This document shows positions 1-40,899 of a stretch of DNA of 40,899 nucleotides, piece after piece (position 1 is the first letter of the stretch; each line of letters opens with the position of its first letter). The position numbers and the translations under genes were made by a program. The stretch comes from Chthoniobacterales bacterium. GTDB taxonomy: Bacteria > Verrucomicrobiota > Verrucomicrobiia > Chthoniobacterales > UBA10450. The DNA lies in the NCBI GenBank assembly GCA_025934755.1, contig JAICWQ010000006.1, positions 1 through 40,899 of the forward strand. Reading direction: 5' to 3'. Under the pieces are notes generated by a model. It was not told the DNA's origin. It did no database searches and saw only the letters and a program-made list of their open reading frames with translations.

Positions 1-373
1 CAATGCTTTTCAAAATCGATAACGTGGTAGGCGAGCCATTAATGAACTGACGATTTGCGCCGCTAACAGAGAGGCTTCGCTTGATGATCAAATCATCGGT
101 CGACGGTTCCACTCCGGCTTCAACCAACTGCGGATTCAACTTCTGCAATTCTTTACCGGTAAAAACTGCTTCGGCCGTGCAGGTATCGGCTCCGGTGCGA
201 ATGAGCGATTTGTCGGCCCGTTCGCCAAGCAAAAGTTGAAGGGCGCCAATAATGATCGACTTTCCAGCGCCGGTTTCGCCCGTGATCGCAGTGAATCCGG
301 GCGCAATCTGCCACTCGAGTTCTTCCACCAGCGCTAGATTTTTAATCCGAAGCAAATTCAGAATGGCGGACAT
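1..373 (-). CDS. recN: DNA repair protein RecN (N-terminal part, runs off the window)
   Basis: RecN is an SMC-like ATPase that acts in recombinational repair of double-strand breaks. Only the first ~124 codons are present; the gene continues beyond position 1. Translation from the ATG at 373-371 begins MSAILNLLRIKNLALVEELE, the usual RecN opening. Walker A (GETGAGKS) follows at about residues 32-39, then the family stretch IIIGALQLLLGERADKSLIR. A downstream segment with SGANRQFINGSP also matches RecN. No membrane segment or signal is visible. The gene is divergent from the TIGR03790 gene, whose start is only about 25 bases away, so the two promoters must overlap coding sequence or be very short. 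The identification is firm; only the C-terminal half cannot be judged. Confidence 0.93.
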   Translation of the reverse strand, partial: MSAILNLLRIKNLALVEELEWQIAPGFTAITGETGAGKSIIIGALQLLLGERADKSLIRTGADTCTAEAVFTGKELQKLNPQLVEAGVEPSTDDLIIKRSLSVSGANRQFINGSPTTLSILKSI

Positions 374-397
374 TTCGAAAAGGTTGAGGGATGAGGG

Positions 398-2089
398 TTG
401 ACGGTTGAGAGTGCGACCTTCAAAAGCTTGCCAACTCAACCGCTAACCCTCAACCCCGAAAGCTTTCGCCGGCGATGTTTTCGATTCACCCGCGGTTTTG
501 TCGCGCTCTCCTGCGCACTCGCAACTGCGCATCCAATCGCCGCAGCTGAGCAGTCCTTCGGAGAGGCAACGGTAGTGGTCTACAACAAGACCGCTCCCGA
601 TGCTGCTGAACTGGCGAGATTTTATGCCCAAAAGCGGGGCATTGCCTCCGACCATATCGTCGGCCTGACTTGCTCGCTGGCGGAAGAGATTAGTCGGGAC
701 GAGTACGATTCAACGATTGCGAACCGTCTTCGGGAAATTTTCAAAGCCAAAAAGTGGTGGACGACGCGCGAGACCGAAGACCATCGAGACGCGATTATGA
801 CGACGTCAATTCGGTTCGTCGCGCTCATCAAAGGCATGCCGCTTAAAATTCGCGCTGCGCTCGAGCCTTATCCTGGAGACCGCCGCGGCGTAGGACCAAT
901 CGCCGATCGCAATGAATCGTCGGTCGATTCCGAACTGGCGACGCTCGGATATTTTTCCCCCCAGATTTCCGGAGCAGTAAACAATCCTTATTTCAAAAGC
1001 TTCAAGCCTATCGATCAATTGGAAGACCCCGCGCTACTTCTAGTTTGCCGCCTCGACGCTCCAACTGTCGCAACGGTCAAACAGATGATCGTTGATTCCA
1101 TTTCCGCCGAGAAAAATGGACTTTGGGGCCGGGCCTATGTCGATAGCGCCCATGCTCCCTCAGCCGGCTACGAGATAGGCGACCGGTGGTTGTCCGAAAT
1201 TCCGCCCGAACTGCACAAAGTTGGAATTCCAGTCGTTTTCCACTCTCCAGTTCCGGGATTGTTTCCCGAGGGTTATCCGATGAGTGACTGCGCGTTGTAC
1301 TACGGTTGGTATTCTCAGAATGTTTTCGGCCCTTTTACCCGCCCCGATTTTCACTTCGTTCCGGGCGCGATCGCGGTGCACATTTACTCATTCAGCGCCG
1401 GGACGCTCCGCGATCGTAATGCGAATTGGGTCGGGCCGCTCCTTTCTCACGGCGCGGCGGCGAGTGTTGGAAATGTTTATGAGCCCTATCTCCAACTGAC
1501 AACCGATCCGAGTATTTTGAATGATCGGCTCCTTCACGGTTTCACTTTCGCCGAGAGCGCGTATTCGGCGACCGACGCACTTTCCTGGATGGGCGTCATG
1601 GTGGGCGATCCGCTTTACCGTCCCTATTTGAACTGGATCCAGATCGACAGCGGGCCATTGAAGCCCAGCAATTGGAAATCGTATCACGATTACGCGGCCC
1701 GAAATTTTAGCGACAACGCCGCGCAATATCGTTCTGCCGCAAGACAAGCTGCATCACGGGCCCGCAATTGCCCAATGATCGAGGACTTGGGATTGATGGA
1801 AGCGGGCGACGGCCATTTTGCGGCGGCCACAAGCTTGTTCGGCCAAGCACGGACCTGTTATTCAACCCGGGACGACATACTCCGAGTGATCATGGAAGAA
1901 GCGAACGTGTGGAATAAACTTAACAAACCCAAGCGCGGCCTGGATCTGGTGCGGACAGCCCTCCGGATCGCAGGTGACGCGCCGGCCGCGCCGGTGCTGC
2001 GGCAAGTTGAAGACGAGCTCCGTGGCCAGCCCGCGCCTTCGCCCGGATCAAGTGCGACACCCACTCCGAAAGTGCGAATAAAATTTTGA
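398..2089 (+). CDS. TIGR03790 family secreted protein of unknown function
   Basis: The 563-residue product has an N-terminal hydrophobic stretch with a probable signal peptide (FVALSCALATAHPIAAAEQ, about residues 33-51). The core follows: VVYNKTAPDAAELARFYAQK, an ISRDEYD segment, and later GPLLSHGAAASVGNVYEPYL and VMVGDPLYRPY. This arrangement (persistence of a named substrate-like backbone, kRgI...L...EeIsR) fits the uncharacterised TIGR03790 family known from Verrucomicrobia, Planctomycetes and Acidobacteria. The last ~110 residues look TPR-like (LGLMEAGDGHFAAATSLFGQ), followed by a Pro/Ser/Thr-rich tail. The only in-frame starts are TTG codons at 398 or 428, so the exact start is uncertain. 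It stands alone between the divergent recN and the convergent lpxA. No enzymatic function is claimed. Confidence 0.8.
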   Translation: MTVESATFKSLPTQPLTLNPESFRRRCFRFTRGFVALSCALATAHPIAAAEQSFGEATVVVYNKTAPDAAELARFYAQKRGIASDHIVGLTCSLAEEISRDEYDSTIANRLREIFKAKKWWTTRETEDHRDAIMTTSIRFVALIKGMPLKIRAALEPYPGDRRGVGPIADRNESSVDSELATLGYFSPQISGAVNNPYFKSFKPIDQLEDPALLLVCRLDAPTVATVKQMIVDSISAEKNGLWGRAYVDSAHAPSAGYEIGDRWLSEIPPELHKVGIPVVFHSPVPGLFPEGYPMSDCALYYGWYSQNVFGPFTRPDFHFVPGAIAVHIYSFSAGTLRDRNANWVGPLLSHGAAASVGNVYEPYLQLTTDPSILNDRLLHGFTFAESAYSATDALSWMGVMVGDPLYRPYLNWIQIDSGPLKPSNWKSYHDYAARNFSDNAAQYRSAARQAASRARNCPMIEDLGLMEAGDGHFAAATSLFGQARTCYSTRDDILRVIMEEANVWNKLNKPKRGLDLVRTALRIAGDAPAAPVLRQVEDELRGQPAPSPGSSATPTPKVRIKF

Positions 2090-2096
2090 CTCGGAG

Positions 2097-2876
2097 TTAG
2101 CGGATAATTCCGCGCTCACTTGTTTGAATAAATTCAACGATCTCGCGGACTTCGTCGGTTTGGGGGAGTTCCTTGCCAACCGCCTCCAGCGCCTGTGCCG
2201 TATTATATTTAGAACGATAGATTAGCCGAAATGCTTCCTTGATTGGCTTCAGCCGCTCCGGCGGAAAATTTTTGCGTTCGAGGCCTACCAGATTTATGCC
2301 GCGAATCTCCGCTGGATTTCCATCCGCGATCATGAACGGCGGAACGTCCTGAACGATTTTTGAGCACCCGCCGGTGATCGCAAAGCGCCCAATCCGGCAG
2401 AATTGGTGGACCGCAGTGAGCCCGCCCATCACAGCGTTGTCGCCAACCTGAACGTGGCCGGCAAGGGTGCCGTTATTCGAGAACACAACTTCATTTCCGA
2501 CAGTGCAATCGTGTCCGATGTGGCTGTAAGCGAGAAAATTTCCACCATCGCCGATGCGCGTCTTTCCATCGCTCTTTGTGCTGCGATTTACGGTCACGAA
2601 CTCACGAAAAACATTCTCATCGCCAATTTCAAGGTAGGTTGGTTCCCCGGCGTACTTAAGGTCCTGAGTTTGCTGGCCAATCGAGCAATAGGAGTAAAAT
2701 TTATTTCGGGCGCCTGCCTGCATTGGTCCCTGCAACGTGACGTGATGTTGTAACCAGCAATTTTCCCCGAGCACGACGTTCGGGCCGATCACGCAATACG
2801 GGCCGACGACCGTGCCGGCTCCGATCTGCGCGGTCGAATCTACGATCGCAGTGGGATGGATCTTGGCATCGACCAT
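2097..2876 (-). CDS. lpxA: acyl-ACP--UDP-N-acetylglucosamine O-acyltransferase LpxA
   Basis: LpxA catalyses the first step of lipid A synthesis, moving a 3-hydroxyacyl chain from ACP to the 3-OH of UDP-GlcNAc in the cytoplasm. The 259 residues show the left-handed beta-helix hexapeptide pattern (IHPTAIVDSTAQIGAGTVVG onward). The family segment around residue 92 is EFVTVNRSTK. The active-site region SHIGHDCTVGNEV spans residues 118-130, where His122 aligns with the catalytic His125 of E. coli. The C-terminal helical part contains GLERKNFPPE. Length matches the family (about 260). The start is the ATG at 2876. It lies downstream of lpxC/fabZ on the same strand, 121 bases away, consistent with a lipid A operon; that gap carries TTCG-rich low-complexity sequence. 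Confidence 0.96.
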   Translation of the reverse strand: MVDAKIHPTAIVDSTAQIGAGTVVGPYCVIGPNVVLGENCWLQHHVTLQGPMQAGARNKFYSYCSIGQQTQDLKYAGEPTYLEIGDENVFREFVTVNRSTKSDGKTRIGDGGNFLAYSHIGHDCTVGNEVVFSNNGTLAGHVQVGDNAVMGGLTAVHQFCRIGRFAITGGCSKIVQDVPPFMIADGNPAEIRGINLVGLERKNFPPERLKPIKEAFRLIYRSKYNTAQALEAVGKELPQTDEVREIVEFIQTSERGIIR

Positions 2877-2959
2877 AATGTCGAATGGCGAACGATTAAT
2901 GACGGGTTAAAAGCGGAAGATTGAAGTTCCAGCCGGTCGCGAAGGGCAAACATCGTGAT

Positions 2960-2997
2960 CGGTATTCCTTCGAAATTCGGCATTCGAGCTTTGGCAT
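2960..2997. repeat. TTCG-rich intergenic low-complexity stretch
   Basis: Between lpxC/fabZ and lpxA lies a run with TTCGAAATTCGGCATTCGAG. It has the same flavour as the longer TTCGAATTTCG-type repeat near 21266-21418. I see no gene in the 121-base gap. Confidence 0.4.
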
Positions 2998-4326
2998 TTA
3001 CCTATCGAGAAATGTGAACATCAACTCGCCTTCCGAGACGATGGCATCGTTCACCACGCAATGACATTTTGCCTTCGCTAACCTTTCTCCGCGCGCCTTT
3101 GTCAGCTCAGCGTGAATGAAAATCGTGTCCCCTGGCACCACCGGTTTTCGGAACTTCACATCGTCCGCGCTCATGAAATAACCGATACGACTGCTTGTTT
3201 TCGCCAGTTTGAACAGCAACAAACTCGCGACCTGCGCCATCGCTTCCACTTGCATCACGCCCGGCATGACCGGATGGCCGGGAAAATGTCCCTGGAAAAA
3301 CGGTTCGTTAATCGTTACCGACTTCACGCCGATGCACTTCGTTCCGCCTTCATCAAAACTAATAATGCGATCGACCATCAAAAATGGATAACGGTGCGGC
3401 AGAATTTGAATGATTTCGTCACTGTCGAGGCCGCCGTTGCCTTTTGGAACAACTCGCGGAACCGCCAGAGCTTCGCGACGCGACCGTTCCTTTACGATCG
3501 CCCGCGCCAGTTCCGCGTTGGCGGCGTGACCCGGCTTTACTGCGATGAGGTGACCGCGGATTCGGCAACCGATGAGGGCGAGGTCGCCGATGATGTCGAG
3601 AATTTTGTGGCGGACGAATTCGTCAGGAAACCGCAACGGCTCCTTGCTCAACACCGCGTCGCCGCGCACGACAATTGCGTTTTCGAGACTGCCACCTTTG
3701 ATGAGATTTTTCGCCATCAGTGGCTCGACGTCTTCGTAGTAAACAAAAGTCCGGGCCGGCGCGATTTCGCGCTCGAATATTTCCGGCGCGACGTCCGTCG
3801 ACCTGAATTGGCTGAACCGATTGTCCGGTCCTGCCTGGGTGCATGAGATTCGAAAACCATTATCGTCCGGGAGCAGGATCAATATCGCGCCGGTTTTTGT
3901 TTCGACGTGCATCGGTTCGCGAACCTGAAAGAATTTTCGCGGCGTTTCCTGGGCGGTGACGCCGGCGCGCTTGATCACCTCGACGTATGATTTAGCGCTG
4001 CCATCGCCGATCGGCGGTTCGTTGGCATCCATTTCGACGATGGCGTTGTCGATGCCCATCGCGGAAAGCGCCGAAAGCACATGCTCAACGGTGTGGACCC
4101 GGATCGAACCTTCGCCAATGGTGGTGGCGCGCTCGACCATTTTTAGGTTCTCGATTTTGGCGTCAATCGTCGGTTCGTCTGCCAAGTCCTTCCGCTTGAA
4201 TTTGATGCCGTGATCCGCAGGCGCGGGATGCAGTTTCAACGAAACCTTTTCGCCGGTATGCAGCGAGGTCCCGCTGAAACCGGCGGATTTTGCGAGCGTT
4301 TGCTGAACTTCAGGGGCGGCAGCCAT
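2998..4326 (-). CDS. lpxC/fabZ: bifunctional LpxC deacetylase / FabZ 3-hydroxyacyl-ACP dehydratase
   Basis: This is a fusion of two envelope enzymes. Residues ~1-295 are UDP-3-O-acyl-GlcNAc deacetylase, the committed zinc-dependent step of lipid A synthesis. Residues ~300-442 are the FabZ dehydratase of fatty acid elongation. LpxC zinc ligands are visible: His82 (TVEHVLSALSAMGIDNA), His240 and Asp244 (RHKILDIIGDLALIG), with the catalytic-type His267 in VKPGHAANAEL. FabZ has LPHRYPFLMVDRI and the active-site motif GHFPGHPVMPGVMQVEAMAQ with His347 and Glu361, spaced 14 as in E. coli. The frame is also open from a GTG at 4332, but the ATG at 4326 is preferred. Such fusions are known from Bacteroidetes, Chlamydiae/Verrucomicrobia relatives and some others. 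lpxA follows on the same strand. Confidence 0.96.
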   Translation of the reverse strand: MAAAPEVQQTLAKSAGFSGTSLHTGEKVSLKLHPAPADHGIKFKRKDLADEPTIDAKIENLKMVERATTIGEGSIRVHTVEHVLSALSAMGIDNAIVEMDANEPPIGDGSAKSYVEVIKRAGVTAQETPRKFFQVREPMHVETKTGAILILLPDDNGFRISCTQAGPDNRFSQFRSTDVAPEIFEREIAPARTFVYYEDVEPLMAKNLIKGGSLENAIVVRGDAVLSKEPLRFPDEFVRHKILDIIGDLALIGCRIRGHLIAVKPGHAANAELARAIVKERSRREALAVPRVVPKGNGGLDSDEIIQILPHRYPFLMVDRIISFDEGGTKCIGVKSVTINEPFFQGHFPGHPVMPGVMQVEAMAQVASLLLFKLAKTSSRIGYFMSADDVKFRKPVVPGDTIFIHAELTKARGERLAKAKCHCVVNDAIVSEGELMFTFLDR

Positions 4327-4342
4327 GGGCACTAACTAAACT

Positions 4343-4399
4343 GTAGGCGCCTCGCTCTGTCGAGGCCTAGGTAGGGGCGATTCCCCCTCAATCGCCCGG
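4343..4399. repeat. double-hairpin palindromic repeat between the FlgD-like gene and lpxC
   Basis: Two adjacent inverted repeats fill the gap. The first is GCCTCG/CGAGGC at 4349-4354 and 4361-4366 with a 6-nt loop. The second is GGGCGATT/AATCGCCC at 4375-4382 and 4390-4397 with a 7-nt loop. No T-tract follows either stem, so a REP-like doublet is more likely than a simple terminator. Confidence 0.6.
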
Positions 4400-4400
4400 C

Positions 4401-5120
4401 TCATTTCAGCTCAAAAAACCCGCAATCAAACGCCATCATCTTGTCGATATTTGAGATTCGAAAGTGTTCGATGCCGGCTCCCGTCTCTTGCCAGACTTCG
4501 GCACCCTTCTCGCCATTTTTTTGGATCATTACTCGCGTCAGGTTCGGGCTTTCATTGATCGTGGCGAGCGGTAATCCGTCCGTTGTTTTCAAAAAACTGC
4601 CTTTCGCGTCGAAACCGATCCCCACTTCCATTACCGACCGGGTGTCTGCGACGAGCGGATTGGTCACGAGTTTTACTGAAACATGGTCGGTCGCGGCATC
4701 CGGGGTTGACTCGACTTTGCCGGCATCGTCGATCTTCAATTTTCCAACCACGTAACCGCGTGCGCGATATTTTCCTGGAGCGAGGTTTTCGCCCGAATTG
4801 TCTTTGCCATCCCAGGTCGTGCTTAACGAGTTTTCTTCGACGGTGAATTTATCGATCTTTGCTTCGCGGTCGAGAATGCGAACCAGTTTATCGTTTGAAT
4901 CCCAAATTCCGAGACTGATCGTTCCCGCCATTGGTGGCGGAACAAAGCGCAGTGGAACGCTGCGCGCGGCCGCGGATGCGGTGGGAGCCGGTGAAGGCGA
5001 TGGCGACGCCGCCTGGTTCGTTTCCGTTGGTGAGGGCGATGGAGAAGGGGATTCCTGCGAGAGCAATGGAGAAACTGCGCAGAGAAAACTCAAAAATACT
5101 AAACGAGTCAGCTTTGTCAT
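4401..5120 (-). CDS. secreted protein with FlgD-type Ig-like domain, function unknown
   Basis: The 239-residue product starts with a signal peptide (TRLVFLSFLCAVSPLLSQ), then a Ser/Pro-rich linker (repeated SPSPSP, about residues 24-50). About 60-130 is a FlgD/CHU-C-like Ig fold: SLGIWDSNDKLVRILDRE, then TWDGKDNSGENLAPGKYRA, where the WDG...G...pG.Y pattern is diagnostic. The remainder (residues ~135-239) has a beta-rich look with LVADTRSVMEVGIGFDAKG and no family I recognise. It is probably periplasmic or surface exposed. The ATG at 5120 lies inside a dispersed palindromic repeat (5116-5192), so its translation start is borrowed from repeat sequence. It is on the same strand as GH57 upstream and lpxC downstream, but no functional link is evident. 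Confidence 0.65.
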   Translation of the reverse strand: MTKLTRLVFLSFLCAVSPLLSQESPSPSPSPTETNQAASPSPSPAPTASAAARSVPLRFVPPPMAGTISLGIWDSNDKLVRILDREAKIDKFTVEENSLSTTWDGKDNSGENLAPGKYRARGYVVGKLKIDDAGKVESTPDAATDHVSVKLVTNPLVADTRSVMEVGIGFDAKGSFLKTTDGLPLATINESPNLTRVMIQKNGEKGAEVWQETGAGIEHFRISNIDKMMAFDCGFFELK

Positions 5121-5192
5121 TCCGAGCGCAGAGGAGGAATTCCTAACTATTTCTTAAATATCAAGAGATGTCTCGACTTCGCTCGACGCGAC
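5116..5192. repeat. GTCATTCCGAG-type REP doublet overlapping a gene start
   Basis: One end reads GTCATTCCGAGCGCAGAGGA and the other TCTCGACTTCGCTCGACGCG. The ends are related as imperfect inverted copies around an A/T-rich centre. A second copy lies at 6790-6897. The start codon of the FlgD-Ig-like gene (5118-5120) sits within this element. Confidence 0.6.
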
Positions 5193-5198
5193 AAGAAG

Positions 5199-6773
5199 TC
5201 AAGCATAGTACCGCCAATTGAGGTTGGGGAAAAGATTGTCGCGCCATTCGCAGTCCGCGAGAAATTTTTCATCGACCTGACCGCTCATCAACTGGTCGTT
5301 CAAGGCGTTGAATCGCGCGAGATGGTCCTGGGTTCGTTTGCTGGCGTACTCGCGCGCTGTCCCGCTGCGCATTAGAAACGCCCAGTCGCTCGATTGCGCG
5401 AGCAACAGTTCGCGCGCCAGTTGTTTCAGAACGCGATCGGTGTGTGCGCTTGAATCGTTCTGGTGGGCCTGGGCTAATTTACTCATTCGCTGGGCGGCAG
5501 CATGGAGGTGCGGATAGATCCACGAATTGTGTTCGTCGATCCAAACTTCGAGATGGCCCCTGTCGCCCCAGCTTGATTCGGCCGGTTGGATTGTTTGCTG
5601 GGTTGAATTTGCCATCAGATAATCGGTTGGCGTCGTAAGTCGAAAGTCGGCTTGATCGGCCGCTGTTTTCCGAATCATCATTTCGAGGAACCGCGGTCCT
5701 TCAAACCACCAATGCCCGAACAATTCCGCATCGAATGGCGTGACGAGAATTGGATCGTACTCCAGGTCTGCGAGCCTTCGAAATTGTGCGCCGCGCTGTT
5801 TGACGAAATCGGTTGCGTGGGCCTCGGCTGCTTTTTCGGCCTTGGCGCGATTGTAGATCTCTTTGTGTTTCTTTCGACCAGTGATCCGGTGGTACTTTAC
5901 CCCGGAAAATTTTCGAACGCCGCGAGCCACCGGGCCGAGATGTTCCAGAGGCAAATCAAATCCAACATCGCGGTAGAATTCGCGATACGCCGGATCGCCG
6001 GGATACCCTTCTTCCGCGCTCCAAACCTGGCGGCTCGAGTCGCGGTCGCGGGCAAACGCGGCCGGCCCGGCCGGGGTGTAACATGGCGCGTAAATCGCGC
6101 GTTGCGGCTGAGGGTTTCCCAACAGCAGTCCATGGGCATCAAGAATGAACCAGCGAGCGTTTGCTTCTTGTAGAATTGAATCGAGTCCCGGCGCGTATGC
6201 GCATTCCGGCAACCAAAAGCCGGCGGGGGCCGAATCGAAAACGTCATGAAACGCGTCGCGACCGATCAGGACCTGCGCTCGCGCCGCTTCGGGCGATTGT
6301 TGTTGAATCAGCGGCAGCAAACCATGGGTCGCTGCGCAGCCAATGATTTCGATCGCGCCGGTATCGCGCAATTGCCGAAATGCTTCAAGCAGGTCGCATC
6401 TCCACTCCTCGACGAAAAATCGGCGGCTTTCGGTGAAAAGATCGAAGTAGAATTGGGAAAGCTCGGCAAGCGCGGGCTCATTTTGATTTCGTTTTCGTTC
6501 ACGAACCGTGAGATCGATCAGAAGCTCGAGATGTCGAATATATCGCTCGCACATCAGCCGGTCTTGCAACATCGCGCACAAGGTGGGCGTGACCGACAGG
6601 GTCAGCTTGAACGGCACCTTATCGTTCACCAGCCGCTGCATCACCTGCAACAAGGGAACGTAGGTCTCGGTGATTGCTTCAAAGAGCCAGTCTTCTTCGA
6701 GGAAATGTTCGTGCTCCGGATGTCGGACGAACGGCAGGTGCGCGTGAAGAATTAGCGCGAGATTGCCCGGCAT
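5199..6773 (-). CDS. GH57 1,4-alpha-glucan branching enzyme (DUF1957 type)
   Basis: This enzyme makes alpha-1,6 branches in glycogen-like glucans in the cytoplasm. The ~524-residue protein opens with the GH57 N-terminal barrel motif NLALILHAHLPFVRHPEHEH. It carries the catalytic nucleophile in GFWLPECAY (Glu190) and the acid in PFDAELFGHWWFEGP (Asp348). Both positions agree with the bacterial GH57 branching enzymes of ~520 residues. The C-terminal helical DUF1957 part contains SSWGDRGHLEVWIDEHNSW and QSSDWAFLMRSGTA, a typical substrate-binding signature. The ATG at 6773 is preferred over a TTG three codons upstream. A GH57 amylase with another specificity is possible, but the DUF1957 motifs favour branching. 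No glycogen synthase gene is in view. Confidence 0.88.
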   Translation of the reverse strand: MPGNLALILHAHLPFVRHPEHEHFLEEDWLFEAITETYVPLLQVMQRLVNDKVPFKLTLSVTPTLCAMLQDRLMCERYIRHLELLIDLTVRERKRNQNEPALAELSQFYFDLFTESRRFFVEEWRCDLLEAFRQLRDTGAIEIIGCAATHGLLPLIQQQSPEAARAQVLIGRDAFHDVFDSAPAGFWLPECAYAPGLDSILQEANARWFILDAHGLLLGNPQPQRAIYAPCYTPAGPAAFARDRDSSRQVWSAEEGYPGDPAYREFYRDVGFDLPLEHLGPVARGVRKFSGVKYHRITGRKKHKEIYNRAKAEKAAEAHATDFVKQRGAQFRRLADLEYDPILVTPFDAELFGHWWFEGPRFLEMMIRKTAADQADFRLTTPTDYLMANSTQQTIQPAESSWGDRGHLEVWIDEHNSWIYPHLHAAAQRMSKLAQAHQNDSSAHTDRVLKQLARELLLAQSSDWAFLMRSGTAREYASKRTQDHLARFNALNDQLMSGQVDEKFLADCEWRDNLFPNLNWRYYA

Positions 6774-6789
6774 GACTAACAATTAGCGT

Positions 6790-6897
6790 GTCATTCCGAA
6801 CGGAGCGAGGAATCTCCGATAAGGTGATGGATTAGAATGGCTAACATGTTTGACGTTCGCTTTGCTTGTGATGGCCCTCGCTTTCGCTCGGGACAGC
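6790..6897. repeat. second copy of the GTCATTCCGAA-type palindromic repeat
   Basis: The left half is GTCATTCCGAACGGAGCGAG followed by GAATCTCC. A degenerate right half, CCCTCGCTTTCGCTCGGGAC, lies at about 6875-6894. It occupies the whole 116-base gap between the KDPG aldolase and GH57 genes. No gene is visible here. Confidence 0.55.
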
Positions 6898-6898
6898 G

Positions 6899-7558
6899 CT
6901 AGCGGGAAGCGCGCACTGCGTTCATAAACTCTACCGCGCGTTTCGTTAACTTATCCCACTCGCCCCTTCGAATCAGCGCCGGATCAAACACGCTGCCAAC
7001 GGCGCCGACTGCGACTGCGCCAGCCTTGAACCAGTCGGCGACATTTGCAGCGTCCACCCCGCTCGTCGGCATAATCGGGATCTGCGACAGCGGGCCACGC
7101 ACTGCTCTTAAATAATCCGGCCCGAATTTTACTGCGGGAAAGATTTTCACGATATCGCCGCCTAACGAGTGCGCAGTGTAAATCTCGGTCGGCGTGAACG
7201 CACCGGGAATGATTGGGACGTTGAGTTCCCGCGCTTCAGCAATGACTTCAGGCAATACGCACGGACTGACCAGAAACCGCGCTCCTGCCGTGACAGCTGC
7301 GTGAACCTGCTCGCTGGTCAGGATTGTTCCGGCCCCGATAAGCAACTGTTCGTCGTTGTTATCAGCGAGCTTTGCAATCGCGCGGGATGCTTCTGGAAAA
7401 CTGAATGTAATCTCGATCGCGCGAAATCCTCCCGCAATCGCGCACTTTGCCGCTCCCAGCGCTCGCTCGATCGAATCGGTTCGAATCACTGCGACCGCGC
7501 GTTCGGCTTTGATTCGGGTAATGACTTCGGCCTTATCCAGCGAAATCGGTCTGTTCAT
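6899..7558 (-). CDS. eda: 2-dehydro-3-deoxy-phosphogluconate (KDPG) / 4-hydroxy-2-oxoglutarate aldolase
   Basis: This class I aldolase cleaves KDPG to pyruvate and glyceraldehyde-3-phosphate in the Entner-Doudoroff or uronate pathways. The 219-residue protein has the complete family pattern: AVAVIRTDS, then GFRAIEITFSFPEA with catalytic Glu49. Next is IGAGTILT, then FLVSPCVLPEVI, and then the Schiff-base lysine Lys138 in GGDIVKIFPA. MPTSGVDAANVADWFKAGA forms the phosphate-binding end. Length is normal (about 210). The start is the ATG at 7558. An inverted repeat (7594-7610) lies upstream and could be an operator. No edd gene is nearby, so it may serve sugar-acid degradation or 2-keto-4-hydroxyglutarate cleavage; the substrate cannot be decided from sequence. 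Confidence 0.9.
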   Translation of the reverse strand: MNRPISLDKAEVITRIKAERAVAVIRTDSIERALGAAKCAIAGGFRAIEITFSFPEASRAIAKLADNNDEQLLIGAGTILTSEQVHAAVTAGARFLVSPCVLPEVIAEARELNVPIIPGAFTPTEIYTAHSLGGDIVKIFPAVKFGPDYLRAVRGPLSQIPIMPTSGVDAANVADWFKAGAVAVGAVGSVFDPALIRRGEWDKLTKRAVEFMNAVRASR

Positions 7559-7593
7559 CGAAAAAAGTGATGAAGCCGGACACGAAGAGAAAC

Positions 7594-7610
7594 GTGATTC
7601 CTTAAATCAC
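7594..7610. promoter_or_regulatory. inverted repeat upstream of eda, possible operator
   Basis: GTGATT-CCTTA-AATCAC forms a 6-bp dyad with a 5-nt centre, 36 bases before the aldolase start. The location would suit a repressor site or a short leader hairpin. No regulator gene adjoins it. Confidence 0.25.
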
Positions 7611-7632
7611 TAAATCGTTAACTCGCAAATCC

Positions 7633-8844
7633 TTAGAGGGTCCGGCAGAAATCCTGGAACCGGTCGAGACCTTTTTTGATAATGTCGATGCTGGTCGCGT
7701 AACTGAATCGGATTGTGCGATCATCGCCAAACGCCGCGCCTGGCACCACAGCCACATTCGATTTGCTGAGTAATCGGTCGGCGAAATTTTGAGAGGTGAG
7801 CCCGAGCTGGCTGATGTTTACCAGGACATAAAACGCTCCCTGCGGTTTCACCGCGGTGATGTTCGGGATCTTTGAGAGACGATCGATCATGTAATTGCGG
7901 CGCATGTCGAACTCGTCGCGCATGTCGGAGACCGATTGTTGATCGCCCTTGAGCGCCGCGAGTGCGCCGCGTTGTCCGAACGAGCAGGGATTCGACGTGC
8001 TGTGGCTCTGGATAGAATCGACCGCTTTTGCGACTGCTTCCGGGGCCGCCAGATAACCGAGCCGCCAGCCTGTCATCGCGTAGGACTTGCTGAATCCGTT
8101 AACCGTGATCGTTAGGTCGTAGGCTTCCTTGGAAATCGACGCGACGCTAACGTGCTTGGCGTCGTCATAAACCAGCTTCTCGTAAATTTCGTCGGACAAA
8201 ATGTAAATGTCTTCCCCGCTGGCGATTTCCACCAAAGCCTGCAACTCTTCGCGGGTGTAAACCGCTCCGGTAGGATTGCCCGGAGTGTTTAGGATCAACA
8301 TTTTGGTGCGGGGAGTCATCGCGTTCTCGAAGTCCTCAGCGCGCAGTTTCCAATTGTTGCGCTCCATCGTTGGAACAATCACCGGTTCGGCGCCGGCCAG
8401 CCGCACCATGTCCGGATAACTGACCCAGTAGGGCGCAGGAATGACTACTTCGTCACCCGGCTGACAAGTCGCAAGAATCGCGTTGTAGCACGAATGCTTC
8501 GCGCCATTGCTGACAACCACCTGGCTCGCGCGATAGGTCAGTCCATTGTCGGCCGCCAGTTTTTCGGCAATCGCCGCCCGCAGCTCCGGAATCCCGGCAC
8601 TCGGAGTGTACTTAGTGAAACCCGCCTGCAACGCCTCGATCGCCGCCTGTTTGATGTGCTCCGGCGTGTCGAAATCGGGTTCGCCCGCGCCGAAACCGCA
8701 GACGTCGATTCCTTCGGCCTTCATCGCTTTCGCTTTGCTGTCGATTGATAGAGTGAGCGAGGGGGTCAGTTGAGCAGCGCGTTCGGAAATTTCCATTGTC
8801 GAATTCGTTTCTAAGTCAGGGAGTTGCACATTATTTGCGGCCAT
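7633..8844 (-). CDS. aspartate aminotransferase, PLP fold type I (class I/II)
   Basis: The enzyme transfers the amino group between aspartate and 2-oxoglutarate, linking the TCA cycle to amino acid synthesis. The protein (403 residues from ATG 8844) shows the I-gamma subgroup signature: VCGFGAGEPDFDTPEHI, KYTPSAGIPELR, NTPGNPTGAVY (Asn190), YILSDEIYEKLVYD (Asp218, Tyr221). The PLP lysine Lys253 is in NGFSKSYAMTGWRLGY, with Arg261 for the phosphate. The most familiar start, MEISERAAQLTPS, is an internal ATG 16 codons later (8796), so the true start may be there. The ATG at 8844 overlaps the end of the NDK gene by 14 bases, suggesting coupled translation. It could also act on other amino acids such as prephenate, as some I-gamma enzymes do. 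Confidence 0.9.
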   Translation of the reverse strand: MAANNVQLPDLETNSTMEISERAAQLTPSLTLSIDSKAKAMKAEGIDVCGFGAGEPDFDTPEHIKQAAIEALQAGFTKYTPSAGIPELRAAIAEKLAADNGLTYRASQVVVSNGAKHSCYNAILATCQPGDEVVIPAPYWVSYPDMVRLAGAEPVIVPTMERNNWKLRAEDFENAMTPRTKMLILNTPGNPTGAVYTREELQALVEIASGEDIYILSDEIYEKLVYDDAKHVSVASISKEAYDLTITVNGFSKSYAMTGWRLGYLAAPEAVAKAVDSIQSHSTSNPCSFGQRGALAALKGDQQSVSDMRDEFDMRRNYMIDRLSKIPNITAVKPQGAFYVLVNISQLGLTSQNFADRLLSKSNVAVVPGAAFGDDRTIRFSYATSIDIIKKGLDRFQDFCRTL

Positions 8845-9907
8845 AAAAGTTTTCAATCAAAGCTTTAAAATTATTCTCCTCCGGACGGACAATCCCCATT
8901 TCGCGCTGTGCATTCTCAACCGAATCGGACGCGTGGGCGGCATTGATCATGATGGTCTGGCCAAATTCTTTTCGAATTGAGCCTGGCGGCGCTTTTGCGG
9001 GATCAGTCGGCCCGAGCACGTCACGGATTTTACGGACTGCGTTTTCGCCCTGGTAAATAAGGGCAATGCACTTCTCGGTGCCGGGTTCGTCTCGTTTCTC
9101 CGGAAGGGTATCGCTCGGGCGCGCGCCCGCCATGAATTGAACGATGTCTTCCCAGGCGTCGCGGCCTTTGGCGTGTCCGAGTTTTTCCTGCAACACCGGC
9201 AGGACCGGGCCGTAGAATTTCTCCGCCTGCGCCACACTCATTCGGTGCACTTTGAAACCGACAATGTAGAGACCGGTCCGGGAGAAAACTTCGATTACAC
9301 CGCCCGGGCGAACGTTGGGAAACTTGAAATTGTCCGGCTTAATTAAGACCAGCGTCTTTTCTACTTTCGCCTCCTTCGGGAACTGGATCGCCTGGTCGAG
9401 AACGCCGCCGTCGCGATCGGAAAATTCGGCCCACAGTTTGAGATCGCGCTCGATCGAGCTGGGATCGAAAGCCGCGACTACCGCAGGTTCGAAGTAAGTG
9501 ACCTTGCCCGAATCGTCGGTGACGTAATCGCCAAATGTGTCGCGAATGGTTTCGCCCGCCGTCTCATCGTGCGAAATGTGACCGACGGTATTGCGCATTT
9601 TCGCTGCGGCATCCGTGCCTCGAAACACCAGAACGAGCGCCCGCGGGCGTTGGCCCTGTCTTTCGCCGGTAAAATTTCGCAGGACATACTCGCGAATGAG
9701 TTCCTGGGTGGCCCGATGTTTTGGCTCGCTTTCGCTGACAATGGTTTCGGCATAACGCTTCATCAGTTCAGCGCTCGGCGCGAACATTCGCGCTGCTACC
9801 AAATCGAGCCCGGTTCGTGAAATTAAGCGCGCGATGATCCCGCCGGTGCGCGATTTGCGCATCGAATACGGCGTCAGGATTGCGTAAGCCAGTTCCTCGT
9901 TCTGCAT
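8831..9907 (-). CDS. ndk: tandem-domain nucleoside diphosphate kinase (N-terminal copy degenerate)
   Basis: NDK equalises nucleoside di- and triphosphate pools through a phosphohistidine. The usual length is about 140 residues; this one is 358 and holds two NDK folds. The C-terminal copy (about 184-342) is complete: TLVLIKPDNF (Lys190), VFSRTGLYIVGFKVHRMS, PPGSIRKEFG, and the active-site INAAHASDSVENAQRE with His325. The N-terminal copy (about 5-150) keeps AYAILTPYSMRKSRTGGIIA, ISRTGLDLVAARMF, VLVFRGTDAAAKMRNTVGHI and GETIRDTFGDYV. It lacks the lysine of IKPD and has no histidine in the active-site stretch (FEPAVVAAFDPSSIE). This half is therefore probably inactive and perhaps structural or regulatory. 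The start is the ATG at 9907. Confidence 0.88.
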   Translation of the reverse strand: MQNEELAYAILTPYSMRKSRTGGIIARLISRTGLDLVAARMFAPSAELMKRYAETIVSESEPKHRATQELIREYVLRNFTGERQGQRPRALVLVFRGTDAAAKMRNTVGHISHDETAGETIRDTFGDYVTDDSGKVTYFEPAVVAAFDPSSIERDLKLWAEFSDRDGGVLDQAIQFPKEAKVEKTLVLIKPDNFKFPNVRPGGVIEVFSRTGLYIVGFKVHRMSVAQAEKFYGPVLPVLQEKLGHAKGRDAWEDIVQFMAGARPSDTLPEKRDEPGTEKCIALIYQGENAVRKIRDVLGPTDPAKAPPGSIRKEFGQTIMINAAHASDSVENAQREMGIVRPEENNFKALIENFYGRK

Positions 9908-9976
9908 GCATCTGCCAGCGGCTTAAGATTAAACCGCGTTAATGCAGAAAACCGTAACCGCTAAGGGTCGCCGAAC

Positions 9977-10849
9977 TTACCTGCGGCGACCCAACATCGC
10001 AACCCACTTTCCGCGCCGGCATGCCTCGATAAGATCGATCTTATTTTGGCGCAAAGCGTGCCGTATTTCAGCTTCCTGGCTTCGTAAAATTCCGGACAGA
10101 ACAAGCCGTCGCCCGGTCCGCAGCTTCGGCATAATTTCGATCAGCAATTCACTGAAGAGATTCGCAGTGATAATGTCGATTTCTCGCGGTAACCCCCAAT
10201 CGGTAACATTCGCGTTCTGAAACTCAATGCCCCTGATCTTATTCAGAAGGGCGTTATTCTTCGCGGTCAGGATCGCCGTCGGATCGTTATCGACTGCTAT
10301 CACGCGACTCGCCCCCAGCAATCTCGCGGCCAAGGCAAGAATTCCTGATCCTGTTCCCAGATCCACCACTAACTCCGGGGAGCGCACCCGCCTCGCGTGC
10401 TCGCGATCGCGATCGCGCAATCGCGAAGGCGAACTTTCCTTGAAAGAACTTTTTGGGGAGGCGCCAAAAAGAACAGGCGAGGGCGCCCGCGCTCCCCAAC
10501 CGGAAATCAGCTTCTCCAGCAATCGCAAACACATCGCTGTTGTGGCGTGCTCGCCCGTTCCAAACGCCCCGCCGGCTGGAATGATTAAAATACCGTGTCC
10601 AACCCGGATCGGCTTGGTCTTGTGACGGAGCGATCGCGTCAACCAATCTCGCGGCAGCTTTTGAATTCGTCCGCCGAGCTTTTTCGCGATGCCACGCAAG
10701 TCGGCGCGATGATTCGACGCGATCTCGACCTGTAATCGCTTTCGATTCGACTGCTCTATGATTGCCAATCCATTACCGGCGATCTCCCGAAGTTTTTCTT
10801 CGTTCTCTTCGAACCATTTCCTGGTCGCAAATCGTTGCCACAAATACAT
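9977..10849 (-). CDS. prmA: ribosomal protein L11 methyltransferase-like protein with repeat-derived insertion
   Basis: PrmA methylates ribosomal protein L11 using S-adenosylmethionine. The family hallmark GGAFGTGEHATTAMCLRLLE is at residues ~93-112. The SAM-binding glycine motif VVDLGTGSGILALAARLLGA starts at residue 161. Acidic VIAVDNDPTAI and the substrate loop region DIITANLFSELLIE follow. Between the two hallmark blocks, where relatives have about ten residues, there are about 43 (117-159) of low-complexity Arg/Ser/Pro sequence (for example SRLRDRDREHARRVR). These come from a 122-base palindromic repeat (10377-10498) inserted in frame. Apart from this the protein is of normal size. The ATG at 10849 is used; a plus-strand gene begins 44 bases away in the divergent direction. 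Confidence 0.85.
   Translation of the reverse strand: MYLWQRFATRKWFEENEEKLREIAGNGLAIIEQSNRKRLQVEIASNHRADLRGIAKKLGGRIQKLPRDWLTRSLRHKTKPIRVGHGILIIPAGGAFGTGEHATTAMCLRLLEKLISGWGARAPSPVLFGASPKSSFKESSPSRLRDRDREHARRVRSPELVVDLGTGSGILALAARLLGASRVIAVDNDPTAILTAKNNALLNKIRGIEFQNANVTDWGLPREIDIITANLFSELLIEIMPKLRTGRRLVLSGILRSQEAEIRHALRQNKIDLIEACRRGKWVAMLGRRR
10377..10498. repeat. palindromic element inserted in frame inside prmA
   Basis: Ends are inverted copies: GGGGAGCGC at 10377-10385 and GCGCTCCCC at 10490-10498, extended by imperfect CGCCTCGC/GCGAGGGCG pairing. The interior has a TCGCGATCGCGATCGCG self-complementary run (about 10401-10417). The length is close to 122 bases, giving about 41 codons with no stop in the prmA frame. 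It resembles REP-like intergenic elements elsewhere in the window, but here it lies inside a gene. Confidence 0.7.
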
Positions 10850-10892
10850 GCGGTTGAGTTAGTAGATGGAAACTTGTTAAGCTGGCCGGCAG

Positions 10893-11846
10893 GTGAAATT
10901 GCGCGGTATTCATCATATTACTGCCATCGCCAGCGATCCGCAGGGCAATGTCGATTTTTATTCTCAGGTTCTTGGACTTCGGTTCGCCAAGCGCACGGTG
11001 AATTTTGACGATCCGTCGACTTATCATTTGTATTATGGCGATCGGACCGGCCGGCCTGGAACGGCGATTACCTTTTTCGCATGGCCGGGCGCGCGCCGCG
11101 GAACGCGTGGGACAGGTCAGGTGGTCGCAACAAGCTTCGCCGTTCCCAGGGATTCGTTGGATTATTGGAAGACCCGTTTCGACAAGCACCAAATTTTTCA
11201 CGAGGCGCTTCCTGCCCGGTTCGACGATGCCGCGCTGCGATTCACCGATCCGGATGGTTTAATGCTCGAATTGATCGAAACCGTGCGTCCCGACGATGTC
11301 GATCTTGAGTACGAGACCCAGGTTCCGAGGAAATTCGCGATTCACGGATTTCACGCGCCGACCTTTGAAGTGCAACGTTCGAGGAAAACCGAGGACGTTC
11401 TGGGATTCCTCGGCTTCGATGTTATCGCTGAGGAAGCATCGCGGAAAAGGTTTTCAGTGAATTCGAAACTGACCAGCGGGTGCGTTGATTTGGTTGAGCG
11501 GGCAGATGGACAATTCGGCATCAATTCGGCGGGCACGGTCCATCACATCGCGTTCCGATGCGCTGACGACAACGAACAACTGAACTGGCGCGAACAGATA
11601 GCGGGGCGCGGACTTCACGTGACGCCGGTGATCGACCGATTTTATTTTCATTCGATCTATTTTCGCGAGTCAGGCGGGATTTTGTTTGAAATCGCCACCG
11701 AAGGGCCGGGGTTTACCGCGGATGAACCGGCCGCGCATCTGGGCGAAACCTTGAAACTTCCGCCCCAATACGAGCAGCATCGCGCCGAAATCGAAGAGGT
11801 GCTTCCCCCAATTTTAATGGGGCCAAAACCGAAAACGATGGGTTAA
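10893..11846 (+). CDS. VOC-fold ring-cleaving dioxygenase-like protein (MhqO/MhqA type)
   Basis: The 317-residue protein contains two vicinal-oxygen-chelate modules. The first has GIHHITAIASDPQGNVDFYS, LGLRFAKRTVNFDDPSTYHL and the glycine/aromatic GTAITFFAWPG. The second has TVHHIAFRCADDNEQLNWRE and GGILFEIATEGPGF. The repeated HH and E residues are the expected metal ligands. This pattern is that of the hydroquinone-linked dioxygenases (MhqO, MhqE/MhqA) often induced by quinones. Expected activity is extradiol-type cleavage of a hydroquinone/catechol, but the substrate is not known here. The start is GTG at 10893. A glutathionyl-hydroquinone reductase relic at 39145 hints at quinone metabolism in this organism. 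Divergent from prmA, with a 43-base shared upstream region. Confidence 0.8.
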   Translation: MKLRGIHHITAIASDPQGNVDFYSQVLGLRFAKRTVNFDDPSTYHLYYGDRTGRPGTAITFFAWPGARRGTRGTGQVVATSFAVPRDSLDYWKTRFDKHQIFHEALPARFDDAALRFTDPDGLMLELIETVRPDDVDLEYETQVPRKFAIHGFHAPTFEVQRSRKTEDVLGFLGFDVIAEEASRKRFSVNSKLTSGCVDLVERADGQFGINSAGTVHHIAFRCADDNEQLNWREQIAGRGLHVTPVIDRFYFHSIYFRESGGILFEIATEGPGFTADEPAAHLGETLKLPPQYEQHRAEIEEVLPPILMGPKPKTMG

Positions 11847-11860
11847 ATTTGACCGAAGGG

Positions 11861-11866
11861 TATAAT
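11861..11866 (+). promoter_or_regulatory. candidate -10 box upstream of the DAHP synthase gene
   Basis: A perfect TATAAT lies 29 bases before the ATG at 11895, in the 48-base gap after the VOC gene. I see no convincing -35 at 16-18 bases, so the promoter call is tentative. Confidence 0.35.
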
Positions 11867-11894
11867 TCCGGGTAAGTAAACGCCTTTTCACGCC

Positions 11895-12917
11895 ATGCTT
11901 ATTGTAATGACAGCCCATGCGGGCAAGGCTGAGATCGACAACGTCGTTCGCGTAGTCGAGACCCTTGGCTTCCGCGCCCACGTCATGCCCGGAGCAAGCC
12001 GGACCGCGATCGGGGTGACTGGCAACCAGGGTGCGGTCGATCTTTCGCACTTTGAAAATCTTCCCGGCGTCTCGGAGGCAATCCGCGTCACCAAGCCGTA
12101 CAAGTTGATTAGCCTCGATCTGAAAGCCGATCGCACCGTGGTCGATCTCGGCGATGGAGCCCGCATCGGGGATGGCTCGCTCGCAATTGTTGCCGGGCCG
12201 TGCGCGATCGAGAACAGCAAGCAGGCGTTCGCAATCGCCGACGTGGTGCAGCGTAGCGGCGCGAAATTTTTCCGGGGCGGCGCGTTTAAACCCCGCACTT
12301 CGCCTTATGCCTTTTCCGGGCTCGGCGAAGCGGCCCTGAAAATTCTGGCTGACATTCGCAAGGAATTCGGCCTGAAAATTGTGAGTGAAGCGCTGGACGA
12401 CACAAATCTCGATCTCGTTGAAAAATATGCCGACATGATCCAGATCGGCGCGCGCAACATGCAGAACTTTACTCTTCTGCGTCGGGTTGGCCGATCGAAA
12501 TTGCCGGTGTTATTGAAACGCGGAATGGCCGCGACCTTGGAAGAATGGTTGTTGGCCGCCGAGTACATTATGGCCGAAGGAAATTATAACATCGTGTTGT
12601 GCGAGCGCGGCGTGCGTACGTTTGCCCAGCACACCCGGAACACGCTCGACCTCGCCGCGGTTCCGGCCGTCCGAAAACTTTCACATTTGCCCGTGATCGT
12701 CGATGCCGCGCACGGCACTGGCCGCAGCTATATGGTCACGCCCTTGGCCCGGGCTGGTGTTGCCGTTGGCGCTGATGGATTGATGATCGAAGTGCACGGC
12801 CGCCCGGAAGAAGCGCTGTCTGACGGCGCGCAGTCGTTGATGTTCGACGAATACGAACAAATGGTGCGGGAAGTCCGCCAGATCCACGATGTGATCGCGC
12901 GCAACGGCGCGGTCTAA
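11895..12917 (+). CDS. aroF: 3-deoxy-7-phosphoheptulonate (DAHP) synthase, AroQ/FLR-type
   Basis: DAHP synthase condenses PEP with erythrose-4-phosphate, the entry to the shikimate pathway. The 340-residue enzyme is the type I-beta/Bacillus-Thermotoga form. Residues ~1-70 are a ferredoxin-like regulatory domain ([18 protein letters not shown]). The catalytic TIM barrel follows, with [39 protein letters not shown], and [20 protein letters not shown]. The [17 protein letters not shown] segment and [20 protein letters not shown] complete the active site. The N-terminal domain would give feedback inhibition by an aromatic amino acid, probably tyrosine by analogy with Thermotoga. The start is the ATG at 11895. 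It faces trpG tail to tail with a 4-base overlap, placing the entry and tryptophan branch of the pathway side by side. Confidence 0.93.
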
Positions 12918-13483
12918 ATTCGCAGAAAATTCGCGAGTAGTTTACGGCCTTCAGCGGTCAGGATCGATTCGGGATGAAATTGCACGCCGTGAATCGGCAA
13001 TTCTCGATGCTGCAGACCCATGATCTCGCCCGCGTCGGTTTCGGCGGTGATCTCGAGTGAATCCGGAACCGATTCGCGTTTTACGATCAGCGAGTGATAG
13101 CGGGTCGCCTCCAGCGGTTCGGCCAGGTCTTTGAATACGCCGCGCTTCCGATGATGGATCTGCGAAGTTTTGCCATGCATTAATTTGGCCGCGCGCACCA
13201 CTTCGCCGCCAAAAACCTGGGCGATGCATTGATGACCGAGACAAACGCCCAAAATGGGAATGGTTTTGCCAAATTCCCGGATCAGGTCCGAACTGATTCC
13301 GGCGTCTTCCGGCCGGCCTGGCCCCGGTGAAATGCAAATCCGGTCCGGTTTTAGTTTCCTGATCTCGTCGATCGAGATTTCGTCGTTTCGCTTCACCACA
13401 AGATCCACACTGCGCATCTCACCGAAGAGCTGGACCAGGTTGTAGGTAAAAGAATCGTAATTATCGATGACGAGAAGTTTCAT
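12914..13483 (-). CDS. trpG: anthranilate synthase component II (glutamine amidotransferase)
   Basis: TrpG supplies ammonia from glutamine to TrpE for anthranilate synthesis; similar proteins also serve PabB. The 189-residue class I amidotransferase has [14 protein letters not shown], then the nucleophile Cys81 in [17 protein letters not shown]. The triad partners His170 and Glu172 are in [10 protein letters not shown]-type sequence ([11 protein letters not shown]). The start is the ATG at 13483, 45 bases after the end of trpE on the same strand, and a hairpin (13493-13510) lies between. Because trpE is adjacent, TrpG is favoured over PabA, but it could be dual-use. Its 3' end overlaps the convergent DAHP synthase gene by four bases. 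Confidence 0.92.
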
Positions 13484-13492
13484 TCTTCTGTA

Positions 13493-13510
13493 GCAGCAGC
13501 CGTCTGCTGC
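13493..13510. repeat. short perfect hairpin between trpE and trpG
   Basis: GCAGCAG-CCGT-CTGCTGC forms a 7-bp stem with a 4-nt loop in the gap between the two genes. It is followed by mixed sequence on the minus strand without a T-tract, so it may be a processing or repeat element rather than a terminator. Confidence 0.45.
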
Positions 13511-13527
13511 ATCCGATATGCCTGCCG

Positions 13528-14988
13528 CTATAGTTTATTTGCTCGCGCGACAGCGGCCAGCATCGCTTTCGCCTTGTTCATGCATTCGTCAAATTCCGTG
13601 GCTGGATTTGAGTCGGCCACGATTCCCGCGCCGGTCTGGAGATAGGCTTTCCCGTTTTTCAACACCATCGAACGGATCGCGATGCAACTGTCATGCGAGC
13701 CGTCGAATCCAAAGTAACCGACAATGCCCGCGTAAAATCCGCGCTTCGCTTTTTCCAGTTCCGCGATGATTTGCAGGGCCCGGATTTTCGGCGCGCCGGA
13801 AACCGTTCCCGCCGGAAATGTCGCGCGGATGGCATCGAAAGCGTTTTTGTCGTCACGCAATTTGGCGACGATGTGCGAGACAATGTGCATCACGTGACTG
13901 TAGCGCTCGATGACCATTTGCTCGGTCACTTTGACGCTGCCGAATTCGGCAACCCGGCCGAGATCGTTCCGTCCAAGATCAATCAACATCACGTGTTCGG
14001 CGCGTTCTTTGGGATCGGCAATCAGTTCCCGTCCGAGCCGTTCGTCTTCTGCTGAATCTTTCCCGCGGCGATAGGTTCCGGCGATTGGACGCAGCTCCGC
14101 GACACCTTCGCGCACGCGCAGGTGAACTTCCGGTGAACTTCCGAGTACTGCGAACGCCGGATCGAAGCGCAGACAGAACATGTATGGCGACGGGTTTCCG
14201 AACCGCAGGGCGCGATAAAGGTCGAGCGCCGCGCCGGTGCAGTCGGTTTCGAACCGCTGGGAAAGGACAACCTGAAAAATATCTCCCGCCGAGATCAGTT
14301 CCTTGGCTTTGACCACCATCGATTCGAACTCGGCGCGAGTTGTGTTACTTGCGGGCGAGGGAAGATTCGTCGGCGGTTTTGCATCGATCGATTCAAGGGG
14401 GTGGGGTTCGCTCAGGCGGGTCACTGTTTTTTCCAAACTTGCCACTCCTCGTGCGTAAGCCTGGTCCGCTGACGTTTTATCGTCGAGGTGGGCGTTACAA
14501 ATCAGCCGCAGTTTTCGAAAACGGTGATCGAACACGAGCAGCATTCGCGGAACCATGAAAATCATTTCCGGGATTTCGAGATCGTCTCGCGGATGAATCG
14601 GGACGGTGGGCTCGAAAAACCGCACGACGTCGTAACCGATGTAACCGATCGCGCCGCCAACGACATGCGGGACATCGGCCGGCGGCACGAATTTGAAACC
14701 GGCGAGGATTTGTTGCAGTTCGGTAAGGGGATCGCCCTGGCTTTGCCCGCTGCTGAAAGTGACCAGTGGATCAAACCCGATGAAGGAAAATCGGCCGAGT
14801 TCTTCGTTGCGCTCAGCCGATTCAAATAGGAAACACGACTGCCCGTCGTCGATTTTAGCAAAGGCCGAAACCGGTGTTTCCACATCGGCGACAAGATCGA
14901 CGATCAGCGGGATGAGATTCCCGCGCTTCGCCAGTTCGCAAAACTCGTCGTACGAGGGCGAAATCGACTTTTCGAGAGTTGAGCTCAT
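13528..14988 (-). CDS. trpE: anthranilate synthase component I
   Basis: TrpE converts chorismate and ammonia to anthranilate, the first step of tryptophan synthesis. From the ATG at 14988 the protein has 486 residues. The N-terminal regulatory element has [20 protein letters not shown], corresponding to the LLES-type tryptophan-binding segment. The chorismate-binding domain has [51 protein letters not shown] and [20 protein letters not shown]. The frame stays open for 69 more codons, but that extension overlaps tRNA-Gly and has no TrpE character, so [20 protein letters not shown] is the start. trpG follows 45 bases downstream. Regulation is likely feedback by tryptophan; no attenuator leader peptide was found. 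Confidence 0.93.
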
Positions 14989-15005
14989 TCGGAGGTTGAA
15001 TTTAT

Positions 15006-15063
15006 GGAGGGACGCCCTTCGTGTCGTCCCAAAGTTTCGGATGGGGCGAAACCCGCTCCCTCC
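15006..15063. repeat. palindromic repeat upstream of trpE
   Basis: Outer arms GGAGGGA (15006-15012) and TCCCTCC (15057-15063) enclose an inner GGGACG/CGTCCC pair (15009-15014 and 15025-15030). It lies in the trpE upstream region and is REP-like. No leader ORF is evident. Confidence 0.5.
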
Positions 15064-15119
15064 CGGCGAATTTCGGTTGCGGAATAGGTCGGCTGCGGCA
15101 TTATTTCTGTCCCTTTCAC

Positions 15120-15194
<75 letters not shown>

Positions 15195-15212
15195 CTGATG
15201 ATTGCTCTCTAG

Positions 15213-15386
15213 GTTATCGAGGGTTTGGCCACCGGTCGGCGTTATGCGGAGATTACCAACAATTTGGAACGCCGCCTCTCCGAACATGAAAGCGGTGCGA
15301 GTCATTCTGGGCGTTTGATCGGTTCCTTCCGTCTGCTCCATACCGAATCCTTTAGGAATTTTTCACGTTCGCGTGCCGCCGTATAG
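15213..15386 (+). pseudogene. GIY-YIG nuclease relic (UvrC-like small endonuclease)
   Basis: Directly after the tRNA a 57-codon open stretch reads GLATGRRYAEITNNLERRLS then EHESG and RLIGSFRLLHTESFRNF. This matches the middle of small GIY-YIG domain proteins (typically LATGRhYvGiTnNLeRRLaeHnsG...). The N-terminal YVYIL beta strand and the start codon are missing, the YvGiT tyrosine-glycine pair is altered to YAEIT, and a TAG at 15384 ends the frame before the usual EK-K motif. The double-hairpin repeat begins 6 bases after that stop. I read it as a decayed gene, probably disrupted by or replaced with the repeat. Confidence 0.6.
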
Positions 15387-15391
15387 TTCTG

Positions 15392-15453
15392 AAGGAGCGA
15401 CGGTCTCCGGACCGTCGGTTTGTGATATTCGACGGCTGAAGCCGTCGTTCCTT
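15392..15453. repeat. double-hairpin REP-like element upstream of aceB
   Basis: Two stem-loops: CGACGGTC-TCCG-GACCGTCG (15398-15417) and CGACGGC-TGAA-GCCGTCG (15430-15447). The outer flanks AAGGAG and TTCCTT are inverted. The arms share CGACGG, so the unit looks like a REP doublet. Apart from the GIY-YIG relic and this element, the 300 bases between the tRNA and aceB hold nothing I recognise. Confidence 0.7.
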
Positions 15454-15494
15454 GAGGGCGGCCGATCGGTTTGCGAGGCGCGATTGTAACATGC

Positions 15495-17093
15495 ATGCAA
15501 TCGACTCTGCCGGCCGGATTGCAGATCGCGGCCCCGATCACACCTCAATTTGCGGAAATCCTTACGCCCGACGCGCTCGCCTTTGTGTCGAAGCTGGAGC
15601 GTGAGTTTCGGGCCCGGCGGAAAGAAGCGCTTCGGGCAAGGGCGGAACGGCAGCAACGTTTCGATGCCGGTGAAATGCCGGATTTTTTGGCGGCCACCAA
15701 GAATATTCGCGAAAGCGATTGGAGTTGCGCGCCGATTCCCAAAGACTTGAACGATCGCCTGGTCGAAATTACCGGGCCGACCGATCGAAAAATGGTGATC
15801 AACGCGTTGAATTCGGGCGCAAAAATGTTCATGGCTGATTTCGAGGACGCGAATTCGCCGACTTGGAACAACATGGTGGAAGGGCAGATCAATCTTCGAG
15901 ATGCGATTCGGCGACCGATCGGTTTCCGAAATCCGGAAGGAAAAGAGTACAAACTAAACGAGCAAACCGCGGTGTTGCTGGTCAGGCCGCGGGGCTGGCA
16001 TTTGGAGGAAAAGCACGTGCTGGTCGATGGAGACCCAATTACAGGCGGCTTGTTCGATTTCGGTTTGTATTTTTTTCATAACGCGCGGGAGCTGATCAAT
16101 CGCGGAACCGGCCCCTATTTCTATCTTCCGAAGATGGAGAGTCATCTTGAAGCGCGGATTTGGAACGATGCGTTCAACTTCGCCCAGGATGAACTCAAGA
16201 TTCCGCGCGGAACCGTTCGCGCGACAGTTTTGATCGAAACCATTCCCGCGGCCTTCGAAATGGACGAGATCCTCTTCGAACTGCGGGATCATTCCTCGGG
16301 ACTGAATTGCGGCCGCTGGGATTACATTTTTTCCTGCATCAAAAAGTTCCGCGCGAAGAACGATTTTATTCTGGCGGACCGCGCGCTGGTGACAATGACG
16401 ACGCACTTCATGCATTCGTATTCATTGCTTTGCATCAAGACGTGTCACCGGCGAAACGCGTTCGCGATGGGAGGGATGGCCGCGCAGATTCCAGTGAAGA
16501 ACGATCCGAAGGCGAACGAAGAGGCCTTCGCCAAAGTGCGGGCGGACAAGGAACGCGAAGCAGGCGACGGCCACGACGGCACATGGGTTGCCCATCCCGG
16601 AATGGTCCAGCTTGCAACCGACGCGTTCAACGCGATCATGAAAACGCCGAACCAGATCGATCGGAAACGTGACGATGTAAACGTGAACGCGACCGATCTG
16701 CTCCATTTCGAGCCGCGCGGTCCGATCACTGAAGCGGGTCTGCGCCAGAACGTTTCGGTCGGCGTGCAATATCTGGAAGCGTGGCTTCGCGGTCATGGGG
16801 CCGTGCCGCTTTTCAATCTGATGGAAGACGCCGCGACAGCCGAGATTTCGCGAGCCCAAGTCTGGCAATGGATCCGGCACCCGGAGGGGAAACTCGACGA
16901 TGGCCGGAAGGTAACAAAGAAGCTCTTTGGCGAAGTGTTAGAGCAGGAGTTGGAGAAAATTGAATCGCAGATTGGAAAGCCAGCCTACGACAAGCGCAAA
17001 TTTCATCTCGCACACGAATTGTTTGGAAAAATCACGACCGACGACGAGTTCGCGGAATTCCTGACGTTGCCGGCGTATCAGCATCTTGATTGA
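15495..17093 (+). CDS. aceB: malate synthase A
   Basis: Malate synthase condenses glyoxylate with acetyl-CoA, the second step of the glyoxylate bypass. The 532-residue protein contains the family signature [16 protein letters not shown] complete, with Arg/Glu/Asp active-site context in [20 protein letters not shown]. Other family blocks are [38 protein letters not shown], and [20 protein letters not shown]. The C-terminal catalytic region is [19 protein letters not shown]. An upstream TTG at 15471 is in frame, but the ATG at 15495 is a better start. An overlapping ATG at 15491 is out of frame. aceA follows one base later, so they form an operon for growth on acetate or fatty acids. Confidence 0.96.
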
Positions 17094-17094
17094 A

Positions 17095-18420
17095 ATGAAA
17101 CAAGGAAGAAATGGCGGGAGGTCAGAGGGCACAAGTCACAGGTCAGTAAAGAAGAGTTCGGCCCCCGGTTCGGCTGGTGGTGGACGCTTCGACGGAATTA
17201 ACCGGCCTTACTCGCAAGAAGATGTCGATGGTTTGCGGGGCACGATCCAGATTGAGCATACTCTTGCCCGCCGCGGCTCGGAGAAGTTGTGGGAACTGCT
17301 GCACACGGAAGACTTTGTCGCTGCGCTTGGCGCATTGACGGGCAATCAGGCGGTCCAGCAGGTTCGGGCCGGGTTGAAAGCGATTTACTTGAGTGGCTGG
17401 CAGGTCGCAGCCGACGCGAATCTCGCGGGCCAGATGTATCCGGACCAAAGCCTCTATCCGGCGAACAGCGTGCCAGGAGTCATTCGACGAATTAACAATG
17501 CCCTGTTGCGGGCCGACCAAATCGATCATGCCGACGGGAAACGCGAAATTGATTGGGTGGCGCCGATCGTTGCCGATGCCGAAGCTGGTTTTGGCGGACC
17601 GCTTAACGTGTTCGAGTTAATCAAGGGAATGATCGAAGCCGGCGCAGCCGGTGTTCATTTGGAAGATCAGCTCGCAAGTGAGAAAAAGTGTGGCCACATG
17701 GGTGGCAAAGTTTTGGTGCCGACGCGATATGCGATTCGGAACTTGATCGCGGCGCGGTTGGCGGCCGACGTTTCCAATGTCTCGACGATCATTATTGCGC
17801 GGACAGACGCGAATGGCGCGAAACTGCTGACTAGCGACATCGACGAGCGTGACCGCGACTTTCTGACAGGTGGGCGCACGCCGGAAGGATTTTTCTGTGT
17901 ACGTCATGGGCTGGATCAGGCGATTTCCCGTGCAAAAAGCTATGCCCCCTACGCTGATTTGATCTGGTGTGAGACCAGCACGCCGGATTTGGCCGATGCG
18001 AAACGTTTCGCCGAAGCGGTGCGCAAGAAATTTCCAAACAAGCTGCTCGCTTACAACTGCTCGCCTTCGTTCAACTGGAAGCAGAAGCTGGACAACGCGA
18101 CGATCTCAAAATTTCAGCGGGAGCTTGGAGCGATGGGTTACAAATTCCAATTCGTTACTTTAGCCGGCTTTCACACCCTGAATTATTCGATGTTTAACCT
18201 CGCTCGCGGTTATCGGGAGGACGGGATGAGTGCGTATTCGGAGCTACAGGAAGCCGAATTCGCCGCCGCAGCCCAGGGTTACACCGCGACCAAACATCAG
18301 CACGAAGTCGGAACGGGTTATTTTGACGCCGTGGCGCAGGTGATCTCGGGTGGAGAATCCTCAACCGCCGCCCTTTGCGGCTCGACTGAGGAAGAGCAGT
18401 TTAGGCCGGCGCGCCGGTAA
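17095..18420 (+). CDS. aceA: isocitrate lyase
   Basis: Isocitrate lyase splits isocitrate into succinate and glyoxylate, the first step of the glyoxylate shunt. The 441-residue protein has the diagnostic active site [18 protein letters not shown] with catalytic Cys199. Metal-binding regions include [20 protein letters not shown], then AGVHLEDQ and [13 protein letters not shown]. The [16 protein letters not shown] block and [20 protein letters not shown] are also typical. The start is ATG 17095, one base after the aceB stop, so translation is probably coupled. A TTG at 17086 would overlap aceB and is less likely. The first ~30 residues are low complexity ([16 protein letters not shown]) and vary in the family. 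A double-hairpin repeat follows at 18423-18487. Confidence 0.96.
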
Positions 18421-18422
18421 AA

Positions 18423-18487
18423 TTGTAGGGCAAGCGCACCGCTTGCCATCTTTTAGGCTGGCAGCAGGCGGAGCGCCTGCCCTACAA
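18423..18487. repeat. long palindromic double-hairpin repeat after aceA
   Basis: Outer arms TTGTAGGGCA (18423-18432) and TGCCCTACAA (18478-18487) are perfect inverted copies. Inside are GGCAAGCG-CAC-CGCTTGCC (18429-18447) and GCAGGCG-GAG-CGCCTGC (18464-18480). This is the clearest REP-like doublet in the window, and it separates aceA from the DUF6249 gene. It could also act as a transcript end. Confidence 0.75.
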
Positions 18488-18546
18488 ATGCTCGATTTTT
18501 GAATCTAACCAACGGCCGGACTGCATCTCACTGGCAAAGGAACAAT

Positions 18547-19191
18547 ATGAAAACATTGACTGTCTGTATCTGTTCAACGGTGCTGGCTTTGACCGCCCTG
18601 GCCCAACCGCCCCCGCCGCCTCCGCCGCCGCCCGGCAGCTCGCCAATCGCGACCGCTTCAGCTTCGGTCAGTGTCTCGCCGGGAAGTTTGGCCGACAAAA
18701 TCCATCAAAAGCTCGACAAGAAAATGCGCGGTCATCACGGAATCGTGATTGACGGCAACGACAGCAATCTCGCCAATCTTAAGAGCGACGAGATCCCTGA
18801 CATGGTGGTGCCCATTGTCGCCATCACCATGCTGACGATCTTTGGCGCTCCGGTGCTGATCGTCGCGTTCATCATGTATTTCGGGTTTTCCAAGTCCCGA
18901 ATGCAGCATCGCACCGTCCGAATGCTGGCCGAAAAGGGCCAACCCATTCCGGCGGCGTTGTTCGCGCCGCCAACCCCGACGGTTCGGCAGCGCTCCGACA
19001 TGCGCCGCGGCATCGTCCTGGTAATGGTGGGCGTCGGAATCATGATCTGCTTCGGCGCCTGGAGTGATTGGGAAGGAGGAGCCTGGGCACTGGGTGTGAT
19101 CCCGTTCGTGATCGGGCTCGGTTATCTGCTGGTGTGGAAACTGGAAGGCGGAAAGAAGAACGAGATTCCGCCGCCGCCGCCAACACCGTAA
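18547..19191 (+). CDS. DUF6249-like membrane protein, adjacent to an ECF sigma factor
   Basis: From the ATG at 18547 the protein has 214 residues and a Shine-Dalgarno AAAGG ends six bases upstream. Residues 1-19 are a signal peptide (CICSTVLALTALA), followed by a poly-proline stretch (QPPPPPPPPPG). Then comes a periplasmic Ser/His/Asp-rich region, and three hydrophobic spans: VPIVAITMLTIFGAPVLIVA, GIVLVMVGVGIMICFG and LGVIPFVIGLGYLLVW. Between them, RMLAEKGQPIPAALF is the hallmark of the DUF6249 membrane family. An ECF sigma gene starts 10 bases downstream. That pairing is typical of a regulatory module, but no function has been assigned to DUF6249; envelope stress sensing is a guess. It ends with a Pro-rich tail. 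Confidence 0.75.
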   Translation: MKTLTVCICSTVLALTALAQPPPPPPPPPGSSPIATASASVSVSPGSLADKIHQKLDKKMRGHHGIVIDGNDSNLANLKSDEIPDMVVPIVAITMLTIFGAPVLIVAFIMYFGFSKSRMQHRTVRMLAEKGQPIPAALFAPPTPTVRQRSDMRRGIVLVMVGVGIMICFGAWSDWEGGAWALGVIPFVIGLGYLLVWKLEGGKKNEIPPPPPTP

Positions 19192-19200
19192 TCTCCAGAT

Positions 19201-19734
19201 GTGGAGCTAACCGATGCCGACCTCATTGCTCGAGTTCTTGCCGACGACGACCAGCACGCCTTTGGCGAGCTGGTCCGCCGGCATCAGTCGAGCGTGCGCG
19301 GTTTATTGCGCCAGCTCACCCGCAACGATATGCAGCTGGCCGACGATTTGGCGCAGGATGCTTTCGTGCGCGCTTACAAGAACATTCGAAGTTTTCGCGG
19401 GGAGGCGAAGTTTTCCACCTGGCTTTATCGGATTGCCTACAATTGCTTTCGTGAGAACGCCCGCAAACGAAAGGAACTTGTCGGGATCAACGAAGAACAA
19501 TGGCAAGCCGAACAGGACCCCCACACAATTGACCCGGGTTTAAGACACGATCTTATGCATGCGCTGAGTTTGTTGCCGTTGCACGAGCGCTCAGCCGTCT
19601 TACTTTGCTGTCAGAATGGTTTGTCGCACCAGGAGGCATCGCGGGTGCTGGACATTCCGCTGGGAACGGTCAAAACCAATGTGTTGCGGGGACGCGAAAA
19701 ATTGAAGAAAACCCTATCAGCCTGGGCGACCTGA
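19201..19734 (+). CDS. ECF-type RNA polymerase sigma factor (RpoE-like)
   Basis: ECF sigma factors redirect RNA polymerase to stress or envelope promoters. The 177-residue protein has region 2 (FGELVRRHQSSVRGLLRQLT, DLAQDAFVRAYKNIRSFRGE, FSTWLYRIAYNCFRENARKR). Region 4 follows, with LPLHERSAVLLCCQNGLSHQ, EASRVLDIPLGTVKTNVLRG and REKLKKTL. The start is GTG at 19201; an ATG at 19199 is out of frame. It sits between a DUF6249 protein and a small two-pass membrane protein (19736) that starts two bases after it, so the latter may be the anti-sigma partner. No conserved zinc-binding HxxxCxxC anti-sigma motif is found in either neighbour. Confidence 0.93.
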   Translation: MELTDADLIARVLADDDQHAFGELVRRHQSSVRGLLRQLTRNDMQLADDLAQDAFVRAYKNIRSFRGEAKFSTWLYRIAYNCFRENARKRKELVGINEEQWQAEQDPHTIDPGLRHDLMHALSLLPLHERSAVLLCCQNGLSHQEASRVLDIPLGTVKTNVLRGREKLKKTLSAWAT

Positions 19735-19735
19735 C

Positions 19736-20077
19736 GTGAGCACCGAAATTCAAGACGATTGGTTGGACCAAAAGCTTCAGGAAGCGGCGCCATATATTGA
19801 GGATGACGGTTTCACTGTCCGAGTTTTGCGCCAACTAGGGCAACCGGAGCGACAGGTTGAATTCCTGCGGTCGTTCATCCTCGTTGCCATGAGCGCGCTG
19901 GCCAGTGCTCTGACCTATGTCTTGTCGGATGGCGGCCGATTTATCCTTGTCGAGATGTTCAGATTGACCACGATCCCGACGGTGTGGGTGGTGGCCTTCG
20001 CGTTGGCCAGTGGAATGCTCGTCATGGCCGGCGGCATTTTCGCGGCGATGTACAAAACGCATCAAATCCAATCCTAG
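19736..20077 (+). CDS. small membrane protein, candidate anti-sigma partner
   Basis: The 113-residue product (GTG start, one base after the sigma factor stop) has an N-terminal cytoplasmic part of about 40 residues (DDWLDQKLQEAAPYIEDDGF). Two hydrophobic spans follow: FILVAMSALASALTYVL (about 47-63) and VWVVAFALASGMLVMAGGIF (about 83-102). The position right after an ECF sigma gene and the topology suit an anti-sigma or sensing partner. Sequence alone does not show a recognised anti-sigma domain. The DDGFTVRVLRQL stretch is similar in spirit to other small sigma-linked membrane proteins, but I cannot name the family with certainty. Confidence 0.7.
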   Translation: MSTEIQDDWLDQKLQEAAPYIEDDGFTVRVLRQLGQPERQVEFLRSFILVAMSALASALTYVLSDGGRFILVEMFRLTTIPTVWVVAFALASGMLVMAGGIFAAMYKTHQIQS

Positions 20078-20116
20078 ATTGTGTTGCGATTTGATCGTGC
20101 AGATCAAAGTAATCGT

Positions 20117-20329
20117 ATGCTGAGAAATGTTCCGAGCGCCACGCTGAAGGAATTGGTTCGGCTCTCTGAACGCAAGGAAGCATTGATGGCCCAAATCCAG
20201 GAGATCGACCGCCAAATGTTAGGCGTGCAAAAAAGATTCGGAATTCCTCAACCCGAAGGCGATCAGTCTATGCCAGCGAACGTTTCAACCGTGCGCCGTC
20301 GAAAACCATCGCGCCGGTTGAATCGTTAA
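20117..20329 (+). CDS. small coiled-coil protein, unknown function
   Basis: From the ATG at 20117 the product is 70 residues; a GTG at 20081 would give 82. Residues ~8-38 form a helical, coiled-coil-like stretch with heptad-like pattern (LKELVRLSERKEALMAQIQE, IDRQMLGVQKRFG). The tail is basic (TVRRRKPSRRLNR). No domain is recognised. The gene may be the last member of the DUF6249-sigma-membrane module, from which it is separated by 39 bases. Its stop codon touches the ribF stop codon from the other strand without a gap. It could bind nucleic acid given the basic tail, but that is only an inference. Confidence 0.6.
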   Translation: MLRNVPSATLKELVRLSERKEALMAQIQEIDRQMLGVQKRFGIPQPEGDQSMPANVSTVRRRKPSRRLNR

Positions 20330-21259
20330 TTAGCGCATAAACAATTCGCGCGCTTGCTGAACATCGCGCCGGATCTGTGCGACAAGGGCATCGAGACTTT
20401 CGAATTTCGTTTCCGGGCGAAGGAATTTTACGAAACGGATTTCGATATCTCTGCCGTAGATATCGCGATCGAAATCGAACAGATGGATTTCCAAAACCCG
20501 TTCCGATTTTCCGCTCGTTACGGTCGGTCGAACCCCGAGATTCACCACACCACAATGCATCCCGTCGACCAGTCGAGCGACTGCTGCATAGACTCCGTTC
20601 GGGGGAAACTGCTCGTTGTGCGCGGTGAGGTTCGCAGTTGGGAATCCTATCTTTTTCCCAAGATTATCGCCGCGCACGACCGTGCCAAGGATGGTGTATT
20701 CGCGACCGAGCATTCCCGCTGCTCGAGCGAAATCGCCGCCTTCAATGGCCTGCCGAATTGCCGTGCTGCTGACGACTTCGTCGTTGGATTTAATTGGCGG
20801 GACTCCGATCACGTGAAAGTTCATTTTCGCCCCGAGGTTTTTTAGAAGATCGAGATTTCCGCGCCGATTCCTTCCAAAAGACCATTCGTGTCCGACGCAA
20901 ATTTCCCGCAACGGTTTTGAATGCGCGACCAGTTGCTCCGCGAAATCCTCCGGCTCGGTCGCGGCGAATTGTTTGTCAAAATGGATGATCAGCAAATGGC
21001 CAACGCCGAGCGCGCGGATCAAGGCGGTCTTGTGTTCAGTGGCGGTGAGCAACCGCGGCGCGGATTGCGGGCGCAATACTTTTTCCGGATGGGGATCGAA
21101 CGTCACCACCACCGGCGTGCCATTGGCGGCCTGGGCGTGATCCGCTGAGGTCGAAATCACCGCCTGATGTCCGCGATGCACGCCATCGAACACGCCGATC
21201 GCCAGAAAGAGCGGGCCTCGCAACTGCGATAGCTCCGGGATCGAATGAAGAACTTCCAT
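20330..21259 (-). CDS. ribF: bifunctional riboflavin kinase / FAD synthetase
   Basis: RibF makes FMN from riboflavin and then FAD. The 309-residue protein has the N-terminal adenylyltransferase with IGVFDGVHRGHQAVI (residues ~22-35), VTFDPHPEKVL, CVGHEWSFGRNRRGN and the SSTAIRQAIEGGD motif (164-176). The C-terminal flavokinase domain (about 190-305) has VVRGDNLGKKIGFPTANL, PPNGVYAAVARLVDG, GVVNLGVRPTV and LEIHLFDFDRDIYG. Length is normal. The start is the ATG at 21259. It is the last gene of the nusA-infB-rbfA-nrnA-truB-ribF block, separated from truB by a 166-base repetitive stretch, so it could have its own promoter. Confidence 0.95.
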   Translation of the reverse strand: MEVLHSIPELSQLRGPLFLAIGVFDGVHRGHQAVISTSADHAQAANGTPVVVTFDPHPEKVLRPQSAPRLLTATEHKTALIRALGVGHLLIIHFDKQFAATEPEDFAEQLVAHSKPLREICVGHEWSFGRNRRGNLDLLKNLGAKMNFHVIGVPPIKSNDEVVSSTAIRQAIEGGDFARAAGMLGREYTILGTVVRGDNLGKKIGFPTANLTAHNEQFPPNGVYAAVARLVDGMHCGVVNLGVRPTVTSGKSERVLEIHLFDFDRDIYGRDIEIRFVKFLRPETKFESLDALVAQIRRDVQQARELFMR

Positions 21260-21265
21260 CAGGAA

Positions 21266-21418
21266 AACAAATTCGAAATTCGAATATCGAAATCCGAAAC
21301 AAATTCGAATAACTCAAATTCAAAATCCGAAACAGCGAACTCAGGCGGTGTTCGCCGCTTCGCACATTCGAATTTCGAGTTTCGTGCTTGTTTCGGATTT
21401 CGAGTTTCGGATTTCGAC
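21266..21418. repeat. TTCGAA/TTTCGG-rich inverted repeat between ribF and truB
   Basis: Left arm (about 21266-21330) is a string of AATTCGAAATTCGAA/TCGAAATCCGAAAC units; right arm (about 21366-21418) has the complementary TTCGAATTTCGAG/TTTCGGATTTCG units. A perfect 14-base pair of inverted copies is 21287-21300 (TCGAAATCCGAAAC) with 21390-21403 (GTTTCGGATTTCGA). The 166-base gap holds no gene. Similar TTCG runs occur near 2970. Confidence 0.7.
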
Positions 21419-21425
21419 ATTGTTG

Positions 21426-22151
21426 TCAGGCTCCTCGCATGCGTGAAACCTGTGGAAGAGAGAGAATTCGGCTCGCGATCTCTTCCTGACGCAACGCCCT
21501 GATTTGATCAACCGTGATCGCGTGAGTGACATCGAACCGACCGGACTTGGTTCGGCGAAGAGATTTCAGATGGGCGCCGCAGCCGAGTGTTTCGCCGATC
21601 TCATGGGCGTAGGTGCGAACGTAAAAGCCTTTGCTGCAGAGAACGCTGAAATCGACGTCCGGCAGTGAGATTCGATCGACGCTGTAACGGTAAACGTGAA
21701 CGAAACGCGGTTCGCGCTCGACCACTTTTCCTTGCCGGGCAAGCTTGTAAAGGGGCACCCCTCCGTGTTTTTTGGCCGAGACCATGGGCGGCGTCTGGTA
21801 GAAATCGCCCCGGAACTTTTCAAACGCGGCGCGAATCTCAGTGTCGGTGAGTTGCGGAACAGGTTTCGACTCTAAGACTTCGCCTTCTCGATCCTGAGTC
21901 GTTGTCGTCGCACCCAGGGTAAGGGTGCCAACGTACTCTTTGTCTTCGCTCATCAGCAGGTCTTGAACTTTTGTTCCGCGACCGATGGTTATCAAAAGCA
22001 GGCCGGTTGCGATCGGGTCGAGGGTTCCGCAATGGCCAACTTTTCTGATTCCGAGCTGCCGTCGAACCAACGCCACGACGTCGTGCGACGTCATGCCGTC
22101 CGCTTTGTCGACCAGAAGGACGCCGTCAAGAGACGCGGCTAACGACGTCAC
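21426..22151 (-). CDS. truB: tRNA pseudouridine(55) synthase
   Basis: TruB isomerises U55 in the T-loop of most tRNAs. The 241-residue protein opens with DGVLLVDKADGMTSHDVVAL. Its catalytic Asp45 is in KVGHCGTLDPIATGLLLI, followed by GRGTKVQDLL and KEYVGTLTLGATTTTQDREG. Later family segments are QTPPMVSAKKHGGVPLYKLA and CSKGFYVRTYAHEIGETLGC. Length is a little short because there is no extended PUA-like C-terminus. The start is GTG at 22151, which lies 26 bases inside the end of nrnA, so translation is probably coupled. It is part of the nusA operon. Confidence 0.94.
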   Translation of the reverse strand: MTSLAASLDGVLLVDKADGMTSHDVVALVRRQLGIRKVGHCGTLDPIATGLLLITIGRGTKVQDLLMSEDKEYVGTLTLGATTTTQDREGEVLESKPVPQLTDTEIRAAFEKFRGDFYQTPPMVSAKKHGGVPLYKLARQGKVVEREPRFVHVYRYSVDRISLPDVDFSVLCSKGFYVRTYAHEIGETLGCGAHLKSLRRTKSGRFDVTHAITVDQIRALRQEEIASRILSLPQVSRMRGA

Positions 22152-23106
22152 ACGCTTCCTCCAGAATTTTCTTTTCCACTTCGGCCAGGGTGCCTTTCAC
22201 TCGCGCGCCGGCCGCCAAAACGTGACCGCCCCCACCGAATTTTTCGCAGATCGCGCATACGTTCACCTTGTCGCTTTTCGATCGCATACTGACGCGAACT
22301 TTGCCATCGGCCAACTCTTCGAAAAATATTGCGACGATTACCCCCTGGATTGCCCGCAAATGATCGATCAGGCCTTCGTTGTCCTCCGGCAAAACCGCGA
22401 GTTTCTTCGCCGAGGCGAGAGTCAGGCTGAAACTCGCGATCCGATTGGCCGCGTTGAAGCGCATGGTGCCGAGCAGCTCGCGCAGCAACTCAACCCGCCG
22501 CCGCGGATAGTTTTCGTAAGTGAGTTGACTGATTCGTCCTACATCCACCCCGGCCTCAACCAGCTCTGCCGCAATTTCGAAAGTGCGCGCCGTGGTGTTC
22601 GGATATTGAAACGAACCGGTATCGGTGGAAATCGCGACGTAAAGATTTTCCGCGATTGCCCGGTCGATCGGCAAATTCTGATCTTTGATCAGTTCGAAAA
22701 GAATCTGGCCGGTCGCCGGCGCGCGGGGATCGATGTAGTTAAGATCGCCATACCCTGGATTGCTCGGATGGTGATCAATATTGATCCAAATTTTCGCAGA
22801 TTTGATCGCGCCCACGGTTGTGCCGAGACGGTTTTGAATCGCGGTGTCCAGAGCGACTACAACGTCGACGTCTTCCGGCTCGGCAGGCGGTTTTGTGAGC
22901 AAATCGGCTTCCGGCAAAAAATTATATTTCTCGAGCATGCCTTCGTCGTTCCAAATTCGAACGTCTTTGCCGAGTTTTTTGAGGGAAAGCCCAAGCGCCA
23001 ACTGGCTGCCGAGCGCATCGCCATCCGGCCGGACGTGGCTGAAAACCGCGAAGCGCTGATGTTCGCGCAACACTTGGCCGATTTGGTCGAATTTGGCGGC
23101 GCTCAC
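22126..23106 (-). CDS. nrnA: DHH-family phosphoesterase (NrnA-type oligoribonuclease/pAp phosphatase)
   Basis: NrnA-like enzymes degrade short oligoribonucleotides and may hydrolyse 3'-phosphoadenosine 5'-phosphate. The 326-residue protein has the metal-binding motifs: SHVRPDGDALGSQ (His24, Asp28, Asp30), VALDTA (Asp87), the name-giving DHH at 111-113 (NIDHHPSNPGYGD), and TDTGSF (161-166). The DHHA1 domain ends with EKFGGGGHVLAAGARVKG (GGGGH at 291-295). All catalytic residues are kept. The start is GTG at 23106, overlapping the rbfA stop (23103) by four bases; truB starts inside its 3' end. This place between rbfA and truB is common in many bacteria. Confidence 0.92.
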   Translation of the reverse strand: MSAAKFDQIGQVLREHQRFAVFSHVRPDGDALGSQLALGLSLKKLGKDVRIWNDEGMLEKYNFLPEADLLTKPPAEPEDVDVVVALDTAIQNRLGTTVGAIKSAKIWINIDHHPSNPGYGDLNYIDPRAPATGQILFELIKDQNLPIDRAIAENLYVAISTDTGSFQYPNTTARTFEIAAELVEAGVDVGRISQLTYENYPRRRVELLRELLGTMRFNAANRIASFSLTLASAKKLAVLPEDNEGLIDHLRAIQGVIVAIFFEELADGKVRVSMRSKSDKVNVCAICEKFGGGGHVLAAGARVKGTLAEVEKKILEEACDVVSRVS

Positions 23107-23453
23107 TCGTGCTTTTGCTCGTCGCTGTCGATCTGCTGCAAGATTTCGACTATACGCGAGCCACGCGCGATCGATTCGTCCAGATGAAAGAGCAGATGGG
23201 GCGTGAATTTCATCGTCACACGGCCAGCGAGCTCGGATTGAAAAGCGGCGCGGTGTTCCTCCAGCTTTTTCATGACGCTTTCGCCGCTTTCCGAGCCAAG
23301 GACGCTGACGAAAACATGGGCATTCTTCAGGTCGGACGAAACTTCGACGTGATTGACGGTAACCAGCGCGCCCTCAAAACTGATTTCCCGCGCGAGGATT
23401 CCGCTCAGTTCCCGTTTTACAACTTCGTTGACGCGCAGCATTCGATGTTTCAT
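23103..23453 (-). CDS. rbfA: 30S ribosome-binding factor RbfA
   Basis: RbfA helps 16S rRNA 5' end maturation and cold adaptation through the small subunit. The 116-residue protein is a KH-like fold and carries the family pattern: RMLRVNEVVKRELSGILARE, VTVNHVEVSSDLKNAHVFVS, and the C-terminal LLFHLDESIARGSRIVEILQ. Length is typical. It is one of the nusA operon genes, 17 bases after infB and overlapping nrnA by four bases. The start is the ATG at 23453. Confidence 0.95.
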   Translation of the reverse strand: MKHRMLRVNEVVKRELSGILAREISFEGALVTVNHVEVSSDLKNAHVFVSVLGSESGESVMKKLEEHRAAFQSELAGRVTMKFTPHLLFHLDESIARGSRIVEILQQIDSDEQKHE

Positions 23454-23470
23454 AAGACCCTTTCATCCCA

Positions 23471-25663
23471 TCAAAGTTTTTGGGTCATCGCTTCGAGCTG
23501 ATAACACTCGATGATGTCGCCAACGTGATATTCGCTGAAATCGCCGAGCTTGATGCCGCATTCCAAGCCGGAGCGAACTTCCTTCACGTCATCCTGGAAA
23601 CGTCGCAGGGTTGAAAGCCCGCCGTCGTAAACGGGCTGACGCTTGCGAATCACGCGGGCCCGGCCGGTGCGAGCAATCCGGCCATCGGTAACGAGGCAGC
23701 CGGCAACGATACCTTTGCTTAGCTCGAACACTTGTTTCACCTCGGCGTGGCCAAGGACGGTTTCGCGGAATTCCGGATCCAGCAGCCCGGCCATCGCGTC
23801 TTTGATCTGGTCGATCAACTCGTAAATGATGCTGTAGAGTTTGATCTGGACGCCTTCGCGTTTCGCAGCGGTGACCGCCATGTTTTCCACTTTGATGTTG
23901 AAACCGATGACCACCGCGTTCGACGCGCTCGCCAGCAAAATATCCGATTCCGAGATTGGTCCGACGCCGGCGTGAATGATCGCGAGTTCGACTTTCTTGC
24001 TTTCGATTTGATTGAGGGCTGCGCTGATCGCTTCGACTGAGCCCTGGGTGTCGCATTTCAACACCAGACGGAGTGTCTTCCGGCCGTCGGCGGCCTCGAG
24101 CAGGGTCTCGAGGGTTGCACGTTGCGGCACAGCTAATTTTTCCGCGCGTTTGGCCTGCAAACGCTCCTCGCTCAAAGTTTTTGAGGCGCGCTCCGATTCC
24201 ATCACCAGGAATTCGTCTCCCGCGTTTGGCAGACCGGTAAACCCGAGGACTTTCAACGGTGTGGACGGCCCCGCTTCTTTCACGGGTTTCCCTTTGTCGT
24301 CGATCAGCGATTTCACTTTTCCGGAATAATCGCCGCAAATAAACGGCTCGCCGACCTGGAGGGTGCCCATTTGTACGATGACGGTCGCGGTCGGCCCCCG
24401 GCCGGCTTCCACTTGCGCTTCGATCACAGTCCCGCGCGGTGTCGCGGTCGGTGACGCTTTCAAATCCATGACTTCGGCCTGGAGCAACATCATCTCTAGC
24501 AAGTGATCGATGCCGGTCCCGCGAGTGGCGGAGACTTCGCAGACGACGGTTTTGCCACCCCAGTCTTCCGGAGTCAGATCGCGCTCCTGCAATTGCTTCT
24601 TCACTCTGTCGATGTTCGCGCCAGGCAAGTCGATCTTGTTGATCGCGACCATGATCTCAACGTGGGGCGCGGCTTTCGCGTGACTGATCGCTTCGATGGT
24701 TTGCGGCATCATGCCGTCGTCAGCGGCGACGACCAGCACGACAATGTCGGTGACGTTCGCGCCGCGCGCGCGCATGGCGGTGAAAGCCGCATGACCTGGG
24801 GTGTCGATGAAGGTAATTTTTTGTCCCTTGTGATCAACACTGTAGGCGCCGATGTGCTGAGTGATTCCGCCGGCTTCACCGGCAGCGACCCGGGTTTTGC
24901 GGATCGCGTCCATCAAGGAAGTCTTACCGTGATCGACGTGGCCCATGAAGGTGATGATCGGCGCCCGGGGTTTTAGCTCTTCTTTTTTCTGGATGACCGG
25001 CGGCGGGGGTGCGACCACGACCTGCTCGACTTTGTGAACGCCACCGCCTTTTTCGCGACGCTCCTTTTCGAGAACGAATCCGTGACTCTCCGCGATCTTA
25101 GACGCAATGTCGGGCTCGATCGTCTGATTGATGTTGGCGAAAATGTTAAACGTCATCAGCTCGGCGATGAGCTGGTGCGGCTTCAGACCGAGTTCGACCG
25201 CCAGTTGCTTCACAATAATTGGCGGCTTGATATGAATTACATTTTGCGCCGGCGCTTCCGCTTCGGCCGCGGTCTCTGCAGGCGGCGCTTCGGTCGCCGG
25301 TGGCGGCGGCGCCGGTTCTACTTTCTTCGGCGCGGGCGGCGGAGGTGGGGTTTGTAATGAGGCGCGAATTTTCGAGATCGGCGGTAGAACGGTTGTTTTC
25401 TTTTTGACCTCGCCGTCCGCACCCTTCTTTTCCGGGTGCTTCTTATCGATCAGAGAGACGCTTGCCGTTGCGGGTCGAGGAGTAGCAGCCGGTTTCGGTT
25501 GCGGTTTCTCCGGGGCAACGGGGTGAGGCGACGACTTGGCCCCGGGTTTGGGTGCCGGTTCTACTTTCTTCTTGGAAAAGGCAGGCTTGTGGGCAGCGGG
25601 TTTGTGGGCAGCAGGCTTTCTCGCTGCCGGTTTCTTTGCCGCTGACTTTGATTTTGTTGCCAT
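23471..25663 (-). CDS. infB: translation initiation factor IF-2
   Basis: IF-2 is the GTPase that brings initiator tRNA to the ribosome. The 730-residue protein has a low-complexity Lys/Ala/Pro-rich N-terminal region (1-135) with short tandem repeats ([12 protein letters not shown]), and an IF2_N segment about 142-200 ([20 protein letters not shown]). The GTPase has G1 GHVDHGKT (241-248), G2 [11 protein letters not shown]3 DTPGH (287-291) and G4 NKID (342-345). The later domains contain [40 protein letters not shown] and [20 protein letters not shown]. The start is the ATG at 25663, 20 bases after nusA. All expected motifs are present. Confidence 0.97.
25584..25643. repeat. four 15-base tandem units in the infB 5' region
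   Basis: Units start at 25584, 25599, 25614 and 25629 on the plus strand (GGCTTGTGGGCAGCG, GGTTTGTGGGCAGCA, GGCTTTCTCGCTGCC, GGTTTCTTTGCCGCT). Each encodes a KPAA-H/R-type pentapeptide. Such Lys/Ala/Pro repeats are tolerated in the IF-2 N-terminus and may vary in number. Confidence 0.6.
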
Positions 25664-25683
25664 TTCAAAAAATTATTCATGGC

Positions 25684-26958
25684 TCAACCTTGTTGAGCCG
25701 AGCCCGCTTCTTGTTTTGCATCCTGTTTGTGAACGGCATCGTGAATCTCCTGCGCCTTTGCTTCGTCCACACCAAGAATATCTACCAAATCCTGAACGTC
25801 GGCCGCATGCAAGCCTTCCAGATTGGTAAATCCGGATTTCACCAGCATCACCGCTTGTTCCTCGGTGATTGGCACTGCTTTGGCCAACGCCTGGGCGGCT
25901 TGGGCGACTTTCTGTTCGACCGCCGTGGTCGCTGACGTGTCTTTGTCGATGTTAATTTCCCAACCGGTCAATCGCGAAGTCAGTCGCGCGTTCTGCCCTT
26001 TCTTGCCGATCGCGAGCGAGAGCTGATCTTCATCCACCGAAATCTGGGCGATCTTTTTCTCCAGGTCGAACGCGATATTTTTCACTTTGGCCGGCTTTAA
26101 GGCTTCGAGGATGAAATCTTTCGGATCTGAGCTCCACCGAATGATGTCGACCTTTTCGTTGTTCAACTCGCGGACGATGTTTTTCACGCGCGAACCGCGC
26201 ATGCCCACGCAGGCGCCGACCGGATCCACCTTTTCGTTCGCACTCCAAACGGCGATTTTTGTGCGGTAACCGGCTTCCCGGGCAATGCCGCGGATCTCCA
26301 CCGTTCCATCAGCGATTTCGCTCACTTCCAGCTCAAAAAGGCGACGCACGAAATTCGGATGACTGCGGGAAACAATGATCTCCGGACCGCGCAATCCATT
26401 TTCGACCGCGACGACATAGGCGCGCAGACGATCGCCAACGTTGTAATCTTCAACCACCACGCGTTCGCGCTGCGGCATGATGGCTTCGAATTTTCCAAGG
26501 TCTAGAATGACATCGGAGCGGTCGAATCGTCGCACCGTGCCGCTGACAATTTCCCCCGCTCGATCTTTGAACTCCTCGTAAATCATTTCCTTCTCGACCT
26601 GCCGGATGCGCTGCATCATTGCCTGTTTGGCGGTCTGGGCGGCGATGCGCCCGAAATTCTTTGGCGTAACTTCGACTTCGACGGTGTCGCCAAGTTTTGC
26701 CTCCGGTTTGAGCTTGCGGGCTCGCGTGATCGCGATTTCGTCCTGAGGATTGGTCACATTTTCAACCACGATCAGGTTGGCCAGGGCGCGGATGTCGCAG
26801 GTCTTTGGGTCGATGTCGATGCGCAGATCGCGAGCGGCGCCCACGCTCTTCTTCGATGCCGAAAGCAGGGCGGTGGAAAGAGCTTCCAGGAGGGTCTCGC
26901 GTTTGATTCCGCGCTCCCGCTCCATGTAGTCCAGCATTGCCGCTATTTCCGCGTTCAT
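25684..26958 (-). CDS. nusA: transcription termination/antitermination factor NusA
   Basis: NusA binds RNA polymerase and tunes pausing, termination and antitermination. The 424-residue protein has the N-terminal domain (LDYMERERGIKRETLLEALS), an S1 domain with EIVSGTVRRFDRSDVILDLG. KH1 has DPVGACVGMRGSRVKNIVRE and KH2 has LSLAIGKKGQNARLTSRLTG. The tail has a HhH-like segment (KSGFTNLEGLHAADVQDL) and a polar end, without long acidic repeats. It is the first gene of the nusA-infB-rbfA-nrnA-truB-ribF operon. Its start, ATG 26958, is immediately preceded by a large stem-loop leader. rimP, which often precedes nusA, is absent here. Confidence 0.97.
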   Translation of the reverse strand: MNAEIAAMLDYMERERGIKRETLLEALSTALLSASKKSVGAARDLRIDIDPKTCDIRALANLIVVENVTNPQDEIAITRARKLKPEAKLGDTVEVEVTPKNFGRIAAQTAKQAMMQRIRQVEKEMIYEEFKDRAGEIVSGTVRRFDRSDVILDLGKFEAIMPQRERVVVEDYNVGDRLRAYVVAVENGLRGPEIIVSRSHPNFVRRLFELEVSEIADGTVEIRGIAREAGYRTKIAVWSANEKVDPVGACVGMRGSRVKNIVRELNNEKVDIIRWSSDPKDFILEALKPAKVKNIAFDLEKKIAQISVDEDQLSLAIGKKGQNARLTSRLTGWEINIDKDTSATTAVEQKVAQAAQALAKAVPITEEQAVMLVKSGFTNLEGLHAADVQDLVDILGVDEAKAQEIHDAVHKQDAKQEAGSAQQG

Positions 26959-26964
26959 AAAGCA

Positions 26965-27025
26965 TCCAGTCCGCAGACCAAAAGGAGTGGGACAACGTTT
27001 CCCACTCCTTCCAGCGCGGACTGGA
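26965..27025 (-). promoter_or_regulatory. nested stem-loop leader in front of nusA (possible attenuator)
   Basis: On the transcript side the outer arms TCCAGTCCGC/GCGGACTGGA pair over 10 bp (27016-27025 with 26965-26974). Inside, AAGGAGTGGGA/TCCCACTCCTT pair over 11 bp (27000-27010 with 26982-26992) with a 7-nt loop. The inner stem is followed in the minus-strand transcript by TTTTGG-like sequence, so it could work as a terminator/antiterminator. The outer stem ends only six bases before the nusA start codon, where no normal SD is seen. Confidence 0.6.
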
Positions 27026-27030
27026 CCCTG

Positions 27031-27058
27031 AATTTACCTTCAGGCCGGGAACCGTCAA
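27031..27058 (-). promoter_or_regulatory. candidate sigma70-type promoter for the nusA operon
   Basis: On the minus strand TTGACG (27053-27058) is followed after 16 bases by TAAATT (27031-27036). The expected start of transcription, near 27024, falls at the first base of the nested stem-loop leader. It lies in the divergent gap between nusA and the GT39 gene. Confidence 0.55.
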
Positions 27059-27105
27059 GCTGAGGGGTTGAACCGGCGGAGCGAAGCGTCCAACATTCCA
27101 GCATC

Positions 27106-28536
27106 GTGAATTCGCGAACGTCCAATCTACTGATTGTCCTGCTGGTTTGGGCGGCGCTTTATCTGTCCGCGCTCGGATCGCTGGCCATCAAAGGCGAGGA
27201 AGGCCGCCGCATTTTGCCGGGAATCACGATGTTGCAAACGGGCAATTATCTTGTGCCGCAGGTCGGCGGCGAAACGTATTTTCGAAAACCGCCCCTGATC
27301 AACTGGCTCGTAGCCGCGTCATTCAAGATCTTCGGCCGGCAAAATGAGTGGACCGCGCGGGCGCCCTCGGTGATTTGCGTTTTGCTGGTTGCGATCGCGT
27401 TCGTCACTGTTGCCCGGTCAAGCCTGGGCGCGCCTGGATCGCTTATCGCCGCCCTGATTTGGTTGATCAATGCCGGCATCATCGAAAAGGGCCGATTGAT
27501 CGAGATCGAAGCGCTTTACGTTTCCCTTTGCGCGCTCGCAATCATTTTCTGGCTTAGTTGGTGGTTGCAAAAAAAATCACCGTGGCTGATCTGGACGGTT
27601 CCGTTTATTTTTCTGGGGCTCGGCTGGCTGGCAAAAGGTCCGGTTCATCTTTTGTTTTTCTACGGCGTCGTGATCGCCGTAATTTGGAAAGAACGAAGAT
27701 GGAAAGCGCTGGTTCATCCCGCGCACTTCCTTGGCATCATTGTGATGCTCGGAATTTTCGCGGCCTGGGCGATTCCATTTGTGCACGCGACGAACCAGGC
27801 GACGGCTACGACCAAGTGGTCGCAGCAGTTCACCGGACGGCTCCGCGGAACTGATTTCGAGCTGGGTCGCTGGATTTTCAACATTCCTCATGGCGTTCTT
27901 TATCTTCTGCCTTGGGCCATTTTTCTTCCCCTGGTGCGGTTTCAAAATTTTTCGAACGATAAAGATCGACAACTTGCGCGCGGTCTCGTTTGGGGGGCGA
28001 TCGTTCCGTTTGTCGTTGTGAACCTTGTTCCAGGATCGATTCCGCGTTACGCGATGCCGGCAATCGTTCCGGCAATTTGGTTGCTGGCGATGACGTTGAC
28101 ACAGGAGGATTTGTGTTGGCCGAGGCGGCTCAGTGGAAAAACGTTTTCCTGGAGAGCGCGGCAGCGCTGGATTGTCGGCATCGTCATTGTCGCATGTCTT
28201 GCGATGTGGACTTACGCGATCGCGGTGGTGCCACGATTGCATCAGCGGCAACGGATCAAGGGGCTCGCCGCGCAGGTGGAATCGAACATTCCGCGAGGCG
28301 AGACGGTGTACGCGCTCGATCCAAATTATCAGCCGATCTTCTTCTACATGCGCTCGAAGGTGGCCTATGCCAGCGACATCGACGAGGTGCCGGTCGATGC
28401 GAAATATCTTTTGGTGCGGCCGGAGCGGGAGCAGGAAGTGTTGGAAAGCAATCACTGGGCGCCGCGTCAGCCGCGCCGAATCATGCGGAGCACGGATTAC
28501 CGAAAGGAATCGATCCTCCTGCTTAAGATTGAGTAA
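27106..28536 (+). CDS. GT39/ArnT-like membrane glycosyltransferase
   Basis: The 476-residue product has an N-terminal transmembrane helix (LLIVLLVWAALYLSALGSLA), then the family-typical first loop with acidic GEEGRRILPGITMLQTGNYL and the FRKPPLINWLVAASFKIFGR motif. This is the pattern of lipid-carrier-dependent transferases such as ArnT or PMT-like GT39 enzymes. About ten hydrophobic helices follow, and the last ~100 residues look like a soluble extracytoplasmic part (ALDPNYQPIFFYMRSKVAYA). It would use a polyprenyl-linked sugar to modify lipid A, other lipids or protein; the substrate is not visible. The start is GTG at 27106. It is divergent from nusA, and the MarR gene begins 61 bases downstream. 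Confidence 0.8.
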   Translation: MNSRTSNLLIVLLVWAALYLSALGSLAIKGEEGRRILPGITMLQTGNYLVPQVGGETYFRKPPLINWLVAASFKIFGRQNEWTARAPSVICVLLVAIAFVTVARSSLGAPGSLIAALIWLINAGIIEKGRLIEIEALYVSLCALAIIFWLSWWLQKKSPWLIWTVPFIFLGLGWLAKGPVHLLFFYGVVIAVIWKERRWKALVHPAHFLGIIVMLGIFAAWAIPFVHATNQATATTKWSQQFTGRLRGTDFELGRWIFNIPHGVLYLLPWAIFLPLVRFQNFSNDKDRQLARGLVWGAIVPFVVVNLVPGSIPRYAMPAIVPAIWLLAMTLTQEDLCWPRRLSGKTFSWRARQRWIVGIVIVACLAMWTYAIAVVPRLHQRQRIKGLAAQVESNIPRGETVYALDPNYQPIFFYMRSKVAYASDIDEVPVDAKYLLVRPEREQEVLESNHWAPRQPRRIMRSTDYRKESILLLKIE

Positions 28537-28546
28537 GCCGCTGGCA

Positions 28547-28552
28547 TTGACA
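28547..28552 (+). promoter_or_regulatory. candidate -35 box for the marR-RND operon
   Basis: A perfect TTGACA stands 46 bases before the marR start. A clear -10 box is not visible at the right spacing (TAGTTA at 28570 is weak) and would overlap the palindrome at 28572-28585, which fits repression. Confidence 0.4.
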
Positions 28553-28571
28553 GTGCTTCGGACTGGAATTA

Positions 28572-28585
28572 GTTAGCAAGCTAAC
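28572..28585. promoter_or_regulatory. palindromic operator candidate upstream of the MarR gene
   Basis: GTTAGC-AA-GCTAAC is a perfect 14-base dyad 13 bases before the GTG start of the MarR gene and just downstream of a TTGACA box. MarR family proteins commonly bind such sites and repress their own operon. Confidence 0.55.
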
Positions 28586-28597
28586 GATTTTTGATCC

Positions 28598-29095
28598 GTG
28601 AAACCTAACGACGTCGATCTTTTGGGTCCTCTCTTGCATGGGACGGCCCGGGCTTGGCGGCTGAAATTGGACGAGCGACTCAAACCGATGGGTCTGAGCC
28701 AGGCGAAATGGCGGACTTTAATGCATTTGTCCGCCGCGACCGATCCGATGACCCAGGCCGAGATCGCATCCCATCTCGGAATTGAAGAGCCGTCTTTGGT
28801 GACGTTATTGCATCGTCTGGAAGGCGATCGCTGGGTCGCGCGCAAGAACGCCTCTCACGATCGGCGTTGTAAAACGGTCCATTTGGCGCCGCGCGGCCAA
28901 CGCGTTATTGAGCAAATCAGCGCCGCGGCGGTCAAACTTCGTCACGAGTTACTGGACGATATTTCAGTCGCTGATTTGAAAACTTGTATTCGGGTGTTGG
29001 ATCGCATCCGACAAAAAGCAGAAAAGGGGAATGCTAACGGCAACGGGAAACAGGCCCGAGCTCGAATTTCAGCGCGAAAGAACGGTCAAAACTAA
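28598..29095 (+). CDS. MarR family transcriptional regulator
   Basis: The 165-residue protein is a winged helix regulator. Features: LHGTARAWRLKLDERLKPMG (dimer helix), then LSQAKWRTLMHLSAATDPMT, the helix-turn-helix with TQAEIASHLGIEEPSLVTLL. The recognition and wing follow in HRLEGDRWVARKNASHDRRC, KTVHLAPRGQRVIEQI. The start is GTG at 28598. An adaptor and an RND pump follow closely on the same strand, so it is probably their repressor, responding to a small phenolic or toxic compound. The palindrome at 28572-28585 is its likely operator. The C-terminal tail of about 25 residues is Lys/Asn/Gly-rich (KGNANGNGKQARARIS). Confidence 0.92.
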   Translation: MKPNDVDLLGPLLHGTARAWRLKLDERLKPMGLSQAKWRTLMHLSAATDPMTQAEIASHLGIEEPSLVTLLHRLEGDRWVARKNASHDRRCKTVHLAPRGQRVIEQISAAAVKLRHELLDDISVADLKTCIRVLDRIRQKAEKGNANGNGKQARARISARKNGQN

Positions 29096-29156
29096 TATGG
29101 GGATTCGATTAGATTCTGGAAATGGAGCGGCGACTGAAGTTCAGGAGACTAATCGG

Positions 29157-30305
29157 ATGAGAGGCATCCGTGAAAAGAAGCCACGCATTCCGCGTTGGGG
29201 GATTTTTCTTTTTGTCATTCTGGCCGCCTTCGCGGTCGCGCGCACCTTGCAACGCGGCGTTGAAAAATCGAAAGCGGCCCAGCCACCGGTGCGCCCGGTC
29301 CTGGTCGCGCAAGTAATCACCAAGGACGTTCCAGTTTATCTGGACGAAATCGGAACGTGCGCCGCCTACGAGACGGTCCAAGTCCAGGCCCAGGTGGCCG
29401 GACAGATCAAGAGCCGCGATTTTCAGGATGGTGCTGATGTGAAAAAAGGAGACCCGCTTTTCACGATCGATCCGCGCCCATATCAAGCTGCGCTGGACCA
29501 GGCGAAAGCGCAGGCGGCGTTCGACCAGGTAACGATGAAGCGTCAGGCCGATTTGCGGTCGAAAGGCGTTAACGCGGCGCAGGACTACGACACGGCAGTG
29601 GCGAACGCCCAAAAATCGCAGGCCGCGGCCGAGGCTGCTCAAGTGAATCTCGATTTTTGCTACATTAAGTCGCCGATCAACGGACGAGTAGGTCTGCGCA
29701 ACGTCGACATCGGTAATTTGGTCGGTCCCACCAGTCCGCCATTAGTCGTGATCCAGGGTCTCGATCCGATTTACACTGATTTTACCGTGGCGGAGACAGA
29801 CTTGGCCTTAGTGAGGAAATACCTCGGCGGACCAAACGTAAAGGTGCAAACCTATTCGCCCGATGAAAAAAGAGCGCCGCGAATGGGCGATTTATATTTC
29901 ATCGACAACGCGGTCCAGCCTGGTTCGGGCACGGTGAAAGCGCGGGGGGTGACGCCGAACTCTGATCGCGCTCTCTGGCCATCAGAATTTGTGCGAGTTC
30001 GTTTCATTCTCGACATGATCAAGAACGCGAAACTCGTTCCGTCCCAAGCGGTGCAGATCAGTCAAAGCGGGCCTTTTGTTTTTGTGGTGAAGCCCGACAA
30101 CACCCTCGATCTGCGCCCGGTTAAACCGGGTCAACGGCAGGACGGCGATCTGCAAGTGATTGAAAGCGGGTTGCAGCCAAATGAAAACGTCGTCGTGACC
30201 GGGCAACTCGCGCTTGCCCCCGGAGCAAAAGTGGATCCCCAACCCTACAATTCGTCTCAACTGGCAGCCGACGAAAATAGCGCGGCGGCCAAGAGCTCGA
30301 AGTGA
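29157..30305 (+). CDS. RND efflux periplasmic adaptor (HlyD/AcrA family)
   Basis: The adaptor connects an inner-membrane RND pump to an outer-membrane channel. From the ATG at 29157 the protein has 382 residues, beginning with a membrane anchor (WGIFLFVILAAFAVARTL). The lipoyl half motif VQVQAQVAGQIKSRDFQDGA, followed by DVKKGDPLFTIDPRPYQAAL, is typical. A helical hairpin (AFDQVTMKRQADLRSKGVNA) and the second half YIKSPINGRVGLRNVDIGNL follow, then beta-barrel sequences (IQGLDPIYTDFTVAETDLAL). The SD AGGAG (29143-29147) supports this start; an ATG at 29097, right after the marR stop, is an alternative. The RND pump follows. No outer membrane factor gene is in the cassette. Confidence 0.9.
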   Translation: MRGIREKKPRIPRWGIFLFVILAAFAVARTLQRGVEKSKAAQPPVRPVLVAQVITKDVPVYLDEIGTCAAYETVQVQAQVAGQIKSRDFQDGADVKKGDPLFTIDPRPYQAALDQAKAQAAFDQVTMKRQADLRSKGVNAAQDYDTAVANAQKSQAAAEAAQVNLDFCYIKSPINGRVGLRNVDIGNLVGPTSPPLVVIQGLDPIYTDFTVAETDLALVRKYLGGPNVKVQTYSPDEKRAPRMGDLYFIDNAVQPGSGTVKARGVTPNSDRALWPSEFVRVRFILDMIKNAKLVPSQAVQISQSGPFVFVVKPDNTLDLRPVKPGQRQDGDLQVIESGLQPNENVVVTGQLALAPGAKVDPQPYNSSQLAADENSAAAKSSK

Positions 30306-30314
30306 TTTTTGCCG

Positions 30315-33300
30315 ATGGACTATTCGGACGAACACGATGGGTCGGGAAATGGCGACCACAGTTCGCTAGATCAGAATCGTAGAAGATCCGCAGCTGAAGG
30401 TGGCTCGCCGCACTCGCCGAAGTTGGTTCCGGTAAAAGGCACCGGACTTTCCGGACCATTTATTCGCCGGCCGGTGATGACGGTGTTGTTGACCTTGTCG
30501 GTGATCGTTGCCGGCATTGCGACTTACAACAAACTCTCGGTTAACGATCTTCCGGCGGTTGATTACCCGATCATTCAAGTCAGTTGCGCTTATCCAGGCG
30601 CAGATCCGGTGACGATGGCGAACAACATCGCGACGCCGCTCGAGAAACAATTCCTCCAAATTCCGGGGCTCGACATTATCACCAGTTCGAGCACCCAGGG
30701 AAACACGTCGCTCACCTTGCAATTTGTTCTGAGCAAAAGCATCACTGACGCGGCCACTGACGTTCAGGCGGCGATTCAACGCGCGACTGGCAAATTGCCG
30801 ATCGACTTGCCGAGTCCCCCCACGTTTTCCAAAACGAATCCAAACGATCAGGCAGTTTATCTGGTCGGGTTCATGTCGGACACGCTCACCGACGGCGATC
30901 TATATAAGTACGCGTCGACCGTAGTGGCCCAGCGCATGGCGATTCTCCCCGGCGTTTCGCAAGTGAATATCTACGGGGTTCAAGGTGCGATCCGAATCAA
31001 AGCCGATCCGGCGGCCCTGGCTTCGCGCGGTTTAACCATGGACGATCTGGCGAACGCGATTAAAGCGGGAACGGTTTACTCCGGCGCAGGCCAATTCGAT
31101 GGCCCCCATCGCACATTTGTCCTTCAGCCGAATGGGCAGATCGACGAGGCGGAAGGATATCGCAATTTGATCGTCGCCCGGAACAAGGACCGTTCACCGG
31201 TTTATTTGCGCGACATTGCCGAAGTAAAACAAAGCGTACAGGACGAGCGCACTTCGCGGTTCTTCTGGGTGCGCGGGTTCAAGCGCCCGCCCGGAACCAC
31301 CGTTGTTCTCGCCGTTTCCCGGCAGGCCGGTGCGAATGCGGTTGAAGTGGCGAATTCGGTGAAGGCTCTTTTTCCGGAGCTGCGCGCGAGTTTGCCGGGC
31401 TCGATTTCGTTTCTACCGGTGTTCGATCGTTCGCAAACAATCGTGAATTCGGTGCACGACGTGCGGATGACCCTGATGATCGCGTTCGTGCTGGTAGTGA
31501 TGGTAATCTACGTTTTTCTCGGCCGCGCCACCGACACCCTGATTCCGGCTGTCGCCCTGCCGCTTTCGTTGCTGCTCACCTTTGCCGTGATGTACCTGCT
31601 CGGATTTTCCATCAACAACCTGACTTTGATGGCGCTCACTCTGGCCATCGGATTTTTGGTCGACGACGCAATTGTCTTCCTGGAAAACGTGATCCGGCGC
31701 GCTGAGCACGGCGAATCGATTCTAAAAGCCGCTTACAACACCGCGGGAGAAATATCCTTTACCATTCTGTCGATGACGCTTTCCCTCGCTGCGGTTTTCA
31801 TCCCCCTGGTATTTTTGCCGGGATTGCTCGGGCGAATTTTCCAGGAGTTTTCCATCACGATCATTGTCGCGATTCTCGCGTCCGGTCTAATCTCGTTGAC
31901 CCTGACCCCATTGATGTGCGCGCGCATTCTGGGTGAACGCAGAGCCGGCCACAAAAAAGCGCGAATGGAAAAGTGGACCGGCGATTTCATCAAGCGCGTG
32001 ATCGGTTGGTACAGTGTCGCTCTGGACAAATTTTTGGATCGCGCCTACCTGACGGCGCCAATTCTCCTTGTCTGCATTATCGGTCTGTGGTTTTTCTTCA
32101 CCCATTTGCCGTTCACCCTGCTGCCGGTTGGGGACAGCGGTTTTGCTCGCGGTGTTTTCATTGCCCAGGAGGGTGCCTCGCCCGACCAGATGCGGGCGTT
32201 TCAAAAACAGGTAAACGAGAAAGTTCAGGCGGAGCCGAGCATTGCGCAATTTTTCACGAACGTTGGAACCGGATCGCGGACCGCGTTGTCGCAGGGAATT
32301 GTCTTTTGCGTTTTCAAACCGCGGGAGCAACGTGATCCGATCGAACAATGTCTGCTGCGACTGCAAAAATCGATCAGCTCCATTCCCGGGCTGACCGCGG
32401 TTATCTCTCCGAGTCCGGTTTTGCAAATCAATATCGGCGCAACCAATCAAACCCAGGGGCAATACGCTTACACCCTTAGCGGGATCGTCCCGGAAGATGT
32501 TTACAAGGCGACCGACCAAATGATGGCGAAGCTGCGCACCTACAAGGGATTCGCATCGGTGCGTTCGGATCACTACAACAGCACGCCGAATCTCACCGTG
32601 AACATCGACCGGGAGCGGGCGGCAACCTACGGGGTTTCAACCTCCGCGATTCAAAGTTTGTTGAAAAACGCCTACTCCCAAAACTACGTTTATTTAATCA
32701 AGCAACCGGACGATCAATATCAGGTCATCCTCGAAGTAAAAAATAACGAGCGCGCGCAGCCAAGCGATCTTGATAACCTCTACGTTCGCAGCAATACCGG
32801 CAACACAATCGCTCCGTCGGGCGGAACCGGCAGCGGCGGAATCACGACTACGACAGGAACCGCGTCCGACCTGGTGCCATTGCGGGCGGTTACCTCGACC
32901 ACCCTGGTCGTCGGACCGCAGGCAGTGAATCATTTCGACCAGTTCACCAGCGTCACCATCAATTTCAATTTGTTGCCGGGCGAAGCGATTGGCGACGCCA
33001 CCAGGTTCATCGAAGATTCCTTCGCACAAGTGCACGAGGAATTGCCGAGCGTGCAATCGACCTTCCAGGGTGAAGCGCTGGTGTTTCGTCAACTGTTTCA
33101 GGCGCTGCCGTTGCTTTTGATCGGCGCAATCTTCGTCATGTACGTGATCCTCGGAATTCTTTACGAGAGTTACGTCCATCCAATCACTGTCTTGTTCCCG
33201 GCTATTGTCCCCGCAGTCGTTGGCGGCCTCGCTACCCTGTGGATTTTCGGGTCGACCTTGTCGCTTTACAGCGTGATCGGACTTTTCCTGTTGCTTGGGA

Positions 33301-33689
33301 TCGTCAAGAAAAACGGAATCATGGTGGTAGATTTCGCCCTGCAGCGAATCGACGAGGGCTGGGATCTTCGTTCGGCAATTCATGAGGCCAGCGTCGAACG
33401 TTTTCGCCCAATCGTGATGACCACCCTGTCTGCCTTAATGGGCGCGATTCCGCTCGCGCTTGGATTTGGTCAGGATGCTTCGTCGCGCCGGCCGCTGGGT
33501 CTGGTTATCATTGGGGGGTTGATCTTTTCACAAATGGTCACGTTGTTCGTGACCCCGGTGATTTATCTCTGGCTCGAATGGTTCCAGGAGCACGTGCTCG
33601 ATAAGGTCCCATTCCTGCGCAGCGCCCACTTTCATCCGCACGACGAGCCCGTTCCCGGAGACACGCCGGAACCCGTGGCCGCGCAATAG
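30315..33689 (+). CDS. RND family inner-membrane efflux transporter (MdtB/MdtC/AcrB-like)
   Basis: This proton-driven pump exports small molecules across the envelope. The 1124-residue protein has a long charged N-terminus (~45 residues) before the first helix, then FIRRPVMTVLLTLSVIVAGI. The usual two-fold layout of 12 helices and two large periplasmic loops follows. The family segments are LPAVDYPIIQVSCAYPGADP and NNIATPLEKQFLQIPGLD. The proton-relay aspartates are in ALTLAIGFLVDDAIVFLENV. The second half has PITVLFPAIVPAVVGGLATL and LLGIVKKNGIMVVDFALQR. Sequence resembles the MdtB/MdtC type. A serine/glycine/threonine insert (SGGTGSGGITTTTGTAS) stands in the second periplasmic domain. The start ATG at 30315 is preferred over TTG 30309. 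Confidence 0.95.
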   Translation: MDYSDEHDGSGNGDHSSLDQNRRRSAAEGGSPHSPKLVPVKGTGLSGPFIRRPVMTVLLTLSVIVAGIATYNKLSVNDLPAVDYPIIQVSCAYPGADPVTMANNIATPLEKQFLQIPGLDIITSSSTQGNTSLTLQFVLSKSITDAATDVQAAIQRATGKLPIDLPSPPTFSKTNPNDQAVYLVGFMSDTLTDGDLYKYASTVVAQRMAILPGVSQVNIYGVQGAIRIKADPAALASRGLTMDDLANAIKAGTVYSGAGQFDGPHRTFVLQPNGQIDEAEGYRNLIVARNKDRSPVYLRDIAEVKQSVQDERTSRFFWVRGFKRPPGTTVVLAVSRQAGANAVEVANSVKALFPELRASLPGSISFLPVFDRSQTIVNSVHDVRMTLMIAFVLVVMVIYVFLGRATDTLIPAVALPLSLLLTFAVMYLLGFSINNLTLMALTLAIGFLVDDAIVFLENVIRRAEHGESILKAAYNTAGEISFTILSMTLSLAAVFIPLVFLPGLLGRIFQEFSITIIVAILASGLISLTLTPLMCARILGERRAGHKKARMEKWTGDFIKRVIGWYSVALDKFLDRAYLTAPILLVCIIGLWFFFTHLPFTLLPVGDSGFARGVFIAQEGASPDQMRAFQKQVNEKVQAEPSIAQFFTNVGTGSRTALSQGIVFCVFKPREQRDPIEQCLLRLQKSISSIPGLTAVISPSPVLQINIGATNQTQGQYAYTLSGIVPEDVYKATDQMMAKLRTYKGFASVRSDHYNSTPNLTVNIDRERAATYGVSTSAIQSLLKNAYSQNYVYLIKQPDDQYQVILEVKNNERAQPSDLDNLYVRSNTGNTIAPSGGTGSGGITTTTGTASDLVPLRAVTSTTLVVGPQAVNHFDQFTSVTINFNLLPGEAIGDATRFIEDSFAQVHEELPSVQSTFQGEALVFRQLFQALPLLLIGAIFVMYVILGILYESYVHPITVLFPAIVPAVVGGLATLWIFGSTLSLYSVIGLFLLLGIVKKNGIMVVDFALQRIDEGWDLRSAIHEASVERFRPIVMTTLSALMGAIPLALGFGQDASSRRPLGLVIIGGLIFSQMVTLFVTPVIYLWLEWFQEHVLDKVPFLRSAHFHPHDEPVPGDTPEPVAAQ

Positions 33690-33712
33690 CGTTCGGCTGG
33701 AAGATCGACATC

Positions 33713-33731
33713 GGCGCGTCCGCGCCTCATT
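33713..33731 (+). terminator. weak hairpin after the RND gene, possible terminator
   Basis: GGCGC-GTCC-GCGCC at 33713-33726 is followed by TCATTTT, a poor T-tract. It lies 24 bases after the pump stop in the 93-base gap before the RedB-like gene. Confidence 0.25.
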
Positions 33732-33782
33732 TTGGCCCCGGAATGGAATAGGGCGTGCTCTGACAGGGTGATTCTCCCGGGC

Positions 33783-34403
33783 ATGAAAGCTAACAACAAA
33801 ACCATGCTGACCGCACTGTTTGGCGTGATATGGGCGGGTACAGCTGTTCTTGGCGGACACGCGTTGCTCAAATATGAAAACGCGCCCGGTGAAGTCGGCC
33901 ACGTTTCCTCGGCTTGGCCGGCCCATTCATCCATTCAACTTGCTTCCGACCGCGCGACACTGGTGATGTTTGCCCACCCCCAATGTCCCTGTTCGCGCGC
34001 GAGCATGGATGAGCTCGCCCAAATTATGGCGCGGGTTCAGGGCAAGGTGCGAGCCTATGTCCTTCTCTACACGCCGCGTGGCGCCAGCCGCGATTGGCAG
34101 AACACGACCACTTGTCGAAACGCAGCAGCGATTCCCGGAGTCACGGTTTTGTCCGACATTGATGGTGCTGACGCAGAGCGTTTCGGCGCCGAAACGTCAG
34201 GTCACACCTTCTTGTTCGATCCAAACGGCCGGTTGCTTTTCAATGGGGGCATTACCGCTTCGCGTGGGCACTCCGGCGATAATGCGGGCGAAAGTGCGAT
34301 CGTTTCTTTGATTGACAATAATCTTCCCAAATTTACGCGGACCCTGGTTTTTGGCTGCTCCTTCAAGAGCCAGACGCGAAGAGATTTGAAATGTTTGAAG
34401 TGA
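33783..34403 (+). CDS. redB: RedB-like membrane-anchored thioredoxin-fold protein
   Basis: From the ATG at 33783 the protein has 206 residues. Residues ~9-28 are a membrane anchor (TALFGVIWAGTAVLGGHALL). The redox motif CPCS (Cys68 and Cys70) sits in LVMFAHPQCPCSRASMDELA, and the later segments AERFGAETSGHTFLFDPNGR and LLFNGGITASRGHSGDNAGE are typical of the RedB-like family known next to histidine kinases. It has a third and fourth cysteine (Cys111, Cys192). The C-terminal end is RTLVFGCSFKSQTRRDLKCLK-like. Its 3' end overlaps the hybrid kinase start by 13 bases. Likely periplasmic, with a role in redox sensing or copper/thiol chemistry; the name RedB is from family resemblance, not proven function. 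Confidence 0.75.
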   Translation: MKANNKTMLTALFGVIWAGTAVLGGHALLKYENAPGEVGHVSSAWPAHSSIQLASDRATLVMFAHPQCPCSRASMDELAQIMARVQGKVRAYVLLYTPRGASRDWQNTTTCRNAAAIPGVTVLSDIDGADAERFGAETSGHTFLFDPNGRLLFNGGITASRGHSGDNAGESAIVSLIDNNLPKFTRTLVFGCSFKSQTRRDLKCLK

Positions 34404-36964
34404 TGCGAAAGCCGGCGAAGCATGGATCGTCCGCGGCGCGGGCGGATCAATTGTTCCGGGAACAGCAGCACGAAATCTACGTTAAAACCGACCAGCTTTT
34501 CGCAAGACTGATGTTTTTCCAGTGGATTGGCGGCGTCGCTATGGCGCTGATCGTCTCGCCTTACACTTGGACCGGACAAGCTCGCGCGATTCATGTCCAC
34601 GTTTGGGCGGCGATTTTTCTGGGCGGAGCAATCAGTTTCTTCCCGATTTGGCTTACCCGGGTCTGGCCGGGAGCAGCGATTACGCGCCACGTCATCGCAG
34701 TCGCGCAGATGTTGATGTCGGCATTGCTGATCAGCGTGACGGGCGGACGAATTGAAACCCACTTTCACGTGTTCGGGTCGCTGGTGATTCTCTCGTTTTA
34801 CCGGGATTGGCGCGTCCTTGTCCCTGCCACGATCGTGGTGGCACTCGATCATTTCATTCGTGGCATCTACTGGCCCTATTCGGTTTACGGTGTTCTGACC
34901 GCGAGTCCGTGGCGCTCGTTTGAACACGCTGCCTGGGTTGTCTTCGAAGACGTCTTTCTCGTGATCTCCTGTTTCCGAAGCATTACCGAAATGCGTTCCA
35001 TCGCGAATCGAACGGCCGCGCTGGAATTGAGCGAGCAGAACTCCCGTCAGATTTTTCAAGAAGCTCCAATTGGGATGGCAGTCGTTGGATTGAATGAAAA
35101 ATTTCTGCAGGCAAACGCGAAGCTTTGTCAGATGGTCGATTATTCGGAACAGGAACTCCGAGATCGAACGCCGCTTGAGATTACTCATGCGGACGACGTC
35201 GTCTTCAGCCGTGAAATCGCCAAAGCGATGTTGAACGGCGAAGTCCACAGCCGTGTGGAGAAGCGCTACGTCCGTAAAGACGGCGGAATAGTGTGGGCTG
35301 CGCGCACCGGCTGCGTGATACGGGACGAGGCCGGCAACCCTCGACATTTCCTCATCATGGTCGAGGACATCTCCAAGCGAAAAAAAGCCGAAGAAGCGGT
35401 GCGCGATTCGGAAGAACGCTACCGTCTCCTGTTCGAAACCAATCCGTATCCGGTGTGGGTTTACGATCCGGAAACGCTTGCCTTTCTCGCCGTGAATCAA
35501 GGTGCAATCGATTGCTACGGCTTTTCCCGCGAAGAGTTTCTGTCGATGAAAATAAAAGACATTCGACCATCGGAGGATGTTGTCGCTTTGCTCGACGATG
35601 TTTCCCAATCTTCGCCCGAGACCAGCAGATGGCGACATCGAAAAAAGAACGGAACGGTGATCGACGTCGAAATAACCGCTCGTCCAATTTCATTCAACGG
35701 AAAGCAGGCCCGACTTGTTCTGGTCAATGACGTCACTGAGCGTTTGCGTGGCGAAAGAGCGCTGGAGCAGGCAAGAAACGAAGCCGATCGGGCGAACAAA
35801 GCCAAGAGCGAATTCCTCTCCCGGATGAGCCACGAGCTGCGCACGCCTCTCAATGCTATTCTCGGATTTGGTCAACTTTTGGAGCGACAAAATCCAACGC
35901 CGATCCAGCGCAATAGGATTGGACACGTGATAAACGCCGGACGTCACCTCCTTGGATTAATCAATGAGGTTCTCGATATCAGCCGAATCGAGGTTGGGCG
36001 GATGCAACTCTCCCTCGAACCGGTTTGCCTCGCCGAAACGATCGGAGAAACGCTTGATTTAATGCGACCGCTTGCTCAGGAACGCAATATCAAGTTAACG
36101 GCAGACATTGATCTGGATGATAGCGTGCACGTCCGGGCGGACCGACAACGTTTGAAGCAAGTACTGCTGAATTTGCTAACTAACGGGGTGAAGTACACGC
36201 CAATTTCCGGAAGCGTGACGGTTTCCTGCGCTGGAAACGGAACGGAGAAACTACGAATTCGTGTGGCCGATACCGGTCCCGGCATTGCCAAGGAGAAGTT
36301 AGCCCGCCTGTTCACTCCATTCGATCGTCTTGGTGCGGAGCAGTCGGAGGTAGAAGGAACCGGACTTGGGCTCGCGCTGTCCCAGCGTCTTATGCATGCG
36401 ATGGGCGGCTCGATTGGAGTCGAAGACAGTCAGGGCAAGGGAAGCATTTTTTGGATTGAGCTTCCGAGAATTAAGTCGCCTTTGGAACAAACTCGTCCGC
36501 GCAAATCAAAAGTTTGCCAACCTCGACGCCGTGAGGATGGGAAGCGCACGGTACTTTACATCGAAGACAACCTGTCGAACTTGACCCTCGTAGAACAGCT
36601 CCTGGAGGAACGACCCGAGATCGAGCTGCTCAGTGCGATGCAGGGTCGAGTCGGATTGGATTTAGCCCGCCAACATACTCCGGATTTGGTGTTGTTGGAT
36701 CTCCATCTCCCGGACCTTCCTGGTTGGGAAGTGCTCTCCAAATTGAAAGCCGACCCTTCCACCGCGCAAATTCCGGTGGTGGTCATCAGCGCGGACGCCA
36801 CTACCCCTCAAGTGAAACGGTTATTGAAAGCCGGCGCAGCAAATTATTTGACCAAGCCGCTCGACGTCGCGGAGTTTTTCCACGTGGTCGATAAACTGGG
36901 GCGGTCGACTAATGGAGCAACGAAGTCGGCTTCGGTGCCTGATTTGATGGAGGTGCATTCCTGA
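34391..36964 (+). CDS. hybrid histidine kinase with His-rich membrane sensor, two PAS domains and receiver
   Basis: The 857-residue protein begins with a membrane region of about 6 helices (about 36-210). It holds distinctive histidines and acidic residues: GGRIETHFHVFGSLVILSFY, ALDHFIRGIYWPYSVYG and SFEHAAWVVFED. Two PAS domains (about 215-330 and 340-455) follow. The dimer/phospho-acceptor box is FLSRMSHELRTPLNAILGF (His481). The catalytic ATPase has NLLTNGVKYTP, ADTGPGIAKEKLARLFTPF and GTGLGLALSQRL. The receiver at the C-terminus has LYIEDNLSNLTLVEQLLEE and LVLLDLHLPDLPGW (phospho-acceptor Asp770). An ATG at 34403 is an alternative start in a TGATG overlap with the RedB stop. It precedes a stand-alone response regulator. 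Confidence 0.93.
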   Translation: MFEVMRKPAKHGSSAARADQLFREQQHEIYVKTDQLFARLMFFQWIGGVAMALIVSPYTWTGQARAIHVHVWAAIFLGGAISFFPIWLTRVWPGAAITRHVIAVAQMLMSALLISVTGGRIETHFHVFGSLVILSFYRDWRVLVPATIVVALDHFIRGIYWPYSVYGVLTASPWRSFEHAAWVVFEDVFLVISCFRSITEMRSIANRTAALELSEQNSRQIFQEAPIGMAVVGLNEKFLQANAKLCQMVDYSEQELRDRTPLEITHADDVVFSREIAKAMLNGEVHSRVEKRYVRKDGGIVWAARTGCVIRDEAGNPRHFLIMVEDISKRKKAEEAVRDSEERYRLLFETNPYPVWVYDPETLAFLAVNQGAIDCYGFSREEFLSMKIKDIRPSEDVVALLDDVSQSSPETSRWRHRKKNGTVIDVEITARPISFNGKQARLVLVNDVTERLRGERALEQARNEADRANKAKSEFLSRMSHELRTPLNAILGFGQLLERQNPTPIQRNRIGHVINAGRHLLGLINEVLDISRIEVGRMQLSLEPVCLAETIGETLDLMRPLAQERNIKLTADIDLDDSVHVRADRQRLKQVLLNLLTNGVKYTPISGSVTVSCAGNGTEKLRIRVADTGPGIAKEKLARLFTPFDRLGAEQSEVEGTGLGLALSQRLMHAMGGSIGVEDSQGKGSIFWIELPRIKSPLEQTRPRKSKVCQPRRREDGKRTVLYIEDNLSNLTLVEQLLEERPEIELLSAMQGRVGLDLARQHTPDLVLLDLHLPDLPGWEVLSKLKADPSTAQIPVVVISADATTPQVKRLLKAGAANYLTKPLDVAEFFHVVDKLGRSTNGATKSASVPDLMEVHS

Positions 36965-36965
36965 T

Positions 36966-37496
36966 ATGACTAGAACGAACGCTTGGATCAACGACTCGGC
37001 GCAGCTCGCCAAAATGAAAATTCTCATCATCGATGATGAGCCGGTGAACGCCGCGCTGTTGGAGGAAATTCTGATTGAAAATGATTACACCCGCTTCGAA
37101 TCAGTTACTGATTCAAAACAGGCGCTCGATTTTACCAAGAGTTTTCAACCTGATCTCGTGTTGCTCGATCTGATGATGCCCCCGCCCGACGGATTCACCA
37201 TCCTGGAACGTTTGCGCCTCGAAACAGACGACACATTTCTTCCCATCGTCATTCTCACCGCAGATACAACGGAGGAATCGAAGCGCCGGGCCCTCGCCGC
37301 CGGAGCGACCGATTTCTTACTCAAGCCATTTGATCATGTCGAAGTGGCATTGCGGATTCGCAATCTTCTCCAGAGCAGGTTCGCCCATCTCCTGCTGGAC
37401 AACCAGCGGTCCGCGCTCGAAGAAGCGGTCCGCGAGCGGACTTCTGAGTTGCAGGCAACCATCGCAAAACTCCAATCCTGCGTCCCGTCTAGTTGA
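36966..37496 (+). CDS. stand-alone response regulator receiver protein with coiled-coil tail
   Basis: The 176-residue protein is a CheY-like receiver (about 17-135): MKILIIDDEPVNAALLEE with the acidic pocket Asp23/Asp24. Asp68 is the phospho-acceptor in PDLVLLDLMMPPPDGFTILE. LTADTT (Thr98) and FLLKPFDHVEVAL (Lys120) complete the site. The tail (about 137-170) is a predicted coiled coil with QRSALEEAVRERTSELQATI and has no DNA-binding or output domain. This is a common form before or after hybrid kinases. A good SD (GGAGGT at 36949-36954) precedes the ATG at 36966; the hybrid kinase stop is one base upstream. It would take phosphate from the kinase and signal by protein contact or through the coiled coil. 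Its stop adjoins the next, convergent gene without a gap. Confidence 0.92.
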   Translation: MTRTNAWINDSAQLAKMKILIIDDEPVNAALLEEILIENDYTRFESVTDSKQALDFTKSFQPDLVLLDLMMPPPDGFTILERLRLETDDTFLPIVILTADTTEESKRRALAAGATDFLLKPFDHVEVALRIRNLLQSRFAHLLLDNQRSALEEAVRERTSELQATIAKLQSCVPSS

Positions 37497-37994
37497 TCAA
37501 CGCCGGCCGCCTTTCGCTTCGGAAACTTGTAACCGCGCGTCGATGGTGTTACCGCCGTGCTTGAATCGGACGAACCCGTCCTGGATCGAAATCACGCGAA
37601 CGCTCGCCTCGCCCTGAGGCGTTTTCACGACCAGCCAATCTTCCTCGGCCAGTCGCTTGCCGTTCACGATTGCGAGTTTCGGATTTCCCAGCGCAATTGA
37701 AGTCACGTGAATGAGATCGGGGCTCAGCGGAATCAACGCGCCTTCCTTTCCCAGCGGATCCTTATCGCGTCCGTCAGGAGGACTGATTGCCACTACGATT
37801 GGAAAGTGACGTGACTGAATCCAATAAATTGTTCCTGCCGCAAATATGGCAAGGCCGAGGACGATTGCCAGGAGCGTGAGTATTCGCTTACCGGAAGAGA
37901 TTTGTTCGTCGAGCACCTCGGTCGACGTTTCAGGTTCCGCAGCCAGCGAATCCGAGTAGATGATCTTTGATTTTGGTTCAGACCTTTGAACCAT
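37497..37994 (-). CDS. single-pass membrane protein of unknown function
   Basis: From the ATG at 37994 the product is 165 residues; a longer frame (up to 230 residues, GTG at 38189) is open but overlaps the alcohol dehydrogenase start. It has an N-terminal cytoplasmic part with SKIIYSDSLAAEPETSTEV, one transmembrane helix (ILTLLAIVLGLAIFAAGTIY, about 37-56) and an extracytoplasmic C-terminal domain of ~95 residues rich in small beta segments (VVKTPQGEASVRVISIQDGF). I recognise no domain. The extra frame upstream of 37994 carries protein-like text (TWRLQIRELGRASIISSETP), so the real start may be a TTG in that region, near 38078. The stop touches the response regulator stop from the other side. 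Confidence 0.55.
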   Translation of the reverse strand: MVQRSEPKSKIIYSDSLAAEPETSTEVLDEQISSGKRILTLLAIVLGLAIFAAGTIYWIQSRHFPIVVAISPPDGRDKDPLGKEGALIPLSPDLIHVTSIALGNPKLAIVNGKRLAEEDWLVVKTPQGEASVRVISIQDGFVRFKHGGNTIDARLQVSEAKGGRR

Positions 37995-38128
37995 GCGCAG
38001 GCCCAGATCATCCGGATGGGGCGTTTCGCTGGAGATAATCGACGCTCGGCCCAGTTCGCGAATTTGCAAACGCCAAGTCAATTCATCCGATTGCGGCGAG
38101 CAACCAGGGTGGAGTAACTTGGAACCCA

Positions 38129-39130
38129 ATGCGCGCAATGGTTCTCGAACAAGCAAGGACGCCTTTGGTGTTGCGAGATGTTCCGACACCGGAGCCCGCT
38201 GCCGGACAACTTCTCGTTCGGGTAAACGCCTGCGCCGTCTGCCGCACTGATCTTCACATTGTCGACGCCGAACTTACCGAACCCAAGCTGCCGCTCATTT
38301 TAGGTCATCAAATCGTCGGCACAGTGGAAGAAATTCATGTCTCGGTTAAGGGCCAGTCCGGCTCGGACTTCAAGGTCGGAGACCGTGTAGGCATTCCCTG
38401 GCTTGGCTGGACCGATGGCGATTGCGTTTATTGTCGATCCGGACGCGAGAATTTGTGCGACCGGGCGAAGTTCACCGGTTACACCATCGACGGCGGCTAC
38501 GCCGAATTCGCGGTGGCTGACGCGCGCTACTGCTTTCATTTGCCCGACGAATATGAAGATATCGACGTCTCGCCCCTGCTTTGTGCCGGATTGATCGGTT
38601 ACCGCGCCTATCGCAAGACTGGGGATGCGAAACGGCTCGGCCTTTACGGCTTTGGGAACGCCGCGCATCTGGTCACCCAACTTGCCATTTACGAGAAAAA
38701 GGAAATCTATGCCTTCACCCGTCCGCGCGACGAGTCAGGACAGAAAGAGGCACGTTCGTTAGGCGCAGTGTGGGCCGGCGGATCGGACGAAACACCGCCG
38801 GAAAAACTCGATGCCGCGATCATCTTCGCGTCAGTCGGCCCGTTGATTCCGGCGGCGCTCCACGTTATGGCCAAGGGCGGTATCGTGGTGTGTGGTGGAA
38901 TCCACATGAGCGACATTCCATCATTTCCCTACAATGATCTTTGGAATGAACGCGTGATCACCTCAGTCGCAAACCTGACCCGCCGAGATGGCGAAGAGTT
39001 TTTCAAAATCGCGCCGGGAGTGCCGGTGAAAACAAAAGTGGAGGTTTTTTCACTGCACGACGCAAATACCGCCCTCGACAAATTCCGGGCCGGCAAATTG
39101 TACGGCACTGCTGTGCTCAAAGTTTCATAA
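38129..39130 (+). CDS. zinc-dependent alcohol dehydrogenase family protein
   Basis: This medium-chain dehydrogenase/reductase oxidises an alcohol or reduces an aldehyde with NAD(P). The 333-residue protein has the catalytic zinc ligands Cys38 (VNACAVCRTDLH), His60 (PLILGHQIVGTVEE) and Cys152 (SPLLCAGLIGYRA). The structural zinc lobe GWTDGDCVYCRSGRENLCDR has Cys99, Cys102 and Cys110, but the first of the usual four cysteines is Asp96. The Rossmann part has LGLYGFGNAAHLVTQLAIYE, close to the usual GxGxxG pattern. The closest familiar groups are AdhP/AdhA-type ethanol dehydrogenases. Start ATG 38129 is preceded by a weak GGAA; the gene is divergent from 37497-37994. Substrate is unknown. Confidence 0.9.
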   Translation: MRAMVLEQARTPLVLRDVPTPEPAAGQLLVRVNACAVCRTDLHIVDAELTEPKLPLILGHQIVGTVEEIHVSVKGQSGSDFKVGDRVGIPWLGWTDGDCVYCRSGRENLCDRAKFTGYTIDGGYAEFAVADARYCFHLPDEYEDIDVSPLLCAGLIGYRAYRKTGDAKRLGLYGFGNAAHLVTQLAIYEKKEIYAFTRPRDESGQKEARSLGAVWAGGSDETPPEKLDAAIIFASVGPLIPAALHVMAKGGIVVCGGIHMSDIPSFPYNDLWNERVITSVANLTRRDGEEFFKIAPGVPVKTKVEVFSLHDANTALDKFRAGKLYGTAVLKVS

Positions 39131-39144
39131 TGCTACTTTAATCA

Positions 39145-39320
39145 ATGTCGTCGTCGCATCTTTCATCAGAACAGACTGCTGCCGGAGAATTTCAGCGCCA
39201 GGAAGATGCGTTTCGCGACTGGATTTCCAACGATGGATCGACGCCGTATCCTTCTACGGCCGGTCGCTATCACCTCTACGTTTCGCTGCTTCCAGCCAAC
39301 CGCCCCGTAACCTCAATGGC
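39145..39320 (+). pseudogene. glutathionyl-hydroquinone reductase relic (N-terminal fragment)
   Basis: An ATG at 39145 opens a frame whose first ~55 residues match the N-terminus of Xi-class GST glutathionyl-hydroquinone reductases (YqjG/PcpF/ECM4). It contains GEFQRQEDAFRDWISNDGS and AGRYHLYVSLLPANRPVTS; relatives have GEF.R....FR.WIt.DGs....AGRYHLYVSlaCPWAHRT. The catalytic CPWAHR region is damaged: the cysteine and tryptophan are missing, giving LPANR. After this the family similarity stops, and the end of the convergent kinase gene follows. I read it as a truncated, degraded copy of a ~310-residue gene. The promoter-side part survives as a short open frame that may still be transcribed. 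Confidence 0.7.
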
Positions 39321-39344
39321 GCCGCCGTTTTTTGGCTCTCTTGA

Positions 39345-40899
39345 TTACAATTTTTTCATCCGATCGCGGATCAGATCCAAATTAGTTTGCACTTTAGCGT
39401 CGGTTGAACCGGAGTCTTTTTCGCGTTTTAGAATGTCGAACGCGCGCTGATAATTTTCCCGAGCTTCATTTCGCCGGCTTAAATTCGGAGCACCGGGGTA
39501 ACCCAGCAGGTCAGCGAGATGGATATAACTAATGGCCAGAGATTGCTGAGCTTGCGCGTTCCTTGGGTCCGCGTCGGCCAGTCGCTTGAAAATCTGCAAC
39601 GATCTAATTCGGTTCTCGAGAGCAACGGTCAGATTTTTCAAGACTGTCATCACGTTTCCCATCTTTTCGTCTGCGATGGCTGCGTCGCGGACAGCGTCGG
39701 TGTTTTGAGGATTACTTTTTGCGAGTGCTTCGCGAATCGTCTGCGACTCACGATAACTTTCCAGCGCGGCGCCGATCTTTCCTTGCTGTTCCAGGATAGC
39801 GCCTATTCTTTCATGAATCCGGCCTAACCAACTCTGAGTATCGAGACTGCCTGCATTAGTTTTGTTCAGCGCCTGCCAAATGGCCGAGGATGCGAGGTAA
39901 TTAGCCATCGCTCCCGCCTCGTCGCCCGCATTCGGAAAGTTTGAATTTCCCAGAACGTCACCCACTTTGATGTAGCTGATTGCCAATGACCGCTGGGCGC
40001 GAACATTTTCCGGATCACTCTCCGCAAGCGATTTAAAAATCGCCAGCGACTTCTGGGCGCTGTTAACCGCCGCCGTTAAATCGCCGATCGCTGATTGAAC
40101 GTCACTCATCTTCTCCTGAACAACGCCGAGAGAACGACGAGCCTCGGAGTCCGTTGGATTAGAGTTGAGAATTTGCTCCGCAATTCTCCGGGCCTGACGA
40201 TAACTTTGCAACGCGCCGGCGGTATCACCCAGGTTCGCGTTGTTGGGGTTACCCTGGGCATTACCGATTTTCAGATAGGCCGCCACCAGCTCACGCTGCA
40301 ACGAAAGATCATTACTCGCTTCTCGAGCGAGGCTATTCAAATATTCCAACGCTCGCTTAACCAGCAACTCCCGGGCTGCCGTGGACCCTGGAAGATTTTC
40401 GATCGCGCCGTGTAATTCGAATATTAGTGAATTGGCCAGGCGTCGCACATCGTTGAAGCGCCGATTGGCACGATGCGCTTCCAATCCGGTCGCGATGATT
40501 CCGCCAATCAAAGACAAGACGACGAGTGCAGCCGCTGCGACACCGACACGGTTTCGCCTAACGAATTTAGCGCTGCGATAACCAACCGTGTCTTTGCGCG
40601 CGGCGACCGGCCGGCCATCGAGATGCCGGCGAATGTCTTCCGAAAATTGCCCTACCGTTTGGTAACGGCGAGAGACTTCCTTGCGCATGGCCATCATCAC
40701 GATGTTGTCGAGATCGCCCCGCAATAACTTCTGGCTTGTGATATCTGAGGCCTGACTTTTGCAAACCGCAGTGCTCGGGCGCGTCGGCTCTTGTTCGGTA
40801 ATGGCACGCGCAACGTTGGCCGGCGTGCGATTGATCTTGTACGGTTTTTGTTCCGTCAGAAGTTCGTAAAGAACGACGCCTAACGAGTAAACGTCGCTC
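39345..40899 (-). CDS. serine/threonine protein kinase with TPR-type C-terminal region (5' part off the window)
   Basis: The gene enters from beyond position 40899. Visible kinase sequence starts at subdomain IX (SDVYSLGVVLYELLTEQKPY). It continues to the C-lobe end, RGDLDNIVMMAMRKEVSRRY, and the family-typical TVGQFSEDIRRHLDGRPVAA. A transmembrane helix follows (VGVAAAALVVLSLIGGIIAT), then an outside part of about 380 residues with TPR-like repeats. It carries recurring GNPNNANLGDTAGALQSYRQ-like phrases about 120 residues apart. Catalytic loop and P-loop lie off the window, so activity is inferred from the family. Such PknB-like kinases with TPRs are common in Verrucomicrobia, Acidobacteria and Planctomycetes. 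Confidence 0.9.
   Translation of the reverse strand, partial: SDVYSLGVVLYELLTEQKPYKINRTPANVARAITEQEPTRPSTAVCKSQASDITSQKLLRGDLDNIVMMAMRKEVSRRYQTVGQFSEDIRRHLDGRPVAARKDTVGYRSAKFVRRNRVGVAAAALVVLSLIGGIIATGLEAHRANRRFNDVRRLANSLIFELHGAIENLPGSTAARELLVKRALEYLNSLAREASNDLSLQRELVAAYLKIGNAQGNPNNANLGDTAGALQSYRQARRIAEQILNSNPTDSEARRSLGVVQEKMSDVQSAIGDLTAAVNSAQKSLAIFKSLAESDPENVRAQRSLAISYIKVGDVLGNSNFPNAGDEAGAMANYLASSAIWQALNKTNAGSLDTQSWLGRIHERIGAILEQQGKIGAALESYRESQTIREALAKSNPQNTDAVRDAAIADEKMGNVMTVLKNLTVALENRIRSLQIFKRLADADPRNAQAQQSLAISYIHLADLLGYPGAPNLSRRNEARENYQRAFDILKREKDSGSTDAKVQTNLDLIRDRMKKL

Follow-up and report, generated by a model that had tools for sequence, protein, structure and literature searches.

The window, as we call the whole 40,899-nucleotide stretch of DNA that was analyzed, contains three forward-strand genes in close succession: a redB-like gene (33783..34403, 206 aa), a hybrid sensor histidine kinase gene (34391..36964, 857 aa), and a lone receiver gene (36966..37496, 176 aa). 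The genes overlap or nearly abut, as described in the initial annotation, with exactly 13 bases shared between redB and the kinase gene and a gap of one base before the receiver gene. The RedB start was placed at ATG 33783, with TTG 33732 as an alternative start in the same open frame. An unrelated gene lies on the opposite strand 3′ of the lone receiver gene, and an RND pump upstream of the three genes was not found in the loci of relatives. Myxococcus has, close to its RedB gene, a 57% identical homologue of an alcohol dehydrogenase encoded near the three genes; we regard this link as coincidence, the homologue being absent from the other 79 RedB loci compared below.

Domain architecture of RedB and the hybrid kinase

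The first product had been described as a membrane-anchored thioredoxin-fold protein with a CPCS motif, and its predicted structure (AF2, pLDDT 94.4) agrees, comprising an N-terminal anchor helix (residues 4–32, 33792..33878; W17 invariant) and a thioredoxin fold. Within the CPCS motif (residues 68–71, 33984..33995), C68, P69, and C70 are invariant in 82 sequences, and the RedB alignment contains a further invariant, C-terminal cysteine, C192 of VFGC (34356..34358). The solved folds nearest to the model are 3u5r, 2cvb, and 2ywi (Z about 15), with ResA-type structures at Z about 11. The model thus has the thioredoxin fold of TlpA/AhpC-TSA-like proteins, but RedB carries CxC and lacks their CxxC active site. 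No Pfam or NCBIfam family matched RedB above its cut-off, and membership in DUF6436 (PF20029) was rejected at the curated threshold (14.3 bits versus 27.3 required). Assignment to the Sco copper chaperones failed as well, given a CPC rather than a CxxxC motif and an hhalign probability of 0.1% against a SCO protein, and the CRP/FNR protein of Rhodobacter that is also named RedB is unrelated. We use the label RedB-like solely because the protein is placed directly upstream of the RedC-type kinase in Myxococcus. No functional account of RedB, DUF6436, or the pairing described below was found in the literature.

A domain search resolved the second product into a six-helix membrane sensor domain (KinN, residues 1–215, 34391..35035), two PAS domains (residues 219–327 and 354–450, 35045..35740), HisKA (471–534) and HATPase_c (584–693; together 35801..36469), and a receiver (residues 721–833, 36551..36889), with HisKA, HATPase_c, and the receiver together identifying a hybrid histidine kinase. 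The membrane domain has no Pfam or NCBIfam name and no solved relative by sequence search, nor by Foldseek at E 0.001. The GGxxNPF motif that marks the membrane domain of RegB/PrrB kinases does not occur in residues 1–215. In the third product only a receiver domain was detected, followed by a charged, helix-prone tail, consistent with the receiver without an output domain that had been proposed.

Pairing of RedB with the membrane domain

The membrane domain adjoins RedB in 79 of 80 RedB loci drawn from many phyla; it is intact and directly downstream in 72, cut or frameshifted in 6, and broken on the opposite strand in 1, and the 80th locus stops at a contig edge. Strong RedB matches in related genomes adjoin the domain in 17 of 18 cases, and among 665 genomes from three phyla all 66 that encode RedB also encode the domain (co-occurrence in Myxococcota, Fisher 6e-33). 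Of 194 genomes in the phylum to which Obscuribacterales genome G120 belongs, just one was found to carry the domain. These adjacency and co-occurrence counts imply that the pairing is not due to chance, so that the neighborhood comparison suggested with the initial annotation came out clearly non-random. A RedB stands apart from the sensor in ten related genomes of myxobacteria, and in the two examined the displaced gene adjoins an aldo/keto reductase gene.

Mean pairwise identity is 0.60 for the sensor domain, 0.435 for RedB, and 0.31 for the kinase core, making the sensor twice as conserved as the core to which it is fused. Partial correlations of 0.56 (RedB-sensor), 0.29 (RedB-core), and 0.16 (sensor-core), with a Mantel result of 0 of 1000, indicate that, at the level of sequence divergence, RedB tracks the sensor domain and not the kinase core. 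The pairing of RedB with the sensor has persisted in ten or more bacterial phyla, even as the kinase joined to the sensor was exchanged time and again, and this suggests an unnamed sensing unit of two proteins, probably dependent on a metal or on redox state. Ordinary operon hitch-hiking of functionally unlinked genes, a general possibility with nothing further to recommend it, is contradicted by the counts, by the correlated divergence, and by an equivalent pairing in chemoreceptors (see below), and we consider it exceedingly improbable.

A census of neighbors found only signaling genes enriched downstream of RedB loci (receiver 25/67, histidine kinase 12/67) and no physiological genes enriched upstream or downstream. 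The lone receiver lies outside the conserved unit, being common to close relatives only. Of the three-way coupling initially proposed, the link between RedB and the kinase membrane domain is strongly supported across loci and genomes; the lone receiver is a lineage-specific addition. A phosphorelay formed by the kinase, its internal receiver, and further receivers is likely, and the thiol- or metal-based redox chemistry suggested with the initial annotation is putative.

The histidine site and its thioredoxin-like partners

Conserved-looking histidines had been pointed out in the motifs ETHFHVFG (residues 122–129), DHFIRG (153–158), and FEHAAW (177–182) of the membrane domain. In an alignment of 76 sequences six histidines, more than were first listed, are conserved at 96–100%; the CPC of RedB is retained too, and the conservation check suggested with the initial annotation was thus also passed. 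The six histidines are H68 and H70 (34592..34600; 97% in RedB-linked copies), H124 and H126, which with E122 belong to ETHFH (34754..34768), H154 (34850..34852), and H179 (34925..34927), the last two being invariant even when chemoreceptor and archaeal relatives are included. Glu122, His124, His154, and His179 are intact in all 112 copies that adjoin a thioredoxin-like gene and have been lost, through about 14 changes on the tree, in 31 of the 81 copies that do not. Integrity of the histidine site is thus tied to the presence of a thioredoxin-like partner, a link that may in part reflect general relaxation in unlinked paralogues. The same observation bears on the idea that RedB helps the membrane domain to fold or assemble and has no role in sensing, acting for instance as a chaperone for disulphides or membrane proteins. 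Such a factor would explain the constant linkage to the domain and not to the kinase core, but the alignment reveals no conserved cysteines in the domain as targets and partner presence goes with the histidine site specifically, making this improbable.

The same membrane domain (homology to the RedB-linked form 99.8%, E 7e-30) occurs in chemoreceptors, where it is adjoined by DUF6436 or by a third CxC thioredoxin-like family. RedB is homologous to both over its full length, anchor and C-terminal cysteine included (hhalign 92%, P 6e-7 and 94%, P 7e-8, respectively), and CxC and the C-terminal cysteine are conserved in both. DUF6436 (PF20029) resembles RedB in its membrane anchor, its cysteines, and its position beside this domain, and differs in that its partners are chemoreceptors and that RedB scores below the Pfam cut-off. 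The comparison places RedB together with DUF6436 in a single superfamily of partner proteins.

The invariance of C68, C70, and C192, the conserved CxC of the two further families, and a fold nearest to thioredoxin/TlpA/ResA-like proteins would all fit a thiol-disulphide sensor, in which RedB itself senses through a changing oxidation state of its CxC and C192 in the periplasm and signals by docking on the membrane domain, and the histidines are structural or proton-sensing rather than metal ligands. Across the wider family, though, conservation is stronger for the core histidines than for the cysteine partner. Two chemoreceptor partner proteins lack CxC beside sensors that still keep their histidines, and haloarchaeal and some bacterial copies retain the E/H/H/H site with no thioredoxin-like gene directly beside them. 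We therefore judge this account unlikely, if worth keeping in mind.

The haloarchaeal copies reside in six-helix chemoreceptors and recall the aerotaxis transducer HtrVIII, which alone among the transducers listed for Halobacterium has six helices and whose signal is O2 (PMC3579733); haem binding within a six-helix region is ascribed to it (PMC13401364). The likeness, drawn from published descriptions, lies in six membrane helices within a chemoreceptor; HtrVIII differs in its chemotaxis output, and the haloarchaeal copies have no adjacent thioredoxin-like gene. It would suit a haem-based oxygen or redox sensor in which histidine pairs ligate haem b in the membrane, RedB keeps the site or haem reduced, and the haloarchaeal relatives are of the HtrVIII type. 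A COX1 profile (haem-copper oxidase subunit I) matched neither the window kinase nor a Haloarcula chemoreceptor, and with HtrVIII likened by description only we find a haem sensor of this kind distinctly unlikely.

Proposed mechanism and known systems

The reading we prefer, at a probability just under one half, is that RedB and the membrane domain form one sensory unit in which RedB services a metal-binding histidine site whose state sets kinase activity. The domain would be a six-helix bundle with its conserved histidines near the periplasmic helix ends, a placement that we infer from the helix limits of the model and the arginine-bearing inner loops. E122, H124, H154, and H179 may form a buried Glu/3-His site, to which the RedB-linked form would add H68, H70, and H126. 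This putative site could bind copper, the most likely metal, or possibly haem or another metal. RedB, tethered by its helix with the CxC thioredoxin fold presumably in the periplasm, would load or reduce the metal or maintain the active redox state of the site. Thioredoxin-fold chaperones do the same for the copper of cytochrome oxidase. Kinase activity would then be set by the state of the site, be it its metal, its redox poise, or a bound gas such as O2 or NO. The signal would travel along the long last helix to the PAS domains, and phosphate would perhaps pass to the internal receiver and from there to the lone receiver.

A SCO family protein gene beside a Marinobacter copy of the domain, and nirK with an oxidase gene beside a Halobaculum copy, are hints that support copper; haloarchaeal neighborhoods include one denitrification island and otherwise follow no pattern. 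The mechanism is weakened in that no copper, haem, or respiration gene is conserved near the 80 RedB loci, that RedB is not a Sco protein, that a RedB stands apart from the sensor in the ten myxobacterial genomes, and that histidines persist beside partners devoid of CxC and in haloarchaeal copies with no adjoining partner. More tentatively, the domain may define a sensor class of its own, new to science, that holds a metal or haem within the membrane and is read out by kinases, chemoreceptors, or diguanylate cyclases across archaea and many phyla of bacteria. Its dedicated partner from the RedB/DUF6436 superfamily would load the site or keep it reduced, and oxygen, nitric oxide, or copper would be sensed at the outer membrane face; we hold this broader proposal to be possible but doubtful. 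Few bacterial sensors are known to have a dedicated thioredoxin-fold protein servicing a membrane histidine site. An orphan annotation becomes a testable two-protein sensor present in many phyla, with the exact residues for mutation now named.

In Rhodobacter, PrrC/SenC, a membrane-tethered Sco thioredoxin-fold protein, is encoded with the six-helix redox kinase PrrB/RegB, an arrangement like that of RedB and its kinase; RedB has CPC where Sco proteins have CxxxC, and no Sco similarity was detected. Structural alignment suggested a similar helix arrangement in the membrane domains of six-helix cyclases: ImcA aligned over 193 residues with Z 11.2 and rmsd 4.1, and AC9 over 190 residues with Z 10.2 and rmsd 3.4, both Z values lying within helical-bundle noise, which extends up to about 13. 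In Mycobacterium tuberculosis Cya, a further cyclase of this kind, an outer cation site controls activity (PMC9433096). The cyclase membrane domains have no detectable sequence relation to the sensor, and no histidine cluster is reported in them.

The closest known system is Myxococcus RedC-RedF, with a homologous sensor pair and a different downstream relay. In M. xanthus, redCDEF encodes a four-component phosphorelay in the order T1-R1R2-T2-R3 (PMC3018481). This order, compared by description for M. xanthus, is matched by the loci of Myxococcus vastator and Hyalangium, which comprise RedB, a kinase with this membrane domain, a double receiver, a soluble kinase, and a single receiver. The window shares the RedC-type membrane kinase bearing the sensor domain and the RedB directly upstream; in place of the double receiver and second kinase it has a PAS hybrid kinase and one lone receiver. 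We know of no signal for the Myxococcus Red developmental pathway, and the RedB-sensor pair is a candidate for its input.

RedB and the adjoining membrane domain

Three forward-strand genes in the window lie exactly where the initial annotation placed them: RedB, a membrane-anchored thioredoxin-fold protein, at 33783-34403 (ATG at 33783); the hybrid kinase at 34391-36964, overlapping RedB by 13 bases; and the lone receiver at 36966-37496, one base after the kinase. The CPCS, ETHFHVFG, DHFIRG and FEHAAW motifs it had described were each found in the encoded proteins. In the kinase, the membrane domain takes up roughly the first 215 residues and is followed by two PAS domains, HisKA, HATPase and a receiver; the third product consists of a receiver and a tail prone to form helices. 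The window genome (2.97 Mb assembly) contains one RedB and one membrane domain; its nearest RedB relatives are from Spartobacteria and other Verrucomicrobia metagenome assemblies.

We searched for a constant neighbour of RedB, as had been suggested, and the observation was confirmed and proved wider than first stated. Across 117 related genomes, the same membrane domain lies directly downstream of 17 of 18 strong RedB matches; the exception (G016) encodes both, 128 kb apart. A RedB alignment was then used to scan 84,980 species, and the best 80 loci derive from Verrucomicrobia, Planctomycetes, Acidobacteria, Myxococcus relatives, Omnitrophota, Elusimicrobia, Latescibacterota, Chloroflexi, Melainabacteria, Rhodothermales and others. 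An intact same-strand domain follows RedB in 72 of these 80; six others have it truncated at a contig end or frameshifted. At one of the remaining two the contig ends beside RedB (L102); at the other (L149) the domain is broken and on the opposite strand, a frameshifted copy at 6405-7709 for which inversion or assembly error is possible. One locus (L202, G467 contig 87) carries a RedB-RedB tandem before the sensor domain, a duplicated partner.

Counts over whole genomes pointed the same way. RedB is present in 9/288 genomes of the window's phylum, with a strong domain match in exactly those nine; in 8/198 of the phylum of a Bryobacterales genome (G119), all eight with the domain, which occurs alone in one genome; and in 49/179 of the phylum of a Myxococcus genome (G118), all 49 with the domain, which occurs alone in 12. 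Pooled, the domain accompanies RedB in 66/66 genomes, and 586/665 have neither. Ten myxobacterial genomes carry a RedB away from any sensor-domain copy (L291, L292; G665, G670, G671, G673, G675, G676, G678, G679); in L291 and L292 it has a CTC motif and lies between hibernation-factor-like and aldo/keto reductase genes.

Over 69 loci, the membrane domain had the highest mean pairwise identity (0.60), ahead of RedB (0.435) and the HisKA-HATPase core (0.31); sensor domains are not usually conserved more strongly than the catalytic core they belong to. RedB divergence correlated with membrane-domain divergence (r 0.64, partial 0.56; Mantel 0 of 1000) more closely than with that of the kinase core (partial correlation 0.29), and the membrane domain barely tracked its own core (partial 0.16). 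Judged by sequence divergence, the conserved unit is RedB with the sensor domain, not RedB with the kinase. The output of the RedB-linked domain is a histidine kinase in 68/71 cases and a chemoreceptor in one, with a receiver present in 43/71.

The wider family and its histidine site

The same domain (25-30% identity) forms the chemoreceptor N-terminus in Pseudoalteromonas, Marinobacter, Verrucomicrobia relatives and haloarchaea, and matches the RedB-linked domain in profile comparison (99.8%, E 7e-30). Bacterial chemoreceptor copies likewise adjoin a gene for a membrane-anchored CxC thioredoxin-like protein: DUF6436 adjoins every copy found in Pseudoalteromonas and the one found on a Pseudomonas plasmid, and in three genomes of the window's phylum the neighbour belongs to a third family, which has no name. 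RedB aligns with both along its entire length, anchor and C-terminal cysteine included (hhalign 92% and 94%, respectively); a Sco protein did not align with it in this way. Two degenerate partners (L173, L174) have lost CxC and kept the anchor and C-terminal cysteine; the histidine site beside them is intact. Next to one Marinobacter copy a SCO family protein is encoded in place of the CxC partner, and stand-alone copies occur, such as a Granulicella GGDEF-EAL protein. The plasmid region around a Halobaculum chemoreceptor with the domain (L192) holds nirK, halocyanin, oxidase subunit and radical-SAM/RiPP genes. Pfam, NCBIfam and the PDB contain neither a family nor a structure for this domain, and its similarity in fold to the membrane domains of ImcA and adenylyl cyclase is within noise for helical bundles.

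The conserved membrane histidines include those singled out earlier and two more: H68, H70, H124, H126, H154 and H179 (window kinase numbering) stand at 96-100% in RedB-linked copies. Across the whole family, chemoreceptors and archaea included, H124, H154 and H179 are invariant and E122 nearly so. AlphaFold predicts six membrane helices (11-55, 69-91, 96-116, 123-137, 140-160, 173-219; pLDDT 92.8); with the N-terminus assumed inside from arginine-bearing inner loops, the six histidines would lie towards the outer side. We scored E122/H124/H154/H179 in 193 copies, 112 beside a thioredoxin-like gene and 81 without one. Because the set is complete in 112/112 linked copies, mostly close members of one clade, and broken in 31/81 unlinked copies (14 changes on the tree), partner and site go together; many unlinked copies nevertheless retain the site. 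Chiefly for this reason, we propose that RedB acts on this site.

Proposed mechanism and relation to RedC-RedF

The window encodes a two-component sensor whose membrane domain is unnamed and has a dedicated thioredoxin-like partner. Our best reading takes as its model the thioredoxin-fold chaperones that serve cytochrome oxidase copper: the outer-face Glu/His cluster beside a tethered CxC protein would be a metal site, and RedB its loading or reducing partner. Copper is weakly favoured, from the SCO and nirK/oxidase neighbours of the chemoreceptor relatives. Next comes a haem site with an oxygen signal: HtrVIII, a six-helix haloarchaeal transducer, senses O2 (PMC3579733, PMC13401364). A purely thiol-based sensor is also possible. 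Further down the pathway, phosphate would pass to the kinase's internal receiver and on to the lone receiver. The redox phosphorelay first envisaged is supported in part: the RedB-membrane-domain pairing holds across genomes, and the lone receiver is common to close relatives only; some receiver protein is encoded next in 25/67 RedB loci.

In Myxococcus vastator and Hyalangium, RedB is followed by a kinase with the sensor domain, a double receiver, a soluble kinase (in which no HisKA was detected) and a single receiver, the T1-R1R2-T2-R3 layout of M. xanthus redCDEF (PMC3018481). Since this RedB-sensor-kinase locus has the redCDEF layout, RedC-RedF is the closest studied system; the window has the sensor half in common with it, but not the relay. 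RedC-RedF is reportedly required for timely development (Higgs et al. 2005); we know of no signal for it and of no function assigned to RedB. The window also encodes a zinc alcohol dehydrogenase (38129-39130); the Myxococcus locus L123 has a 57% identical homologue 0.85 kb upstream of its RedB, and every other RedB locus examined lacks one.
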